DNA from: Actinoplanes sp. TBRC 11911
Lineage (GTDB): Bacteria; Actinomycetota; Actinomycetes; Mycobacteriales; Micromonosporaceae
DNA: 64,000 nt
Assembly (NCBI RefSeq): GCF_012933445.1
Contig: NZ_JABBNC010000014.1
Location: forward strand, 62,001 to 126,000
Direction of reading: 5' to 3'
Position numbers and translations under genes: made by a program. Position 1 is the first letter of the stretch. The number at the start of each line of letters is the position of its first letter. Positions 1-64,000 of this stretch are shown in pieces. The notes under the pieces are model-generated. The model was not told the DNA's origin. It made no database searches and saw only the letters and a list, made by a program, of their open reading frames with translations.

Positions 1-11
1 CCCGGTCGCAC

Positions 12-317
12 TCACCTGATCTTTCGCAGCGCCGGCGCCGAGGCGGTGCTGTACTGCCGCGCGTTCGCCGGGCGGCGACGGCTGTTCAGGCGCCGCGGCA
101 CGACTTCGACGCGCGGTTCCCGATCCGGGTCGAGCTGCTCGGCGGAGGCGACCACGACCACCCCGGCAAGCCCCTCGTTGAGCATGCGCATGGCGGCGGG
201 CCAGTCGCCCGGAATCAGGCCGATCACGTTGTATCGCTTGGCGGCGCAGTAGTCGAGGCATCGCGCGGCGGTGACTCCGTAGTTTTCCGGGCGCACGAAA
301 ATCACTGCGTTGATCAC
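12..317 (-). CDS. Resolvase-like small protein (recombinase N-terminal fold, no catalytic serine seen)
   Basis: A protein of about 101 residues starting at GTG 317, chosen because GGAG lies just upstream; an ATG at 368 is in frame but adds an arginine-rich leader. It opens with a beta strand (AVIFVRPENYG), continues with YCAAKRYNVIGLIPGDW and then GLAGVVVVASAEQLDPDREP. That layout resembles the first half of serine-recombinase N-terminal domains, where the last strand announces a target. The usual catalytic S-R motif is absent and the C-terminus is a basic tail, so recombinase activity is unlikely. Similar proteins occur in actinomycetes as hypothetical or recombinase-like proteins (from memory of the family). 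Function unknown. Confidence 0.6.
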   Translation of the reverse strand: MINAVIFVRPENYGVTAARCLDYCAAKRYNVIGLIPGDWPAAMRMLNEGLAGVVVVASAEQLDPDREPRVEVVPRRLNSRRRPANARQYSTASAPALRKIR

Positions 318-693
318 GGACTCCGTCCCCTTCACTCGGCCGCGCCGCCGGGGCGCGAGCCACTCCACCTAACCGAATTGGGCACTCTCCGCGCATCGGC
401 CGTTGTGGATGAGTAACCGTCCGGAATCACACCGATAAGCATCGATCGGTCGTTTCGTATCATCCGACCGGGCAATTTCCGCCCGCGGGGTTGCTTTTGT
501 ACGCCTCGACGAGAATCCTGCGCGCGGAATTGAGCATGGTCGACAGTGGACTGGCCTGCGTGTCGTTGATATGACGGGCCGGGGGTTTGGCCGGGTCGGC
601 GTCGCCCCGGCGGTGCGGCGGCGCCGGGCGGTATTGACGGACGTTCCTATGACGGGCAGTGTATTGGCGTTCACTTTAGGTGGGGGTGCTGCC
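318..693. other. Intergenic stretch without a recognised gene
   Basis: About 376 bases separate the resolvase-like gene from the ferredoxin gene. Base composition is somewhat lower in GC than the neighbours around 370-560. The only candidate inside it is the short minus-strand reading frame at 460-537, listed separately. I see no RNA gene or clear terminator. Confidence 0.5.
460..537 (-). CDS. Possible 25-residue small protein
   Basis: A short minus-strand frame opening at ATG 537 and ending in TGA at 460-462. Its product ends in SNPAGGNCPVG, and the middle (RRILVEAYKSN) could be an amphipathic helix. It is upstream of, and in the same direction as, the resolvase-like gene, so both could share a transcript. 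There is no strong ribosome-binding site, and the frame stays open upstream without a better start. The sole support is that the peptide looks protein-like in a region with no other feature; chance is quite possible. Confidence 0.25.
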   Translation of the reverse strand: MLNSARRILVEAYKSNPAGGNCPVG

Positions 694-888
694 TTGAAGG
701 TCACGGTCGACACGAGGCTGTGCATCGGCTCCGGGACCTGCGCGATGACCGCTCCGGCGGTGTTCGACCAGGATGAGGAGCAGGCGCTGGTCGTGGTGCT
801 CGATGAGGCGCCCCCGGAGTCGGAGCGGGCGGCGGTCGCCCTCGCCGTCGAGCGATGCCCCGCCGCCGTGATCCTCATGCACTCCTGA
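694..888 (+). CDS. 3Fe-4S ferredoxin (P450-type), TTG start
   Basis: A 64-residue ferredoxin. The start is taken as TTG 694 because AGGTGGGGG sits at 678-686; this gives the family's usual beginning (MKVTVDTRLCIGSG). The cluster ligands are the C-x5-C motif CIGSGTC and a late Cys-Pro (ERCPAAV), as in single-cluster [3Fe-4S] ferredoxins that pass electrons to cytochromes P450. The acidic middle (FDQDEEQALVVVLDEAPPESE) fits the redox-partner surface. No P450 or ferredoxin reductase is present in the window, so its partner must be elsewhere. It is followed 102 bp later by uxaC, to which it is not obviously related. Confidence 0.88.
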   Translation: MKVTVDTRLCIGSGTCAMTAPAVFDQDEEQALVVVLDEAPPESERAAVALAVERCPAAVILMHS

Positions 889-990
889 CAACCTCGCCCG
901 TGTCGCATGTCACGGCCGTTCCGAGCGGAACAACCGCTGATCTTCCGGATCCGGCTTGCCGGGCCGCGGAGCGCAAACCACGATGGATTC

Positions 991-2400
991 ATGGGCGAAC
1001 CGCTGCTCCACCCCGACCGGCTGCTGCCCGCGCAGCCCGAGGTGCGGGCGATCGCCCGCCGTCTCTACGACGAGGTGCGGCACCTGCCGATCATCTCGCC
1101 GCACGGGCATGTCGACCCCCGCATGCTGCTCGACGACCCGCCGTTCCCCGATCCGGCGGCGCTGTTCATCCAGCCCGACCACTACGTGACGCGGCTGCTG
1201 CACGCCGGTGGCGTCACCCTCGACCGGCTCGGCGTCGGTGAGGGGCCGCTGCCGGCCGACCGGGCGCGGGCGGCCTGGCGGCTGCTGTGCGAGAACTGGC
1301 ATCTGCTGCGCGGCACCCCGGTGCGGTATTGGCTGGACGCCGAGCTCGGCGACATCTTCGGAATCACGTCACGGCCGGACGCGAACAACGCCGATGCCCT
1401 GTACGACCGGATCGCCGAGCAACTGGCCGCGCCGAGTCACCGGCCGCGGGCCCTGCTCGAGCGGTTCGGCATCGAGTTCCTGGCCACCACCGACGACCCG
1501 GCCGACGACCTGTCCCCGCACGCGGCGCTCGCCGCCGACCCCGCGATCCGCACCCGGGTGGCGCCGACGTTCCGGCCGGACAAATACCTCGAGGCGGGCC
1601 GCACCGACTGGCCCGACCTGGTCAAGACCCTCGGCGAGGCCGCGGACGTCGACGTCAGCACGTACGGCGGGTACGTGGCGGCGCTCCGGCAGCGCCGCCG
1701 GCACTTCGTCGAGCACGGCGCCGTGTCCGCCGACCACAGCCATGCCGACGCGTACGCGGAACCGCTGGGTGGCCGGGAGCCGGAACGGATCTTCCGGCGT
1801 GCCCTGGCCGGCCAGGCGACCAGCGCGGAGACCGTGGCGTTCCGGCGGCACATGCTGTTCCAGATGGCCCGCATGTCGGTCGAGGACGGACTCGTGATGA
1901 CCCTGCACCCGGGCATCTACCGCAACCACCACCCGGAAACCCTGCACCGGTACGGGCCGGACACCGGTCACGACATCCCGGTCGCTGTCGAGTTCACCCG
2001 GGCGTTGCAGCCGCTGCTCGCCGCGTTCGGCACCGAACCGGGCTTCCACCTGGTGCTGTTCACCGTCGACGCGGACGTGTTCAGCCGCGAGATCGCGCCG
2101 CTCGCCGGGTTCTACCCGTCGGTGTACGCGGGCGCGCCCTGGTGGTTCCTGGACAACCCGTCCGCGATCCGGGAGTTCCAGCGGTCGGTGACCGAGATCG
2201 CCGGGTTCGCCCGGCTGTCCGGGTTCATCGACGACACCCGCGCGTTCTGCTCGATCCCGGCCCGGCACGACATGTCCCGGCGGCTCGACGCCGGCCACCT
2301 GGCCCAGCTGGTCGCCGAGCACCGGCTCGGCGAGGACGAGGCCGCCGGCACGCTGCGCACGCTGGTCGCCGAGCAACCGAAACGAGTGTTCAAGCTATGA
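991..2400 (+). CDS. uxaC: Glucuronate isomerase
   Basis: A 469-residue member of the uronate isomerase family (amidohydrolase superfamily), which converts D-glucuronate to D-fructuronate and D-galacturonate to D-tagaturonate in the cytoplasm. ATG 991 gives the family's usual N-terminus (GEPLLHPDRLL). The metal-binding HGHVDP motif is at residues 38-43 (SPHGHVDPRML), and the family block WFLDNPSAIREF is near residue 390. Length matches the ~470 residues normal for UxaC. Its last codons overlap the next gene by 4 bp (ATGA), so isomerase and reductase are translationally coupled. Upstream in-frame starts (from 907) would add an unconserved leader. Confidence 0.95.
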   Translation: MGEPLLHPDRLLPAQPEVRAIARRLYDEVRHLPIISPHGHVDPRMLLDDPPFPDPAALFIQPDHYVTRLLHAGGVTLDRLGVGEGPLPADRARAAWRLLCENWHLLRGTPVRYWLDAELGDIFGITSRPDANNADALYDRIAEQLAAPSHRPRALLERFGIEFLATTDDPADDLSPHAALAADPAIRTRVAPTFRPDKYLEAGRTDWPDLVKTLGEAADVDVSTYGGYVAALRQRRRHFVEHGAVSADHSHADAYAEPLGGREPERIFRRALAGQATSAETVAFRRHMLFQMARMSVEDGLVMTLHPGIYRNHHPETLHRYGPDTGHDIPVAVEFTRALQPLLAAFGTEPGFHLVLFTVDADVFSREIAPLAGFYPSVYAGAPWWFLDNPSAIREFQRSVTEIAGFARLSGFIDDTRAFCSIPARHDMSRRLDAGHLAQLVAEHRLGEDEAAGTLRTLVAEQPKRVFKL

Positions 2401-3683
2401 GGATCGTGCACCTGGGCCTGGGCAATTTCTTCCGCGCGCACCAGGCCTGGTACACGTCGGCCGCCCCGGACGCGCAGCAGTGGCCGATCGCCGCGTTCAC
2501 CGGGCGCTCGCCGACGGCGGCCGACGCGCTGAACCGGCAGCACGGGCGGTACACGCTGCTGGTCCGCGGGCCGGTGACGGACCAGGCGTCGATCATCGGG
2601 GCGGTCGATCGGGCGTACGCGGGAAATGATCTTGAAGCCTGGCGGACGCACCTGGCGTCGCCGCACACCGCCGTGCTCACGCTGACGGTGACGGAAGCCG
2701 GCTATCTGCGCGGCCCGGACGGGCGGCTCGACTCGACCTCCGAGCGGGTGCGGGCCGACGTGGCGGCGTGGCGGCGCGGCGATCCGGTCCGCACCGTGCC
2801 CGGCCGGCTGATGGCGGGACTCTCGGAACGTCGCGTCTATCGCGGAGGACCGATAGCGATCGTCCCGTGCGACAACCTGCCGGACAACGCGGCCGCCGTC
2901 GCCCGGGTGCTCTACGACTTCACCGAACTGGCCGAACCCGCCCTGGTCCCGTGGATCCGCGACCACGTCTCGTTCGTCTCGACGATGGTCGACCGGATCA
3001 CCCCGCGCAGCACCGACGACGACGTGGCCGCCGCCCGCGCGCTGACCGGTTTCGACGATGCCGTCCCGGTCGTCACCGAGCCGTTCACCGAATGGGTGCT
3101 CAGCGGCGTGTTCCCGTCCGGCCGCCCCCGCTGGGACGACGCCGGCGCCCGTTTTGTCGCTGATGTCACGCCGCATGAGCAGCGCAAACTTCTGCTGCTC
3201 AACGGCGGGCACAGCCTTCTCGCGTACGCGGGGAGCGCGCGCGGCCACCAGACCGTGGCCGACGCCGTCGCTGACGACACGTGCCGCGCCTGGCTCGGCG
3301 AATGGTGGGACGAGGCGAGCCGTCACCTGCCGTTACCCGCCGCGGAGCTGACCGCCTACCGGGCCGCGCTGCTGACCCGGTTCGCCAACCCGCGGATCCG
3401 GCACACCCTGGCGCAGATCGCCGCCGACGGCTCGCAGAAGATCCCGATCCGGGTGCTGCCGGTGCTGCGCGCCGAACGCGCCGCCGGCCGGATGCCGCCG
3501 GGCACCGTCCGGATCGTCGCGGCGTGGATCGCCCATCTGCGCGGCGCCGGAGCACCGGTGGCGGACGCCGGCGCCGAGCCGTACCGGCAGCGGGCCTCGG
3601 ACGTGCGGGCCGTGCTCGGGCTGCTGGCCCCGGAGCTGGCCGGCGACGACGACCTGGTCGCCGCGATCGAGAAGGCTGTCTGA
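2397..3683 (+). CDS. uxuB: Mannitol dehydrogenase-family oxidoreductase, probable fructuronate reductase
   Basis: A 428-residue NAD-dependent polyol/uronate dehydrogenase of the long-chain mannitol dehydrogenase family. The N-terminus has the dinucleotide-binding start IVHLGLGNFFRAHQAWYT. Further blocks are LTVTEAGYLRG, VPCDNLPDNAAA and the family signature FVSTMVDRITPR. The catalytic-region lysine motif is EQRKLLLLNGGHSLLAY. The 4-bp overlap with uxaC makes fructuronate (or tagaturonate) reduction the most likely role, giving a two-step uronate route to mannonate or altronate. Family members are hard to tell apart by substrate, so the symbol is contextual. No dehydratase (uxuA/uxaA) lies in the window. 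Confidence 0.85.
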   Translation: MRIVHLGLGNFFRAHQAWYTSAAPDAQQWPIAAFTGRSPTAADALNRQHGRYTLLVRGPVTDQASIIGAVDRAYAGNDLEAWRTHLASPHTAVLTLTVTEAGYLRGPDGRLDSTSERVRADVAAWRRGDPVRTVPGRLMAGLSERRVYRGGPIAIVPCDNLPDNAAAVARVLYDFTELAEPALVPWIRDHVSFVSTMVDRITPRSTDDDVAAARALTGFDDAVPVVTEPFTEWVLSGVFPSGRPRWDDAGARFVADVTPHEQRKLLLLNGGHSLLAYAGSARGHQTVADAVADDTCRAWLGEWWDEASRHLPLPAAELTAYRAALLTRFANPRIRHTLAQIAADGSQKIPIRVLPVLRAERAAGRMPPGTVRIVAAWIAHLRGAGAPVADAGAEPYRQRASDVRAVLGLLAPELAGDDDLVAAIEKAV

Positions 3684-3723
3684 CGGCGCCTCGTCACGAA
3701 GCGCGATCGAGAAGCCGGTCTAA
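3662..3723 (+). repeat. Short direct repeat: uxuB 3' end duplicated
   Basis: The last codons of the reductase gene (3662-3683, ending TGA) recur 40 bp downstream at 3702-3723 (ending TAA), matching at 19 of 22 bases and reading AIEKAV-stop and AIEKPV-stop in the same frame. The second copy ends exactly where the truncated methyltransferase relic on the other strand stops. Confidence 0.7.
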
Positions 3724-3878
3724 CCAGGGCGCCCGGTCCCGCAGCCCACGTCCAGGGCCGTCCGCGCGTCCAGGTCGGCCGCGATCGCCACGTACGCGTC
3801 CAGGTCGTCCCGGTCGTCCTCGAACAGGTCGTACAGCGCGGCGAGCCGCGGATCGGCGTAGATCGCATCGACGGTCAT
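3720..3878 (-). pseudogene. Truncated class I SAM-dependent methyltransferase
   Basis: A 52-codon frame from ATG 3878 reads AIYADPRLAALYDLFEDDR, then DLDAYVAIAADL and ALDVGCGTG. That is the standard N-terminus of small class I methyltransferases up to and including motif I, the SAM-binding glycine loop. The sequence then hits a TAG two codons after the loop, so roughly three quarters of a normal ~250-residue enzyme is missing. The break coincides with the duplicated tail of the reductase gene, suggesting a deletion that fused the two loci. No downstream methyltransferase fragment is visible. Confidence 0.75.
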
Positions 3879-3966
3879 GCGCACACGCTACTTCTGGAGG
3901 GCGTCGGGTGTGCGGGCGTGTCACTCTTGGTGCGGGACACTGCCTGGCCCAGGTCGGAGGAAGACC

Positions 3967-5439
3967 ATGTCAGACGCGAGCTTCGCACGTCCGCGCGGCG
4001 AGACTTTCGAGTACGCCGGAGCCACCGTCGAGCTGGTCGACGCCGGCACGATACTGGCGGCCGCCCGGGTCAACCCGGTCGAGCTGCTCCGCCGCAGCAC
4101 CTGGCCGGCGCCGGTGCAGCGGGTCGACCTGACGGTGGCCAGCGCGGACCGGCCGGGCGGGCCGGTGCACACGTTCGACGCGGCGATCAGCACCGCCGAC
4201 GAGCCGATGTCCAAGGAGCGCATCCGCGCGCTGGTGCTCGGCAACGACCCGGTCGGGCTGCTGCTCGCGAAACGGATCGAAGCCGGTGATCCGGTCGCCA
4301 CCCGCATCGTCGATGGTGTGGGTGCGGCGGCCGCGGCGGCGTACCGGAAACTGGGTCTGGATCGCCCCGCCCAGCCGACGCCGAACCGCCCGCCCGCCAC
4401 TCTCGCGGATGCCGTGGTCGGCCTGCAGGCCGGCGTGACCTACGACGAGAGCGGAACCGTCGTGCGGCTGCACGCCGAGGTGCCGCGCGACGACGTCACC
4501 CCCGCCCACCTGCAGGCTTTCACCGGGCTGATGCTGCAGACCGTGCTCGAGCTGACCGGCCCGGACGCCCTCCGCGGCCGGCGCTACGTGATCAGCCGGG
4601 AAACCGTGTCGAAGGTGCCGCCGACCACCCAGACGGTCACGCTCGACATGGTCGGCGGACTCAACGATCTGGTCGCCGAGCTCCGCCAGATCGCCGTGTC
4701 GTTCCGGCATCCCGAGGCGATGGCCCGCTGGGGTGCCCGCCGGCCGCAGGGCATCCTGATGTTCGGGCCGCCCGGCACCGGCAAGACCATGCTGTCGCGA
4801 GCGCTCGCCAACGAGATCGGCGCCGACTTCCGGGAGATCCGCACCCCGGAGATCCTGGACAAGTGGCTCGGCGGCTCGGAACGCAACATCAAGCAGATCT
4901 TCCGGGACGCCCGCCGCTACCGGGTGCCCACGCTCATGCTGTTCGACGAGTTCGACTCGATCATCAGCTACGCGGGCGCCGGCGGCGACGCGGCCAGCCA
5001 GGCGATCAACGCCGTGGCCGGCATCTTCAAGCAGGAGATGAACGACCTCATCGAGGCCAACCCCAACGTGATCGTGGTGGCCACCACCAACTTCCCGCAC
5101 CGCGTCGACGACTCGCTGATCCGCTCCGGCCGCTTCGACGTCAAGATCAACGTGCCGCGGCCGGACGAGGCCGGGCGCGCCGAGATCTTCCGCAAGATGA
5201 TCCGCAGCCTCATCGCCGCGCACGACGCGCCCGGCTTCCGCATGTTCGCCGAGGATCTCGACCTGGACGAGCTCGCCCGTGCCAGCGCCGGCATGACCGG
5301 CGCCGACATCAAGGAGGTGCTGCGGCGGGTGCAGCTGGCGAAGGCGATGCAGGACGCCCGCAGCGGCGGCGGGCAGGTCGAGCCGATCTCTCAGCAGGAC
5401 CTGCTCGGCAGCATCCGGGAAGTGCTCACGTCGCAGTAG
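3967..5439 (+). CDS. AAA+ ATPase, Cdc48/FtsH-like module with unknown N-terminal domain
   Basis: A 490-residue protein starting at ATG 3967 behind GGAGGAAG. Residues 1 to about 220 form an unrecognised domain. The AAA module then has Walker A GPPGTGKT at about 267-274, Walker B with the second-region acidic pair (LMLFDEFDSI), the pore-adjacent stretch DKWLGGSERNIKQIF, sensor 1 (VVATTNFPHRVDDSLI), and arginine-finger/SRH residues (RSGRFD). A helical lid with sensor 2 region (ASAGMTGADIKEVL) completes it. It lacks FtsH's membrane and protease domains and p97's second ATPase ring. Likely a hexameric unfoldase or remodeller; the substrate is unknown and no partner gene is adjacent. Confidence 0.85.
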   Translation: MSDASFARPRGETFEYAGATVELVDAGTILAAARVNPVELLRRSTWPAPVQRVDLTVASADRPGGPVHTFDAAISTADEPMSKERIRALVLGNDPVGLLLAKRIEAGDPVATRIVDGVGAAAAAAYRKLGLDRPAQPTPNRPPATLADAVVGLQAGVTYDESGTVVRLHAEVPRDDVTPAHLQAFTGLMLQTVLELTGPDALRGRRYVISRETVSKVPPTTQTVTLDMVGGLNDLVAELRQIAVSFRHPEAMARWGARRPQGILMFGPPGTGKTMLSRALANEIGADFREIRTPEILDKWLGGSERNIKQIFRDARRYRVPTLMLFDEFDSIISYAGAGGDAASQAINAVAGIFKQEMNDLIEANPNVIVVATTNFPHRVDDSLIRSGRFDVKINVPRPDEAGRAEIFRKMIRSLIAAHDAPGFRMFAEDLDLDELARASAGMTGADIKEVLRRVQLAKAMQDARSGGGQVEPISQQDLLGSIREVLTSQ

Positions 5440-6163
5440 CCGACAGGTGCCGGGCGAAGAACCGGTTCCCGGCGTCCCCCTCGAACCGCGGGACGCCGGT
5501 GTGGCCGCCCATGTTGGCGTGCAGCGTCTTCTCCGTCGAGCCGAACGCGTCGAACAGGTCGAGCGCCATCTGCCGGTCGTTTCCCTGGTCGTCCCACTGC
5601 AGCAGCACATGCAGCGGAATGGTGACCTGCCGGGCCTGCTCGATGATGGTGCGCGGCACGAAACTGCCGGCGAACAGCAGGGCGGCCGAGATGCGGGGCT
5701 CGACCACCGCCAGCCGTACGCCGAGGGAGATCACCCCACCCGCGAATCCGACCCGGCCGGCGATCTCCGGGAGCGGCAGGAGGGCGTCGAGCAGAGCCCG
5801 CCATTCCGGGGTCGCGTCCTCGACCAGCGGAAGGATGAGCCGGTCGACGATGTCGTCGCTGACCGGCTCGCCGGCGGCCAGGGCCCGGCGCAGGTCGGCG
5901 CGGGCCTGCTCGGCGACGGCGGAAGCGGGCCGGTCGCCGCTGCCGGGGAGCTCGATGGTGGCCGCGGCGAAGCCCTCCGCGGCGGCGTGCCGGGCCCGGC
6001 CGGCCAGCCGCGGGTACATGCGGTGCAGTCCGCCCGGATGGCCCAGCAGAAGAAGCGGTGCCGGCGCGGAAGCCGGGGTCCACAGGATGCCCGGGATGTC
6101 GCCGAGGGTGAACCGGCGCTCGAGGACACCGTCGTCGAGGTGCTGTTCAGCGGTGAATTCCAT
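5426..6163 (-). CDS. Alpha/beta hydrolase (dienelactone hydrolase-like)
   Basis: A 245-residue cytoplasmic hydrolase. The N-terminal strand and oxyanion region are PLLLLGHPGGLHRMYPRL. The nucleophile elbow is probably VISLG (within FAGGVISLGVRLAV), which lacks the usual leading glycine. The late histidine sits in ANMGGHTGVP, the usual position for the triad base. Substrate unknown. It converges on the AAA ATPase gene and overlaps its 3' end by 14 bp. Its 5' leader carries a short frame with a very strong ribosome-binding site and a hairpin, so translation-linked attenuation is plausible. Confidence 0.8.
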   Translation of the reverse strand: MEFTAEQHLDDGVLERRFTLGDIPGILWTPASAPAPLLLLGHPGGLHRMYPRLAGRARHAAAEGFAAATIELPGSGDRPASAVAEQARADLRRALAAGEPVSDDIVDRLILPLVEDATPEWRALLDALLPLPEIAGRVGFAGGVISLGVRLAVVEPRISAALLFAGSFVPRTIIEQARQVTIPLHVLLQWDDQGNDRQMALDLFDAFGSTEKTLHANMGGHTGVPRFEGDAGNRFFARHLSATAT

Positions 6164-6193
6164 GGGTCGTGCCTTTCGGGAGTACGCGATGAC

Positions 6194-6243
6194 GGTGCTC
6201 CCGGACGACCTATCGCCCGGCCGTGACCCCGCGGGGGAGCACC
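6194..6243 (-). promoter_or_regulatory. Hairpin overlapping the leader ORF, possible attenuator
   Basis: A perfect 9-bp inverted repeat, GGTGCTCCC (6194-6202) and GGGAGCACC (6235-6243), with a 32-base loop. In the minus-strand transcript the first arm lies inside codons 6-9 of the leader peptide, and the second arm follows the leader stop, before the hydrolase start. A ribosome on the leader would mask the first arm. No U tract follows, so if functional it would act on translation or through Rho. Confidence 0.5.
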
Positions 6244-6260
6244 CATGTCTGCTGCTTCAC
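6210..6260 (-). CDS. Putative 16-residue leader peptide
   Basis: GTG 6260 to TAG 6210-6212 encodes MKQQTWVLPRGVTAGR. It is preceded by the near-ideal ribosome-binding site GAGGAGGTGG (about 6266-6275), far stronger than that of the hydrolase gene 46 bp downstream. Short ORF, strong ribosome-binding site, hairpin starting inside it and a downstream structural gene is the classic leader-peptide layout. I cannot tell what it would sense; codon content is not biased to one amino acid. Possibly antibiotic- or stall-responsive. Confidence 0.5.
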   Translation of the reverse strand: MKQQTWVLPRGVTAGR

Positions 6261-6307
6261 GGGTACCACCTCCTCGGTCTCTCGCACGGCTGCCGGGAAC
6301 CTTAGCA

Positions 6308-7915
6308 CTAGGCGGGTGCCGCCCGGTCGACGAGTGCGGCCGTGTCGACGCCCCGCGGAAGCGTGCCGAAGGAGTGTCCCCAATCGCCGGCCAGGCGGCT
6401 CGCGCAGAAGGCGTCGGCCACGTCGGCCGGTGCGTGCCGGACCAGCAGGGACGCCTGCAACACCAGCGCCATCCGCTCGACCACCCGGCGGGCCTGCCCC
6501 TCCGGGTCGTCGGTCAGCTCACTCTTCAGGCCGAGCAGCGCGTCGTCGAGCCGGCGGTCCGCGCCCGCCGCCGCCGCGACCTCGTCGAGGAACACGTCCA
6601 GCGACGACGGGTCGCGCCGCAGCGTGCGCAGCACGTCCAGCGCCTGCACGTTGCCGGAACCCTCCCAGATCGAGTTCAGCGGGGCGTCCCGGTACAGGCG
6701 CGGCATGCCCGACTCCTCGACGTAACCGTTGCCGCCCAGGCATTCCAGCGCCTCACCCACCAGGGCGGGCTGGCGCTTGCACACCCAGAACTTGCCCACC
6801 GCGACCGCCAGGCGCTTGAATCCCTGCTCGCCGCGATCCACCGCACCGGCCAGCCGCACCGCCAGCAGGGTCGCGGCCTCCGACTCGAGCGCCATGTCCG
6901 CGAGAACGTTGCGCATCGCGGGCTTGCCGGCCAGCGGGCCGCCGAACGCGTTGCGGTGCCGGGTGTGGTGGATCGCCTGGCTGAGCGCGGCGCGCATGCC
7001 GGCGGCGCTGCCGATCACGCAGTCCACCCGGGTCATCGCGACCATCTCGATGATCGTGCGGATGCCGTCGCCCTCGCCGCCCACCAGCCAGGCGGTGGTG
7101 TCGTCGAACTCGGGCTCGCTGCTCGCGTTGCTGCGGTTGCCGAGCTTGTCCTTGAGCCGCTGGATGCGGAACACGTTGCGGGTGCCGTCCGGCAGCACCC
7201 GTGGCACCAGGAAACACGACAGCCCGGCCGGCGCCTGGGCCAGCACCAGGAACAGGTCGCACATGGGTGCGCTGGTGAACCACTTGTGGCCGCGCAGCCG
7301 CCAGGTGCCGTCGGCCGCCGCGGTCGCGGTCGTCGTGTTGGCCCGGACGTCGGAGCCGCCCTGCTTCTCGGTCATGCCCATGCCGGCGAGGAGCCCGGCC
7401 TTCGCCGAGGGGGTGCGCAGACCCGGGTCGTACGCGCGTGCGGTGAGCAGTGGTTCGTACCGCGCGGCGAGGTCGGGGGCGTGGCGCAGGGCGGGGATGA
7501 CCGCGTACGTCATCGAGATGGGGCAGGTGTGGCCGGACTCGACCTGTGACCAGACGTAGAGAGCGGCGGCGCGGGCGACGTGGGCCCCCGGGTGGCCGGT
7601 GCTCCAGGCGGTGCCGGCCAGGCCCTCGGCGACGGCCACCTCCATCAGGCGATGCCAGGAGGGGTGGAACTCGACCTCGTCGACGCGATGCCCGAACCGG
7701 TCGTGGGTGACCAGGCGCGGGGGGAAGCGGTTGGCGTCGTCGGCCCAGCGCTGCGGCTCGGCGGAGCCGGTCAGCTTGCCGAGGCGGTGCAGGTCGCCGA
7801 CCGACCACGGGGCGCCCTCGCGGGCCACGGCGGCCAGCAGCGCGGTGTCGGCCGCGACGTCGTAGCCGGCCAGCGGGGGCGCCTGATTGAAGACCTCGTG
7901 GGTTTCGCTCACCAC
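6308..7915 (-). CDS. aidB: AidB-like acyl-CoA dehydrogenase-family flavoprotein
   Basis: A 535-residue protein, close in length to E. coli AidB (541). The diagnostic motif GMGMTEKQGGSDVRANTT is near residue 180, and the acyl-CoA dehydrogenase fold follows through to LECLGGNGYVEESGMPRLYRD and SIWEGSGNVQALDVLR. AidB binds FAD and DNA and is induced in the adaptive response to alkylation damage, where it is thought to protect DNA or inactivate alkylating agents. No ada or alkB gene is adjacent. The start is GTG 7915 or GTG 7912; no strong ribosome-binding site distinguishes them. It is divergent from the AAC(3)-family gene with 95 bp between. Confidence 0.85.
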   Translation of the reverse strand: MVSETHEVFNQAPPLAGYDVAADTALLAAVAREGAPWSVGDLHRLGKLTGSAEPQRWADDANRFPPRLVTHDRFGHRVDEVEFHPSWHRLMEVAVAEGLAGTAWSTGHPGAHVARAAALYVWSQVESGHTCPISMTYAVIPALRHAPDLAARYEPLLTARAYDPGLRTPSAKAGLLAGMGMTEKQGGSDVRANTTTATAAADGTWRLRGHKWFTSAPMCDLFLVLAQAPAGLSCFLVPRVLPDGTRNVFRIQRLKDKLGNRSNASSEPEFDDTTAWLVGGEGDGIRTIIEMVAMTRVDCVIGSAAGMRAALSQAIHHTRHRNAFGGPLAGKPAMRNVLADMALESEAATLLAVRLAGAVDRGEQGFKRLAVAVGKFWVCKRQPALVGEALECLGGNGYVEESGMPRLYRDAPLNSIWEGSGNVQALDVLRTLRRDPSSLDVFLDEVAAAAGADRRLDDALLGLKSELTDDPEGQARRVVERMALVLQASLLVRHAPADVADAFCASRLAGDWGHSFGTLPRGVDTAALVDRAAPA

Positions 7916-8010
7916 CGCAATGTACCGCCGGGTAACTTCGGGGCCAACCGGCTCCGCCGCCCCTGTGGATAACTCGGGATCGATGCGCCGGGAGGGCTAA
8001 GGTCGCCCGC

Positions 8011-8793
8011 ATGGAATACGCGACCCGGGACACGCTGACCGCCGATCTGCGACGGCTCGGGCTCGGTGATGGTGCGGTGGTGGTGGTCCATTCGGCGTAC
8101 CGGAGCCTGGGGTTCGTGGTGGGTGGGCCGCAGGCTGTCGTGGAGGCGCTGCTCGGCGTGGCGGGGACGCTGGTGGTGCCCACGCACACCTCGGAGAACA
8201 CGGATCCGGCCAGCTGGGGCAATCCGCCGGTGCCGTCGTCGATGTGGGAGGCGATCCGGCACGAGGCGCCCGGGTTCGATGTCGGGCGCACGCCGGCCAG
8301 CCGGTGGATGGGCGTGCTGGCCGAGCTCGTGCGCAACTGGCCCGGGGCGCTGCGCAGTGATCATCCGCAGGTGTCGTTCGCGGCGGTGGGGGCGCGGGCC
8401 GCGGAGATCGTGGGGGATCACGCGCGGGCCGACGGGCTGGGGGAGCGGTCCCCGATCGGGGCGGTGTATCGGCTGGACGGGCGGATCCTGCTGCTGGGCT
8501 GCGGGTACGAGTCGAACACGTCGCTGCATCTGGCCGAGTCGCGGATCGCGGCGGCGCCGCGGCACGTGACCGGCTCGTCGATCCGGGGGCGGGACGGGCG
8601 GGCGCGCTGGGAGACGTGGTCGGAGGTGGCGGTCGACGCGAGCGATTTCGGCCTGCTGGGGGAGGCGTTCGAGAAGACCGGGGCGGTTTCGGTGGGGGCG
8701 GTCGGGTCGGCGACGGCGCGGTTGATGAGCCAGCGAGAGGTGGTGGATTTCGCCGGGGACTGGATTCCCCGGCACCGGGCGGGCTGGTCCTGA
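8011..8793 (+). CDS. AAC(3)-family aminoglycoside N-acetyltransferase homologue
   Basis: A 260-residue member of the antibiotic_NAT family, near the typical ~270. The acetyl-CoA and substrate motifs are present: VVVHSAYRSLGFVVGG near the N-terminus, GTLVVPTHTSENTDPASW, the conserved SDHPQVSFAAVG, and LLLGCGYESNTSLHLAE. Characterised members acetylate the 3-amino group of aminoglycosides using acetyl-CoA, but many chromosomal relatives in actinomycetes have unknown substrates. ATG 8011 lies 8 bases after an AAGG element. It stands alone, with no transposase or integron sign, so an intrinsic chromosomal gene is more likely than a mobile resistance gene. Confidence 0.85.
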   Translation: MEYATRDTLTADLRRLGLGDGAVVVVHSAYRSLGFVVGGPQAVVEALLGVAGTLVVPTHTSENTDPASWGNPPVPSSMWEAIRHEAPGFDVGRTPASRWMGVLAELVRNWPGALRSDHPQVSFAAVGARAAEIVGDHARADGLGERSPIGAVYRLDGRILLLGCGYESNTSLHLAESRIAAAPRHVTGSSIRGRDGRARWETWSEVAVDASDFGLLGEAFEKTGAVSVGAVGSATARLMSQREVVDFAGDWIPRHRAGWS

Positions 8794-8831
8794 GAGGACA
8801 TTTTCTCTCGACATAGGACACAAAGTCTTGA

Positions 8832-8847
8832 TCATCGACGTCGATGA
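8832..8847. promoter_or_regulatory. Perfect 16-bp palindrome upstream of the broken secreted gene
   Basis: TCATCGACGTCGATGA is its own reverse complement. It lies 62 bp before the ATG of the Kelch-type pseudogene and 39 bp after the acetyltransferase stop. Its position and symmetry suit a dimeric repressor site, but no protein is linked to it. Confidence 0.4.
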
Positions 8848-8908
8848 CCGGGACGATCCTATGCACCCCGGTCGATCTTTGTGGCCGGGCGAGAGAAAGC
8901 GAGACTTC

Positions 8909-9517
8909 ATGCCTGCATCGCGTCGCAGGCCCGGGTGGCGACGGACCGTCGCCGCCGGGATCCTGACGCTGGCCGTCACCCTCGCCGGACTGCCCACCGG
9001 CGGCCCGGCGGTGGCGGCCGAACCGAGACCGTCCGTGGCCGGCGAGGCTACCTGGTCGGCGGGTGCGTGAACAGCGGCTGCGACACGTCCGCCTCGACCG
9101 TGGTGTTCGACTCCACGACCGGCAGGTTCAGCGCCGGCGCCGCCTATCCACCCGAGGTGGCGTGGGCGAACTGCGGATCATCGGCAGCCTCGTCTAATGC
9201 GCCGGGCCGAGGCGGACGGCGACACCTCGACGAGCACGCTGTTCCTGAACGGCCTCGGTGACTGCTGCTCGCACGGCGGCGCCACCTGGCTCTCCGCTCG
9301 GCCGGTCGGCTTCACGCTCGCTCCGGGCAAGTCTCGTACGGTCCAGGTCACGTTGACCGCGACCACGGCTGCGGGCGTCACCGGCCCCGGCGTCTGCTCA
9401 GCGGAGACGGTCCTGCTGGGGCGACACCCCGTACAGCGCGCCGGCGGTCCCGGTCACGTGACCATCTCCCACCATATGCGGCCCGGCCTCACCCTTCCGG
9501 AGCAGTCAGACCGCTAG
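8909..9517 (+). pseudogene. Secreted Kelch-type protein, multiply frameshifted
   Basis: ATG 8909 begins a clear Sec signal peptide (basic RRRPGWRRT, then AGILTLAVTLAGLP, then AVAAEP). About 45 codons in, the frame runs into TGA, but the next frame continues with a Kelch-like blade (YLVGGCVNSGC, then VVFDSTTGRFSAGAAYP). After a gap a third stretch reads TLFLNGLGDCC and WLSARPVGFTLAPGKSRTVQV, typical of the Ig-like domain after Kelch blades in actinomycete secreted peptidases. A last frame change is needed to recover WGDTPYSAPAVPVT before a stop. At least three frameshifts plus internal loss make this a relic. The parent may have been a large S8-type or Kelch protein; only signal peptide, one blade and one tail domain survive. 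Confidence 0.75.
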
Positions 9518-9556
9518 CGCGGTTGGGGCCGTCGTCAACCCGCTGTCGGCGCGGGC
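9505..9556 (-). repeat. Diverged copy of the aceB 3' end
   Basis: This stretch matches the end of the malate synthase gene (11744 to about 11792) at about 42 of 49 aligned bases, with one 3-base insertion, so the reading frame and TGA stop are both kept (ARADSGLTT... versus ARGDSGVTA...). The two copies are in the same orientation and bracket the AlbA_2 and HicB-like genes. Confidence 0.65.
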
Positions 9557-9636
9557 TGCTTGCTGTACAGCTCGCCGAGCAGCAGCCCTCAACGTGTCGA
9601 GTGATGCCCCGTGATTCGTAGTAGACTTCCGAGCTT

Positions 9637-11001
9637 GTGGACTTGCTCGAACTGCTCAAGCGTCCAGAGGGTAAAACGCTCGAGTTCAAGCGCGACGTTT
9701 CTTCACCGCGCGGCGTGCTCAAGACCATCGTTGCGTTCGCTAATACCGCCGGCGGCATCATCGTCATCGGTGTCGAGGACGGGACCCGCAACGTGCGTGG
9801 GGTCCCCGATCCCCTCGATCTTGAGGAGCGGATAGCCAACCTGATAAGCGACCAGATCTCACCACGCCTGGTCCCAGAGCTGGAGATCGTGCCCTGGCGC
9901 GGCACCCACGTTGTGGCCATGCAGATCTTTCCTAGCCCGACGCGTCCTCACTTTCTTGAACGCGAGGGCCTCACCGACGGCGTGTATGTCCGGGTCGGTT
10001 CGACCAACCGACTGGCTGATACTGAACTCATCGAAGAACTCCGGCGCTACGCACGCGGCGAGGCGTACGACGAGCAGCCGTTGCCGGAACTGAACTCAGA
10101 AGCAGTCGACTTCCGAGCAGCTTCCGAGTCGTTCGCTCCCGTGCGGACGCTACGCCGCCCAGATCTGGAGACCCTCCGGCTCGTCACCGCGCATCAGGGA
10201 CGCATGGTCCCTACCGTAGGTGGCATCCTCTTGTTCGGGCGGGATCGTGAACGGCACTTCCCCGACGCCTGGCTGCAGGTCGGCCGTTTTCACGGGACGG
10301 ATAAGAGCCGGATCATCGATCACACGGAGATCCGAACTCATCTGGTCAGAGCTGCGGATGACGCAATCGCGTTCGTTCGTAAACACAGCCTGCATGGGGC
10401 AGAGATCGGCCCGGTGCGCCGCACCGAGCTGTGGAGCATCCCGCCGGTCGCCGTACGCGAAGCGGTCATCAACGCGATCGCCCACGCCGACTACCGGCAA
10501 CGCGGCGCTCCCATCCGAGTCGCGATCTTCGACGACAGGATGGAGGTTGAGAACCCAGGATTGCTACCTTTCGGCCTCACCGTCGAAGACGTGCAGCGTG
10601 GCGTCTCCAAACTCCGCAACCGCGTCATCGGCCGCGTCTTCCACTCGCTCGGCCTCATCGAACAGTGGGGCAGCGGCATCCAACGCATGACCTCCGCATG
10701 CCGCGAAGCCGGCCTCGCCGCCCCAATCCTGGAAGAGATCGGTACTCGGTTCCGGGTCACTCTGTCCACCACGCGGGTCAAGGTATTGACGCTCGGCGAG
10801 AAAGACCAAGCGATCCTCAACGCTTTCGAGAATGTCGACCACGGCATGTCAACCAGCGAGATAGCCAAAATTGTCGAGATGAGCACGCGCGCTACCCGAA
10901 CTCGGCTGGCCGGCCTCGCCGAGCGCGGACTCGTTCGCGAAGTCGGCACCGGCCCGCAGGATCCAAAGCGACGCTACTACCGCACAGATCAGTACTCCTG
11001 A
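9637..11001 (+). CDS. AlbA_2 (Schlafen-type) domain regulator with ATPase-like and winged-helix parts
   Basis: A 454-residue protein from GTG 9637. Residues 10-130 form the AlbA_2 putative DNA-binding domain (LEFKRDVSS..., AFANTAGGIIVIGVEDG, VYVRVGSTNRLAD). A HATPase_c_4-like domain follows (PPVAVREAVINAIAHADYRQRG, then LIEQWGSGIQRM). The C-terminus is a winged helix (MSTSEIAKIVEMSTRATRTRLAGLAERGLV). Relatives are annotated as transcriptional regulators or, loosely, RecG-like helicases; none has helicase motifs here. Codon use is visibly less GC-rich than in flanking genes, and the gene lies between two copies of the aceB 3' end, both consistent with acquisition by transfer. Confidence 0.8.
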   Translation: MDLLELLKRPEGKTLEFKRDVSSPRGVLKTIVAFANTAGGIIVIGVEDGTRNVRGVPDPLDLEERIANLISDQISPRLVPELEIVPWRGTHVVAMQIFPSPTRPHFLEREGLTDGVYVRVGSTNRLADTELIEELRRYARGEAYDEQPLPELNSEAVDFRAASESFAPVRTLRRPDLETLRLVTAHQGRMVPTVGGILLFGRDRERHFPDAWLQVGRFHGTDKSRIIDHTEIRTHLVRAADDAIAFVRKHSLHGAEIGPVRRTELWSIPPVAVREAVINAIAHADYRQRGAPIRVAIFDDRMEVENPGLLPFGLTVEDVQRGVSKLRNRVIGRVFHSLGLIEQWGSGIQRMTSACREAGLAAPILEEIGTRFRVTLSTTRVKVLTLGEKDQAILNAFENVDHGMSTSEIAKIVEMSTRATRTRLAGLAERGLVREVGTGPQDPKRRYYRTDQYS

Positions 11002-11500
11002 TCGCCACCGCCACCTGCGGTTTACTCATGGCCGGCGATTCGCCTGCGAGCCTCGCGGCTAGCGCACCGGACCACGAGGACAGATCGAGGGAGTCGATGA
11101 CCCCGCGGTAGCGGCCGGATCGATCTTCACGACCACTCGATTGTCCGGCGACGCCTGACGAGACACTGCGATGGAACTTCGATTGCGCTGTGCAATCGGC
11201 GACGGTGAATAGATTGTCCACCTCCTCGGCGTTCGGGGTACTCGGCCTTAGCGCTGGCGTCGATGACCTTGTTCAGTTGAAAAGAGGCGTGACGCGACTA
11301 AGGAAAGCTTGCTCGCAGTACGTGAGCGAGGTCCGTGACAGAGCCGAGGACGGGAGTGGGCGACCTGGACACCACCCGTCCGTCTCGGCAGCCGGATGGG
11401 CGGGCCGAACGGACTCGAACGCTGGTACGGCCGTGGCTGGGGGGCTCCACGTCCCGCAACCGAGCCATCGGCAGGCCCGGGCTCGCGCTATGCTGGCAGC
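11002..11500. other. Intergenic stretch, no gene recognised
   Basis: About 500 bases between the AlbA_2 gene and the HicB-like gene. GC content is lower than the window average. Open frames exist on the minus strand but none shows a recognisable protein pattern, and no HicA-like toxin frame is present. A TTCGAGTCC-like string around 11405 on the minus strand does not fold into a tRNA. Confidence 0.5.
11489..11494 (+). promoter_or_regulatory. Likely -10 element of a leaderless promoter
   Basis: TATGCT is six bases before GTG 11501, which puts the expected transcription start at or next to the start codon. No ribosome-binding site precedes that GTG, so a leaderless message is likely. No clear -35 hexamer is seen. 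Confidence 0.5.
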
Positions 11501-11722
11501 GTGGCTGAGGCTCGCACCGTTACAGTGCCCGTCGTCGTTGAGCGCGATGAAGACGGCGTGTGGGGCGCTCATGCTCAACTACGCCCGGGCGTGGGCGCAC
11601 ACGGCGAGGGTGACACCGAGGAAGCCGCACTGGATGACCTTCGCGAGGCGTTGATCGGCCTCATCGAGGAGGACGGCCGGGGCGAAAATGCGGCACCGCC
11701 GGTGTCGGCGGTGCCGCTGTAG
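11501..11722 (+). CDS. HicB-like antitoxin-family protein without a HicA partner
   Basis: A 73-residue protein with the degraded RNase H-like fold of the HicB family: a strand-rich start (TVTVPVVVERDEDGVWGAHAQL), a glycine turn (GVGAHGEGDTEEAALDDLREAL) and an amphipathic helix, but no C-terminal HTH or RHH DNA-binding domain. GTG 11501 is chosen because a -10 element sits six bases upstream. Real HicBA loci place the ~60-residue HicA next door; neither side has one, so this is an orphan. It lies just inside the right-hand copy of the aceB 3' repeat. Confidence 0.65.
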   Translation: MAEARTVTVPVVVERDEDGVWGAHAQLRPGVGAHGEGDTEEAALDDLREALIGLIEEDGRGENAAPPVSAVPL

Positions 11723-11744
11723 TACGTAACAGGTCAGACAACGG

Positions 11745-13345
11745 TCAGGCCGCTAGCGCCGCGCGGGCCGTCACCCCGCTGTCGCCGCGGGCCAGGTGCC
11801 GCAGATAAGCCGGCAGCGTCAGGAACTCCGTGCACACCCGCTCGGAGAGCAGCACCGACAACAACATCCGGGCCTGCCCGAACCGCCGCGCCGACTCCTC
11901 GTCCAGCGCCCCGGTCTCGCTCAGCACATCCAGCTCCTCGCGCAGCATCCGGCCGACCAGCGCCGCGTTCACCGGCACCCCGTAGTCGGTCGGCGTGCCG
12001 TTGCTGATCCACTGCCAGAGCTGGGCGCGGCAGATCTCGGCGGTGGCGGCGTCCTCCATCAGGCCGCCCAGGGCCACCGCACCCCGCCCGCCGAGCCACG
12101 CCGCCACGTAGCGCAGGGCGACGCTGACGTTCGTGCGCAGCGCCACCTCGCTCACCCCTACCGTGCTGGGGCGCACGTCCAGCAGGTCGGCCGCTGTCAC
12201 CCGCACGTCGTCGCGCTTGCGGACGATCTGGTGGGGCTCGTCGCCCAGCCACTGGTCGAACACGTCGCGGCACGCCGAAACCAGGCCGGGATGCGCCACC
12301 CAGGAGCCGTCGAAGCCGTCGCCGACCTCGCGCCGCTTGTCCTGGCGCACCTGGTTGAGGGCGCGCCGCGCGGCGACCGGGTCGCGGCTCGGCACCACCG
12401 CGGCCATCCCGCCGATCGCGTGGGCGCCGCGCCGGTGGCAGGTGTGGACCAGCAACTCCGTGTACGCCCGCATGAACGGCACCGTCATGGTCACCTGGGA
12501 CCGTTCGGGCAGCACCACGTCCGGCCGGTGCTTGATCATGCTGAACAGGTAGTCCCAGCGGCCCGCGTTCAACCCCGCCGAGTGCTCGCGAAGTTCGTAC
12601 AGGATCTCGTCCATCTCGAACGCGGCGGGCAGCGTCTCGATCAGCACGGTTGCCCGGATGGTGCCGCGTGGGATGCCGAGCAGCTCCTGTGCGTACACGA
12701 AAATGTCGTTCCAGAGGCGAGCCTCCAGATGCGACTCGAGCTTCGGCAGGTAGAAGTACGGTTGCCGGCCGCCGCAGTGGAACAGGTACATGCCGAAGTC
12801 GAACAGCGACGCCGACACCGCCCGCCCGCCGATGCGCAAATGACATTCCGGCAGGTGCCAGCCGCGCGGCCGCACCATGATCGTCGGCATGGACGACCCG
12901 ACCGCGTACGCCCGTCCGTCCTCGCCGGTGAAGTCGAGCCGCCCGTCCAGCGCGTCGCGCAGGTTGAGCTGGCCGAGCACCACGTTCTCCCACGTCGGCG
13001 ACAACGCGTCCTCGAAGTCGGCCATCCACACCTTCGCGCCCGAGTTCAGCGCGTTGACCGTCATCTTCCGTTCCGGCGGCCCGGTGATCTCGACGCGCCG
13101 GTCCATCAGGTCCGGGACCGGCGGCGCGACCTGCCACGACGGGTCCGACCGGATCGCGGCAGTCGACGCCAGGAAGTCCAGCGAGGTGGTGCGGGTGGCG
13201 TGCCGGCGACGGCGGCGTTCCAGCAACTGCACGCGCCGCGCCCCGAACTCCCGGTCCAGCGCGACCACGAACGCGATCGCCTCCGGCGTGAGAATCTCCG
13301 CGTACCGTCCGTCCGTCGTACCGGTGATGGTGATTTCCTCGACGC

Positions 13346-13349
<4 letters not shown>
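11745..13349 (-). CDS. aceB: Malate synthase A
   Basis: A 534-residue malate synthase of the A isoform, which condenses glyoxylate with acetyl-CoA to malate in the glyoxylate shunt. Diagnostic segments are [21 protein letters not shown], the active-site [32 protein letters not shown] and [15 protein letters not shown]. Length matches family A (~530). ATG 13349 overlaps the end of aceA by 4 bp, so the two enzymes are made from one transcript in the order aceA-aceB. A partial copy of its 3' end lies 2.2 kb away at 9505-9556. Confidence 0.96.
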
Positions 13350-14635
<1,286 letters not shown>

Positions 14636-14744
14636 CGGAAGTTCTCCCTTCCCGTGGAAGAACTCGACTGTTGCCCACGACCGGTGGGGCGAGGGAGGCA
14701 TTTGTGAACAGAAGAAACGCCGAATTTCCGTTAACGTGAAAGCC
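14636..14744. promoter_or_regulatory. Divergent aceA / RamB-like promoter region
   Basis: A 109-base region between the starts of aceA and the regulator. The part nearest the regulator (14700-14740) is notably AT-richer (TTTGTGAACAGAAG, then GAATTTCCGTTAACG), suggesting promoters and operators there. The published corynebacterial RamB motif (AATTTGCAAA-like) is not present exactly; TTTGTGAAC is the closest match. Confidence 0.5.
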
Positions 14745-16214
14745 ATGGCGGCTTCACTTTCTTCAGTGTCTGGTACATCCCATTCGGTGGACCTTGTCCT
14801 GCTCGGCCAGCGGCTCCGCCACCTGCGTAAGGCGAAGGGCATGACGCTGGAGCAGCTCAGCGCCGTCGTCGGCCGCGCGCCGTCGCAGCTGTCGCTCATC
14901 GAGAACGGCAAACGCGAACCGAAGCTGTCAGTGTTGCAGGCCATCGCCGGCGCTTTGGGCGTACAAATGCAGGATCTTCTGCGGCCCGAGGCCCCCACGC
15001 GGCGCGCCGGACTCGAGATCGAGCTCGCGCATTTTCAACGCTCACCGGCGTACGGGAACCTGGGTCTGCCGTTGGTCCGCGGTGGCCGCAGGCTGCCCGC
15101 GGACGCCCTGGAATCGCTGGTCGGACTGCACCGCGAGCTGAACCGGGTGCTGACCGAGCAGGCCGCCACGCCGGAGGTGGCACGGCGGGCGAACGCGCAG
15201 CTGCGGGCCGACATGCGCGAGCGCGACAACTACTTCGCCGAGATCGAGCGGGCCGCCGCCGAGGTGCTGCGCTCGGTGCGGCACACCACCGGGCCGCTGT
15301 CGCAGCGCGGCATCCTCGACATCGCGGCGACGCTCGGCTTCACCTTGCACTACGTGACCGACCTGCCCGGGTCCACACGGTCGGTGACCGACCTGCGGCA
15401 TCGGCGCGTCTACCTGCCGCAGGTGGCCAGCGGCAAGGGCCGCGATCCGCGTGCCGTCGTGCTGCAGACGCTCGGCCATTTCGTGCTGGGCCACGCCGAT
15501 CCGCTGGGCTACGGCGATTTCCTGCGGCAACGGGTCGAGGCCAACTATTTCGCGGCGGCGCTGCTGATGCCGGAGACGTTCGCGGTGCAGTTCCTCAAGG
15601 AGGCGAAGGCCGACCGGGCGCTGGCGATCGACGACTTCCGGGACGCGTTCGGCGTGTCCTACGAGACGGCGGCGCACCGTTTCACGAATCTGGCCACGCA
15701 CCATTTCGGCATCCCGGTGCATTTCACGCGGGTGCACGAGAACGGGATCGTGTACAAGGCGTACGAGAATGACGGGGTGCGCTTTCCAGCCGACGTGACC
15801 GGGGCGATCGAGGGGCAGCCGATCTGCCGCCGGTGGGCGTCACGCACGGTGTTCGCGGCGGACGACCCGTACTCGGCGTATTACCAGTTCACTGACACGC
15901 CGGCCGGGACGTACTGGTGTACGGTCCACATCGAGTCGACGCGTTCCGGGGAGTTCTCGGTGACCGTCGGTACGCCGTACGAGCATGCCCGGTGGTTTCG
16001 TGGGGGCGACACGACGCGGCGTACGGTGTCGCGCTGCCCGGATCCGGACTGTTGCCGGCGGCCGCCCGCCGACCTGGTCGATCGCTGGTCGGGTAACGCG
16101 TGGCCGAGCGCGCGGGTGCACTCGCATCTGCTGGCGGCGCTGCCGCCCGGGACGTTTCCCGGGGTCGACGCCCAGGACGTGTTCCAGTTCCTGGACCGCC
16201 GTGCCGGTTCCTAG
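14745..16214 (+). CDS. RamB-like short-chain fatty acyl transcriptional regulator
   Basis: A 489-residue regulator. Residues ~20-80 form an XRE-type helix-turn-helix ([20 protein letters not shown], then [17 protein letters not shown]). An ImmA/IrrE-like segment follows: a short helix then the HFVLGHADP motif, where the metalloprotease consensus HExxH is altered. The C-terminal ScfR-type domain has several cysteines ([18 protein letters not shown]). This matches RamB, the acetate-metabolism regulator that controls aceA and aceB in corynebacteria. Divergent placement next to aceA supports the same role. Start uncertain: GTG 14736 is also in frame. Confidence 0.85.
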
Positions 16215-16570
16215 ACCGCCGTTCCGGCCGTCAAGCAGAAAACGTGACCGTCCGGGTCGGTGAGCACCGACTGGCGCTCGCCCCACGGCTGGTCCGCGGG
16301 TGGGTCGATCACGGTCGCACCGGCTGTCTCGGCGGCCGCGCACACCGCGTCCACGTCGTCGACCAGGAACGACGGCGCCACCCCGGCCGGGCCGCTCGTC
16401 GGCGGGCGCTCGTGCAGCAGCATCTCCACGTCGGTGCCCGGGATCGCGAGCATCGTCATCGCGCCGGCGCTGTACTTCTCGGTCAGGCCCAGCACATCCC
16501 GGTACAGCACGAGGGAACGCTGCCGGTCGGCCACCGAGACGATGATGCGCCGCAGTCCACGAATCGCCAT
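16211..16570 (-). CDS. VOC-superfamily (glyoxalase/bleomycin-resistance fold) protein
   Basis: A 119-residue single-module VOC protein. It shows the paired beta-alpha-beta-beta-beta motif: RIIVSVADRQRSLVLYRDVLGL then VEMLLHERP, and PSFLVDDVDAVCAAAETAGATV then SVLTDPDGHVFCL. Metal or substrate specificity cannot be read. It converges on the RamB-like gene, overlapping its end by 4 bp. ATG 16570 is preferred; ATG 16582 would add four residues. Confidence 0.82.
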   Translation of the reverse strand: MAIRGLRRIIVSVADRQRSLVLYRDVLGLTEKYSAGAMTMLAIPGTDVEMLLHERPPTSGPAGVAPSFLVDDVDAVCAAAETAGATVIDPPADQPWGERQSVLTDPDGHVFCLTAGTAV

Positions 16571-16583
16571 GATCGACAGCATC

Positions 16584-17252
16584 TCACGCTTGCTGCAGCG
16601 CGCGCCGATGATGCGGGATCGTCCACGACACGGCGCGGTCCAGGATCGACTTTGCCATGATGACCAGGCACATCGAGGCGCTGAACAGGGACGACAGCAC
16701 GTCCGTCGGGTGGTGCATGCCGCGGTACAGGCGTGACGCGCCGACCGCGAGCGGGACCAGGACGAGCAGCCAGGCCAGCCGTTTCGCCCAGGTGTGGTGC
16801 AGCAGCATGGTCAACACGACTGCGAGTCCACAGTAGAGGGCGGTGGCCGCCGAGGTGTGCCCCGACGGGAAGCTCGAGGTGGGCGGCGACTCGTCGAGAT
16901 GCTGCACGGCGGGGCGGTGCCGGTCGATCGCCAGCGTCGTGAAGAAGAAGATCACGGCCTGGGCGGCGACGGCGGCGCAGAGGAAGATCGCTTCCCGCCA
17001 GCGATGCAGCGTCAGCCGTAGCACGATCGCCGCGATCACGGTGACGCCGATGATGGCCGGGGTGCTGCCGACGAAACTCCAGAACGCGGTGATCGCGTTG
17101 CCCACCCCGGTGCGGTGACCGGCGAGGAAACGGTTGACCGCGTCCTCCGCGGTGATCCCGCTGATCAGCAGCCCCAGCCCGATCATGACTAATTGGAGGA
17201 CGGCGAGCGGCAGCAGGATGCGTTTGGCGGCTTGCGCGAGGAGTCCGGACAC
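16584..17252 (-). CDS. PAP2-family membrane phosphatase
   Basis: A 222-residue integral membrane protein with five or six transmembrane segments and the full type-2 phosphatidic acid phosphatase signature: IDRHRPAVQ (motif 1), SSFPSGHTSAA (motif 2) and ASRLYRGMHHPTDVLSS (motif 3, with catalytic histidine and aspartate). Likely dephosphorylates lipid phosphates such as undecaprenyl pyrophosphate or phosphatidate at the outer membrane face. GTG 17252 is the start. A second PAP2 gene lies 30 bp upstream in the same direction, so the pair is probably co-transcribed. Confidence 0.88.
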   Translation of the reverse strand: MSGLLAQAAKRILLPLAVLQLVMIGLGLLISGITAEDAVNRFLAGHRTGVGNAITAFWSFVGSTPAIIGVTVIAAIVLRLTLHRWREAIFLCAAVAAQAVIFFFTTLAIDRHRPAVQHLDESPPTSSFPSGHTSAATALYCGLAVVLTMLLHHTWAKRLAWLLVLVPLAVGASRLYRGMHHPTDVLSSLFSASMCLVIMAKSILDRAVSWTIPHHRRALQQA

Positions 17253-17282
17253 GCCTGGTCTCCTACCCGCTCCGCGGAAGAT

Positions 17283-17981
17283 CTACGCCTGTCGAACGAG
17301 ACGGGCATCGATGTCGCTTGGTGCCCGGCGCCGTCCGCGCAGGTAGGCGGCCGCGGTCACCGCGACGACCGCCACGCCGAGCAGCCACCCGGCCACCACG
17401 TCGCTGGTCCAGTGCACGCCCAGCGCGACCCGGCTCAGCCCCGTCACTGCCGGGATGAGCACGGCCGCGGCCCACAGCAGCGGCCGCCCCCGGCGTACGA
17501 GCGGCAGTAGCACCAGCAGAAACACGGCGGCGAACAGCGCGCTGGTCATCGCGTGGCCGGACGGGAACGCATACCCGGGAGCGCGCGCCACCGGATCGAG
17601 CCACTCCGGCCGGGCCCGCTCGAACAGCAGCTTCAGCAGCAGGCCGACCAGCCCCGAGGCCACGAACGTGACCGCCACCCACGCCGCCACCGGCCACGCC
17701 CCGCGCCGCAGGAGCCACCCGACCAGCACCGCCGCCGCGATCCGCAGCACCGTCGGATGGAACACGATGCTCCACACGCTCATGAACCGCACCCAGCCCG
17801 GATGCCCCACCGCGTAGGTGTGCATCGTCTGCGCCACCGAGACGTCCAGCTCCCGCAGCCAGCCGGCGTGCGCCACCACCAGTGCCGCGATCACGCCGAA
17901 CGGCACGAGCAGCACGACGGCCCCGACGGTGGCCACCGCCAGGCGCACCCCAAGCCCGTGCTCGCGCATACCGAAGGCCAT
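17283..17981 (-). CDS. PAP2-family membrane phosphatase (second copy)
   Basis: A 232-residue PAP2 membrane phosphatase starting at ATG 17981. Motifs are LLFERARPEWLDP (motif 1), YAFPSGHAMTSAL (motif 2) and LSRVALGVHWTSDVVAGW (motif 3). The two neighbours share the motif layout but little else, so they are old paralogues or independent members rather than a recent duplication. The segment after motif 3 ends in a basic tail (RGRRRAPS). Substrate unknown. Confidence 0.88.
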   Translation of the reverse strand: MAFGMREHGLGVRLAVATVGAVVLLVPFGVIAALVVAHAGWLRELDVSVAQTMHTYAVGHPGWVRFMSVWSIVFHPTVLRIAAAVLVGWLLRRGAWPVAAWVAVTFVASGLVGLLLKLLFERARPEWLDPVARAPGYAFPSGHAMTSALFAAVFLLVLLPLVRRGRPLLWAAAVLIPAVTGLSRVALGVHWTSDVVAGWLLGVAVVAVTAAAYLRGRRRAPSDIDARLVRQA

Positions 17982-18011
17982 ACCCCCATTTTGTCGGAGG
18001 TACGCCGTAGT

Positions 18012-18587
18012 GTGCTGCTCGTGGAGGTCAGAGCGCTCACCCCGCACGCGCTGCACGACGTGCGCGACCTGTTCGGCACCAGCTCGGTCACCCGTGGTTG
18101 CTGGTGCGTGTGGTTCCTGGTTCGCGGCCAGGCGGCCCACGACGGCTGGGGCTCGGTCAACCAGGAACGCTTCGAACACCTGGTCAGCGACGGTGCTGAG
18201 CCGGCCGGGGTCCTGGCGTACGACTCCGAGGGCCGGCCCGTCGGCTGGTGCGCGACCGGCCCGCGCTCCCGGTACGCGCGGGTGCTGCGGTCGCCCCTGA
18301 CGGCCCCGACCCGCGACGCCACCGAGGACGACGCGGTGTGGTTCGTGCCGTGCTTCTACGTCCGCCCAGCTTCTCGCCGCGCCGGCCTGACCCGCCGCCT
18401 GCTCGACGCCGCCGCGGCCGAGGCCACCCGGCACGGCGCCAAGGCCATCGAGGGCTTCCCACTGGCCGGCCCCGGCCCGCACCGCGACGACCGCTACCTG
18501 GGCACCGAGGGCTTGTTCGCGGCGTGCGGTTTCACCGAGGTCGCCCGCCCGTCCCCCCGCCGGGTCGTGATGCGCCGCGAGCTGTAG
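18012..18587 (+). CDS. GNAT-family N-acetyltransferase
   Basis: A ~191-residue GNAT enzyme. It has an N-terminal beta strand with VRDLFGTSSVTRGCWCVWFLV, a central AGVLAYDSEGRPVGWCA, the acetyl-CoA binding region FVPCFYVRPASRRAGLTRRLLDAA (V-x-R-x-x-x-R-x-x-G/A form) and a final AACGFTEVAR. The tryptophan/cysteine-rich start (GCWCVWF) is typical of a subgroup whose substrate is unknown. GTG 18012 is preferred because GGAGG lies at 17996-18000; GTG 18021 is an alternative. Confidence 0.8.
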   Translation: MLLVEVRALTPHALHDVRDLFGTSSVTRGCWCVWFLVRGQAAHDGWGSVNQERFEHLVSDGAEPAGVLAYDSEGRPVGWCATGPRSRYARVLRSPLTAPTRDATEDDAVWFVPCFYVRPASRRAGLTRRLLDAAAAEATRHGAKAIEGFPLAGPGPHRDDRYLGTEGLFAACGFTEVARPSPRRVVMRREL

Positions 18588-18751
18588 CGCGGCCCTCGAA
18601 GAAGGCTTCCTGCCCAGCCTCGGGTGGCGACGTACTCGCGGACCATCCAGTACGACACCGTGGGCACCACTTTCGGCACCGGGCCACCGCCCGGGAACGG
18701 TGACCGCATGCGACCACAGCCCGGAATCACTGGCCCTACCGAGGTGCCTGG

Positions 18752-18966
18752 TCATGTGCTGCGCAGGGCTTCGGTGGGCGGTACTGAGTCGGCCCGGAGT
18801 GCGGGGTACGACCGACGACGGAGCCGATGAGCAGCGAGTAGGCCAGGTCGAGTCCCACTGAAGCCCAGGTCAGTACGACGGCCCGGCCTTGCGTGGTGAC
18901 GAAGACGTTGGTGACGAGCACCCCCAGGATCAGGCCTGTGATGCCGCCGACGACATCAACCTCGAC
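18752..18966 (-). pseudogene. Relic of the C-terminus of a MacB/FtsX-type ABC permease
   Basis: The minus strand reads GGITGLILGVLVTNVF, then VLTWASVGLDLAYSLLIGSVVG, matching the last two membrane segments of MacB-type permeases. One frame change later come SYPALRADSVPPTEALRST and a TGA, the family's usual end (Y-P-A-x-R-A ... P-x-E-A-L-R). The rest of the permease is gone. It shares the neighbourhood with a broken ABC ATPase at 20.0-20.4 kb but probably belonged to a different transporter. Confidence 0.6.
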
Positions 18967-19052
18967 ACACCTGTTCGCCCCGTGTCCCTGGCGCGACGAA
19001 GATCTGCTTGCGCGGTGCCTAATCGGTATTCCCACGACACCTCGCGGGCCCC

Positions 19053-19886
19053 TCAGTGTTCGGTGCTGAAGAACCGTAGCAACAGCGGGCCGACGGTCTG
19101 TGGGTCGACGACGTGGTCCGGCCCCTCGAGGGTCTCCCGTTGAGCGTGGGGTAGTAGGTCTGCAAGCTCGTCGGCTGCGCGGTCGAAGAAGTCCGAGGGC
19201 AGGCCTGCCATATAAGGGACCGTGATCGGCCCTCCGGTAGTGACCAGGACCGGTTGGGTGACCGTTGCCAGTCGATCGGCCGGCAATTGGTAGCGGTTGA
19301 GGAAGACGCTGTCGTGGACCAGCGTGGGCGCGAGGGCGACCGAATGCGCCCAATGCGCCGTCTGCTTGCCTGCCGCTTTCCTGGCCGCGATGTTGTCGTC
19401 GGAGGCGCCGGTCATGCGCATGAACAATTCGAGAACCTCCTCGTCTCGCCCGGCGTCGAAGGCGCGTCGGGTGTCTGCGATGTACTCCTCGAATCGCGGG
19501 CGTATGTCGTCCCCGACCGCGTAGGGCACCTCCCAGACGGCGATCGTGTCGATGGCTGACCCGGCCGCGGCGGCTTCCAGCGCCAGCGCGCCGCCTGAGG
19601 ACGCCCCGAACAGGTGTGCCGAGCCGCCCGCCTCCGCGATCAACGCATCCAGGTCCTCGATCTCCCTTTCCACGGCGTACGGCTCGGTGAAGCCGCTCGC
19701 GCCGCGTCCCCGACGGGCATAGTTGTAGACCGTGAAGTGCTCGGCGAGAGCCGGCGCCAAGGGAGCGTTCTCGGCTCCGTCGTCGAGTGCTCCGCCCACC
19801 AGAATGACGGCCGGACCGCTTCCCTCCCTGTCGTAGGCGATGGTGGTGCCATCGTTTGATGTCACGCGAAAGGCCATCTCGTTCAT
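19053..19886 (-). CDS. Alpha/beta hydrolase
   Basis: A 277-residue alpha/beta-fold hydrolase, intact. N-terminal strands are RVTSNDGTTIAYDREGSGPAV with the oxyanion HG-like VGGALDDG. The nucleophile elbow is LFGASSGGALAL (serine in G-x-S-x-G), an acid residue is likely in the VTTGGPITVPYMAG region, and the catalytic histidine is in LEGPDHVVDP. Similar proteins are often called haloalkane-dehalogenase-like or carboxylesterase, but substrate cannot be told. It is downstream of the decayed ABC/PadR cluster on the same strand; proteins of this type are often found beside PadR-ABC loci. Confidence 0.85.
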   Translation of the reverse strand: MNEMAFRVTSNDGTTIAYDREGSGPAVILVGGALDDGAENAPLAPALAEHFTVYNYARRGRGASGFTEPYAVEREIEDLDALIAEAGGSAHLFGASSGGALALEAAAAGSAIDTIAVWEVPYAVGDDIRPRFEEYIADTRRAFDAGRDEEVLELFMRMTGASDDNIAARKAAGKQTAHWAHSVALAPTLVHDSVFLNRYQLPADRLATVTQPVLVTTGGPITVPYMAGLPSDFFDRAADELADLLPHAQRETLEGPDHVVDPQTVGPLLLRFFSTEH

Positions 19887-19913
19887 CTCACATCTCCGTT
19901 CGAGAGGTTTGTC

Positions 19914-20010
19914 TCAGCGCCTGAGCAGCGTGCCGACGACGGTGATGACAGCACCGGTCAGCAATGCCGCCAACCCAAGACTGGCCAGGCCCGCCAGAGC
20001 CGGGATCAGA
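19914..20010 (-). pseudogene. C-terminal tail of a membrane protein
   Basis: One frame of the minus strand reads LIPALAGLASLGLAALL then TGAVITVVGTLLRR and a TGA at 19914. This is a strongly hydrophobic helix with a basic end, as in the last transmembrane segment of a membrane protein. It is fused without a start to the end of the broken ABC ATPase, implying a deletion of everything between. It could be the remains of the transporter's permease. Confidence 0.5.
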
Positions 20011-20415
20011 AGTCGGCGACGACCTTCCCGTGGTCGATCACCGCGATGCGGTCGGCCAGCTGGTCGGCCTCGTCGAGGTACTGCGTGGTCAGCAACACGG
20101 TGGTGCCCTCGGCGACCATGCCCCTGACGATCTCCCAGACCTGGTTGTTGCTGCGCGGGTCGAGCCCGGTGAGGCTCACCCGGCTCCGCACCGCCCGGGC
20201 GTCACGCACGACGTCGTAGCCGAGCACTTGCGCCTCTCCGGCGTCGGGGCGCAGGAGCGTGGCCAGTATGCGGATCGCGGTGGTTTGCCTGCCCCGTTCG
20301 GACCGAGCACGCCGTACACGCCCCCGGCGCTCACGGCCAGGTCCACGCCGGCGACCGCGTGGGTCGTGCCGAAGCTCTTTTTCAACCCTCTCGTCTCGAT
20401 CGCGAGCTTTCCCAT
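20006..20415 (-). pseudogene. Broken drug-exporter-type ABC ATPase (DrrA-like)
   Basis: From ATG 20415 (with GGGAAGGA upstream) the protein begins [21 protein letters not shown] and reaches the Walker A as LGPNGAGK, where a frame change turns the required T/S into proline. The next frame continues with [21 protein letters not shown], then jumps straight to LDPRSNNQVWEIVRG, TTVLLTTQYLDEADQLAD and IDHGKVVADF. About 110 residues with the signature motif and Walker B are deleted between the two TG sites. DrrA-type ATPases export daunorubicin-like drugs and are often controlled by PadR regulators. Dead gene. Confidence 0.85.
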
Positions 20416-20460
20416 GGGTTCGATTCCTTCCCTCGGTGTTGCGAACGGATTGGTTGAGAG

Positions 20461-20477
20461 CTAGTCAAGTTTGATTA
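20461..20477. promoter_or_regulatory. Palindromic box A1 (probable PadR operator)
   Basis: CTAGTCAAGTTTGATTA contains AGTCAA-N2-TTGATT, an imperfect inverted repeat. It is 46 bp upstream of the ABC ATPase start. Three more copies occur nearby, each in the same relation to the padR/ABC boundary. Confidence 0.6.
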
Positions 20478-20506
20478 CTTGGCCAGAGTGCACGAGGAGG
20501 AAACGT

Positions 20507-20523
20507 CTAGTCAAGGTTGATTA
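20507..20523. promoter_or_regulatory. Palindromic box A2 (probable PadR operator)
   Basis: CTAGTCAAGGTTGATTA differs from box A1 by one base. It overlaps the stop codon of padR and is 46 bp from box A1, which could allow cooperative binding. Confidence 0.55.
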
Positions 20524-21114
20524 GACGCGCATCTTGCGGTGATCGGGGACCGTTCGCCACGAACCCGGATCATCGGCCATGGTGTAGGCGCCCTCAGACA
20601 GTCGTTTGCTCAGGCTCTTCGCCCACTCCAGTTCGGTGCGTGCGTGTCCCGCCCACAGTTCGGCCTGATCGCGGACGTGCTCGGGGGCGTCCCGATTGGG
20701 GTGCTCCCGCCACTTGGCCTGCACTACGAGCTCCGCTTCCAGGCGTGCGACCCGCTCGTTAACCTGCGCGATGGCATCTGTCCTGGTCAGCATGGGCAAC
20801 ATGGCGATGGACGCGTTGAGCATGTCCGCGTCGTTGGTGCGCCGCAGACCGTCGCGGACCAGTTCGACCATCTCGTCACGTCCCCGAGCTGTCGCGCGGT
20901 ACAGAACGCGCTCCGGCCCAGAGTTGCCCGGCTCGGCGTGTTCGGTGAGGAGGCCATCGGCCGCCGCCTTCTTCAGTGCGTGATAAATCGAGCCGGGCTT
21001 GATCTTGGCCCAACTCTCCGCACCCCAGCTCTGCAGTTCGGACCGCACCTGGTAGCCATGCGCGCCGCCGGAGAGGTGCACGATACCGAGTACCAGGAGC
21101 TTCGTCGCCGACAC
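20521..21114 (-). CDS. PadR-family transcriptional regulator
   Basis: A 197-residue regulator. GTG 21114 is the start because GGAGGTGG is placed correctly in front of it; an ATG at 21162 is in frame but is the duplicated start of the ABC ATPase (MERFAIETRGL) fused by the tandem duplication. The winged helix covers residues 1-85 (LLVLGIVHLSGGAHGYQVRSEL, IKPGSIYHALKKAAADGLL, ERVLYRATARGRDEM). The C-terminal half is helical (AQVNERVARLEAELVVQ) and forms the dimer. PadR proteins usually repress a neighbouring drug exporter and respond to its substrate; here that exporter is dead. Four copies of a palindromic box flank it. Confidence 0.9.
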   Translation of the reverse strand: MSATKLLVLGIVHLSGGAHGYQVRSELQSWGAESWAKIKPGSIYHALKKAAADGLLTEHAEPGNSGPERVLYRATARGRDEMVELVRDGLRRTNDADMLNASIAMLPMLTRTDAIAQVNERVARLEAELVVQAKWREHPNRDAPEHVRDQAELWAGHARTELEWAKSLSKRLSEGAYTMADDPGSWRTVPDHRKMRV

Positions 21115-21206
21115 GCGCCCACCTCCGCTCAACCCTCTCGTCTCGATCGCGAACCTTTCCATGGGTTCGATTCCTTCTCTCGGTCTTGCGAACGGATTGG
21201 TAGAGA

Positions 21207-21223
21207 CTAGTCCAGTTTGACTA
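21207..21223. promoter_or_regulatory. Palindromic box B1 (probable PadR operator)
   Basis: CTAGTCCAGTTTGACTA corresponds to box A1. It is upstream of the functional padR start and so is placed for autoregulation. Confidence 0.6.
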
Positions 21224-21252
21224 CTTGGCCAGAGTGCACGAGGGGGAAACGT

Positions 21253-21269
21253 CTAGTCAAGGTTGATTA
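21253..21269. promoter_or_regulatory. Palindromic box B2 (probable PadR operator)
   Basis: CTAGTCAAGGTTGATTA is identical to box A2 and overlaps the stop codon of the truncated padR copy. Confidence 0.55.
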
Positions 21270-21466
21270 GACGCGCATCTTGCGGTGATCGGGGATCGTT
21301 CGCCACGAACCCGGATCATCGGCCATGGTGTAGGCGCCCTCAGACAGTCGTTTGCTCAGGCTCTTCGCCCACTCCAGTTCGGTGCGTGCGTGTCCCGCCC
21401 ACAGTTCGGCCTGATCGCGGACGTGCTCGGGGGCGTCCCGATTGGGGTGCTCCCGCCACTTGGCCT
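21267..21466 (-). pseudogene. Truncated duplicate of the padR 3' end
   Basis: The frame reads AKWREHPNRDAPEHVRDQAE and onward to the same C-terminus (DHRKMRV) as the intact regulator, but starts mid-protein at the duplication junction. Upstream of the junction (21467 onward) the sequence is unrelated, so there is no DNA-binding domain and no start. Confidence 0.9.
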
Positions 21467-21711
21467 TTGACGTCAGGTCGACAGGAGGCCTCCGATGGCC
21501 ACATGGGACTCGGGTGCGATTGGGGTCATCCGCCGACGGAGATCTGCCGGCCTGGGCGTGGATGCGTTGCCGGGTGGCGCCGGGCCGGATCGCTATCCGG
21601 CACGGCGGGCTCGGGAGCCGCGGGGGGCCATCGACGTGGCGGGTGTTCTTCGGGGAGCGGTGGGATGCTGAGGGGCACGTCCGATGCCAACGCCGGAGAG
21701 GACTGATCCCC

Positions 21712-23187
21712 ATGCGACTTACCGCGCACACCCTGGCCAAGCTGCCCGCCGACCTGCCGGTGCCCACATACGACCGAGCCGCGCTGCGGACCGGCATCGT
21801 GCACTTTGGGGTCGGTGGCTTTCACCGCGCGCATCAGGCCATGTATCTGGATCGGCTGATGAGCGAGGGCAAAGCCACGGACTGGGCTATCTGCGGGGTC
21901 GGGGTGATGCCCGCCGACAAGCGCATGCGGGACGTACTCACCAACCAGGACGGGCTCTACACGCTGGTGGTGAAGGCGCCGGACGGCACACTCGACGCCC
22001 GCGTCATCGGGTCGATCAAAGAATATCTGTACGCGCCGGACGATCCGGAGGCGGTCGTCGAGAAGATGTCCGATCCGGACGTGCGGATCGTCTCACTCAC
22101 CGTTACCGAAGGGGGGTACAACTTCAACGCGGTCACCGGGGAATTCATGGCGGACCATCCCGACGTACGCCACGACCTCGCCCCGGGTGCGGTGCCGCGG
22201 ACCACGTTCGGGCTTGTCACGGCGGCCCTGCAACGGCGGCGCGAGCGGGGACTGCCGCCGTTCACGATTATGAGCTGCGACAACATCCAAGGTAACGGGG
22301 ATGCGGCACGGCGCAGCTTCGTCGCGTTCGCCACGCTCAAGGACGCGGGGCTCGGGGCGTACGTGGGAGAGAAGGTGAGTTTCCCGAACAGCATGGTGGA
22401 CCGGATCACGCCGGTGACCACCGACGACGACCGGGAGCTGGTGCGCGGCACGTTCGGGGTGCAGGACGACTGGCCGGTGGTGTGCGAGCCGTTCACGCAG
22501 TGGGCCCTCGAGGACAAATTCGACGAAACCCGGCCCCCGTACGAGGACGCGGGCGTGCAGGTGGTGAGCGACGTCGAGCCGTACGAGCTGATGAAGTTGC
22601 GGCTGCTCAACGCGTCGCACCAGGCGCTGTGTTACTTCGGGTACCTGGCCGGCTACCGGCTTGTGCACGACGTCGCGCAGGATCCGCTGTTCGCGCGGTT
22701 CCTGATGGCGTACATGGAGCGCGAAGCCACCCCGACGCTGGACGAGGTGCCCGGCGTCGACCTCGGCGAATACCGGCGGCAGCTGCTGGAGCGGTTCTCG
22801 AACGCGCAGGTCAGGGACACGGTGGCCCGGCTGTGCGCGGAGAGCTCGGACCGGATTCCGAAGTGGCTGCTTCCGGTGATCCGGCACAATCTGGACAGCG
22901 GCGGCGACATTCTGCGCTCGACCGCGGTGGTGGCGTCGTGGGCCCGGTATGCGGAGGGGGTCGACGAGCACGGCAAGCCGATCGAGGTGGTGGACCGGTT
23001 ACGGGACGACCTGATGGCGACGGCCCAGCAGTACGAGCACGATCCGCTGGCGTTCGTCCGTAACCGAGACCTGTTCGGGGATCTGATCGACAACGAGCGG
23101 TTCGTTTCGACGTATAAATCGGTTTTGTCCAGCCTGCACCACAAGGGGGCACGGGCGACGCTCGAAGATCTAGCCGAGGACCGTTGA
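21712..23187 (+). CDS. Mannitol 2-dehydrogenase-family polyol dehydrogenase
   Basis: A 491-residue enzyme of the long-chain mannitol dehydrogenase family, which oxidises mannitol, arabinitol or related polyols to ketoses with NAD. ATG 21712 follows GGAGAGG. Key blocks are IVHFGVGGFHRAHQAMYLD (dinucleotide binding), SLTVTEGGYNFN, SCDNIQGNGD, the signature FPNSMVDRITPVTTDDD and the catalytic-lysine segment YELMKLRLLNASHQALCYFGYLAG. Length (~490) fits mannitol 2-dehydrogenase better than fructuronate reductase. It differs clearly from the shorter homologue at 2397. A HAD phosphatase converges on it and overlaps by 18 bp; sugar-phosphate dephosphorylation could relate but is unproven. Confidence 0.88.
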   Translation: MRLTAHTLAKLPADLPVPTYDRAALRTGIVHFGVGGFHRAHQAMYLDRLMSEGKATDWAICGVGVMPADKRMRDVLTNQDGLYTLVVKAPDGTLDARVIGSIKEYLYAPDDPEAVVEKMSDPDVRIVSLTVTEGGYNFNAVTGEFMADHPDVRHDLAPGAVPRTTFGLVTAALQRRRERGLPPFTIMSCDNIQGNGDAARRSFVAFATLKDAGLGAYVGEKVSFPNSMVDRITPVTTDDDRELVRGTFGVQDDWPVVCEPFTQWALEDKFDETRPPYEDAGVQVVSDVEPYELMKLRLLNASHQALCYFGYLAGYRLVHDVAQDPLFARFLMAYMEREATPTLDEVPGVDLGEYRRQLLERFSNAQVRDTVARLCAESSDRIPKWLLPVIRHNLDSGGDILRSTAVVASWARYAEGVDEHGKPIEVVDRLRDDLMATAQQYEHDPLAFVRNRDLFGDLIDNERFVSTYKSVLSSLHHKGARATLEDLAEDR

Positions 23188-23817
23188 GAGGCTGACGCCG
23201 GCCGCCGTCGTCAACACCAGGTCGGCGTCGGCGAAACGGGACGCCGGCGTGTACGCGTTCGGGATCGCCACGCACCGTAACCCCGCCGCCCGGGCCGCGG
23301 CCACGCCGTGCGGGGAGTCCTCGAACGCGACCGCCGCCGACCCCTCCAACCCCAGACGGTGCAGCGCCAGCTCGTACACCGCGGGGTCGGGCTTGTGGGC
23401 CGCAACCTCGTCGCCGCAGGCCAGGACGTCGAAACGGTCCAGCAGCCCCACCCGGGAGAGGTTGCCGGTCACCCACGCGGTGGCGGAACTGCTGGCCACC
23501 GCGAGCCGCAACCCGAGCGCGGCACCCTCGCCGAGCCACGCGACGATCCCGGGTGCGGGGGCGAGCGAGCGGTGCAGGCCGTTGCGGTACGCGGTGCGCC
23601 GGGCGTGGCTGGTCGCCCGGTCGTAGCCCTCGCCGACGGCCTGGGCGAGCCGTAAGTACCGCTCCTCGGACACGTCGCCGCCGTGGTCGGCGAAGAAATT
23701 CGTGGCGTCGAGCTCCAGGCCGTGCTGGCGCCACTCGTAGCGCCAGCTCTCCAGCAACGTCGTCTCGGTGTCCATGAGCAGGCCGTCGAAGTCGAACACC
23801 AGGGCTTTGATCGTCAC
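23170..23817 (-). CDS. HAD-superfamily phosphatase (beta-phosphoglucomutase-like)
   Basis: A 215-residue HAD subfamily IA protein. Motif I is FDFDGLLMDTE (nucleophile Asp9, acid/base Asp11), motif II the serine in LAVASSSAT, motif III the lysine in VAAHKPDPAVYE, and motif IV the acidic pair in AFEDSPHGVAAA. A helical cap lies between motifs I and II. Such enzymes dephosphorylate sugar phosphates or act as beta-phosphoglucomutase-like proteins. The Asp+2 residue allows either. Start ATG 23817. Confidence 0.87.
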   Translation of the reverse strand: MTIKALVFDFDGLLMDTETTLLESWRYEWRQHGLELDATNFFADHGGDVSEERYLRLAQAVGEGYDRATSHARRTAYRNGLHRSLAPAPGIVAWLGEGAALGLRLAVASSSATAWVTGNLSRVGLLDRFDVLACGDEVAAHKPDPAVYELALHRLGLEGSAAVAFEDSPHGVAAARAAGLRCVAIPNAYTPASRFADADLVLTTAAGVSLSTVLG

Positions 23818-23833
23818 CGGACCATTCTGCCCG

Positions 23834-24316
23834 TCAGGCGGCCACCCGTTTCACCAGACCGTTCAGGGTGGTCATGGCCCGGTCGACGCGCTCGCTGAGG
23901 GTGAGGGACTCCTCCTGGCGTACGAGACGGCCCCGGGGTTGCTTCTTGCCCCGCAGGTAGAGCGAGCAGGCCAGGTCGGTGCACAGGTATTCGCCGACCG
24001 AGTTGCCGTTGCGCCCGGCCGGGCCGGCCAGCGGCGCGACGAACAGGGTGACGCCGTCCGAGGTGTGCTGGGTGAGGCAGACGCGGCACATGCTGGAGCG
24101 CACCACGCTGGTGCGTTTGCGTTCCGGCTTGCGCAGCACGATCCCGACCGGGCCGGGCACCACGATCACGGCGCGCAGCGGAGCGCCCGGATCGGACCAG
24201 CCGAGGAAGTCCAGATCCTCCCAGGCGAACGCCGGCGGCATCTTGATCCGGGACGCCTCGCCCTTGCTGCAGTTGATCAGAGACGCGCGGATCTGCGCCT
24301 CGGTGAGCGGTTCCAT
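23834..24316 (-). CDS. FBP-family elongation factor G-binding protein
   Basis: A 160-residue protein from ATG 24316 (MEPLTEAQIRASLINCSKGEA). The C-terminal part is the FBP/FusB treble-clef zinc finger: CRVCLTQHTSDGV, then LCTDLACSLYLRGKK, giving a C-x2-C ... C-x4-C set of four ligands. In FusB/FusC the same zinc domain binds EF-G and gives fusidic acid resistance by releasing stalled EF-G; in actinobacteria the role is unproven. Longer in-frame starts lie upstream but are weaker. Divergent from the LPMO gene. Confidence 0.85.
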   Translation of the reverse strand: MEPLTEAQIRASLINCSKGEASRIKMPPAFAWEDLDFLGWSDPGAPLRAVIVVPGPVGIVLRKPERKRTSVVRSSMCRVCLTQHTSDGVTLFVAPLAGPAGRNGNSVGEYLCTDLACSLYLRGKKQPRGRLVRQEESLTLSERVDRAMTTLNGLVKRVAA

Positions 24317-24410
24317 GGCGGTGACGCTAGCTGCCGCACCGCCGCCGGTCAGCCGATTTACCGGCCACATATCGAAAAACTTCACTGCGTCTCTTTACTG
24401 TTAACACTCT

Positions 24411-24424
24411 TCAACATATGTTGA
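24411..24424. promoter_or_regulatory. 14-bp palindrome in the LPMO promoter region
   Basis: TCAACATATGTTGA is a perfect palindrome, 34 bp before the LPMO start and within a short AT-rich stretch (ACTGTTAACACTC just upstream). Likely operator or part of the promoter. Confidence 0.45.
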
Positions 24425-24458
24425 CCCCACGCCGTCCCCCACGGTCGAAGGAGTCCCC

Positions 24459-25208
24459 ATGAGACGCAAGTTCGTCCTTGCCGTGCTCTCCGCGGGCGCG
24501 CTCGCCGCATCCCTGTTCGTCGCGGTCACGCCCGCGCAGGCGCACGGCTACATCTCGTCCCCGCCCAGCCGTCAGGCCAACTGCGCCAGCGGCGCGGTCT
24601 CCGGCTGCGGCGACATCGTCTACGAACCGCAGAGCGTGGAAGCACCGAAAGGCTCGACCCAGTGCAACGGCGGCGGCAGCCGGTTCGCCGTGCTCAACGA
24701 CAACAGCAAGAACTGGCCGGCCGCGAGCGTCGGGCAGACCGTCACGTTCAACTGGGTGCTCACCGCCCGGCACTCCACCAGCACGTGGGAGTACTTCATC
24801 GGCGGCACGCTGCTGGCCTCCTTCAACGACGGCGGCGCGCAACCCGGCGCCACCAAGCAGCACACGGTCAGCATGCGCGGCTTCACCGGCCGGCAGACCG
24901 TGCTGGCCCGCTGGAACATCGCCGACACGACAAACGCGTTCTACTCGTGCGTCGACCTGAACATCGGCGGCGGGGGTGGCAGCACGCCGCCGCCGACCAC
25001 CCCGCCCACCACGCCGCCGACGACCCGTCCGCCGACGACGCCGCCCACGACCACGCCGCCGGCCACCGGCACCTGGCGGGCCGGCACCGCCTACGCGGTG
25101 GGCAGCACGGTCACCTACAACGGGGTCACCTACCGCTGCCGGCAGGCGCACACCGCGATCGCCGGGTGGGAACCGCCGAACGTCCCGGCCCTGTGGGAAC
25201 GCGTCTAA
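24459..25208 (+). CDS. AA10 lytic polysaccharide monooxygenase with a CBM5/12 chitin-binding module
   Basis: A 249-residue secreted enzyme. The signal peptide ends in TPAQA, leaving His29 as residue 1 of the mature protein (HGYISSPPSRQ), the first copper ligand of the histidine brace; the second is the His in LTARHSTSTWEYF. Cysteines are present (ANCAS, SGCGD, QCNG, FYSCVD). The AA10 domain ends around residue 198, followed by a Thr/Pro linker (STPPPTTPPTTPPTT) and a CBM5/12 module (TWRAGTAYAVGSTVTYNGV...HTAIAGWEPPNVPALWERV). Such enzymes oxidatively cleave crystalline chitin or cellulose. ATG 24459 follows GAAGGAG. Its end overlaps the next gene by 16 bp. Confidence 0.93.
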   Translation: MRRKFVLAVLSAGALAASLFVAVTPAQAHGYISSPPSRQANCASGAVSGCGDIVYEPQSVEAPKGSTQCNGGGSRFAVLNDNSKNWPAASVGQTVTFNWVLTARHSTSTWEYFIGGTLLASFNDGGAQPGATKQHTVSMRGFTGRQTVLARWNIADTTNAFYSCVDLNIGGGGGSTPPPTTPPTTPPTTRPPTTPPTTTPPATGTWRAGTAYAVGSTVTYNGVTYRCRQAHTAIAGWEPPNVPALWERV

Positions 25209-25735
25209 TCGCGCTGGTCCTGCTGCTCGTGGTCTCCGGATGCACCCCGCGTCCGGAGACCACGCCGGCACAGGCGAACAACGCGACCGACGTCATGTTC
25301 CTGCAGATGGGCCTCGCACAGATCGACGAGGGCGACGACCTGGCCACGCTGGTCGCTCAGCGTGCCGAAGACCCCGCCTTGCGCACGCTCGCCACCGATC
25401 TCGGCGGGCAGTGGCGCGAGGAGGACGGCACCATGCGCCGCTGGCTGCTGGGCTGGCAGCAGCCGCTGACCCCGGGCCCCGGCACCGACCACGCCGGCCA
25501 CGGCCATCTGCACACGCTGCGGCCCGCCGATCTGGCCGACCTCAAAAGCCGGAAATCAGACTTCGACCGTACGGCCGTCGGTCTGCTCCTGAGTCACCTG
25601 GGCAACTGTGTCGAGACCAGCCGGATGGAGTCCGCCGGTGGCGCCTACCCACCGGCCCGCGCGCTGGCCCGCACGATCACCGAGAGGCGGCAGTCGCAGG
25701 TGCGCGCCCTGCTCACGATGGCGGCGAGTGGCTGA
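25193..25735 (+). CDS. DUF305-domain lipoprotein
   Basis: A 180-residue protein with an N-terminal lipoprotein signal (ALVLLLVVSGC, lipobox cysteine at residue 17) and then a DUF305-type four-helix region (NNATDVMFLQMGLAQIDEG... LATLVAQRAEDPALRTLATDL... QWREEDGTMRRWLLGW... GLLLSHLGNCVETSRMESAGG). DUF305 proteins are secreted, ferritin-like and often linked to copper; the usual HM..H metal site is partly altered here. GTG 25193 is inside the last codons of the LPMO gene (16-bp overlap), so translation is coupled and a role linked to the copper enzyme is plausible. Function unproven. Confidence 0.8.
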   Translation: MGTRLIALVLLLVVSGCTPRPETTPAQANNATDVMFLQMGLAQIDEGDDLATLVAQRAEDPALRTLATDLGGQWREEDGTMRRWLLGWQQPLTPGPGTDHAGHGHLHTLRPADLADLKSRKSDFDRTAVGLLLSHLGNCVETSRMESAGGAYPPARALARTITERRQSQVRALLTMAASG

Positions 25736-26374
25736 CTAGCGCACCAGCCGCCGCTCCCAGGCCCACGCCGCGGCCTCCACCCGGTTTCGCAGCCCAAGCT
25801 TGCTCTGCACGCTGCCGAGATGCGTCTTCACCGTGCCGACCGAGATGAACAACTGGCTCGCGATCTCCGCATTCGTCAGCCCGCGGGCGACCAGCTTCAC
25901 CACGTCCAGCTCGCGCGGCGACAACCCGCCGTCGCCGCCGGCCGGTGCCGGCGCCGACAGATGCTCCAGCAGCCGTACGGTGATCGACGGGCTGATCAGC
26001 GCGTCGCCGGACACGGCCGCGCGCACCGCCTCGATCAGCAGCGCCGGCCCCGAATCCTTCAGCAGGAACCCGGCCGCGCCGTTGCGCAGCGCCTGATGCA
26101 CGTAGTCGTCCAGGTCGAACGTGGTCACCACGACCACCTTCACCGGGTCGGCCACCCCGGGCCCGGCCAGCAGCCGCAACGCCTCCAGACCGTCCATCTT
26201 GGGCATCCGGATGTCGAGCAGCGCGACGTCCGGGCGCAGCTTGCGGGCCAGCGCCACCGCCGCCACGCCGTCCGACGCCTCGCCGACCACCTCGATGTCC
26301 GGCTGCGCGCCGAGGATCATGCCGAAGCCGGTGCGGACCATGGCCTGGTCGTCGGCGATGAGAACCCGGATCAC
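25736..26374 (-). CDS. NarL/LuxR-family response regulator
   Basis: A 212-residue response regulator from GTG 26374. The receiver domain has the DD pair (IADDQAMVR), phosphoacceptor Asp54 ([13 protein letters not shown]), and the T/K residues ([20 protein letters not shown]). The C-terminal LuxR helix-turn-helix is [22 protein letters not shown]...[14 protein letters not shown]. Its start overlaps the stop of the histidine kinase gene by 4 bp (GTGA), so they form one operon. The divergent ABC transporter is the probable target. Confidence 0.93.
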
Positions 26375-27552
26375 GGCGCCACCTTGAGGCCGGCGTTTTC
26401 CAGCGGGAACGCGCCGTCGACCAGCCAGCCGCCGGCGATGCCGGGTCCCGACGTGAGGTGGCCGCCGACCGCGCGGACCCGCTCGGTCAGCCCCACGAGA
26501 CCGTAGCCCGGGCGGTCGCGGGCGGGTGCCGCGTCGCCGTCGTTGGCCACCCGCACCAGCAGCCACTGCGGGGTGCGCCGCACCCAGACATCGGCCACCC
26601 GCGCGCCGGCGGCATGCTGCCGCACGTTGGTCAAGGCCTCCATCACCACCCGGTACGCCGATGTCGACACCTCCACCGGCAACCCGTCCTGCGGACCGTC
26701 GAGATGCAGCCGGGCGAGCGGGCCGTCGACGGCGTTGAACTGCTCCAGCAGAGCCGGCAGGTCGCCCACCCCGGCGATCGGGGCGAGCGGCGCGTCCGGT
26801 TCGGAACGCGGGTCACGCAGCAGCGCGACCATCCGCCGCATGGACGCCATCGTCTCGGCCCCGGCCTGCTCGATCTGCTCCAGCGCGAGCAGCACGCGTT
26901 TCGGGTCCTGCTCGGCGACGAACTTCGCGCCCTGCGCCTGCACCACGATGCCGGTGACGTGGTGCGCGATGAAGTCGTGCAGGTCACGGGCGAACTCGGC
27001 GCGCTGCTCGGAGCGCACCGTGGCCAGCGCGCGCAGCCGGGAGCTCTCCAGGATGCGCAGATAGACGCCGAGGCCGATGACCATGGCGGCGGCCAGCGCC
27101 TGGATCAGCCCGAAGATCACGAAGACGGGGTCGGTGGCGCCGCGCAACGGCTGCAGGCTGACCGCGCTGCCGACCGAGATCACCGCGAAGACCGCCCAGC
27201 CGGAACTGGCACGCCGGGCCACCACGAACAGGACGCCCAGCAGCCCGAGGGACTCGGCCAGGCCCCAGCTGTTGCCCTCGGGCCCGGCGTGCCCGGCGGT
27301 CACGATCGCGGTCACCAGCAGCGACGCCATGCCGAGGCCGACTGCGACTTTCGGCAGAACCGTCGTGTTCTGCCGGTGCCGCGGCAGCCACACCGCGGCC
27401 GTCGCGCACGCCATCAGGACCTGCAGCAGGCCGAGTGTCAGATCGCCGCGGACGAAACCGAACGCGACGTCGAAGATGCCCAGCACCGCCATCGCGGCCA
27501 GCCCGGCGAGCTGCCCGAGGCGTACCAGGAGGGAAGTGTTGTTGGTCGTCAT
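26371..27552 (-). CDS. NarL-partner sensor histidine kinase (HisKA_3 type)
   Basis: A 393-residue membrane kinase with about five or six N-terminal transmembrane segments (residues ~10-165), then a HisKA_3 dimerisation helix with [21 protein letters not shown], and a HATPase domain with [15 protein letters not shown] (N box) and [16 protein letters not shown] (G box). ATG 27552 is the start. Large periplasmic sensing domains are absent, so it probably senses membrane or intramembrane signals, as do kinases paired with bacitracin-type exporters. It is divergent from the ABC transporter genes. Confidence 0.92.
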
Positions 27553-27688
27553 CGCCTGCCCAGCGTAAACGGCGGGCGCGGCCGCTCCATCGGCCGAAAG
27601 TCGCAGGCGCGGCCCTGGCGCGCGGCCGATGCGGACGACCGGGCGCAAACCCGATCATCGGGGCCGACATCTAGCGAGTGGAGAGCTC

Positions 27689-28435
27689 ATGCAGACGCAG
27701 GACACGATGGCCGCGGTCGCCGCCGTCGACCTGGTGAAGGTCTACGGCAGCGGGGACACCGCGGTCCGCGCCCTGGACGGGGTCACGGTCGGGTTCGGCC
27801 GGGCCCGGTTCACCGCGATCATGGGACCGTCCGGCTCCGGCAAGTCCACGCTCATGCACTGCCTGGCCGGGCTGGACACGGCCACCTCCGGGCAGGCGCT
27901 GCTGGGCGGCACCGATCTGACGCGGCAGTCCGACAAGGTGCTCACCAAGGTGCGCCGGGAACGGATCGGCTTCGTCTTCCAGTCGTTCAACCTGCTGCCG
28001 CAGCTCACCGCGGCGCGCAACATCACGTTGCCGCTGGAACTGGCCGGCAAACGCCCCGACCCGGGCCTCTATCAGCACCTCACCGACGTGCTCGGGCTGG
28101 TCTCGCGGCTCGACCACCGGCCCAGCGAGCTGTCCGGCGGCCAGCAGCAGCGCGTCGCCCTGGCCCGGGCGCTGGTGTCGCGGCCCGAGGTCGTGTTCGC
28201 CGACGAGCCCACCGGCAACCTGGACTCCCGGTCCGGCGCCGAGGTGCTGCTGTTCCTGCGCAACTCGGTGCGTGAGCTGGGCCAGACCATCGTGATGGTC
28301 ACCCACGACCCGGGCGCGGCCGCCTATGCCGACCGGGTGGTGCTGCTGGCCGACGGCCGGATCGCCGGCGAGCTGGACAACCCGAGCATCACCTCGGTCA
28401 CCGACGCCCTGCAGGGTCTGGCGGCGGCCCGATGA
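27689..28435 (+). CDS. ABC transporter ATPase (LolD/MacB type)
   Basis: A 248-residue ATPase with Walker A GPSGSGKST, Q-loop FVFQSFNLLPQL, signature LSGGQQQRVALARALV and Walker B VVFADEPTGNLDSR, followed by the switch histidine (MVTHDPGAA). The FNLLP and DEPTGNLD motifs mark the MacB/LolD family, which energises FtsX-type permeases. ATG 27689. It overlaps the permease gene by 4 bp, and the adjacent divergent kinase/regulator pair probably controls it. Confidence 0.94.
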   Translation: MQTQDTMAAVAAVDLVKVYGSGDTAVRALDGVTVGFGRARFTAIMGPSGSGKSTLMHCLAGLDTATSGQALLGGTDLTRQSDKVLTKVRRERIGFVFQSFNLLPQLTAARNITLPLELAGKRPDPGLYQHLTDVLGLVSRLDHRPSELSGGQQQRVALARALVSRPEVVFADEPTGNLDSRSGAEVLLFLRNSVRELGQTIVMVTHDPGAAAYADRVVLLADGRIAGELDNPSITSVTDALQGLAAAR

Positions 28436-30912
28436 GCGTGCTGCGCACCCAGCTCACCGGGGTGGCCCGCCGCCCGGCCCGGCTGCTGCTCACCGGCCTG
28501 GCCGTGCTGGTGGTGTCGTTCGTGGTGTTCGCCACGGTGCTCGCCCAGCGCATCACCGAGCGCAACCTGCTCGACGGCCTCAGCGGCACCCCCGCCGCGG
28601 TCGACCTGGTGGTGCGCGACGGCACGGTCACCACCGGCGAACTCGACACGATCAAGAAGATCGACGGGGTGGCCGAGGCGGCCGGGCAGGTCGGCGCGGG
28701 CGCCGAGGTCGGCCGCGAATTCCTGCAGATCGACGGCGACTCGGGCACCGGACCGCTGGCCGCCGCGACCCTCGCGTCCGGGCGCTATCCGGCGAAACCC
28801 GGCGAGATCGCGGTCACCCCGCGCACCGTCGACCGGCTCGGCCTCAAGGTGGGCACCGACGTCCGGGCCACGATCGGCAACAAGATCGTGCCGCTCAAGG
28901 TGGTCGGCACGGTCACGGCCGACGGCGACCACGGCTACCAGGCGTACGCTCCCCAGCCGCTGGTCTCCGCGCTGACCGGCGGGGACGTCCTCGACGAGAT
29001 CGACCTGCGCCTGCGGCCGGGTGCGGACGCCTCGGCCGTACGCTCGCGGGTCGAGGCCGCGGTCGCGGCGGGCACCCGGGTGCGATCCGGCGACGACGTG
29101 CGCCACGAGGAGGCCGAGCAGCAGGCGTCCCAGCTCGACAGCGTCTTCGCGGTGATCGCCATGTTCGTCGCCGTCGCCGTCGTCGCCGCCGGCCTGGTGG
29201 CCACCTCCACATTCCGGATCGTCTTCGCGCAACGCCTCAAACAGCTGGCCCTGCTGCGCGCGGTCGGCGCCGGGCGCCGGGCCATCACCGGGTCGCTCGC
29301 CGCCGAGGGCGCCCTCACCGGCCTGGCCACCGGCGTGGCCGGCGTGCTGCTGGCGCTCGGAGCGGGACACCTCGTGCCGGTGGTGGTACGCGCGTACGGG
29401 GTGAACCTCGCGTCCCCGGGCTTCCCGATCCCGGCCGCGCTCGGCGTGGTCGCGCTGGCCGTGCTGATCACCACGATCGCGGTGCTCGCTCCCGCCGCGT
29501 CCGCCTCGCGGGTGTCGCCGCTGGAGGCGCTGCGCAGCTCCAGCGTCACCGGCGCCCGCAGCGACATCGGCAAGGCCCGCGCCACGCTCGGCATCCTGCT
29601 GGTGCTCGGTGCCGGGCTCGCCGCCGCGTACGTGGCCATGAATGTGCCCGGCCGCGACCCGGAGAACTACAACGCGCTGCCGTTCCTGCTCGCCACCGTG
29701 GTGTCCGGCGCGCTGGCGTTCTTCGCGCTGATCGCGCTCGGCCCGGTCCTGATCCGGCCGGTGCTGGCGGTGCTGGGCCGGCCGTTCCGGATCAGCCCGG
29801 TCGGCCGGCTCGCGGCCGGGGGAGTGGGCGGGGCGCCGCGCCGGGCCGCCGCCGTGTCGGTCGTGGTCGCGCTCGGCGTCACGCTGATCGCCGGGGCGCT
29901 CGTCGGCGGGGCCTCCATCCGGGTCCTCGCCGACCGTAACGAGGCGAAGTACGCGCCCGCCGACTACGAGGTCACCCCGATCGACGACAAACCGGTCCCG
30001 GCCGCGCTGGTCGAGCAGCTGAAGTCCCGCCCGCAGCTGGCGCACGTGACCCCGTACCGGCGGCTCGACGTGAAGATCGGCGAGACCGAGCTGAACGCCA
30101 ACGACCTGGCGATGACCACGCTGCCCGAACTGAGCAAAGTGGACGTGACGGCGGGCTCGATCGCCGATCTCGCGCCGGGCCAAATGATCATCTCCGGCTT
30201 CACGTCCGACAACACCGGCCTCAAGCTGGGCGATCAGACCGAGCTCACGCACGGCAAGTCCCGCGTACGCCTCCGGGTCACGGCCGTGCTGCCGGACACC
30301 GCGCCGCTGGGCTCGGCGATGGTCCTCGACCCGGCCGACCTCACCCGGCTCGGGGCGCCGGCCACGTATTCCGGGGTGCTCGCCGACGCGGCCACCACCG
30401 GGGAGAAGGCCCGCACCGCCGGGCGGACCGCCATCGACCAGGTGCAGAACGCGGCCGGCGGCGGCTGGAAGATCGACGTGCTCGCCGACCAACGCGACCA
30501 GATCGACGGCCTCATCACGATCCTGCTGGTGATCGCGCTCGGCCTGGTCAGCCTCACGGTGCTCGTCGCGGTCGTCGGCGTCGGCACCACCACGGCACTG
30601 TCCGTGGTGGAGCGGGTGCGCGAGGCCGGGCTGCTGCGCGCGGTCGGGCTCTCCCGGGGCGGGCTGCGGACCATGCTGACCGCCGAGTCCGCGCTGTACG
30701 GGGTGATCGGCGCCGGGCTCGGGCTGGTGCTCGGTATCCCGTACGCCTGGCTGGCCGTGAAAGCACTCGGCGTGAACGCGCCGCTGACTTTGCCGATCGG
30801 GCAGCTCGCGGTGGTCTTCGTCGTTCTCGTCGGGCTCACCGCGCTGGCCGGGGTGTGGCCGTCCCGGCGCGCCGCGAAGGTCAGCCCGGTCGTCGCGCTG
30901 GCCACCGAGTAG
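28432..30912 (+). CDS. FtsX-like ABC permease, fused (two-domain)
   Basis: An 826-residue permease with the standard 10-helix plan: an N-terminal helix (LLLTGLAVLVVSFVVFATVL), a large extracytoplasmic domain (~40-240), three helices with the FtsX core (VFAVIAMFVAVAVVAAGLVA then LKQLALLRAVGAGRRAI), and two linker helices. A second extracytoplasmic domain follows (~540-690), then three more helices (ILLVIALGLVSLTVLVAVVGV, VREAGLLRAVGLSRGGL). It ends in the family's LTALAGVWPSRRAAKVSPVVALATE. Both halves carry an FtsX domain, so one copy can form the channel half with the dimeric ATPase. Likely exports a lipid, peptide or antibiotic. Confidence 0.93.
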   Translation: MSVLRTQLTGVARRPARLLLTGLAVLVVSFVVFATVLAQRITERNLLDGLSGTPAAVDLVVRDGTVTTGELDTIKKIDGVAEAAGQVGAGAEVGREFLQIDGDSGTGPLAAATLASGRYPAKPGEIAVTPRTVDRLGLKVGTDVRATIGNKIVPLKVVGTVTADGDHGYQAYAPQPLVSALTGGDVLDEIDLRLRPGADASAVRSRVEAAVAAGTRVRSGDDVRHEEAEQQASQLDSVFAVIAMFVAVAVVAAGLVATSTFRIVFAQRLKQLALLRAVGAGRRAITGSLAAEGALTGLATGVAGVLLALGAGHLVPVVVRAYGVNLASPGFPIPAALGVVALAVLITTIAVLAPAASASRVSPLEALRSSSVTGARSDIGKARATLGILLVLGAGLAAAYVAMNVPGRDPENYNALPFLLATVVSGALAFFALIALGPVLIRPVLAVLGRPFRISPVGRLAAGGVGGAPRRAAAVSVVVALGVTLIAGALVGGASIRVLADRNEAKYAPADYEVTPIDDKPVPAALVEQLKSRPQLAHVTPYRRLDVKIGETELNANDLAMTTLPELSKVDVTAGSIADLAPGQMIISGFTSDNTGLKLGDQTELTHGKSRVRLRVTAVLPDTAPLGSAMVLDPADLTRLGAPATYSGVLADAATTGEKARTAGRTAIDQVQNAAGGGWKIDVLADQRDQIDGLITILLVIALGLVSLTVLVAVVGVGTTTALSVVERVREAGLLRAVGLSRGGLRTMLTAESALYGVIGAGLGLVLGIPYAWLAVKALGVNAPLTLPIGQLAVVFVVLVGLTALAGVWPSRRAAKVSPVVALATE

Positions 30913-30930
30913 CAGGGCGACCGGCGCGGC

Positions 30931-32925
30931 TCAGCCCGACTTACGGGCCTGGGCCCGCCGGTCGTTCGGCACCGGCGCGGCCGGCGGCGGCAGCGTGAAC
31001 CAGAACGTGGCGCCGCGGCCGTCCTCGCCCTCCGCCCAGATCTCCCCGCCGTGCCGCTCGACCGCCCGGTGCACGGTGGTCAGGCCGATCCCGGTCCCGG
31101 GAAAGTCCTCCGCCTTGTGCAGCCGGGCGAACGGGCGGAACAACTCGCCGGCCTGCCCGGCCGGGAAGCCGGCGCCGTTGTCCCGCACGAAGAAACCGCG
31201 CGGCGTGCAGCCCACCTCGACCGCCGGGTTGCCGACCTTGCGGGTGAACTTGACCGCGTTGTTGACCAGGTTCTCCAGGATCACCCGGACCAGGCCCTCG
31301 TCGGCGTCCGCGGTCATCGCGTCCTGCACCGTGAAGTCCACCTTGCGCTCCGGGTCGCGGGCCTCCACCTCGCGGATCACCTGCCACGTCGTGTCCGTCA
31401 TGTCGAGCGTGGCCCGGCGCAGCTGCCCTCGCGACGCCCGCGCCAGGATCAGCAACGACTCCACCAGATCCGCCATCCGGGTAGCCGCCGCCTGGATCCG
31501 GCCCAGCCGCCGGCGGGCCTCCTCGCTGAGCGGGTCGTCCTCGTCGTCCAGCATGTGCTCGGCGAAACTGCTGATCACCTGCAGCGGGCCGCGCAGGTCG
31601 TGCGACACCGACCCGGAGAACGCCTCCAGCTCCCGGTTACGCCACTCCAGTTCCTCGACCAGCGCCGCCCGGGTCTCGGCGAGCTGCCGCGCCGCCCGCT
31701 CCTCGGCCGCGTCCAGCTCCCGGCGCATCAGCTCCTCACGGATCCGGCGGCTCTCGTCGTGCGACTGCTTGCGGCGGATCTGCGTACGCACGTGCGCCCG
31801 CAACGCCTCCGCCCCGGAACCCGCCACCACGTAGTCGTCCGCCCCCGACGCCAGACAGGCCAGCATGTCGTCGTCGGTCTCGCCGGTCATCACCACCGGC
31901 GTCTCCCCGATCACCGGCACGTCCTTGATCCGCCGGCACACGTCGCGGCCCACGTCCCCGGACAGGCCGGTGCCCAGCACGATGCAGTCCGCGGGCTGCT
32001 CGGCCAGCAGATCCAGCGCGTCGTCCGGCACCGACACCGGGATCACGTCGTAGCCCTCGTCGCGCAACGACGCGGACAGGTCGTCGAGCTGCGCCCGGTC
32101 CGGGGTCAGCGCCAGCACCCGGCTCGGCCCGTGCAGGCTGCCGGTCACCTCGATCGGCAGCTGCTCGGCACTTTGCCGCAGCACCGCGTTCAGCTTCGCC
32201 GGCACGATCGCCAGGTTCTGCTGCTTGCGTACGAACGCGTCGGCGCCCGCGTCCAGCATCTGCAGCTCGGTCGCGTAGTCGTCGGCCGCGGTCAGCAGGA
32301 TGCACGGGGTGTCGCGCAGCGCCGGGTCCAGCCGGATCCGGCGGATCACCGTGGCGCCGTCGATGCCCGGCATCACCCCGTCCACGATCACCGCCTGCGG
32401 CCGGCGGTCCGCGGCCATCCGCAGCCCCTCCTCGCCGCTCGGCGCGGTCAGCACCGCGTAGCCCTCCGACTCCAGCAGCTCCCGCAGCTCCTCGCGGAAG
32501 GTCATGCTGTCGTCCACCACCAGCACCGAGGTACGCCCGCCGGTCTCCACGTCCGGGCGGTCGCCGAGCAGCTGCCGGGCCCGCGCCACCACGTACCCGG
32601 AGTGATAGGGCTTGCCCACGTACTCGTCGGCGCCGGTCCGTAACCCGGCGAGCCGGTCCACCACCTCGTCCTCGGTGGACAGCAGCAGGATCACCACCCC
32701 GGACCGGGCCGGCAGCGCGCGCAGCTCGGCGAGCAGGTCCAGCCCGTCCGCGTCCGGCAGCATCACGTCCAGCACGGCCACGTCGAACACCGCCGACTCG
32801 AACGCGGCCCGCGCCTGCTCCCCGGTCGAGCACAGCACGGTGCCGAACCCGTCCGTCTCGAACGCGTCGCGCAGATCCATCCGGACCGTCAGGCTGTCGT
32901 CCACGATCAGCACCCGGTGCGTCAT
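30931..32925 (-). CDS. Hybrid sensor: three receiver domains plus histidine kinase
   Basis: A 664-residue cytoplasmic protein. REC1 (1-120) has VDDSLTVR and phosphoacceptor in AVLDVMLPDADG. REC2 (~131-245) has VDDSMTFR and VIVDGVMPGIDG. REC3 (~255-370) looks degenerate: the acidic pair is replaced (ALTPDRAQ) and the phosphorylated Asp is missing (IVLGTGLSGDVG). Then HisKA (FSGSVSHDLRGPLQVISSF) and HATPase (ENLVNNAVKFTRK, DNGAGFPAG, GTGIGLTTVHRAVERHGG). It ends a seven-gene chemosensory operon, taking the place that the response regulator WspR has in Pseudomonas. Likely output step of the pathway. ATG 32925 overlaps cheB by 4 bp. Confidence 0.93.
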   Translation of the reverse strand: MTHRVLIVDDSLTVRMDLRDAFETDGFGTVLCSTGEQARAAFESAVFDVAVLDVMLPDADGLDLLAELRALPARSGVVILLLSTEDEVVDRLAGLRTGADEYVGKPYHSGYVVARARQLLGDRPDVETGGRTSVLVVDDSMTFREELRELLESEGYAVLTAPSGEEGLRMAADRRPQAVIVDGVMPGIDGATVIRRIRLDPALRDTPCILLTAADDYATELQMLDAGADAFVRKQQNLAIVPAKLNAVLRQSAEQLPIEVTGSLHGPSRVLALTPDRAQLDDLSASLRDEGYDVIPVSVPDDALDLLAEQPADCIVLGTGLSGDVGRDVCRRIKDVPVIGETPVVMTGETDDDMLACLASGADDYVVAGSGAEALRAHVRTQIRRKQSHDESRRIREELMRRELDAAEERAARQLAETRAALVEELEWRNRELEAFSGSVSHDLRGPLQVISSFAEHMLDDEDDPLSEEARRRLGRIQAAATRMADLVESLLILARASRGQLRRATLDMTDTTWQVIREVEARDPERKVDFTVQDAMTADADEGLVRVILENLVNNAVKFTRKVGNPAVEVGCTPRGFFVRDNGAGFPAGQAGELFRPFARLHKAEDFPGTGIGLTTVHRAVERHGGEIWAEGEDGRGATFWFTLPPPAAPVPNDRRAQARKSG

Positions 32926-33983
32926 CGCTGACTCCCGGCGGGCTGCATCTCGACCAGCCGGGCCGCGATCCGGGCCGGCGGCAGCACGTACGCGGCCGCG
33001 TCCAGCAGCGCCGCCTCCCGCGGCATCCCGTACACGACACAGCTCGCCTCGTCCTGGGCGAACGTGATCGCCCCGCGCCCGCGCATCCGCAGCAGCCCCT
33101 CGGCGCCGTCGCGGCCCATCCCGGTGAGCAGGCACCCGGCGGCCGACGGCCCGAACTCGGCGGCGATCGACTCGAACAGCACGTCCACCGACGGGCGGCA
33201 CGAATGCCGCGGCGGCGCGTCGCTGAGCCGCAGCACCCCGTCGCGGACCGTCAGATGCCGGTCCGGCGGGGCCAGGATCACCCGGCCGCCCAGCGCGCCG
33301 ACCGGCGTGCCCTCACGCGCGTAGCTGACGTCGCGGCCGGTCTGCCCGGCCAGCCAGTCCGAGAACGCCACCGCGAACGGTTCGCTCGCCGCGATGTGCT
33401 GCACGCACAACACCGGCGGGTGGAACACCGCGGGCAACGCGCGCAGCAGCTCGGTCAGCGCACCCGGCCCGCCGGTCGACGCGCCCAGCGCGATCACCCG
33501 CAGCAGATCGCCGACCCGCGGCTCGGCCACGGGCTCGGCGGAAGCCGGCGGCCGGCCGCGCCCGTCCAGGCGCGCCCGCGGATGGGTGATCACCCGGATC
33601 CGGGACACCAGCCGCACCGCCGAGCGCAGCCGGAGCCCCCAGTCCGCGTCGCTGGCGTCGCCGCGCGGCTTCTCCAGCACGTCGACCGCCCCGGCCGCGA
33701 GGGCGTTGTAGGTGGTGAACAGCTCTTGCCGGTCCGCCGAGGACACCACCAGGATCGGCGTCGGATGCTCGGCCATGATGTGCTCGGTGGCCACCATGCC
33801 GCTCATCGTCGGCAGCATCATGTCCATCGTGACCACGTCCGGGCGCAGCCGGCGGACCAGGTCGACGGCCTGCGCGCCGTCCGCCGCCTCCCCGACGACC
33901 TGCAGTTCCGGGTCGGCGGCGAGCGACTCGCGCAGGTGGTGCCGCATCGTCGGCGAATCCTCCACGAGCAGGACACGGATCAT
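32922..33983 (-). CDS. cheB: CheB-type chemoreceptor methylesterase
   Basis: A 353-residue protein with an N-terminal receiver (VEDSPTMRHHL; phosphoacceptor Asp54 in TMDMMLPTMSG; lysine in DVLEKPRG) and a C-terminal methylesterase. The catalytic triad is visible: Ser169 in ALGASTGGPGAL, the histidine in CVQHIAAS, and the aspartate in TGMGRDGAEG. It removes methyl groups from (or deamidates) receptor glutamates, giving adaptation to the chemoreceptor in this operon. WspF equivalent. Its ATG overlaps the end of cheA by 4 bp. Confidence 0.96.
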   Translation of the reverse strand: MIRVLLVEDSPTMRHHLRESLAADPELQVVGEAADGAQAVDLVRRLRPDVVTMDMMLPTMSGMVATEHIMAEHPTPILVVSSADRQELFTTYNALAAGAVDVLEKPRGDASDADWGLRLRSAVRLVSRIRVITHPRARLDGRGRPPASAEPVAEPRVGDLLRVIALGASTGGPGALTELLRALPAVFHPPVLCVQHIAASEPFAVAFSDWLAGQTGRDVSYAREGTPVGALGGRVILAPPDRHLTVRDGVLRLSDAPPRHSCRPSVDVLFESIAAEFGPSAAGCLLTGMGRDGAEGLLRMRGRGAITFAQDEASCVVYGMPREAALLDAAAYVLPPARIAARLVEMQPAGSQR

Positions 33984-36037
33984 CGCAGGATCAGCCTCCG
34001 GATGTGGGCGAGCAGTTCCTCCTGGTTGAACTCGCCCTTCACGACGTACGCGGCGGCCCCGGCGGCGGCCCCGCGCTGCCGGTCCTCGGCGCTCGCGCGG
34101 GAACTGACCAGGATCGCCGGGACGTGCCCGGTCGCCGGGTCGGCGCGGGTTTCCGTGACGAACGCGAACCCGTCCTTGCCGGGCATGTCGATGTCGGTGA
34201 GGAACAGCCCGTACGCCCGTGCGGCCGCCTTCTCGAGGCCCTCCTCGGCGGACGCGGCCAGGTCCACCTCGTAGCCGGCCGACTCCAGGATGGAGCGTTC
34301 CAGCATCCGGGTGGTCAGCGAGTCGTCGACCACCAGCACCGGCAGCGGCGGCGCCGGTTTCTCCGGGGCGGCCCCGGTGGTGGCCTGGTCGCGGCGGCAC
34401 TCGGCGATCAGCCCGTGCGGGTCCAGCACCAGCCGTGGATTGCCCTCCACGTCGATGGCCACGCTGCCGATCACCGCGGCGGCCGGGGCCAGGTCGGGCA
34501 GCGGCCGGGCGACCAGCGTGGTGGTGCCGCTGAGCCGGTCCACGCCGACCGCGACCGTGTCGTCGTCGGCGGTGAGCACCACCGCGACTCCGGCGCCGCC
34601 GTCCTCCGGCACCGCCGGGCCCAGCGCGAGCGTGCGCGACAACGCCAGGAACGGCACCACCCGGCCCTCGTGCGCCAGGCGCCCGGTGGCCAGCGCCCCG
34701 GCCGTCTCCTCCGCGGTGAGCCGTACGCACCGGCGTACGGCATCGAGCGGGACCGTGGCCACCATGCCGCCGGCCTCGACGATCAGGCCGTTCATGCTGA
34801 GCAGCGTGAGCGGCACGACCAGCTCGACCGTGGCGCCCCGCCCGGGGGTGCTGCGCAGATGGACGTCGCCGTGCAACTGGACCGCGACGTCGCGCACGAC
34901 GTCCATGCCGATGCCCCGGCCGGCCACGTCGGTCACCGCCGGCGACGTGCTGATCCCGCCGCCGAGCACCAGGTCGATCAGTTCCTGCGGTTCCGGCTCG
35001 GCGACGCCCGGCGGCAGCAGACCGCGGGACTGCGCGGCCCGGCGCAGCGCCGCCAGGTCGAACCCGCGGCCGTCGTCGACGCAGCGGAAACTCGCCCACC
35101 GGCCGCGCCGCACCACCTCCACGGTGATCGTGCCCTCGGCCGGTTTGCCCGCCGCCAGCCGGTGCGGCTCCGGCTCGATGCCGTGCACCACCGCGTTGCG
35201 GACCACGTGCAGGAACGCGCCGCTGACCTGGTTCAGCAGGTGCGGGCCCATGCGCACGTCGCCACCGGTGCCGGTGAAACGCACTCGCTTGCCCTCGGCG
35301 TCGGCGGCGTCGCGCACCGCCCGGTGCAGCGCCGTGAAGATCGTCCCGGCCGGGACCAGGCGCAGGCCCTCGGCCCGGCCGCGCACCTCGTCCAGCTCCC
35401 GTTCGATCTGGTCGACCGCGTCGGTGAACCGGCGGCCCAGCGCCCCCAGGTCGCCGGCCACGCGCTGCACGGCGGTGCGGCAGGCGGCGTCCGCGGCGGC
35501 CAGCCGGCCCGAGCGCAACCCGTCGGCGAGCCGGTCCACGTCGCGGTTCAGCCGCGCCAGGGTGCCGCCGCTCTCGCGCAGCGGGGCTATCCGGGCGTTG
35601 GTCTCGCCGATCGCGTCGAGCAGGTCGTCCAGGTCGGCGGTGGCCGCGCGCTCCGGCGGTTTCTCCAGCTCCTCGGGCACGAGCGGCACCGGCTCGCTCG
35701 GGGTGGCGGCCGGTTCCGGGGCGGGGGTGAGCGCGTCCACCCGCTGGGCCATCTCGTCGTTGAGGCGCAGCAGCTCGCGCATCTCGTCGGCGGCCAGCGG
35801 CCCGGGCTCGGTGCGGTGCGGGACCAGCAGTTCCTCGAAGGCGTGCGCGTGCTCGGCGATCTCCTGCTGGCGGACGACCCGGGCGGCGCCCTTGAGGGTG
35901 TGCGCGAACCGCAGCAGCCGGGCCACCAGGTCCGGCCCGTGCTGCTGGTCCAGGTCGAGCACGCCCGCGCTGATCTGGTCGACCAGCTCGCGCGCCTCGA
36001 CCCGGAAGTAGCGAAGCGGGTCCCGCACTTCTCCCAT
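33980..36037 (-). CDS. cheA: CheA-type kinase with C-terminal receiver
   Basis: A 685-residue kinase: Hpt domain with His46 in RFAHTLKGAARV; a proline-rich linker (~105-140); dimerisation helices; HATPase domain with VVRNAVVHGIE (N box), DDGRGFDLAAL and GRGIGMDVVRD; CheW-like domain (~400-545); and a receiver (VVDDSLTTRML, FLTDIDMPGKDG). There is no separate P2 domain. The CheA-REC fusion is characteristic of WspE- and FrzE-type systems, where the receiver can act as phosphate sink or feedback module. The start ATG 36037 shares one base with the stop of the receptor gene. Confidence 0.95.
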   Translation of the reverse strand: MGEVRDPLRYFRVEARELVDQISAGVLDLDQQHGPDLVARLLRFAHTLKGAARVVRQQEIAEHAHAFEELLVPHRTEPGPLAADEMRELLRLNDEMAQRVDALTPAPEPAATPSEPVPLVPEELEKPPERAATADLDDLLDAIGETNARIAPLRESGGTLARLNRDVDRLADGLRSGRLAAADAACRTAVQRVAGDLGALGRRFTDAVDQIERELDEVRGRAEGLRLVPAGTIFTALHRAVRDAADAEGKRVRFTGTGGDVRMGPHLLNQVSGAFLHVVRNAVVHGIEPEPHRLAAGKPAEGTITVEVVRRGRWASFRCVDDGRGFDLAALRRAAQSRGLLPPGVAEPEPQELIDLVLGGGISTSPAVTDVAGRGIGMDVVRDVAVQLHGDVHLRSTPGRGATVELVVPLTLLSMNGLIVEAGGMVATVPLDAVRRCVRLTAEETAGALATGRLAHEGRVVPFLALSRTLALGPAVPEDGGAGVAVVLTADDDTVAVGVDRLSGTTTLVARPLPDLAPAAAVIGSVAIDVEGNPRLVLDPHGLIAECRRDQATTGAAPEKPAPPLPVLVVDDSLTTRMLERSILESAGYEVDLAASAEEGLEKAAARAYGLFLTDIDMPGKDGFAFVTETRADPATGHVPAILVSSRASAEDRQRGAAAGAAAYVVKGEFNQEELLAHIRRLILR

Positions 36038-37509
36038 CAGTGCTTCCCGGAGCCGACCAGGTTGGCGAGGTCCCCGGACAGCGAGCTCAGATGCGCGGCG
36101 GTCTGTTTCGTCTGCACGGCGCTGGCCTCGGTCTCCCGGGTCACCCGGGCGGTGTCCGAGGCGGCCACGTTCACCTGTTCGACCGCCGTGGTCTGCTGCT
36201 TCGTGGACAGTTCGATCTCCCGGGTGGCGTCGCTGGTGGTGGCGACGAGCTGCGCGATGCGCCGGAACGAGTTGGTGGCGTCGTCGAACTGCCGCGACCC
36301 CGCGTCCACCGCCTTCGCGCCGATCTCGGTGGCCATCACGGTCGTGTTCACCGCACCCCGTACGTCCTCGATCAGTGCCCGGATCTCCTTGGCCGACCCG
36401 GCCGTACGGTCCGCGAGCTTGCGGATCTCCTCGGCCACCACCGCGAACCGGCGGCCCCACTCGCCGGCGCCGCTCGCCTCGATGGTCGCGTTGATCGCCA
36501 GGATGTTGGTCTGCTCGGCCAGCTCACTGACCAGGTCGACGACCCCGCCGATCTGCTGCGACTTCTCGCCCAGCGCGAGCATGTGCTGCACGATCTGGTC
36601 GACCTGGGTGCGGATCGCGGTGATCGACGCGCGGGTCTGGTCGATGGTGGCGTCGCCGTTGCGGGCCGCCTCCGCGGTCTCCTCGGCGATCTTCGAGACT
36701 CGCTGCGCGCTGTCCGCGATCTGCCGCGAGGTGATCAGCAGTTCGCTGATCGTCGTGGTGATCTCGTTCATCGCGCTGGCCTGGTCGCGCCCGCCGGTGG
36801 CCTGCTGCGCGGCCGCCGACTCCAGCTCCGCCGAGGAGCTGCGGATGTGGCCGACCGCGGAGGCCACCTCGCGTTTCAGGTCGCGGCTCAGCTTCCACGC
36901 GACCGCGCCGGCGCCACTCACCAGAACCACGCCGATACCGATGATGAAGATCATCGCCGCGGTGGTGCGGTCCGAGGAGTCGTTGCGTTTCGACTCGACG
37001 ACCGAGCGTTCCCGGTTGATCAGCGTGTCCAGCGCGCTCTGCACCGCCACGCGGGCCGGCTTGATCTGCCCGCTGCTGCCCAGCTGCCGCACGTCGCGCA
37101 GGTCGGTGATGCCGGCGCGGCGCTCCAGCACCGGGTTCAGCACCTCGTTGAGCGCCGCCTCCTTCTCCACCACCACCTCGAGCTGCTTCATCGCGGCCGG
37201 ATCCTCCAGGGTGGTGCGCAGCGCCTCCACCTGGTTCAGGAACGCGGCCCGGTCCGCGTTGGTCGCGGTCAAGTTCTCCTGGTTGCCGCCCAGCAGGTAG
37301 GCGCGGTAGTCGGAGATCCGCGACTCCATCGTCTTGCTCAGCGCCTCGGCCCCGAACAGATTGATCCGCGCCGACTTGATCACCGCGTCCTTGGCGCTCA
37401 TCACGTAGCGCAGCGCGAGCACCGAGGTCACCGTCATCAGCAGGGTCAGCGCCAGGGTCAGGCCGAATCCGGCCGCCAGCTTCGCGCCGAAGGTGCGTTC
37501 GCCCATCAT
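36037..37509 (-). CDS. Methyl-accepting chemoreceptor
   Basis: A 490-residue receptor. Membrane segments at ~9-32 ([21 protein letters not shown]) and ~187-209 ([19 protein letters not shown]) bracket a ~150-residue periplasmic helical domain of 4-helix-bundle type, which may sense surface contact or small ligands. The cytoplasmic signalling hairpin includes [30 protein letters not shown], the highly conserved CheA/CheW-contact tip. A HAMP linker is not obvious. No C-terminal NWETF-type docking peptide is present. The gene overlaps the cheW before it by 4 bp. WspA counterpart. Confidence 0.93.
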
Positions 37510-38051
37510 GGTCGGGTCTCCTCGTCGGCACCGTGCTCGGTGCCATGGTCATGTCCGGTCAGGGTGTGCACGGCGGCCCGCGCGGCCGGGACGTCGATGA
37601 TCGGCCGGGTGCCGCCGGGCAACGCGACCATGCCGCGTACCGGGCCCTGCCCGCCGTCCTGCTCGCCGACGATCGCCGCCGCGTCGACGCGTACGTGCCC
37701 GTCCAGCTCGTGAAAGGCCAGTCCGAGCGGCGGCCGGCCGGTGGCCAGCACCAGCCAGCGCGGCCGCTCGCTCACCGGATGGCCGAGCAGTGCCGCCAGG
37801 TCGTAGATCGGCACCGCGGTCCCAGCGAACCCGGCCAGCCCGAGCAGCGAGGGCAACGGTCCGGGCAGCGCGGTCACCGGCCGGTCCGGGTGCAGTCCGG
37901 AGGTCTGGGACAGGCGGATCGCGTACGGGCGGCCCCCGGCCCGGATCGCGAGCAGCTCGACATGCTCGACGTCGTGGCTGCGGGCCGGCTCGGTGAAGGA
38001 GAAGTCGAACTCGCCGCGCAGCTGGTCGATCCGGCTTTTGACGTCGGTCAC
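37506..38051 (-). CDS. CheW-type adaptor (second)
   Basis: A 181-residue CheW domain protein from GTG 38051. It opens with an acidic helix ([15 protein letters not shown]) followed by the CheW beta barrel: [42 protein letters not shown], and [18 protein letters not shown]. It would couple the receptor to CheA. Placement between cheR and the receptor gene, with 4-bp overlaps on both sides (GTGA, ATGA), gives strict co-expression. WspD/WspB counterpart. Confidence 0.9.
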
Positions 38052-39418
38052 CGGCGCACCTCGCATCCGTCCAGTTCGGAGCGGCACAGCACGGTCAGCG
38101 AGATCCGGCCGAACCCGCCGCCGAACAACGCGATCCGCTCCTCGTCCTCGTGCGGCAGCAGGTCCAGCGCGCGTTCCAGGTCACCGGCCGCGGCCCGGTC
38201 GTCGCCGCGCCGCCGGGCCAGCTGCCCGAGCCGCAGCCGGGGCAGCGCGAACCCGGTGTCCAGGAAGGCGGCCAGCCGGTACTGGCCGATCGCCTCGTCG
38301 GTGTCGGACACGTCCTCCAGGCACAGGCCGAGCAGCTGATGCGCGTCCGCGTACAGGCCGTTGCCGTCGATCAGCCGGCGGGCCAGCGCCATCGCCTCGG
38401 TGAGCCGGCCGGCCTGCGCCAGCAGCACCCCTTCGAGCAGCCGGTCACGTTCCCGGGGGCGGCCCGGCAGGCCCGCGGTGATCAGCTCCAGCGCCTCGGC
38501 GAACTGTTCCTCGCGCAGCAGCGAGATCGCCCGGTTGTAGGCGTCCTCCTCGGTGCAGGCCGGGGCGGTCGCCGGGGGAGCGGGCCGCGGTCCCGGCGAG
38601 CGCCCGCCCGGCCGCCGGTAGTAGAAACTGTGGTGCGTGTGCAGCAGCTCCAGGCCGGCCGGGGCGCTGCCGAGCGAGTCGGTGTGCCCGAGGAACAGGT
38701 AGCCGCCCGGCACCAGCGCCTCGGTCATCCGTGCCACCAGCGACGACGCGACATCCGGGGTCAGATACATCAGCAGGTTCCGGCAGAAGATGACGTCGTA
38801 CTGGGCGGGCCGCCACAGCGACTCGTCCGCGTCGGTCACGTTGTAGCGCCGGAACCGCACGCACCGGCGCACCTCGTCGCGCACCCGGTAGCCGCCGTCG
38901 CCGACCCGGAACCAGCGGCGCTGCGCCGCGTCCGGGGTCTCCCGCAACGACCACGACGAATACCAGGCTTCCTCGGCCTTGCGCAGCACCGCCGGGTTCG
39001 CGTCCACCCCCAGCACGTCGACGATCCAGTCCGGGCCGGCGCACTCCTGCCGGGCCACCATCGCCAGCGTGTACGCCTCCTCCCCGCTCGAGCACGCCAC
39101 CGACAGCATGCGCAGCAGCCGTTGCGTGCCCCGGTCCGCCACCCGCTCCGGCAGGGCCTGCTCGGCCAGCGCCCGGAACTGCTCGCCGTGCCGGAAGAAG
39201 TAGGTCTCGGTGATGCTCAGCCGTTCCACCAGGTAGGAGGTCTCGGCCGGCCACTCCCGCGCGGCCAGCCGGATCACGTAGTCGGCGCCGCTCATCCCGT
39301 GCAGCGCGGCCCGCTCGCCGATCAGCGCGGCCAGGGCTGCGGCGTCGGCGTCCGCGAAACTCCAGCCGAGTGACTTGCCGAGCACCTCGCGGAAACGGCT
39401 CACCCCGGCCTCGGTCAC
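38048..39418 (-). CDS. cheR: CheR-type receptor methyltransferase with C-terminal TPR
   Basis: A 456-residue protein from GTG 39418. The CheR N-terminal helices and SAM-binding core are clear: ERLSITETYFFRHGEQF, VACSSGEEAYTLAM at about 107-120, VLGVDANPAVLRKAEEA, and the FCRNLLMYLTPDVASSL region. After a proline-rich linker (~290-315), a TPR stretch follows (AISLLREEQFAEALELI, LAQAGRLTEAMALARRLI, HQLLGLCLEDVSDTDEAIGQYRLA). CheR-TPR fusions are the WspC-type form, where the repeats aid receptor binding or localisation. It methylates receptor glutamates with SAM. Start overlaps the first cheW (GTGA). Confidence 0.95.
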   Translation of the reverse strand: MTEAGVSRFREVLGKSLGWSFADADAAALAALIGERAALHGMSGADYVIRLAAREWPAETSYLVERLSITETYFFRHGEQFRALAEQALPERVADRGTQRLLRMLSVACSSGEEAYTLAMVARQECAGPDWIVDVLGVDANPAVLRKAEEAWYSSWSLRETPDAAQRRWFRVGDGGYRVRDEVRRCVRFRRYNVTDADESLWRPAQYDVIFCRNLLMYLTPDVASSLVARMTEALVPGGYLFLGHTDSLGSAPAGLELLHTHHSFYYRRPGGRSPGPRPAPPATAPACTEEDAYNRAISLLREEQFAEALELITAGLPGRPRERDRLLEGVLLAQAGRLTEAMALARRLIDGNGLYADAHQLLGLCLEDVSDTDEAIGQYRLAAFLDTGFALPRLRLGQLARRRGDDRAAAGDLERALDLLPHEDEERIALFGGGFGRISLTVLCRSELDGCEVRR

Positions 39419-39903
39419 GGCGCGCCCGCCGCGGCCGCGGCTTCCCACACCTCGTCCGGCACCGTGCGCATGCTCTGCAGCAGCAGCAACGGGTCGGCGC
39501 CGATGGTGGCGACCCCGGCGACGAGCCGGCTGCTGCCGCCGCCGGTCAGCAGCGCCGGATGCCCGCCGGCGGACTCGGCGGTGACCGGGCGGATGCCCAG
39601 GATCGCGCCGGTGGCCAGGGCGACCGCGCCACGCTCGGTGCGCACCGCGACATAGCGGTCGATCTCGCCCTCGCCGCCACCGAGCAGCCGGGCCACGTCG
39701 ACCACCGGGGTGGGGACGCCACGCAGCACGCTGATGCCGCGCACGAAGGTCGGCGTCCCGGCCAGCGGGCGGGTCTCCAGCGGGCGCATCGTCTCGATGA
39801 CCTCGTCGAGGCTGAGCGCGCACAGCAGCGATCCCGCGCGGAAGACGAGCGAGGTGACGGCGCCCTCGTCCGCGGACACCGGAGCCTGTCCGTACTGCCG
39901 CAT
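39415..39903 (-). CDS. CheW-type adaptor (first gene of the chemosensory operon)
   Basis: A 162-residue CheW domain protein from ATG 39903, behind a TGAGG element. Fold landmarks are VTSLVFRAGSLLCALSLDEVIET, GTPTFVRGISVLRGVPTPVVDVARLLG and VATGAILGIRPV-like core strands. First of seven overlapping genes. The promoter must lie in the 75-bp gap to the acyltransferase gene upstream, or be shared with it; no recognisable flagellar (sigma-28 type) promoter is seen. Like the second CheW, it would bridge receptor and CheA. Confidence 0.9.
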   Translation of the reverse strand: MRQYGQAPVSADEGAVTSLVFRAGSLLCALSLDEVIETMRPLETRPLAGTPTFVRGISVLRGVPTPVVDVARLLGGGEGEIDRYVAVRTERGAVALATGAILGIRPVTAESAGGHPALLTGGGSSRLVAGVATIGADPLLLLQSMRTVPDEVWEAAAAAGAP

Positions 39904-39978
39904 TTCCTCAGGTTAGCGAGATTTCTTCACTCTCGCCTGGCTCGTACGGATTCGTCGCCGTGTTTCCGAGGTAAATCG

Positions 39979-41415
39979 TCAGGGCTTGAACCACTCCGAG
40001 GGCTGGTCGGGGGTCAGTGGTTCGGCCGGGCGCCCGGCGATCGGCATGCCCGGGTCGCGGCCGGGGGGTGGCGTCGCCGGGTTGCGCCCGGGCGGTGGCG
40101 TCACCGGGTTGCGGCCGAGCGCGTGCTCGGTCCGCGGTGCCGCCGCGTCGGGGCTCGCGGCCTGCGCGGCCGGCCAGGCGCGGACCGCCAGTTCGCCCAC
40201 GGTGGGCTCGGGGCGGGCGTCGCCGGCGTCCTGCTCGTCGCGGGCGCCCCGGGGTTGCGGCGGCCAGTTCGCCGGCATCCGGTGCATCGCGGCGGCCGCG
40301 GTCGTCCGGCGGGCCACGGCCGGCTCGAAGTCGACCGGCATCCCCGGCGGCGGCGTGACCGGCTTCTCCTTACGGGGCCGGGTGGCCGGCCACAGCGACG
40401 GGCGCTTGCGGGCGCCGAGGTCCTCGGCCCAGCCGAACGCGAGCACCGCGAAGAACGTCAGCGCCAGCGCCACCGCGAACTCGGTCAGGCCCTCCAGCCG
40501 GGCGCCGAAGTCGTCCAGCGCGAGCACCGCCAGCACCGGCCACACCACGGCGATCGCCAGGTTGTGCCACAGATAGACGGTGACGGCCCGCGCGTTGAGC
40601 ACCGACACCGCCGAGTCCAGCGGCCGGATCCGGGCCAGCCACTGCATCGGCGGCTGCCAGCGCAGGGCCAGCAGCACGAACGCGATCGACCACAGCGCCT
40701 GCGACTCGGACACGTCGTTGAGATCCCACGGCGTCTCGCCCTGGTGCCCGGCGTGGTACCACAGGGCCGTCGTGCCCAGGACCGCCGCGACGGGCAGGAG
40801 CAGCCACGGGCGTACGCGCTGGAGCCGGCCGTCGTGATGAGCGAAACCCAGCGCCCAGCAGGCACCGTAGGTGACGAAGTCCCACATCTCGGCGTCGGCC
40901 GAGCCAGGCAGCTCGACACCGGTCAGGTCGAGCGCCGCCATGATCACGAGCGGCAGCGCGATCGCGGCCCAGCCGACCTTGCGGTACACCGCGTACATCA
41001 CCGGCGACAACAGGGCGAACCAGACGTACGCCCGGATGTACCACAGCGTCTCCCACACCGCGGCCCCCCGGTCACTGCCCGGCGGGTCGGCCAGCGGCAG
41101 CACCCAGAACAGCAGGTGCGACGGTTTGAACGGGTGCTCGCCGCCGTCCTCGTGCGCCCAGCCCGCCACCAGCATCACCGGCACCGTCAGCAGGCCCAGC
41201 AGCCACAACGGCGGCAGCAGGCGCCGCAGCCGGGACACGACCACCTGCCCGGCGGCGCGCTTGTCCAGCGACGCGGCGGTCAGCGAGCCGGCCAGCGCGA
41301 ACATGATCCCCATCGCGGGCAGCACGATGGACAGCCACGGCCAGCCGAACAGGTGGTAGACGATCACACGGACGATGGCGGCGGCACGCAGGAGATCGAG
41401 GTAGCGGTTACGCAC
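39979..41415 (-). CDS. Acyltransferase-3 family membrane protein
   Basis: A 478-residue protein from GTG 41415. The first ~370 residues form ten or so transmembrane segments with the acyltransferase-3 start (RYLDLLRAAAIVRVIVYHLFGWPWLS, histidine in the first helix) and the later NARAVTVYLWHNLAI. Such proteins O-acylate surface polysaccharides, lipids or antibiotics. The C-terminal ~110 residues are a proline-rich, probably disordered cytoplasmic tail with repeats (NPVTPPPGRNPATPPPGRDP). It is upstream of, and same-strand as, the chemosensory operon with a 75-bp gap, so it could be co-transcribed. Confidence 0.88.
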   Translation of the reverse strand: MRNRYLDLLRAAAIVRVIVYHLFGWPWLSIVLPAMGIMFALAGSLTAASLDKRAAGQVVVSRLRRLLPPLWLLGLLTVPVMLVAGWAHEDGGEHPFKPSHLLFWVLPLADPPGSDRGAAVWETLWYIRAYVWFALLSPVMYAVYRKVGWAAIALPLVIMAALDLTGVELPGSADAEMWDFVTYGACWALGFAHHDGRLQRVRPWLLLPVAAVLGTTALWYHAGHQGETPWDLNDVSESQALWSIAFVLLALRWQPPMQWLARIRPLDSAVSVLNARAVTVYLWHNLAIAVVWPVLAVLALDDFGARLEGLTEFAVALALTFFAVLAFGWAEDLGARKRPSLWPATRPRKEKPVTPPPGMPVDFEPAVARRTTAAAAMHRMPANWPPQPRGARDEQDAGDARPEPTVGELAVRAWPAAQAASPDAAAPRTEHALGRNPVTPPPGRNPATPPPGRDPGMPIAGRPAEPLTPDQPSEWFKP

Positions 41416-41717
41416 CGCGTGAACCCTGCCAGGGCGGGCACCGCGCCCACACCGTCCGGCCGGTCGGCAAGAAACGCCCCCGCGGCTTACCCCCAATGGA
41501 TGATCTGTCCGGAATGTCTGTGCGGTTGTGCGATTCGTCTGATCCCCCCGTCACGGTCAAATTCCCTGGTCGTACGCCTGCACCCCGCACTTTTGGTCGC
41601 CCGGCGCCCGGTGACGGGTCCGGCCGTGGGAAGTGTCCGTGCCCGGTTCGTGACGTTGACCCCTGGCGTGGGCGCCCCGGAACGGCCGGGGCCGGCGATC
41701 GGTGGGGATTACGGGGC
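41416..41717. other. Divergent promoter region
   Basis: 302 bases between the acyltransferase gene (minus) and the CAP-domain gene (plus). It holds promoters for both. Short frames on both strands show no protein-like pattern. A small GC-rich hairpin (CCCCGG-N5-CCGGGG) lies near the plus-strand gene. Confidence 0.4.
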
Positions 41718-42803
41718 ATGCGGAAACCTTTGGTGGTGGTCTGCGCGGCGACGGCCGCGGTGGTGCTCGCGGGCGGGGTCGCGACCGCGGCCTATGCCGG
41801 GGAGACACCGGACGGGCCGGGGTTCTCGCTGCCGGGGTGGGGATGGCCGGACTTCGGCGACGAGGACGACTCGGGCTCGGGGGAGTGGGGGTGGTCGGCC
41901 GGGTCGGGGTCGGATGCCTCGGGGGTTGATGGTGGCGGTGCGGATGCGGATGGGTCGCTGTTCGGCGATTCCGCGGGGAACGGGTTCTCCGGGGATTCCG
42001 CGGCGGGGGATGGTTCGGGTGTGGGCTCCGCCGCTGATGACGACGGCTCGGCTTCCGGCTCCGTTGCTGACTCCGGTGCTGACGGCGGCTCCGCTGCCGG
42101 CCGCGGCTCGGCCCCTGGATTCTCGGCGGGCGGGTCGGATGCGCACGGCGTTGCCCCTGGTGCTTCCGGTGCGCGCGGTGGTTCGGTCGCCGGCGGTGGT
42201 TCGGTCTCCGGCGGTGGCTCGGCGTCGGGTGGGTCGCACGCGGCCGGGTCGGATGCGAGCTCCGGCTCCGGCTCCGACGACGCTGCCGCCGCCCGCAATC
42301 GTCCCGTCGCCCCGCAGCAGGACGGGGGAGCGGCCCGCCAGCGTCCGGCGGCCACCCTGGCAACCTCCGCGCGGCGTGCGGTCACCTCGGCGGACGTGTC
42401 GTCGAGCCCTTCGTCGCCCGTACAGCGGCAATTGCTGGCTTTGATGAACCAGAGCCGGCGCGGCGGGGGTTGCGACGCGCTGTCGCTGGACCGGCGCCTC
42501 ATCGACGCCGCCAACGAACACGCCGCCGACATGGCCCGCCGCCGCTACTTCGCGCACGAGTCACCCAACGGCGACAGCGCCGGCGACCGGGTGAGCGAGG
42601 CCGGCTACCGCTGGAAGCGCTACGGCGAGAACATCGCCCGCGGCGCCGACAGCTCCTACGAGGTGTGGAACGGCTGGATGAACAGCCCCGAACACCGCCA
42701 CAACATCCTCGACTGCCGCCTGCACCAGATGGGCATCGGCCTGGCACTCTCCGGCGACGGCACGCCGTACTGGGTCCAGGACTTCGCGACCCCGATGAAT
42801 TAA
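41718..42803 (+). CDS. Secreted CAP-domain (SCP/PR1-like) protein with Ser/Gly-rich linker
   Basis: A 361-residue exported protein. The signal peptide (VVVCAATAAVVLAGGVATAAYA) is followed by a ~190-residue low-complexity region very rich in Ser, Gly, Asp and Ala (SGSGSDASG, GGGSVSGGGSASGG). The CAP domain occupies the last ~125 residues: LLALMNQSRRGGGCDALSLD, ANEHAADMARRRYFAHESPNGDS, YGENIARG, and WMNSPEHRHNILDCRLHQMGIG, including the His and Glu that form the CAP cavity. Bacterial CAP proteins are found in cell envelopes; function is poorly known. It precedes the L,D-transpeptidase gene, separated by a strong hairpin. Confidence 0.88.
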   Translation: MRKPLVVVCAATAAVVLAGGVATAAYAGETPDGPGFSLPGWGWPDFGDEDDSGSGEWGWSAGSGSDASGVDGGGADADGSLFGDSAGNGFSGDSAAGDGSGVGSAADDDGSASGSVADSGADGGSAAGRGSAPGFSAGGSDAHGVAPGASGARGGSVAGGGSVSGGGSASGGSHAAGSDASSGSGSDDAAAARNRPVAPQQDGGAARQRPAATLATSARRAVTSADVSSSPSSPVQRQLLALMNQSRRGGGCDALSLDRRLIDAANEHAADMARRRYFAHESPNGDSAGDRVSEAGYRWKRYGENIARGADSSYEVWNGWMNSPEHRHNILDCRLHQMGIGLALSGDGTPYWVQDFATPMN

Positions 42804-42815
42804 CTCAGCTCCACC

Positions 42816-42850
42816 GGGCGCGCGCCGATTGCCCAGGCAGGCGCGCGCCC
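42816..42850. terminator. GC-rich hairpin, probable terminator
   Basis: Perfect 11-bp stem, GGGCGCGCGCC (42816-42826) and GGCGCGCGCCC (42840-42850), 13-base loop, 12 bases after the CAP-domain stop. No U run follows. It probably ends that transcript or dampens read-through into the next gene. Confidence 0.65.
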
Positions 42851-42892
42851 CCTCGTCCTTCCCCCAGGACCGCGCGTCCCCCGGAGGACGAC

Positions 42893-43738
42893 GTGCGACA
42901 GAGCCCCACCCCCTTGCGCCTGGCCGCCTCGCTGGCGGCCGCCGGCATGCTGGCCGCCGCCGGCGTTTTGCTGGCCGCGACCCCCGCGGGCGCCAGCTCC
43001 GCGACTGCCCCGTCCGCGGCTGCCGCTCCGGTGGGTGCCAGCCCTATTCCCGTAGGCGCCGTCGGTCCGGGCCGGAAAAGCGCCGCAGCCAGTGCGGCCA
43101 GCTCGATCGCCGCAACCGTGGCCGCGCCGCTGACGGCGGCCGCGGCATGCCCGACTGGCAAGTATCAGCGGCAGGTGGAGGGCTACCTGCGCAAGATCGG
43201 CGGATACGGGACCCTGACGGTCGACGGCCGGCAGTCCGCCGCCGACTGCGCCGCGATCAAGAAGTTCCAGCAGCGCTTCGGCATCGTGCCCGCATCCGGC
43301 GCGGCCGGCCCCACGACCTACGACGTGGCCAAGCGCATCGCCTCGACCGACATCGCCGCGTGCAAGGCCAGGAGCTCCGGCACCACCTTCTGCGTGGACC
43401 TCACCCACCAGACCTCCTGGATCATGCGAAACGGCCACCGGCTCACCACCCCGACGGTCGTCCGCAGCGGCAAGAAGGGCTACCGCACCCCGGCCGGCTC
43501 GTACGCGATCAACAAACGCACCAAGAAGGAGTGGTCCAACCCGTACCACGTCTGGCTCCCGTACTGGCAGCGCTTCAATGGCGGCCGCGGCTTCCACCAG
43601 ACGACGACGTACATCCACGACAAGTGGCGCGGCTCGCACGGCTGCGTCAACTTGCTGCCCCAGGACGCCGGCACGTACTGGTCCTACGGCCAGAAGGGCA
43701 TGACCGTCAAGCTGTTCGGCCGCCGCCCCGGCACGTAA
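42893..43738 (+). CDS. L,D-transpeptidase (YkuD) with peptidoglycan-binding region
   Basis: A 281-residue exported protein from GTG 42893, which follows GGAGG. After a signal peptide (LAASLAAAGMLAAAGVLLAATPAGA) and an Ala/Pro-rich spacer is a PG-binding-like domain (GKYQRQVEGYLRKIGGYGTLTVDG, then AAIKKFQQRFGIVP). The YkuD domain ends with the catalytic motif KWRGSHGCVNLLPQD (His and Cys). Further strands: FCVDLTHQTSWIMRNG and YRTPAGSYAINKRTKKEW. It forms 3-3 cross-links or attaches proteins to peptidoglycan. A tandem-repeat array starts within ~20 bases of its stop. Confidence 0.92.
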   Translation: MRQSPTPLRLAASLAAAGMLAAAGVLLAATPAGASSATAPSAAAAPVGASPIPVGAVGPGRKSAAASAASSIAATVAAPLTAAAACPTGKYQRQVEGYLRKIGGYGTLTVDGRQSAADCAAIKKFQQRFGIVPASGAAGPTTYDVAKRIASTDIAACKARSSGTTFCVDLTHQTSWIMRNGHRLTTPTVVRSGKKGYRTPAGSYAINKRTKKEWSNPYHVWLPYWQRFNGGRGFHQTTTYIHDKWRGSHGCVNLLPQDAGTYWSYGQKGMTVKLFGRRPGT

Positions 43739-44223
43739 CCCACGCCGCCCGCCGATCCGCGCTCTCCGCGCCGGCGGCCAGTCCGCTCTGCCTACCGGCG
43801 GCTGCGCCGCCCACCTGGGCAGCGGGTCCGCTCTGCCTACCGGCGCTGCGCCGCCCACCTCGGCAGCGGGTCCGCTCTGCCCACCGGCGGCCGCACCGCA
43901 GCGGCCCGTGCACCTCGGGTTCGTCCGGTGCCCCACCTCGGCAGCGGGTCCGCTCTCCCCGCGACGGCGGGCGGTCCGCTTTGCCCGCTAGCGACCACTT
44001 TGCCTGCGGCGACGGCCGGTCCGCTGTGCCCGCCGGCGGCCGCCCCGCCCACATCGGCGGCCGGTCCACTCTCCCCGTAGGCGGGCCGAGGCACCAGTGG
44101 CCCCGCCGATGCTCGTTTCGACCCTCACTGCCAGCTTTTGGCGTCCGATTAGTCCGTACCGGATGCTTTTAGCCCGGATTCGTCTCATCGTTCGATCGAC
44201 ATTGGTCGGTGTCTGACGCCCGT
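43739..44223. repeat. Degenerate ~45-bp tandem repeats after the L,D-transpeptidase gene
   Basis: The motif GTCCGCTCTGCC (or one-base variants) recurs at about 43781, 43826, 43870, 43948, 43974, 44019 and 44063, mostly at intervals of ~26, 44-46 or 78 bp, separated by (T/C)ACCGGCG...CGCCCACCTCGGCAGCGG. No coding capacity is convincing. The array begins just after the upstream stop codon. Confidence 0.7.
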
Positions 44224-44410
44224 GGTCTCACCATTCGGACTCGGATGGCTGAATGGTGGACGATCGTCCGAACAGGACGGTCGTTTTAGCTAGCCATGCC
44301 GCTTTTGCGACGGCGGTCAGGCGCCCGATTGGGAGACCTTGGAGAGTTACGCCCACATACGAGCCATAACTCTCCAAGGTCTCGAAAATCGCGCGGTTAG
44401 CACCTAACGG
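44224..44410. repeat. Dispersed ~185-bp hairpin element, copy 1
   Basis: This segment is repeated in inverted orientation at 58592-58775. Its core at 44333-44383 is a perfect 17-bp stem with a 17-base loop: stem GAGACCTTGGAGAGTTA / TAACTCTCCAAGGTCTC. All 51 core bases, including the loop, are identical between copies, while the flanks are only ~75-80% identical. On the minus strand the element reads as an open frame including ETLESYGSYVGVTLQGL and VLFGRSSTIQPSESE, similar to copy 2. No transposase or target-site duplication is visible. Confidence 0.85.
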
Positions 44411-44690
44411 GCCAGCGACAAATGGGATCAAGGCATAGGAAGCGGGCCTCAATCGTGCTCGTGGCAAACCTGGAGCCACGACTGCGGAAGACGGCGTGGC
44501 CAACACAGCCGACTAACTGCGCAGCGCATCGGGAACGGCAGCCCGGTCTCGATGCACGAGACGTGGACCGGGGCGGCGTGGGATATATACCGCGACAGGC
44601 GGCAAATCGCGTTATAAGGACGATGCTTCCGCGTGGCCGCACCGCGTATCCGGCGGCATACCGCGACCGGCGGCAGTCGCGTTGCCACGC
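44411..44690. other. Intergenic stretch, no gene recognised
   Basis: Between the hairpin element and the 57-bp repeats. Includes an AT-rich patch (GATATATACCGCG and CGCGTTATAAGG, 44581-44620) that could hold a promoter. No convincing reading frame. Confidence 0.4.
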
Positions 44691-44861
44691 GCGCCGCCTG
44701 CGTGGCTGCGCAGCGTATCCGGCCTCCGGGCGCGTCCCCTTTGCCGCGCGCCGCCTGCGTGGCTGCGCAGCGTATCCGGCCGCCGGGCGCGTCCCCTTTG
44801 CCGCGCGCCGCCTGCGTGGCTGCGCAGCGTATCCGGCCGCCGAGCGCGTCCCCCTTGCTGG
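44691..44861. repeat. Three 57-bp tandem repeats
   Basis: Units start at 44691, 44748 and 44805 and begin GCGCCGCCTGCGTGGCTGCG; they differ at a handful of positions. 57 is 19 codons, so frames stay open through the array, but no start or protein pattern is convincing. The array ends two bases before the stop codon of the small minus-strand gene, i.e. it lies immediately 3' of it. Confidence 0.85.
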
Positions 44862-44863
44862 CC

Positions 44864-45046
44864 TCAGGCGGCGTCGCAGTGGTGACGGGCGTGGGTGGTC
44901 AGGACCAGGTGGCTGGGGAACAGGCGCTCGCTGCCGGCTGCCGTGATCAGGTGTAAGCCCTCGCGGGTCAAGGTGTAGCGCACGTCGGTGAAGCGGCTGA
45001 CGGTGTCGTCGTGGTGTACCACGGTCAGTTCGTCGGCTCGTTGCAT
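44864..45046 (-). CDS. Small conserved-looking hypothetical protein (60 residues)
   Basis: ATG 45046 with GAAGGA upstream. The product begins MQRADELTVVHHDD and continues with strand-like segments (VSRFTDVRYTLTREGLHLITA, LFPSHLVLTTHAR). The charge and hydrophobic pattern look like a real small beta-rich protein; I do not recognise the family. Longer starts extend to 45076. It is flanked 3' by the 57-bp repeats and is divergent from the efflux operon. Confidence 0.55.
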   Translation of the reverse strand: MQRADELTVVHHDDTVSRFTDVRYTLTREGLHLITAAGSERLFPSHLVLTTHARHHCDAA

Positions 45047-45246
45047 GTCGGTCACGTCCTTCGCGGTTGCTGCCACGGGGTACGGACGAACGCGGGGAAC
45101 GGTTCACTCAGCGTGCGGGGTGGTGTCAAACGACCTGCCCTTTTAGGCACGGTTCGTCACTGTCGGCAACGGGACCTGTGTGGTTTTGGACAACCGGAAG
45201 CGATCACGGCCGATATTTCGCACCGGTGCGACATAAAGTGGCCTGC

Positions 45247-46680
45247 GTGGCCCGCGAGGAGAACGCGCTGACGCCGACCGACGCCGAGGGACGGCGGGGC
45301 GGTCACGGGGTCCGGGCGTACCGGGGAAGGCGCAAGCAGACCCTGGTGATGGCGCTGGCGGGGGTTCTGGTTTTCTCGATGACGGCGGCGTCGTGCGGCG
45401 GCAAGACCAGCAGCGTGAGCATGGGGCAGGTCGGTCGCGGCACGGTCGACGAGGTGGTCGAGGCGCCCGGGTCGGTCACCGCGCGGGCGGCCGCCACGGT
45501 CAGCGCGCCCTCGTCGGGGACGCTTGAGGAGCTGCGCGTCGAGGCCGGGCAACGGGTCGGCAAAGGCCAGGTCCTCGCCGTCATCGACGCCCCGGAGCTG
45601 GAACAACGGCGCGACGACGCCGAGCGGGCGCTGCAGCAGGCGGGGTCCACGGGCGTACCGGCGGGAGGCACTTCGGGCTTCACCACCGTGCGGAAGCGGA
45701 CCGACAAGCAGGCCGAGAAGGCGTTCGCGGATGCCCGCGCGGCGGCCGCGAAGATCACCGATCCGAATGTGAAGGCGGCGCTGGTCAAGCAGGTCGACGC
45801 GGCGCAGCAGCAGTACGAGGCGGCGTCCGGTGCGGCCGCGGCGGCGGTCCGGTCGGTGCAGCGTGGCGTGGCGTCGCTCGGTGCGGCGGTCAGCTCGCTG
45901 TCCAAGGCGCAGGAGCTGCAGGCGCGGCAGGCGTTCGAGCTGGCCGACGCGGCCGTCGATGCCCTCACGCTCAAGGCGCCGGTCGCCGGTACGGTGCAGC
46001 TCGGCGGACCCGGGCCGGCCAGTGGCAGCGGCTCGTCGTTGTCCGATCTGCTCAACGCGGCCGGCGGCGCGACCGGCGGCACGGGCGCCGACCCGGCCGG
46101 CGGCACGACGAGCACCGGATCGGCCGGCGTCGACTCCGCGGTGCCGCAGGGGGCGTTCGTCGCGGCGGGCACCCCGATCGCCACCGTCGTCGATGTCAGC
46201 ACGCTCGGCCTGACCGCCGCGGTCGACGAGACCGATGTGCTGCTGGTCAAGACCGGCGCCGCCGCCACGGTCGAGCTGGATGCCGCGGAGGGGGCGACCT
46301 ACCGGGCGAAGGTCAAGGCCATCGACATGCTGCCCACCAACTCGGCGCGGGGTGGCGTCTCCTATCAGGTACGCCTCGACCTCAGCGCCGGCAAGAACGC
46401 GGACGGCACCACCGCCCCTACGCCGCGGCCGGGGATGAGTGCGGTGATCCACCTGCAGGTTCGCCAGGCCACGGACGCGGTGACGGTGCCGGCGTCGGCG
46501 ATCGTGAACACCGACGGACAGAACGCGGTGTGGGCGGTGCGGAACGGGCGCTACGAGCGGGTGCCGGTCACGCTGGGGGTGCAGGGCGAGGACGTCGTGC
46601 AGGTGACCGACGGGGTCCAGCCTGGACAGAGCATCGCGGTCTCCGGAACGGATCAGATCACCGCCGGCGACAAGCCATGA
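45247..46680 (+). CDS. RND/MacA-type periplasmic adaptor protein
   Basis: A ~477-residue membrane-fusion protein. A basic N-terminus is followed by a lipoprotein-like signal (LAGVLVFSMTAASCGG). Adaptor domains: lipoyl half (VEAPGSVTARAAATVSAPSSGTLEELRVEAGQRVGKGQVLAVID), a long helical hairpin of alanine-rich coiled coil (~130-260), second lipoyl half (ALTLKAPVAGTVQL, interrupted by a Gly/Ser-rich loop of ~55 residues), beta barrel (VDETDVLLVKTGAAATVELD) and membrane-proximal domain (AVTVPASAIVNTDGQ). It links the ABC transporter encoded by the next two genes to the cell exterior. GTG 45238 is an alternative start. ATGA overlap with the ATPase gene. Confidence 0.88.
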   Translation: MAREENALTPTDAEGRRGGHGVRAYRGRRKQTLVMALAGVLVFSMTAASCGGKTSSVSMGQVGRGTVDEVVEAPGSVTARAAATVSAPSSGTLEELRVEAGQRVGKGQVLAVIDAPELEQRRDDAERALQQAGSTGVPAGGTSGFTTVRKRTDKQAEKAFADARAAAAKITDPNVKAALVKQVDAAQQQYEAASGAAAAAVRSVQRGVASLGAAVSSLSKAQELQARQAFELADAAVDALTLKAPVAGTVQLGGPGPASGSGSSLSDLLNAAGGATGGTGADPAGGTTSTGSAGVDSAVPQGAFVAAGTPIATVVDVSTLGLTAAVDETDVLLVKTGAAATVELDAAEGATYRAKVKAIDMLPTNSARGGVSYQVRLDLSAGKNADGTTAPTPRPGMSAVIHLQVRQATDAVTVPASAIVNTDGQNAVWAVRNGRYERVPVTLGVQGEDVVQVTDGVQPGQSIAVSGTDQITAGDKP

Positions 46681-47411
46681 AATTTCCGGAAATGTCGGAC
46701 GCAGCGGACGCGCCCGGCGCGCCCGGCGACGCGATCGTCGCGGTCGACGTCACCCGCATCTACGAGCTGGACGGCGTCTCCGTGCCCGCGTTACGCGGCG
46801 TCTCCCTCACCGTCTCGCCCGACGACTACGTCGCGATCGTCGGCCAGTCCGGCTCCGGCAAGTCGACCCTGATGCACCTGCTCGGCGGCCTCGACCGCCC
46901 CACCAGCGGCACCCTGCTGATCGGCGGCCGCGACGTCGCCAAACTCACCCCCGGCGAGATGGCCCGCCTGCGCAACGAGACCATCGGCTTCGTCTTCCAA
47001 TCCTTTCACCTGCTTCCCCGTACGACCGCACGCGACAACGTGGCACTCCCGCTCGTCTATCGCGGGGTCGGCCGCCGGGAGCGCCGGGAACGCGCCAGCG
47101 CCATGCTCGAGCGGGTCGGCCTCGCGCACCGCCTGGACCACCGGCCCAACCAGATGTCCGGCGGCGAGCAGCAACGCGTCGCCATCGCCCGCGCCCTGGT
47201 GACCGGACCGTCCGTGCTGCTCGCCGACGAACCCACCGGCAACCTCGACTCCACCACCGGCCAGTCCGTGCTCACGCTGCTGGAGTCGCTGAACGCCGAA
47301 GGGGTCGCGGTCGTCCTGGTCACCCACGACCGCGACGTCGCCGGGCGGGCCCACCGGCAGATCGTGATGCGCGACGGCCTGATCGTCTCCGCGACGGATC
47401 TCGTCCGGTGA
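46677..47411 (+). CDS. ABC transporter ATPase (MacB/LolD type)
   Basis: A 244-residue ATPase: Walker A GQSGSGKST, Q-loop FVFQSFHLLPRT, signature MSGGEQQRVAIARALV, Walker B VLLADEPTGNLDST, and H-loop LVTHDRDVA. It is a closer match to the MacB/LolD group than to importer ATPases. Overlaps both neighbours by 4 bp, so adaptor, ATPase and permease are made as a unit. Likely exports a peptide, lipid or antibiotic. Confidence 0.94.
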   Translation: MKFPEMSDAADAPGAPGDAIVAVDVTRIYELDGVSVPALRGVSLTVSPDDYVAIVGQSGSGKSTLMHLLGGLDRPTSGTLLIGGRDVAKLTPGEMARLRNETIGFVFQSFHLLPRTTARDNVALPLVYRGVGRRERRERASAMLERVGLAHRLDHRPNQMSGGEQQRVAIARALVTGPSVLLADEPTGNLDSTTGQSVLTLLESLNAEGVAVVLVTHDRDVAGRAHRQIVMRDGLIVSATDLVR

Positions 47412-48592
47412 GGATCGCCGAGGCCTGGCGCGTCGCCCTGGACGCCTTGCGTGCCAACCGGCTGCGCAGCGTGCTCACCATGCTCGGCGTGGTCATCGGG
47501 GTGGGTGCGGTCGTCGCGCTCGTCTCCATCGGCACCGGCACCAAGCAGCTCATCGAACGGCAGGTCGAGGGGCTCGGCTCGAACCTGCTGGTGGTGGTCC
47601 CGGGCCGGGTCGCCGCCGGGTCGCCGCCGACCGTCTCGCCGCTGACCCTCGACGACCTGGACACGGTCAACCGGGTGGTCGGCGATCCGTCCCGCGTCGC
47701 GGTCACCATCGCGTCCGGCGAGACCGTACGCGCCGGGTCGCAGTCCGCCTTCGCCAGCATGCAGGGGGTGCTGGAGACGACGCCGTCGGTCTTCGTGCGC
47801 AAGCTCGACCGCGGCACCTATCTCACCCGCACCGACGTGACGACCGGCCGCCGGGTCGCGGTGCTGGGCGCCGGCGTGGCGGGCTCGCTGTTCGGCGACC
47901 GTGATCCGATCGGGCGTCAGGTGACGATTGCCGGCGTACGCTTCCGCGTGATCGGCACCTTCGAAAAGCTCGGCCAGAGCCTGGGCGTGGACCGCGACAG
48001 TGAGGTGCACATCCCGGTCACCGCGGCGCAGCGTCTCCTCGGCACCGACCGCATCGACGGGCTGGCGATCCGCGCCCCCGACCGCGACACCATCAACCAG
48101 CTGGGCGCCTCGGTGGTCGCCGCGTTACAGAAGGCGCACCCGGACACCGACTTCAGCGCCGTCACCCAGGAGCAGATCCTCGGGGTGCTGGGCCAGATCC
48201 TCGGGGTGCTGACCGGGGTGCTGGCCGCGATCGCCGGCATCAGCCTGCTCGTCGGCGGGGTCGGTGTCTCCAACATCATGCTGGTGTCGGTTCGCGAGCG
48301 TACGCGGGAAATCGGTCTGCGAAAGGCCGTCGGCGCCAGGCCGCGGGACATCGGGGTGCAGTTCCTGCTGGAGGCAGTGCTGCTGACCACGATCGGCGGG
48401 GTGCTCGGGATGGCGCTCGGGATCGGCACCGCGCTGGTGGTGGACCGGCTGTCCCCGGTGCCGGCGGCGATCACCTGGTGGGCGCTGGCGCTGGCGTTCG
48501 GGGTGTCGGCGGCCGTCGGGATCATCTTCGGGGTGGTGCCGGCGCAGCGGGCCGGCCGGCTCGATCCCGTGGTGGCGCTCCGCACCGAATAG
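47408..48592 (+). CDS. MacB-type ABC permease
   Basis: A 394-residue permease from GTG 47408. Four transmembrane segments in the MacB arrangement: one at the start (RSVLTMLGVVIGVGAVVALVSI) and three at the end (LAAIAGISLLVGGVGVSNIMLVSV, GGVLGMALGIGTALVV, ALAFGVSAAVGIIFGVVPA). A ~220-residue MacB periplasmic core domain lies between. Terminal motif QRAGRLDPVVALRTE is characteristic. With the adaptor and ATPase it forms a tripartite MacAB-like exporter; no outer-membrane partner is expected in this organism. Confidence 0.94.
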   Translation: MRIAEAWRVALDALRANRLRSVLTMLGVVIGVGAVVALVSIGTGTKQLIERQVEGLGSNLLVVVPGRVAAGSPPTVSPLTLDDLDTVNRVVGDPSRVAVTIASGETVRAGSQSAFASMQGVLETTPSVFVRKLDRGTYLTRTDVTTGRRVAVLGAGVAGSLFGDRDPIGRQVTIAGVRFRVIGTFEKLGQSLGVDRDSEVHIPVTAAQRLLGTDRIDGLAIRAPDRDTINQLGASVVAALQKAHPDTDFSAVTQEQILGVLGQILGVLTGVLAAIAGISLLVGGVGVSNIMLVSVRERTREIGLRKAVGARPRDIGVQFLLEAVLLTTIGGVLGMALGIGTALVVDRLSPVPAAITWWALALAFGVSAAVGIIFGVVPAQRAGRLDPVVALRTE

Positions 48593-48672
48593 TGTCAGTC
48601 GACACAAAGGGTCTCCGCGGCGGATCGAGTCCAGCACCATAGGACGCTCGCCACCCTACGACCCGAGGCATC

Positions 48673-49566
48673 ATGACATCGCGTACGCCGCCCGCCCCTC
48701 TGCTCGTTCTCACGTCGATCGCCTCGGTGCAGGTGGGCAGCGCGGTGGCCCGGACACTCTTCGACGACCTCGGCGCCGCCGGCGTGACACTGCTGCGTCT
48801 CGGCCTCGCCGCCGTGATCCTCGCGGTCGCCACCCGGCCGCGCCTGCGCACCTGGTCCGGTGCCGCCTGGCGGGCCGCCGTGCTGCTCGGCGTCGTGATG
48901 GCCGCCATGAACCTGATCTTCTACCTGTCGCTGCGGACCGTGCCGCTCGGCATCGCGGTGACCGTCGAGTTCCTCGGCCCGCTGCTGCTCGCGCTCGTGC
49001 AGACCCGCCGCGTGATCGACATGCTGTGGGCGGCGCTGGCCGCGACCGGGGTCGTCCTGCTCGGGCTGGCGAACGGCGGCACCGCCCCGATCGGCGGCCT
49101 GGTGCTGGCGTTCCTCGCGGGTCTGTGCTGGGCCGGGTACATCGTGCTCAGCTCCCGGCTGGGCCGCGTCGTGCCCGGCACCTCGGGGCTGACCGTCTCG
49201 GTCGGGGTGGCCGCGCTGCTGGTGCTGCCGTTCGGCGTGTCCGGCGCGAGCGCCGTCGTGGACCATCCCACGCTGCTGATCGGCGGATTCGCGGTGGCCA
49301 TGATGTCGTCGGTCATCTCGTACGGGCTGGAGATCAACGCGTTGCGCCGGATCCCGACGCGCGTCTTCGGCATCCTGATGAGCCTCGAGCCGGCGGCCGC
49401 GGCCATCGCCGGGCTGCTGGTGCTGCATCAGCGGCTGGGCGGGGCGGAGGTGGTCGCCCTGGTGCTGGTCACGGTGGCCAGCGCGGGCGTGACGCTGGCC
49501 CGGCGTGAGCGGGCCGCCGCCGCCGAGCCGGTCGCGCCTCCGGTACCGGCGTCGATCTCGGGCTGA
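48673..49566 (+). CDS. EamA-family (RhtA-like) inner-membrane exporter
   Basis: A 297-residue protein with ten transmembrane helices arranged as two EamA repeats. Landmarks are LLRLGLAAVILAVATRPRLR, FYLSLRTVPLGIAVTVEFLGPLLLAL (typical of RhtA, a threonine/homoserine exporter), LVLAFLAGLCWAGYIVLSSRLG and SLEPAAAAIAGLLVLHQRLGG. ATG 48673 follows a GAGG. Substrate likely an amino acid or related metabolite. It ends 5 bases before the end of the giant minus-strand gene (convergent). Confidence 0.86.
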   Translation: MTSRTPPAPLLVLTSIASVQVGSAVARTLFDDLGAAGVTLLRLGLAAVILAVATRPRLRTWSGAAWRAAVLLGVVMAAMNLIFYLSLRTVPLGIAVTVEFLGPLLLALVQTRRVIDMLWAALAATGVVLLGLANGGTAPIGGLVLAFLAGLCWAGYIVLSSRLGRVVPGTSGLTVSVGVAALLVLPFGVSGASAVVDHPTLLIGGFAVAMMSSVISYGLEINALRRIPTRVFGILMSLEPAAAAIAGLLVLHQRLGGAEVVALVLVTVASAGVTLARRERAAAAEPVAPPVPASISG

Positions 49567-49571
49567 CCGCT

Positions 49572-52500
49572 TCAGGCTTTGGCTTTCGCCGGTCCCAGGA
49601 TGTCGGCGGTCTCCCGCGGATACGGTCCCCAGCCGTCGCGCAGCACGTGAATGTAGACGGCCTCGAGGCACACCCCGACACGCTCGGCCAGGTCGGTGTC
49701 GTCCTGCTTGCCGAGGCGTACGGCGCGGGCGAAGTGATCCAGCGCCTCCATGTGCCGGCCCTGATCGAAGCAGCTGCGTCCGGCGTTCTCGTGGACCACG
49801 CTGCGCAGCGCATCCGGAACGGCCGCACCGAGCGCCTTGGCGAACAGCCGGTCCGCCTCCTTGTGGTCCCCGCGCAGCCGCAGCACGTGCGCCAGCTCGG
49901 CCTGGGCGATCACCATCGACTGCGTGTCCCCGGCCGACTCCGCATGGGCGAGCGCGAGCCGGCTCGCCGCAGCGGCCATGCCGAGCTCGTTGAGCAGGCG
50001 GTACACCTCGGCCCGTACGCTCAGCAGCCCCGCCTTGGCGATGTTGTCCTCTTCGTCGGCGAGTGGCCCGTCGAGGCGTTCCCCCAGCTCCCGGAGCGCG
50101 TCCCGGTCATCGACGACTTCCCGCAGCGTCCCGCCGTCCAGCCGCCAGCGGATCGCTTCGAGGTCCGCCGCGGACAGCGCCGGCCGCTCCGTGCCGGTTT
50201 GATCCGATTCTTCGGTGGTGCCACCGCCGGACACGACCGCGGCCACCCGCTCGGCGACCTCGGCCCGTACCGCGGCCGGGTCGAGCCCCGACCGCGTCAC
50301 CGGTGGCGAGCCGTCCGAGGAGCGCACGGTGATCGACGGATCCCCGGTGATCGCGACCCCGTTGAGCAGCCCCGTGATGTCCATGTCCACGACGAGGTGC
50401 TCCTGCGCGGCGGCGGGCTGGGACTGTGCCGGAGCCGCGGCCGCGTTGCCGTTCGGCTCGGGGTGGTGGGGTGCACGCGCGGTCCCGCCCGTGGGACCGC
50501 GCTCGGCAGCGCGCTGATTCACGGCGGCCTGACCGTGCTGGTCCTGCGCCGCCCCCGCTCCGCCGCCGTGCGACTCGCGGGCCGCGGAAGCCTCGTCAGC
50601 GGCGCCTTCTCCACCACCCGCACCCGACGCCGGTTTGCCGGACTCCGGCTCCGCGGAGAACCACATCCCCCCGAACTCGCTGTCCCCGACCCGCAGCGGC
50701 TCCGGATCCGCCCCGGACAACTCCAGCCGCCCGATCGGCCGCAGATTGTGCAGCGTGCCATCGGCGTCCATATAGGGCGCCGCGTGCGCCCCCAGCCGAC
50801 GTTCCCCGTCGCCGTCCGCACCGCCCGGCGCGCTCGGACCCCCCACAGCCTCATGCCGAGGACCAGCCATTTCCCGTACGCCGGCGCCCTCCGCCCCCGC
50901 GCCACCCTTCTCGCGGGCCCCCGCATCGAGAGGCACCCGAGGCATCGGAACCGAAGCGACGCGCCCATCCCGCTCGGCGGCGTTTGGCTGGGCATCTTGT
51001 TGTTCGCCCGCCTGCCCGGCATGGCCCTCGCCTGTCCGCCCGTCCCCGGCCGGAACCGATCCGGCGTCCCGCGGACCCTGCGCCCGGCTCAAGGCAACAC
51101 GCGGATCCAGCGCCTGCGTGGTCGCCGACGCCTGAGCCGCACCGGCCCGCGGCACGTCCCCGGCCTGCGCTCCTCGCGACCCGCCCGCCGACTGTGCTTC
51201 CGGTCGCCGGCCCGGCACCGAGGGGGAGTTCGGCGCCGCTGTCTCCGCCGGTGGGGGAGCGCTACGCCGGCCCGACGTCTCCGCCGCATCGCGGTACTGC
51301 GGTGCCGCCGAGCCCTCACCCGACGTCCGTTCCGGCGCCACCGAGTGCGGCGTTGTCGGCGGCCCTTGGCCGCCCGAGGCCGACGGCGCGGGAGGCCGCG
51401 GCGCCGATGCGGGCGGTGTCTCGCGCGGCATACCCGCCTGCGTCTCGACCGCCCCCGCGCTCCGCTGGTCCGGCCCGGCCAATGTGGGCGCGGGCGAAGA
51501 CTGCCCAGGCGTTTGCGGCGCGGGCGCCGAAGGTCGCCCAGGCGTTTGCGGGGTGGGCGCGCCTTGGCGGTACGCCTGCGGCGGGACAGAACTCGGAGCT
51601 TGCGGTGCCGTCGCACCCGAGCGACCGCTCGGGTTAGAGCCAGACGCGGCGGGCGAACTGATCGGCGCGGTCGCCAACGTGGTCGGCCGCGGCGGCGCGC
51701 CGCCCGGCTCGTCCACCGGCATCGGCGGCCCGATCTGACTCGGCGCGTATGCGACGGTGGGCCGCCCAGAGACGTCCCCCGAGAAGCCAGACCGCGTTGC
51801 GTCCGGGCTCACCGCATCGCGGACGTCGTCGCCCTCCGCCGCCTGTCCCGGTCCAGACGCGACTCGCCCGACGCCAGGCGGCTGCGAAGCCGCCGGACGC
51901 GACGTGGGCTGGCCGTCGACTTCCCAGGCGCCAGCGGTCTGCTGCGTCGCGCTTGCGGGAAGGTCAGACTGGCCGCCCGAGGCCAACGGCGAGGCGGCCT
52001 GCCGCATGTCCGCCGGCGGCGACGCAGGCTGCCTTGTGTCGCGACCGGGGGCGACTGGCTGCCATGTCTCCGGCGTCGGTGGCGCAGGCTGGCGTGTGCC
52101 AGCGGACGGTGGAGCAGGCTGCCGTGGGCCGCCCGGCAGGGAAGTGGCCTGTCGTTGGTCGCCTGAGGGCGATGCGGCCGGCCGTTGCTCGGCCGACGGC
52201 GATGCGGCCTGCCGTGTATCAGGGCCGGGTGCGACCGGCCGCCAAGTTTCCGGCGCCGATGGCGCAGGCTGGCGTGTGCCAGCCGACGGTGAGGCCAGCT
52301 GTCGCGTGGCCGTTGGCGGGGAAGTGGCCTGCCGTTGCTCGCCCGACGGCGATGCGGCCTGCCGTGGGTCGGCGGGCTGCGGCGCGGGGTACCGTTGCTC
52401 CGCCGGCGGCGGTGCGGGCTGTCGTAGGTCGGCGGGCGGCGATGCGGGCTGCCGTGGGTCGGTCGGCAGCGTTGCGGGCTGCCGTTGCTCGGCCAACGGT

Positions 52501-55500
52501 GATGCCGTCTGCCATTGCTCGTGCGGCGGCGATCCGGGCTGCCCTAGGTCGATCGAGGGCGATGCGGTCAGTCGCGGGTCGGCCGAAGGCGACGCTGGCT
52601 GGCCTGGGGCGGCGGGCGGTGAAGCTGGGCGCCACGTGTCGGACGGCGCTGATGCCGGCTGACCCGTGGTCGCGAGCGCGTCCGCACCCGGCGATGCGGG
52701 CCAAGGCGTGGCCGCGGCAGCCCCCTGCGGGCGGGCCGTAGGCGTCGCTTGCTGGTTTGCATTCGCCGGGACCGAAGCCTCGTGTCCCGGATTCGCCGGT
52801 GCGGCAGCGGATGGCTGCGCGGCCGTCCGCTGAGCCGGCTGCGGTTGCGGAGTGGGCTGAGCCGAACCCGGTCGCTGCGGGGCAGTGCCCGAGACGGTCC
52901 CGTACGTGGCAGGGAACTGCGGGACGTCACCGACGCCGTGCGCCGAAGCGGCAGCCGCAGGCTGCGAAGCCGGACCTTGATTCGGAGCACCAGCATGCGG
53001 GACGGCCGGCGCGGCAGGAGCGCCCGGTCGCGGAGCCCCAGGCGACACCGGTCGCCCAAGCCCGGCGCTGGGCAACGCCGCAGGCGGCGCTTCGTCCGGC
53101 ACCATCGACCACGGCCCGTCCGAATCGGAAACAAGCACGTGTGCGGTGCGCGGGCTACGCCGCGAACGTGGCACATCCTGCGGATAAGGCATGCCGAGCC
53201 GCGACCCGGTGTCGGCCGGATCGCCGCCTTGCTCGACCGGCGCCGCCTCACTCCGCTGCGGCTCTCCCGCAACGCGCGGAGCATTCCCGAGACCCTGCGA
53301 CCCTTGCCACCCAGCCTGCGCGGACTGGCCACCCTGCACGCCCGGCGCCGCAGGCGGTACCGGCCCTGCCTGCGGCATGTATCCGCCCTGCGGAACCTGC
53401 CCGCCCTGCTGGACGTACCCCTCCTGCGGAACCCATCCACCTTGTTGAGCGTGCCCACCGTGCGGAGCCTGCCCGCCCTGAGCCGGACCGTAACCCACCT
53501 GAGCCGCGTACGGGGCCTCGCCAGTCTGCGACGATCCACCAGTGCCGTATCCGGCCGCTGGCCCCGGCGGAATCTGCCCATCTTGTACCGCGTACGGCCC
53601 GGCCGGTTGGTAGCCGACCGGCACACCACGTTGCGGGCCTTGCGGAGTCTGGGTTCCCTGCTGGACCGGTCCGTATGCGCCTTGCGCGCCATGTCCCGCC
53701 TGAGCAACCTGCGCGTTTTGGGCAGCATGCGGCCCCTGCGGAACTTGCTGACCGTACTGATTCGGCTGAGGCTGCCCGCCCGATGACCCATAGCCCTGAG
53801 CGGGAGGCTGGCCGCCCTGCGGCATTTGCCCGCCCTGCGCGGGATATCCACCCTGCGCGGCGAGAGCCGGCGGCTGCCCCTGCACGCCTTGCGGTGACGG
53901 CACGCCTTGCGGCCCGTAGCCGTACACCGGGGCCTGACCGCCCGGCAGACCCCCGCCACCGTTCGGCACCTGGCCGCCCTCAGGCGTCCACTCGTTCGGT
54001 GGCGTCGCGGCATATCCCTGAGCCGACGCCGCAAAGCCGTGCGGCGGCATGACGGGAACCTGGCCGTACTCGGCCGGCGGATACCCGCTTTGCGAGCTCT
54101 GGCCGCCATTCGGCATTTGTCCCGCTTGCGCTGCGGCGGCCGGTGCCACGGGACCACCCTGCGGAACCGAGCCCTGGCCCCGATACCCCTCTCGCCCGCC
54201 ATGCTGACTCAAGTCATGCGTAGGCCCCTGCGCCGGATAGCCCGCCGGCGAAGCCGCACCCCCATGAACCTGCGGCTCCGCACCGGCATATCCACCGGCG
54301 TACTCCTGCCCAGAAGCCGCCGCCGGCCGCACACCTTGACCACCCGCCGGCGCCCCACCCCGAGCAGGCGACGTAGGCATCGGCAACGTAGGCGCCCCCG
54401 CGGCCGGCACCACACGGGCCGGCGGCGTAGGCGCCGACGTCCCCACGACCTTGGGCGGCGCGACCGGCTCCGCCTTCTTGATCACCTTGGGCAGTGCCGG
54501 CGGCGCCTCCTTACGAACCACCCGCGGCTGCGCGGGCGGCGTCGCCTTGCTGATGACCCGAGGCGCGGACGACGCCGGACGCTCGTCGTCACCCCCGACG
54601 AGGTCATCCGGCCCGTACTCCTCGGTACGCGCCCCGCGCCGCGACACCGGCCGGAATCCGCGGTCGTAGTCGGCCGCCTCTTCCTCGTCCCGCGCACGCC
54701 GCGAGTCGTACGCGACCATGTCCTCGTCGCGCCCGCGCCGCCGATCCCACGACTCGTCCGCGCCCGGCCGCGCCTCGTCCGGCGACGAACCAGGCCGCCG
54801 CCGCTCACCGTCAAGCGGCGGCCGGCGCCGCTCCTTCTCAGCCGGCGCCGGGGGCCGCCGCACCTCTCCCTCAACCGGCACCGAAGCTGCCGAGCGACGC
54901 CGCTCGCCCTCAACCGGCCGCCGTCGATCAACCTCAACGTCAAAATCCGCGTCCACCGGCCGCCGACGATCCCGGCGCTCGTCGCGATGCGGCTCCTGCT
55001 CACGCCGCCGCTCCGGCGCCGCCTCCCCACGCCGCCCTCGCCGCCCCCAGCGCCCACGCTTCTGGTGCTCCTCCGGCGACGGCCCATTGGCCCCGACGAC
55101 CTTGGCGCCCCCGGCACCTTCCCGATGGTCGTACGGCTCATCGATGTCGTCCGCGAAATCCCCGAACCGGTCGTCGCGCCTCGCCGCCGGGCCGACCCCG
55201 AACTCGGGCGAATCGAAATCGGCCCCCAGCTCAGGCCGGTTGAAGTCGACATCGTCGAACTCGCTGCCGGCCAGATTCGGCCGCGACGTGTCGATCGGGA
55301 CGAAGTCCGGGTCGTCGAGCCAGCTGGGCCGCGCCGCGTCGAACGAGCCCCGCCCGCCACCGGCGCGCCGCTGCCGCCGTTCGGCCAGCTCGTCCACCGA
55401 CTGGTCGGGATCAGACGGGCGCCGCCGGGTCGGGATCACCGGGTCCGGTTCGCTCCGCTTCGTGAAGTGGCGTTCCTGCACGACGGCGGTGTTCGGCATG

Positions 55501-55553
55501 AGCGAGTACTGGTCGTACTCCTCTTCCCAATATTCGTCGTCCTCGAAGCTCAT
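49572..55553 (-). CDS. Giant (1993-residue) disordered protein with decapeptide repeats and C-terminal TPR domain
   Basis: One uninterrupted frame from ATG 55553. Residues 1-130 are acidic (SFEDDEYWEEEYDQYSL; PDFVPIDTSRPNL). Residues ~140-330 are strongly Arg/Glu-rich (RRGRRGEAAPERRREQEPH). Residues ~350-800 are Pro/Gln/Gly-rich (VPQGGYMPQAG, QAGWQGSQG). Residues ~960-1193 include 23 decapeptide repeats of RQPASPPADP type. Residues ~1200-1700 are Pro/Ser/Ala/Thr-rich. The last ~160 residues are a TPR-like helical domain (LSVRAEVYRLLNELGMAAAASRLALAHAE, RGDHKEADRLFAKAL, HMEALDHFARAVRLG). No signal peptide. Only the TPR end looks broadly conserved. Possibly a scaffold or phase-separating protein; function unknown. 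Confidence 0.85.
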   Translation of the reverse strand: MSFEDDEYWEEEYDQYSLMPNTAVVQERHFTKRSEPDPVIPTRRRPSDPDQSVDELAERRQRRAGGGRGSFDAARPSWLDDPDFVPIDTSRPNLAGSEFDDVDFNRPELGADFDSPEFGVGPAARRDDRFGDFADDIDEPYDHREGAGGAKVVGANGPSPEEHQKRGRWGRRGRRGEAAPERRREQEPHRDERRDRRRPVDADFDVEVDRRRPVEGERRRSAASVPVEGEVRRPPAPAEKERRRPPLDGERRRPGSSPDEARPGADESWDRRRGRDEDMVAYDSRRARDEEEAADYDRGFRPVSRRGARTEEYGPDDLVGGDDERPASSAPRVISKATPPAQPRVVRKEAPPALPKVIKKAEPVAPPKVVGTSAPTPPARVVPAAGAPTLPMPTSPARGGAPAGGQGVRPAAASGQEYAGGYAGAEPQVHGGAASPAGYPAQGPTHDLSQHGGREGYRGQGSVPQGGPVAPAAAAQAGQMPNGGQSSQSGYPPAEYGQVPVMPPHGFAASAQGYAATPPNEWTPEGGQVPNGGGGLPGGQAPVYGYGPQGVPSPQGVQGQPPALAAQGGYPAQGGQMPQGGQPPAQGYGSSGGQPQPNQYGQQVPQGPHAAQNAQVAQAGHGAQGAYGPVQQGTQTPQGPQRGVPVGYQPAGPYAVQDGQIPPGPAAGYGTGGSSQTGEAPYAAQVGYGPAQGGQAPHGGHAQQGGWVPQEGYVQQGGQVPQGGYMPQAGPVPPAAPGVQGGQSAQAGWQGSQGLGNAPRVAGEPQRSEAAPVEQGGDPADTGSRLGMPYPQDVPRSRRSPRTAHVLVSDSDGPWSMVPDEAPPAALPSAGLGRPVSPGAPRPGAPAAPAVPHAGAPNQGPASQPAAAASAHGVGDVPQFPATYGTVSGTAPQRPGSAQPTPQPQPAQRTAAQPSAAAPANPGHEASVPANANQQATPTARPQGAAAATPWPASPGADALATTGQPASAPSDTWRPASPPAAPGQPASPSADPRLTASPSIDLGQPGSPPHEQWQTASPLAEQRQPATLPTDPRQPASPPADLRQPAPPPAEQRYPAPQPADPRQAASPSGEQRQATSPPTATRQLASPSAGTRQPAPSAPETWRPVAPGPDTRQAASPSAEQRPAASPSGDQRQATSLPGGPRQPAPPSAGTRQPAPPTPETWQPVAPGRDTRQPASPPADMRQAASPLASGGQSDLPASATQQTAGAWEVDGQPTSRPAASQPPGVGRVASGPGQAAEGDDVRDAVSPDATRSGFSGDVSGRPTVAYAPSQIGPPMPVDEPGGAPPRPTTLATAPISSPAASGSNPSGRSGATAPQAPSSVPPQAYRQGAPTPQTPGRPSAPAPQTPGQSSPAPTLAGPDQRSAGAVETQAGMPRETPPASAPRPPAPSASGGQGPPTTPHSVAPERTSGEGSAAPQYRDAAETSGRRSAPPPAETAAPNSPSVPGRRPEAQSAGGSRGAQAGDVPRAGAAQASATTQALDPRVALSRAQGPRDAGSVPAGDGRTGEGHAGQAGEQQDAQPNAAERDGRVASVPMPRVPLDAGAREKGGAGAEGAGVREMAGPRHEAVGGPSAPGGADGDGERRLGAHAAPYMDADGTLHNLRPIGRLELSGADPEPLRVGDSEFGGMWFSAEPESGKPASGAGGGEGAADEASAARESHGGGAGAAQDQHGQAAVNQRAAERGPTGGTARAPHHPEPNGNAAAAPAQSQPAAAQEHLVVDMDITGLLNGVAITGDPSITVRSSDGSPPVTRSGLDPAAVRAEVAERVAAVVSGGGTTEESDQTGTERPALSAADLEAIRWRLDGGTLREVVDDRDALRELGERLDGPLADEEDNIAKAGLLSVRAEVYRLLNELGMAAAASRLALAHAESAGDTQSMVIAQAELAHVLRLRGDHKEADRLFAKALGAAVPDALRSVVHENAGRSCFDQGRHMEALDHFARAVRLGKQDDTDLAERVGVCLEAVYIHVLRDGWGPYPRETADILGPAKAKA
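51975..52664 (-). repeat. 23 tandem decapeptide (30-bp) repeats inside the giant gene
   Basis: 690 bp, exactly 23 units of 30 bp with no length change. Consensus (R/G)-Q-P-A-S-P-x-A-D-x. Some units recur in the same order (for example RQPAPPSAGT, RQPAPPTPET, WQPVAPGRDT, echoing RQLASPSAGT, RQPAPSAPET, WRPVAPGPDT), showing higher-order duplication by unequal exchange. Confidence 0.92.
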
Positions 55554-56303
55554 ACGGCGGCCCCGGGACAACCGAAAACGAACGCGAAGCGGCCGGGGGA
55601 GTGCTTCTCACCCCGTCGCCGCATCGTTCCCCCGTTCCTGACCCCATGTCCCGTACGCGTCCGGATCGTCCCTCCGCGCGATGGATGTGGAAGGTTAACC
55701 ATGGATTTGCGAAGCGCGCTACCAGCCCCCCGGTGCGCTTCGTACGGCGCCGCGATCATGTCATGACCCTCGGTGGATCACGTCCGGCTTCGCCGCCGCC
55801 CGGCTCCCTTCGGCGGAGAGTACGTGTTCGGGCGGGGAACAGTTCAAATGCCGGGAGCTCCTATGGAGATCGTCGATGCGATCCGGGGTGGACGGCGTTC
55901 GCGGCGCCCGGGTTACTTAAGCAATTCTTAAACCCGAATTGAGGATCCCCACGGATAACGGCCGACCCTGTTCGAGCGACCCGGCAGCCGCCGTGACGCC
56001 ACGTGACACATCAGACGTGGCGCATCACACCCCCGCCGCGGGCGGATCAAGGTAGGCATGGATGTCACGGTTGAGGGGCTCACCCATGAGCCTCGGATCC
56101 CGATTCCCCCGGCCGGCGGCTACCGCAATCCCGTCAATGCGGGCCCGCCACCGTGTCCTCACCTGGGACGCTCGCACCGAGATGCCCCCCATCGGGTGCG
56201 AGGTCACATCGGCGCGGATCGGCCGGGAAGGAACGGCGGCGGGGTGCACACCGCCGCCGTTCCGCCAAACCTTTTTGTCGTACGAGAGCGGTAGCGTTTG
56301 TCC
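55554..56303. other. Long divergent intergenic region
   Basis: 750 bases with no convincing gene. It holds promoters for the giant gene (minus) and pirin (plus), an AT-rich patch (TTACTTAAGCAATTCTTAAAC near 55912, truncated here), and three hairpins: an 8-bp stem CGAAGCGC/GCGCTTCG at 55710-55742, an 8-bp stem CGCCACGT/ACGTGGCG at 55997-56022, and the terminator-like structure at 56230-56276. Confidence 0.5.
56230..56276 (+). terminator. Intrinsic-terminator-like hairpin upstream of pirin
   Basis: Perfect 13-bp stem GGAACGGCGGCGG (56230-56242) and CCGCCGCCGTTCC (56251-56263), 8-base loop, then TTTTT at 56272-56276. A run of Ts after a stem is rare in this GC-rich DNA. It lies 28 bases before the pirin start, so it either ends an unannotated upstream transcript or acts as an attenuator of pirin. 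Confidence 0.6.
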
Positions 56304-57275
56304 GTGAGCAGCTTCGAAGCCGACCCCGAGGTGCTGGGGCGAGACACGAGCAGTGCCGGTGACCAGGCCGGCCTCGAGTTGCTGGAGGGTGCGCCGGTCG
56401 CGCTCGGCGGCCCGCGCGGCTTCGCCGTGACCCGCACCCTGCCGAACAAGCATCGACGCATGGTGGGCGCCTGGTGCTTCCTCGACGCGTACGGGCCGCA
56501 AGATCTCACCGGCACGCCCGGCATGCGTGTCGCACCGCATCCGCACACCGGCCTGCAGACGGTGACCTGGCTGGTCGCCGGTGAGGTGCTGCACCGCGAC
56601 AGCCTCGGCACGCTCCAGGAGATCCGTCCCGGCAGCCTCAACATCATGACGGCCGGCCGCGGCATCTCGCACTCGGAGGAGACACCCGCCACCCACACGC
56701 CGGTCCTGCAGGGTGTGCAGCTGTGGGTCGCGCTGCCGCACACCGACCGCGACATGGCGCCCGCCTTCGACCACCACAGCGATCTTCCGGTGCTCACCGA
56801 CGGCGGCCTCAGCGCCACCGTGCTGATGGGCACGCTGGCCGGCGTCACGTCACCGGCGCGCTGCTACACCCCCCTGGTGGGTGCCGAGATCACCCTCACT
56901 GCCGGGGCCGAGGCCACACTGCCGCTCAACCCCGCCTTTGAGTACGCGGTTCTCACCCTCGACGGCGCCCCCACGGTTCGCGGCGTGACGGTCAAGCCAG
57001 GCCCACTGCTTTATCTGGGTTCAGGCCGCGATTCCGTACGCCTCGAGACCGCCTCCGGCGCGCGCCTGCTGCTCCTGGGCGGCGAGCCGTTCACCGAGCG
57101 CCTCGTGATGTGGTGGAATTTCGTGGCCCGCGACCACGACGAGATCGTCCAGGCCCGCGCGGACTGGTCCGCCGCCACGCCCCGCTTCGGCACCGTCCGG
57201 GGCTACGCCGGCGACCCCCTGCCCGCCCCGCCGATGCCCATCGCCCGCCTCCTGCCCCGCGGCCGCGTCCGCTGA
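56304..57275 (+). CDS. Pirin family protein
   Basis: A ~323-residue bicupin. The N-terminal cupin has the iron-site pattern (MRVAPHPHTGLQTVTWLVAGEVLHRDSLG, then PGSLNIMTAGRGISHSEE), with the histidines and glutamate expected to bind Fe. The C-terminal part is LLYLGSGRDSV and LLLLGGEPFTERLVMWWNFVARDHDEI, the family end. Pirins act as quercetin dioxygenases or as redox-sensing coregulators. GTG 56304 may be leaderless: a TAGCGT element lies seven bases upstream and no ribosome-binding site is present. TTG 56298 is an alternative start. Confidence 0.9.
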   Translation: MSSFEADPEVLGRDTSSAGDQAGLELLEGAPVALGGPRGFAVTRTLPNKHRRMVGAWCFLDAYGPQDLTGTPGMRVAPHPHTGLQTVTWLVAGEVLHRDSLGTLQEIRPGSLNIMTAGRGISHSEETPATHTPVLQGVQLWVALPHTDRDMAPAFDHHSDLPVLTDGGLSATVLMGTLAGVTSPARCYTPLVGAEITLTAGAEATLPLNPAFEYAVLTLDGAPTVRGVTVKPGPLLYLGSGRDSVRLETASGARLLLLGGEPFTERLVMWWNFVARDHDEIVQARADWSAATPRFGTVRGYAGDPLPAPPMPIARLLPRGRVR

Positions 57276-57390
57276 CCGGGGCACTTTCCGCAGGAAGGAG
57301 CACATCCGGGCACCCAGCTTGACGACCGCCGTGGACGGGCGGATCGTCACCCGGAGACGGCCGTCAGTCCCGGCCACCTGGGAGCCCGTC

Positions 57391-57828
57391 GTGAACGCCG
57401 TGGATGTGGCAAAACTAGTACTGATCGTCGCCACGCCGACCCTGCTCGGCGCGCTGGTCGTCTACGGTCCGAAGTGGTGCGCCAGGCTGGCCGACCGCTG
57501 GCGCGACTCCCGCCGCCAGCCCTTGAGACCGCTGGGGCCACCCATCGAGCAGCTGGCCGCCGACCTGCGCCGCCTTTTACGCCTGCACGGCGAGCTGACC
57601 GCCTCCGCCCACCTGGCCATGCGCGCCCACCGCCTGTGGGCCGTCGAGGCCGCGATCGCCGCCCGCGCCGTCGAGGCCGCGAAGGCCCTGGACGTCCCCC
57701 ACCGCGACCCCGACGTGCCAGGCGCCCTGTCCCGAGACGAGCTGATCACCATCCTGCGCGACCTGTCCCGCGCGGGCCTGGTCCTCCCGGCAAAGGTCGG
57801 CCCGTTCACCACAGACGGCCGCTTCTAG
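57391..57828 (+). CDS. Single-pass membrane protein, hypothetical
   Basis: A 145-residue protein from GTG 57391 (with GGGAG six bases before). A transmembrane helix near the N-terminus (VAKLVLIVATPTLLGALVVYGP) is followed by a basic stretch (ADRWRDSRRQPLRP) and a helical domain (LAADLRRLLRLHGELTASAHLAMRAHRLWAVEAAIAARAVEAAKAL). The end ISRAGLVLPAKVGPFTTDGRF-like segment looks conserved (I recall similar Micromonosporaceae proteins, from memory). It would be cytoplasmic, anchored at the membrane. Function unknown. Its last codons are the seed of a tandem array. Confidence 0.65.
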   Translation: MNAVDVAKLVLIVATPTLLGALVVYGPKWCARLADRWRDSRRQPLRPLGPPIEQLAADLRRLLRLHGELTASAHLAMRAHRLWAVEAAIAARAVEAAKALDVPHRDPDVPGALSRDELITILRDLSRAGLVLPAKVGPFTTDGRF

Positions 57829-57955
57829 CCGCCGCGGGACGGCCGCTTCTAGCCGCCACGGACGGCCGCCTCTAGCTGCCGCGGACGCCCGCTTCCTGCC
57901 GCCGCCACGGACGCCCGCTTCTAGCCGCCGCCACGGACGGCCGCTTCTGGCTCCC
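57813..57955. repeat. Six 23-26 bp tandem repeats spanning the stop codon
   Basis: Units of type GACGGCCGCTTCTAGCCGCC start with the gene's own last codons (D-G-R-F-stop) and repeat beyond the stop codon, with the TAG in most copies. This shows amplification of the 3' end of the gene just upstream. Confidence 0.8.
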
Positions 57956-58006
57956 ACGGCCTGCCGCCCAGCCACCCATCGGTGGTCATGTCGGCCGCCG
58001 TTCGAT

Positions 58007-58060
58007 GTGACGTCCTGTGCTCGGCGTGACGCCCTGTGCTGGGATGACGCTCTGCGCGGG
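58007..58060. repeat. Three ~19-bp tandem repeats
   Basis: GTGACGTCCTGTGCTCGGC at 58007 is repeated with changes at 58026 and 58045. No other feature is seen in this stretch. Confidence 0.6.
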
Positions 58061-58200
58061 GGGTGCCCCTACGCTGCCCTGCCGGCAAACGCCGCTGGTC
58101 ACACCAGTTACGGTCGGTCGCCGTGCCCGGGTTCGCGCGCCGCGCGCCGACGCCGGGCGACGTGGCTTGACGATGGCCGCCTGCGGCCGGGGTGGGTGCG

Positions 58201-58490
58201 CTGGGCGGCCATGCGGGCGGCGTGCGTGGTGGCGCGGTGTGGGGCGGGTCGCGGTGCGGGGGTGGGTGCGCTGGGCGGCCATGCGGGCGGCGTGCGTGGT
58301 GGCGCGGTGTGGGGCGGGTCGCGGTGCGGGGGTGGGTGTGCTGGGCGGCCATGCGGGCGGCGTGCGTGGTGGCGCGGTGTGGGGCGGGTCGCGGTGCGGG
58401 GGTGGGTGCGCTGGGTGGCCATGCGGGCGGCGTGCGTGGTGGCGCGGTTTGCGGCCGGTCGCCGAGCGAGGGTGGATGCGCTGCATGGCC
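58201..58490. repeat. 70-bp tandem repeats, four copies plus a partial
   Basis: Units begin at 58201, 58271, 58341 and 58411 with CTGGGCGGCCATGCGGGCGG; the first three are nearly identical, the fourth is diverged in its second half, and a remnant follows. 70 is not a multiple of three, so frames rotate through the array, and all six frames stay open because of the GC bias; it is not coding. Confidence 0.9.
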
Positions 58491-58591
58491 AGGCTGGCAA
58501 CTTGGGCGCGTCGTCTGCCGCCGGTCGCGGTTGTCGGGCCAACGGGCAAGATCGATGCCTCCTTTGTCACCTTCCACCACATTTGTCAGCC

Positions 58592-58775
58592 GCCGTTTAA
58601 GTGCTAGCCGCGCGATTCTCGAGACCTTGGAGAGTTATGGCTCGTATGTGGGCGTAACTCTCCAAGGTCTCGTAATCAGGCGCCTGGCCGCCTTCGCAAA
58701 GGCCGTATCATCGGACAAAAGCGCTGTCCTCTTCGGACGAACGTCCACGATCCAGTCATCGGAGTCCGAATAGTG
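58592..58775. repeat. Dispersed ~185-bp hairpin element, copy 2 (inverted relative to copy 1)
   Basis: Reverse-complement copy of 44224-44410. The 51-bp core (58621-58671; stem 58621-58637 and 58655-58671) is identical to copy 1. On the plus strand it reads ETLESYGSYVGVTLQGL, then VLFGRTSTIQSSESE and a stop, in the same frame as copy 1 does on its strand. In both copies a GTGAGACC string follows the frame. Confidence 0.85.
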
Positions 58776-59057
58776 AGACCGCCGGCATGGCGAGCGCATA
58801 TATGTCGGGCCTGCGCCGCCACCAATCCGCACCAAAATCGTCGAATACGTGTAAACCGGACGCCAAGTGGCCCGGAGGGGGACGTCCACGCTCGGCGGCG
58901 GGCACATCAACGCGGGCATGGCGCCACACCCGGACTGTGACCCACCCGTCCGGTCACGGCCCGCTCGGTCTTGACGCGTTTCAAAGCCAACGCGGCCGCT
59001 CGCTGGCGGCGCGGCGCAAGGAGAGCGGCACCTCGGTGGGTGAAAGGGCCGGAAGAG
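58776..59057. other. Intergenic stretch, no gene recognised
   Basis: No protein-like frame or RNA gene. Contains CGGACGCCAA, also present near copy 1 of the hairpin element (about 44150, other strand), so similarity between the two sites may extend beyond the main element. Confidence 0.4.
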
Positions 59058-59400
59058 GGGCTTGAGTCCGGCTCCTCCGTGATCGGCCCCGGTGGGCGGC
59101 GCGCGGGTCAACGGCAGTGGGCTTGAGCCCAGCACCGTCGTGGTCGGCGCCGCGGTGGCCGGCATGCGGGTCAACGGCAGTGGGCTTGAGCCCAGCACCG
59201 TCGTGGTCGGCGCCGCGGTGGCCGGCATGCGGGTCAACGGCAGTGGGCTTGAGCCCAGCACCGTCGTGATCGGCGTCGCGGTGGCCGGCATGCAGGTCAA
59301 CGGCAGTGGCCTTGAGCGCAGCGCTTTCGTGATCGGCAGCGGTCGGCCGGCGCGCCGGTCAGCGGAAGCGGCTTGACCCCAGCACCCTCGTGACCGCCAC
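59058..59400. repeat. 63-bp tandem repeats derived from the 3' end of the PPOX gene
   Basis: Clear units begin at 59104, 59167 and 59230 (CGGGTCAACGGCAGTGGGCTTGAGC...), with degenerate ones at ~59060, ~59293 and the last inside the PPOX gene. On the minus strand each unit matches the gene's final codons (VTRVLGSS) and the bases just after its stop. A one-base difference inside the gene's own copy creates the TGA stop. Confidence 0.85.
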
Positions 59401-59760
59401 CTCGATGACCACCCGCGCGGGGTTCGGGCGCGGCGTCCGATACCGCTGCGCATACCGCCGCTCCGCCTCGGCCACCGAAGCCGGGTCGTCGCGGATCACC
59501 GCCCGGCCCTCGAACGTCGCCCACCGCGCACCGTCCACCTGGCACAACGCCACCCGGTCCTGTCCCTTCAGGACATGCCGCACGTGGGCCGACGACCGTG
59601 ACGAGATCACCCGCAGCAGCCCGGCGGCCGGGTCCAATGTCGAGCCCACCGCCACCACGTGCGGCGAGCCGTCCTCGCGCAGCGTCGTCAGCGTGCACAG
59701 GTGCCGCTCGGTCCAGAACTCGCGCAGCCCGGGGTCGGCCGGGTCGAGCACGCCGCTCAC
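59359..59760 (-). CDS. PPOX-class F420-dependent oxidoreductase (pyridoxamine oxidase fold)
   Basis: A 133-residue split-barrel flavin/F420-binding protein. Family segments are RHLCTLTTLREDGSPHVVAVG, LLRVISSRSSAHVRHV, VALCQVDGARWATFEGRAVI and RRYAQRYRTPRPNPARVVIEVAV. GTG 59760 overlaps the stop of the DUF2252 gene (GTGA), so the two are coupled. Members reduce or oxidise diverse substrates with F420 or FMN. The C-terminus (VLGSSRFR) is set by a stop inside a tandem repeat and could once have been longer. Confidence 0.85.
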   Translation of the reverse strand: MSGVLDPADPGLREFWTERHLCTLTTLREDGSPHVVAVGSTLDPAAGLLRVISSRSSAHVRHVLKGQDRVALCQVDGARWATFEGRAVIRDDPASVAEAERRYAQRYRTPRPNPARVVIEVAVTRVLGSSRFR

Positions 59761-61160
59761 GCGACCTCCGCCGGCAGCACCCCGGTGCGGACCGCGCGGG
59801 TCAGCAAGGCGTGGTCGGATTCGACCTGGTCGGCGTACGTCCGTGCGAACCGGCACAGCGCGTCCGCCAGTTTGCCGCTGCTGCCGATGTACCCGGCGAT
59901 CATGGAGGCTCCGCTCGTTCGTGCATGCGATTTCGCCAGAAGGTAGCCGCAGATGCCGGCGTAGTCGGCCAGGGCCCCCGCGTCTATGCCCTCGACCACG
60001 ATCGCGCCCTTCATGTCGCGGAACTGCCGCACGTAGTACTGGATGCTGCCGACCGTCGTCCAGCCGAGTAGCGGGTCCGACACCGTCTGCAGGGCCTGCT
60101 GGTACTCCACGACCCGCTGACCCTGATGCCGGTGCCACGCCGCCTCGCCGTGCTGGTGCACCGCGATCACCGACCGGCGGGCCTGCTTGAGCTGCAGGAA
60201 CACCACGTCGTCGGGGGTGCTTCCCTCACACAGCGCCACGTACGCCCGTAGCCCCACCGACCCGACCCCGACCACCTTGTGCGCGATGTCGACGATCCGG
60301 TACCCGGCCAGGATGCGCGCCCAGTGCGGCGGCAGCGTGTTCAGGTACCCGTCCAGCGCCTCGGCCAGCTGTTCCTGTTCGGCGGGCGACGGCCGGGTGA
60401 TCAGCGGCGGCTCCTCGACCAGGCGGGAGCTGCCGCCGGTGAACCGGGGGAGCGCCCGGTCACTGGTCCGCCGCCGGGCCCGCCGCGCCGCCCGTTCGAT
60501 CTCCGACCGGAAGCTCTCCTTGGACGCCGCCGAGCGCAGCCCGTCCACATCCAGCCGGTCGAACGAGCGCGCCAGCAACGGCCGCTCGGCGAGCTGCGCC
60601 AGCTGCTCCTGATACTCCTCGACGCAGTGCCGCACGGCCTCCTCGCAGGCGCTCTCCCGGAACCCGTTCTGCCGCCCCGCCACGTACACGCTGACGGTGA
60701 GCCGCCGCAGATCCCACTCCCACGCGCCGGGGTGCGCCTCGTCGAAGTCGTTGAGGTCGAACACCAGCTGCCGTTCCGGCGAGGCGTAGAAGCCGAAGTT
60801 TCCCAGGTGCGCGTCACCGCAGATGACCGGCGTGATCCCGGTCGACGGCAGGCCGGCGAAGTCGTCCGCCATCACGTTCGCCGAGCCGCGCAGGAACGCG
60901 TACGGCGAGGAGATCATCCGCCCGATCCGGACCGGGATGAGCCAGTCCTGGCGGCCCTGGTTGGCGTGCGTGATCTGGGTGACCGGGTCGGCCCGCCCGG
61001 CCGGCGCCGACCAGTACCCCATCTCCGAGCGGTGCGCCCGCTCGCGCAACGACCGGCCCAGCTCGTAGCGCTCGGCACGTGGCCGGGCGGCCCGGCGCAG
61101 TGAGGCGAATCCGCCCTCGTGCCCGGTATCGACGACGATCCGCCCGTTCGCTGGTTCCAT
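59757..61160 (-). CDS. DUF2252 family protein
   Basis: A 467-residue protein with the DUF2252 pattern, distantly like aminoglycoside-phosphotransferase folds: RMISSPYAFLRGSANVMADDFAGLP, then TPVICGDAHLGNFGFYASPERQLVFDLNDFDEAHPGAWEWDLRRL (catalytic-loop-like GDxHxxN and downstream D-x-D-F) and VVGVGSVGLRAYVALCEG, LQLKQARRSV. Enzymatic role unknown; similar kinase-fold proteins occur widely in actinomycetes. ATG 61160. Confidence 0.9.
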   Translation of the reverse strand: MEPANGRIVVDTGHEGGFASLRRAARPRAERYELGRSLRERAHRSEMGYWSAPAGRADPVTQITHANQGRQDWLIPVRIGRMISSPYAFLRGSANVMADDFAGLPSTGITPVICGDAHLGNFGFYASPERQLVFDLNDFDEAHPGAWEWDLRRLTVSVYVAGRQNGFRESACEEAVRHCVEEYQEQLAQLAERPLLARSFDRLDVDGLRSAASKESFRSEIERAARRARRRTSDRALPRFTGGSSRLVEEPPLITRPSPAEQEQLAEALDGYLNTLPPHWARILAGYRIVDIAHKVVGVGSVGLRAYVALCEGSTPDDVVFLQLKQARRSVIAVHQHGEAAWHRHQGQRVVEYQQALQTVSDPLLGWTTVGSIQYYVRQFRDMKGAIVVEGIDAGALADYAGICGYLLAKSHARTSGASMIAGYIGSSGKLADALCRFARTYADQVESDHALLTRAVRTGVLPAEVA

Positions 61161-61184
61161 TGCGCCCAGCCTAAGCCTGGGACG

Positions 61185-62429
61185 TCAGGAGCGCGCCGCG
61201 GCCAGCCCGAACGTCGACGGCGCCACGGACGGGAAGACGTCGCCGAGAGCGCCCGTCCCGCACCGCTTCTGCAGCACCTCACCGATCACCGCGCGGTAGT
61301 CGGTGGTCGCCGCCAGATCACCGGCCACCAGCGCCCCGGGTGCCAGCGTCGGCCACTTCGTATAAACCTTTCCGCCCCGTACGCCTCCCCCCAGCAGAAA
61401 CATCGCGTTGCCGTGCCCGTGGTCGGCCCCGCGCGACCCGTTCTCCGCCACCCGACGGCCGAACTCGCTGATCGTCAGCAGCGTCACCGACGCCATGCCC
61501 GCCGGACCGAGGTCGGTGGCGAACGCGGCCAGCGCCAGGGCCAGCTCGTTCAGGTTGTCGTACATGCGCTGGCCCTTGCCCGCCGCGCCGAGACCCTCGT
61601 GCATGTCCCAGTCGCCGCAGTCCACCGCCGCGGTCGCCAGCCCCACGTTCGCCTTGATCAGCCGGGCCACGTCCTTGAGCGCCGCCCCGAGGTCGGTGGC
61701 CGGGTAGACCGCCCCGTTGGCCGGCGTGTACGCCACCCCGCGCAGCGCGGACGTGGCGGTCAGCGCCTTGTCGGCGGCGAGCGCCGGGCCGGCCTGCGCG
61801 GCGGGCGCGTCCGCGTACATGGCCCGCAGCGCCGCCGCGATCGGACGTTTCGCCGAGTCCCCGGCGAGGGTGAGCGTGTCGACGCCGGTCATCGACACGT
61901 CCGACGCCGGGCCCGCGAACAGCCGGTTCGGCCGGGCCGAGCCGAGCGACACCCCGGCGAGCGGGCCGGACGCGCCGGTGGTCCCGAGCATCCGGTCCAG
62001 CCAGCCGCTGCGCAGCGACGTGCCGGGCGCCGCGTTCTCCATCGCCTCCATGGCCGCGAAATGCGAGCGGGTCGGGTTCGGCTGGCCCACCGCGTGCACC
62101 GCGGCCAGCTTGCCGCCCTGCCACAACGGCAGCAACGGGGTCAGCGCCGGGTGCAGGCCGAACGTGCCGTCCCCGGCGATCACCTGCGATTTGGGTACGC
62201 CGATCCCGGGCCGCGCCTTGTAGTAGTCGGCGTCCCCGATCGGCACGATCGCCGACAACCCGTCGAAGCCGCCGTGCAGCGACAGCACGACCAGCGTGTC
62301 CCCGGTGTAGCCGGGCGCCGCGTACGCCGTCCGGGTGGACACGCCCGCGGTGGCGAGGCCGCCGAGCACCGCGGCCCCGGCACCCAGCACCGAGCGCCGG
62401 GAAAGTTCGTCACAGCCCGGGAACTTCAT
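61185..62429 (-). CDS. DUF1501 secreted protein (Tat signal)
   Basis: A 414-residue protein with a Tat-type signal (CDELSRRSVLGAGAAVLGGLATAG) and the alkaline-phosphatase-like DUF1501 domain: DTLVVLSLHGGFDGLSAIVP, HPALTPLLPLWQGGKLAAVHAVG, VDCGDWDMHEGLGA, SEFGRRVAENGSRGADHGHGNAMFLLGG. DUF1501 and DUF1800 genes are almost always paired; the role is unknown. Three bases separate it from the DUF1800 gene, so they form one operon. Confidence 0.92.
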   Translation of the reverse strand: MKFPGCDELSRRSVLGAGAAVLGGLATAGVSTRTAYAAPGYTGDTLVVLSLHGGFDGLSAIVPIGDADYYKARPGIGVPKSQVIAGDGTFGLHPALTPLLPLWQGGKLAAVHAVGQPNPTRSHFAAMEAMENAAPGTSLRSGWLDRMLGTTGASGPLAGVSLGSARPNRLFAGPASDVSMTGVDTLTLAGDSAKRPIAAALRAMYADAPAAQAGPALAADKALTATSALRGVAYTPANGAVYPATDLGAALKDVARLIKANVGLATAAVDCGDWDMHEGLGAAGKGQRMYDNLNELALALAAFATDLGPAGMASVTLLTISEFGRRVAENGSRGADHGHGNAMFLLGGGVRGGKVYTKWPTLAPGALVAGDLAATTDYRAVIGEVLQKRCGTGALGDVFPSVAPSTFGLAAARS

Positions 62430-62432
62430 GAT

Positions 62433-63944
62433 TCACCTCAGCTGGAAGGTCGGCGAGTCCAGGACCAGCGCCACCAGGTACGGCAGGTGCCCGGGAAGCG
62501 AGGAGTCCGTGGCGGTCAGAGGACTCGTCGGCAGCTTGCCCGCGACACTGAGCACCGCGGCGGTGTGCGTGGCCGGCAACGGGGCCCCGGCGAGGCGTAC
62601 GGCAAGCTTGTCCACCAGCGCGCCCCACGTCCCCGGCAGGACCGGCACGAGGTGCTTGAGCATGTCCGTGGGACGGATGAGCTGGCTGGGATACCAGCCG
62701 GTGGCCAGGTTGAGGTGGGTGTTGCAGCGCAGCAGGAAGCCGGACGGCGACGACCAGGCCGCAGCGACGTCCGGGAAGCCGTTCGGCGGGCTCCAGCGGT
62801 ACGGCGCGTTGCCGGCGTTGACCAGGCCGTTGTAGAGCGCGTCGAGCGACTTGATCCCGGACGCCTCCGGGCCCAGGCCCAGGGTGCGGACCGTGGCGAT
62901 CACGTCCTCGAACGGGGTGCGGGTCTTGCGCCCGATCGACGCCGCGAACTCGGGCGAGGTGAACAGCGCCCGCAGCATCGGGACGATCGCGGTCCCGTTG
63001 TCCAGGTAGATCTTGGCGAGCTTGGCGACCAGCGTGGCGGGCGCCTCGTCGGCGACGAACCGCACGCACAGCTTGGTGGCGATGCGCTCCGCGGTGGCCG
63101 GGTGCGTGGCCAGGTAGTCGACGAACGCCAGCGCGGCCGCCTCGCCACCGCCCGCCGTCGCGTTCGGGTGGCTGAAGCCGAGGATCTTGACGGCGCCGGT
63201 GACGTGCTTGGACGCGTCGTACGTGTAGGTGCCGTTGGTGCCCACGGTGAGGCCGGTGAGCAGCCGGGCCGCCGCCTGCACGTCCTCCTCGCTGTAGATC
63301 ATGCCGACGGTGTGCAGCTCCATCAGCTCACGGGCGTAGTTCTCGTTCGGGCGCGCCTTGCTCGACGAGCGGTTGTCCAGGTACGTGAGCATGGCCGGGT
63401 GCTTCGCGGACGCCTTGAGCATGTCCGCGAAGGTGCCGAAGGTGTGCTTGCGCAGCACCGTGGTCTCGTAGTCCATGCGGCTGTCCCAGACCCCGCTGGA
63501 CGGCGCGGTCACGTGCAGGTGGTTCGCCCAGAACGCGGCGGTCGTCTCGAACAGCTGCCGCTCGCTCCACGCGGCCCGGGCCACGGCGGCGCGGCCGAGC
63601 TGCCCGAACGCCTCGTACGAGTGCACCTTGATCGCGGCGCGCACGGCGGCGATCGACGCGCCGGCCAGCGGCAGGCGGGCGAGGACCTTGTCGCAGACGG
63701 CGTCGTCGATCGCGGCCGGGTTCAGCTGCTTGTCCAGCCAGCCGGAGACGCCCAGCTTGGCGGCCTCGGCCAGCGCGGACGGGGTCGGCCCGAAGGTGGC
63801 CCGGCGCAGCAGGTGCGCGATCGGGTCGTTGCCCAGCAAGGAGGTCTCGGCGGTCGCGGGAGCGGCGGCGGCGGGGGCGGCCCCCAGCGCAACGGCGACG
63901 GTGGTGGCGGCTCCGGCGGCGAGAACGGTGCGTCGGGTCGTCAT
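62433..63944 (-). CDS. DUF1800 secreted protein
   Basis: A 503-residue protein with a Tat-like signal (TTRRTVLAAGAATTVAVALGAAPAAAAPA). DUF1800 segments: DPIAHLLRRATFGPTPSALAEAA, MDYETTVLRKHTFGTFADMLKASAKHPAMLTYLD, NENYARELMELHTVGMIYSEEDVQAAARLLTG, and FKIGRKTRTPFEDVIATVRTLG-type C-terminal part. First gene of the DUF1800-DUF1501 pair. ATG 63944 has a GGGTT-poor upstream; promoter lies beyond the last ~50 bases of the window. Confidence 0.92.
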   Translation of the reverse strand: MTTRRTVLAAGAATTVAVALGAAPAAAAPATAETSLLGNDPIAHLLRRATFGPTPSALAEAAKLGVSGWLDKQLNPAAIDDAVCDKVLARLPLAGASIAAVRAAIKVHSYEAFGQLGRAAVARAAWSERQLFETTAAFWANHLHVTAPSSGVWDSRMDYETTVLRKHTFGTFADMLKASAKHPAMLTYLDNRSSSKARPNENYARELMELHTVGMIYSEEDVQAAARLLTGLTVGTNGTYTYDASKHVTGAVKILGFSHPNATAGGGEAAALAFVDYLATHPATAERIATKLCVRFVADEAPATLVAKLAKIYLDNGTAIVPMLRALFTSPEFAASIGRKTRTPFEDVIATVRTLGLGPEASGIKSLDALYNGLVNAGNAPYRWSPPNGFPDVAAAWSSPSGFLLRCNTHLNLATGWYPSQLIRPTDMLKHLVPVLPGTWGALVDKLAVRLAGAPLPATHTAAVLSVAGKLPTSPLTATDSSLPGHLPYLVALVLDSPTFQLR

Positions 63945-64000
63945 GCCGAACCCTTCGGCCCGGACCGGCGGTCGCGTCGCGGCTGCAACCGTGACTAACG

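Follow-up and report, generated by a model that had tools for sequence, protein, structure and literature searches.

What kind of protein, if any, is encoded by a single open frame of some 6 kb in Actinoplanes sp. TBRC 11911 is the question raised by this locus. Within the window (the whole stretch of DNA analysed, 64,000 nucleotides), the open frame spans 49572..55571 (-), and a start motif conserved among the orthologues places its beginning at the ATG at 55553; the gene thus runs over 49572..55553 (-), with its stop at 49572, and encodes a protein of 1993 aa, here termed A. An earlier note had described one unbroken frame that joins acidic, Arg-rich, Gln/Gly/Pro-rich and Pro/Ser-rich blocks in a continuous, mostly disordered and apparently cytoplasmic protein of scaffold-like make-up. 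This description is supported: the blocks are found in the composition of the translated frame, and hydropathy alone revealed neither a membrane segment nor a signal peptide, the best 19-aa mean being 1.07 at aa 1719 and no maximum lying at the N-terminus.

It could be objected that several genes, or a pseudogene, have been read or assembled as one, because GC3 drops to 0.68-0.80 in mid-gene compared with 0.90-0.95 in the neighbours, and frameshifted copies occur in Actinoplanes subtropicus (L128/L046) and in genome G028 (L052). Such an artefact is extremely improbable and is already contradicted by the orthologues, 35 of which begin at this same start and encode 1428-2561 aa; the drop in GC3 is conserved too, with the linker lower than the cap in 35/36 A proteins. 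Of 37 A loci where the N-terminal islands were found, 36 have them in one open frame with the C-terminal TPR domain. This indicates that the N-terminal part belongs to the protein, and argues against production of the TPR part alone. Out of 44 A loci in total, 35 have an in-frame start motif and were taken as full-length. L132 is likewise full-length but falls outside the 35, since the start pattern missed its start; six loci are cut by a contig end, L128 is frameshifted, and L140 has no N-terminal part. Seven of the 44 loci are thus without N-terminal islands, mostly owing to contig ends. The 36 full-length A proteins referred to below are the 35 orthologues and the window protein.

Comparison of these 36 proteins revealed short conserved islands in a fixed order, separated by linkers that cannot be aligned. 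Four islands and the cap are present in all of them: I1 (aa 1-44, 55422..55553 (-)), an acidic-aromatic N-terminus of the MSFEDDEYW..EY type whose 36/36 count is partly by construction, as the full-length rows were chosen by the same start; I2 (aa 50-135, 55149..55406 (-); RPSWLDDPDF ... DFNRPELGADFD); I3 (aa 330-372, 54438..54566 (-)), a series of P[RK]V[VI] motifs; and I5 (aa 1592-1634, 50652..50780 (-); PYMDADGTLHNLRPIGRLELSG...), which is also found in 45/45 A rows and reaches a mean pLDDT of 84 over aa 1595-1604 in an AlphaFold2 model. The [PA][RK]V[VI] motif was observed 147 times, against 6.9 expected from shuffles. I4 (aa 795-825, 53079..53171 (-); RSRRSPRTAHV...DGPWSMVPDE) occurs in 27/36 proteins, and the weaker I6 (aa 1719-1771, 50241..50399 (-)) in 22/36. 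Trp residues in the islands have 2.38 acidic neighbours within four residues, compared with 1.72 for linker Trp.

The composition of the linkers is kept by position, though their sequence is not. The polyampholyte comes first: linker I2-I3 (aa 136-329, 54567..55148 (-)) is rich in Arg, Asp and Glu, which make up a fraction of 0.38 +- 0.06 across the 36 proteins; among the first three linkers, it has the largest such fraction in 27/27 proteins with all islands. Linker I3-I4 (aa 373-794, 53172..54437 (-)) is rich in Gly, Gln, Pro and Ala. I5-TPR linkers shorter than 60 aa (3/36) were omitted from this analysis. What A retains appears to be the order of its motifs and the composition of its blocks; sequence, length and repeats are not kept.

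The earlier note had placed most weight on a decapeptide array, which lies within linker I4-I5 (aa 964-1193, 51975..52664 (-)). Its 23 units are indeed all in register without a phase slip; lag-10 identity is 0.445 over aa 967-1196, whereas 2000 shuffles averaged 0.129 and reached 0.214 at most. The label given to the units, RQPASPPADP, is loose: the decapeptides are real, with positions 1-6 mainly kept, and individual units share between 4 and 9 of their 10 residues with the consensus. Perfect spacing had been read as selection on frame. This is not supported, since orthologues of A have different repeats with different periods, and perfect spacing is therefore a trait of local expansion. Nor is the array a key or conserved feature: a profile built from its units found it in none of the 35 orthologues of full length (L104 gave a single isolated 10-mer match), array pieces aligned at more than 30 bits in none of 22 orthologues, and the nearest relative examined (L231, cap ~90% identical) has no such array, so that turnover occurs species by species. 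Between units, the Nei-Gojobori dN/dS is ~0.48 as a raw ratio, uncalibrated by offset frames or simulation, and codon positions 1, 2 and 3 diverge by 0.39, 0.27 and 0.52, respectively; at most, mild selection on residues may act on the units. Judged by these comparisons, the array is probably species-specific filler.

The TPR cap (aa 1793-1981, 49611..50177 (-)) was identified by a Pfam match, by homologues and by an AlphaFold2 model. The domain proposed earlier is thus confirmed, with a size nearer 190 than ~160 residues. TPR_12 (PF13424) matches aa 1883-1947 with 31.3 bits, above the gathering cut-off of 30.1, and pLDDT exceeds 90 over most of aa ~1805-1980. The cap is predicted to be a right-handed TPR solenoid of four or so helix pairs, a fold that serves elsewhere in peptide binding. 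All its structural neighbours are TPR domains, and many come from adaptors that bind peptides, such as kinesin light chain, LGN and BtubC. They tell little of function because such domains are generic; out of 978 chains compared with the cap model, 917 reach a Z of 8 or more by VIA-align 2. None of the curated families (Pfam, PADLOC, PHROG, NF-type profiles) covers the whole protein. A defence or phage protein was considered and rejected, as PADLOC gave no match and PHROG one weak match (E 0.0035).

A second giant protein, paralogue B, accompanies A in 36/36 genomes of the genus; the strain's own copy lies at L031:10602-15869. The A cap is 40-48% identical to B caps (~43% as a round figure), and one profile spans both. 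The two also share a giant disordered linker rich in PVS and a conserved acidic-aromatic N-terminus; these N-termini are unrelated, and both contain conserved Trp. B differs in two respects: its TPR is followed by a WG beta-repeat domain (PF14903, E 1.1e-21), for which a Pfam search of A gave nothing even at E 1, and its N-terminus is EPxWxxExTxEW..PGQRYPGD. The PGQ.YPGD motif occurs in 22/26 B proteins and 11/19 other-genus proteins, but in 0/36 A proteins, which have islands I1-I5 of their own. A relative is present in 294 of 300 Micromonosporaceae genomes. Together with the 36/36 count, this indicates that these genes are maintained and are not junk. Beyond the family, matches were either weak or confined to a single domain. 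The first order-level sample comprised 24 genomes; the cap matches in other families were weak (G046, E 1.8e-6; G039, E 8.5e-4), 4 of 394 genomes of the class outside the family had single-domain matches with E up to 1e-10, and another actinobacterial family has a free-standing cap homologue of 179 aa (L185). Actinoplanes-type bacteria possess two very long, mostly unstructured proteins with short conserved stretches and a folded end of the peptide-binding type, between which the sequence evolves fast, and both look like internal scaffolds.

PopZ-type polar scaffolds of bacteria combine a small folded part with an acidic, Pro-rich disordered spacer and are proposed to be multivalent. A resembles them in this architecture; it is ten-fold longer, and its folded part is a TPR domain. 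The cap shares its predicted solenoid fold with the solved TPR structures of kinesin light chain, LGN and BtubC at 15-25% sequence identity. Those domains have a groove for short peptides, and excerpts from PMC6214655 describe intramolecular ligands for kinesin light chain. The A cap differs in being ~190 residues on a bacterial disordered chain, with no coiled coil, GoLoco motif or tubulin partner. SspA of Actinoplanes missouriensis, according to excerpts from PMC13293333, is likewise a disordered protein of this genus; it has 191 aa, a signal peptide and no TPR, and is anchored by sortase on the spore surface, whereas A ends in a soluble TPR domain and has no signal peptide or sorting signal by hydropathy.

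The reading put forward here, to which we give about an even chance, is that A is a full-length cytoplasmic scaffold of the sticker-and-spacer kind, whose cap and islands recruit partners across disordered linkers. The cap would hold one partner, or an acidic-aromatic island of A itself, on its own or on another chain; further partners would be held by the islands, and the long linkers would set reach and permit many weak simultaneous contacts. A complex or a condensate would be organised in this way, and the array, as a local linker expansion, would tune length or density only. We infer the partners, localisation and condensation of A; the literature searches made here returned nothing on A or on its partner, localisation, expression or condensation. 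This reading is consistent with the fixed island order (36/36), the positional linker composition, the frame kept in 36/37 loci, the maintenance of both paralogues in the genus and of a relative across the family, the high-confidence cap prediction with its peptide-binding neighbours, and the over-represented linker motifs described below. Against it stand the generic TPR fold, the negative cap charge given below, the islands without a second copy, and the neighbourhood. Own-genome searches with the N-terminal islands, the B N-terminus and I5 each recovered nothing but the gene itself above noise (next-best E 0.06, 1.3 and 0.2, respectively); a motif shared with other proteins of the genome is thus rejected, and no partner shares the islands. 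A is surrounded by genes for a MacB-type exporter, an EamA transporter, pirin and DUF2252, and B by aldo/keto reductase, CobU/CobT and ABC-2 genes; no conserved neighbour indicating a pathway was found around either.

A kinesin-light-chain-type cap might instead bind acidic-aromatic islands of the protein to which it belongs (DEYWxxEY at the A N-terminus; EPxWxxExTxEW for B). The protein would then inhibit itself in cis or polymerise in trans, and partners would open these states. In Foldseek rankings, kinesin light chain TPRs lead the list for the A cap model and are the top TPR proteins for the model of a B-type tail; their ligands, according to excerpts from PMC6214655, include W-acidic peptides, Y-acidic peptides and an LFP-acidic stretch within the same molecule. 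The acidic-aromatic character of both unrelated N-termini, with their conserved Trp, and the conserved hairpin-like I5 with its raised model confidence also fit. However, the kinesin light chain match is generic: a Deinococcus TPR protein (17.2) and LGN (16.4) exceed it (14.2) in VIA-align 2 Z, and designed TPR proteins score far better by sequence profile. The island Trp are just somewhat richer in acidic neighbours, and the net charge of the cap (-8, median of 36 proteins) does not favour binding of acidic islands. Such a closed loop is considered unlikely. A bolder form is a long shot: a motorless kinesin-light-chain logic in Micromonosporaceae, in which the cap, on a leash of one to two thousand residues, binds its own W/Y-acidic islands and forms loops or a head-to-tail condensate. 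If true, condensate density would be set by fast-changing linkers and used for hyphal tips, septa or sporangia, and duplication with loss of the WG domain would have given Actinoplanes a second such scaffold.

Linkers and array might also be nearly neutral low-complexity growth around a TPR domain that alone matters, as their turnover in each species and the free-standing homologue L185 would suggest. This idea is already disfavoured, and rather improbable, given the four non-TPR islands in fixed order in 36/36 proteins (I1 partly by construction), the positional composition, the preserved frame and the array dN/dS of ~0.48. It is similarly doubtful that A is a cytoplasmic sensor or transcription-linked regulator, Rap/NprR- or NsdA-like, with disordered arms that capture partners. 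Rap, NprR and PlcR are among the structural neighbours of the cap, and the cap weakly matches the NsdA family (NF053720; E 2e-4), but at 20.9 bits, far under the curated cut-off of 75; Pfam found no DNA-binding domain in A, and A has no conserved regulatory neighbour.

The wider interest lies in a protein that no curated family spans in full, that is present in nearly all examined genomes of a large antibiotic-producing family and that is duplicated in Actinoplanes. If the scaffold reading is true, A would offer a handle on the building of hyphae and sporangia in Micromonosporaceae, and the orthologue set forms a natural experiment on what evolution retains in a disordered protein.

Two short motifs are over-represented in the linkers relative to shuffles: PVS (180 vs 29 in A, 430 vs 38 in B, 204 vs 13 in other genera) and, in A, GRAxV (61 vs 5). 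The window protein, with 2 PVS and 6 P[VA]SP only, is a poor example of the former. As genome-wide motifs both were rejected: in a sample of 478,901 bases (20 own-genome stretches, the window and L031; 2434 frames of at least 100 aa), the B protein alone stands out for PVS (20 vs 0.8). One frame in this sample has 3 GRAxV vs 0.5 and looks non-coding. Upstream of A, a conserved block (55684..55708 (-)) has a GTGGTTAACCTTCCAC-like core. A regulon was rejected because a search of the own genome that tolerated up to 3 mismatches gave a single copy; across A loci the core recurs with no more than 2 mismatches in 33/36, 73-161 nt 5' of the start.

The gene of the giant disordered protein A lies on the minus strand of the window at 49572-55553. 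The single frame of 1993 residues proposed in the earlier note was borne out: it is open from window 55571, and a conserved start ATG lies at 55553. One open frame is common to the N-terminal islands and the C-terminal TPR domain at 36 of the 37 A loci holding both, the exception being that of Actinoplanes subtropicus. The gene is frameshifted in L128 and L046 (A. subtropicus) and in L052 (G028); other species carry intact copies. P, A, G, S, Q, R, D, E or T account for 81% of the residues, and the protein contains 18 Lys and 2 Cys. The TPR domain that the same note placed at the C-terminus (the cap, aa 1793-1981) is supported by a Pfam match, and its TPR fold is predicted by a structure model with pLDDT mostly above 90.

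The window protein, cut into 50-residue pieces, was compared with 22 A orthologues at a threshold of 30 bits, with shuffled pieces as control. Only pieces in aa 1-150, 301-400, 776-850, 1551-1650 and from about 1776 onward reached the threshold, besides marginal ones at aa 126-175, 826-875 and 1701-1800; none of the shuffled pieces did. In profile searches, islands I1 (aa 1-44), I2 (50-135), I3 (330-372) and I5 (1592-1634) and the TPR domain were found in identical order in all 36 full-length A proteins, the presence of I1 being partly by construction because full-length rows were chosen via the start motif. I4 (795-825) was found in 27 and I6 (1719-1771) in 22 of them. When truncated proteins are counted too (45 A rows in total), I1 and I2 each occurred in 37, I3 in 38, and I5 and TPR in 45. 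I1, I2, I3, I5 and I6 had no match in 26 proteins of the paralogue B and 44 other-genus proteins; I4 had seven marginal matches there.

The first three linkers between islands vary from 123 to 1332 aa across A proteins. The first, a polyampholyte with a net charge close to zero, has an Arg+Asp+Glu share of 0.38, the highest of the three in all 27 proteins with all islands. The Gln/Gly share sorts the linkers less well, peaking in I3-I4 for 13 of the 27. Together, island order and linker composition indicate that block order is kept and sequence is not. In the otherwise unalignable linkers, the tripeptide PVS occurs far more often than expected (observed vs expected: A, 180 vs 29; B, 430 vs 38; other genera, 204 vs 13). 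By region, mean GC3 is 0.91 in the cap and 0.79 in the I3-I5 linker, the linker being lower in 35 of 36 genes. This dip (window 50781-54437, and the linkers of 35 orthologues) falls where the encoded residues require high GC at the first and second codon positions.

The 23-decapeptide array described earlier is real (aa 964-1193, within the I4-I5 linker). Its units diverge with dN/dS of about 0.48 and by 0.39, 0.27 and 0.52 at codon positions 1, 2 and 3, which indicates mild selection on their first six residues. The array is absent from all 35 other full-length A orthologues and from L231, the nearest relative fetched, where a period-10 patch has an unlike sequence; of the further loci beside L231, L232, L233 and L235 duplicate contigs of the set, and L234 is truncated. 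Strongly periodic patches, one or more per protein, occur in 35 of 36 full-length A proteins, with periods of 5 to 55 residues at differing positions.

The cap is present in 38 of 60 relatives searched. All 36 same-genus genomes, the own one included, hold two copies, one 74-90% identical to the window cap (A) and one 40-48% identical (B); weak matches occurred in 2 of 24 genomes from other families of the order. Within the family, 294 of 300 genomes had a match, and all 67 same-genus genomes had at least two; five of the six without a match are fragmented or incomplete, and G200 is neither. A B-tail profile matched 7 of 394 class genomes at E up to 1e-10: three of these genomes are the own one and others of the family, and four lie outside the family with single-domain matches. 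One of the four matches is a free-standing 179-aa TPR protein homologous to the cap, from another actinobacterial family (L185:1558-2097, minus strand).

Scanning 84,980 species genomes gave 222 matches. Among the best 80, A was found in Actinoplanes, Paractinoplanes, Couchioplanes, Pseudosporangium, Winogradskya, Mangrovihabitans and others, an intermediate form in Spirilliplanes, and B-type proteins in Hamadaea, Plantactinospora, Phytohabitans, Micromonospora, Catellatospora, Dactylosporangium, Asanoa and others. In a 40-cap tree, whose root and Micromonospora rows are unsure, A and Spirilliplanes form one clade (support 99/92) and Actinoplanes B a separate one (100/99). In B-type proteins a WG beta-repeat domain follows the TPR domain; a Pfam search found none in A. 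The modelled B-type protein of Micromonospora pattaloongensis (L150) shows TPR followed by a strand-rich domain, which Foldseek pairs with propellers.

A may assemble as a scaffold or condensate, in which the cap and islands would bind partners and many weak contacts could form along the chain. A closed loop, in which the cap would act like a kinesin light chain TPR and bind acidic-aromatic islands of its own chain, is improbable. Foldseek did rank kinesin light chain TPRs, which bind peptides according to PMC6214655 and PMC13078783, first for the A cap, and the N-termini of A and B both look acidic-aromatic; however, the match is generic, the cap is negatively charged, and the acid excess around island Trp is small.

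Disordered scaffolds that bear a folded module are already known, and A/B is a new, family-restricted variant. A had no NCBIfam or PADLOC match and no strong PHROG match; Pfam coverage is limited to TPR and WG repeats, the latter in B. Literature searches listed nothing on this protein, and the sole known disordered Actinoplanes protein they turned up was SspA, a secreted surface protein of 191 aa (PMC13293333).

Counted by relatives of each neighbouring gene inside the fetched stretches, a MacB-type permease lies near A at 20 of 22 loci, pirin and DUF2252 at 18 each and EamA at 15, and an aldo/keto reductase lies near B at 25/25 other B loci and 19/20 other-genus loci; no pathway is suggested by the neighbours at these loci. 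Upstream, 73-161 nt before the A start, is a conserved block with core GTGGTTAACCTTCCAC (window 55684-55708), found with up to 2 mismatches at 33 of 36 A loci and in single copy in the own genome. Outside the A gene, a 70-bp tandem repeat (58189-58483) has 4.2 copies, 95% alike, and a 63-bp repeat (59058-59393) has 5.4 copies and may encode 21-residue repeats in a neighbouring frame.
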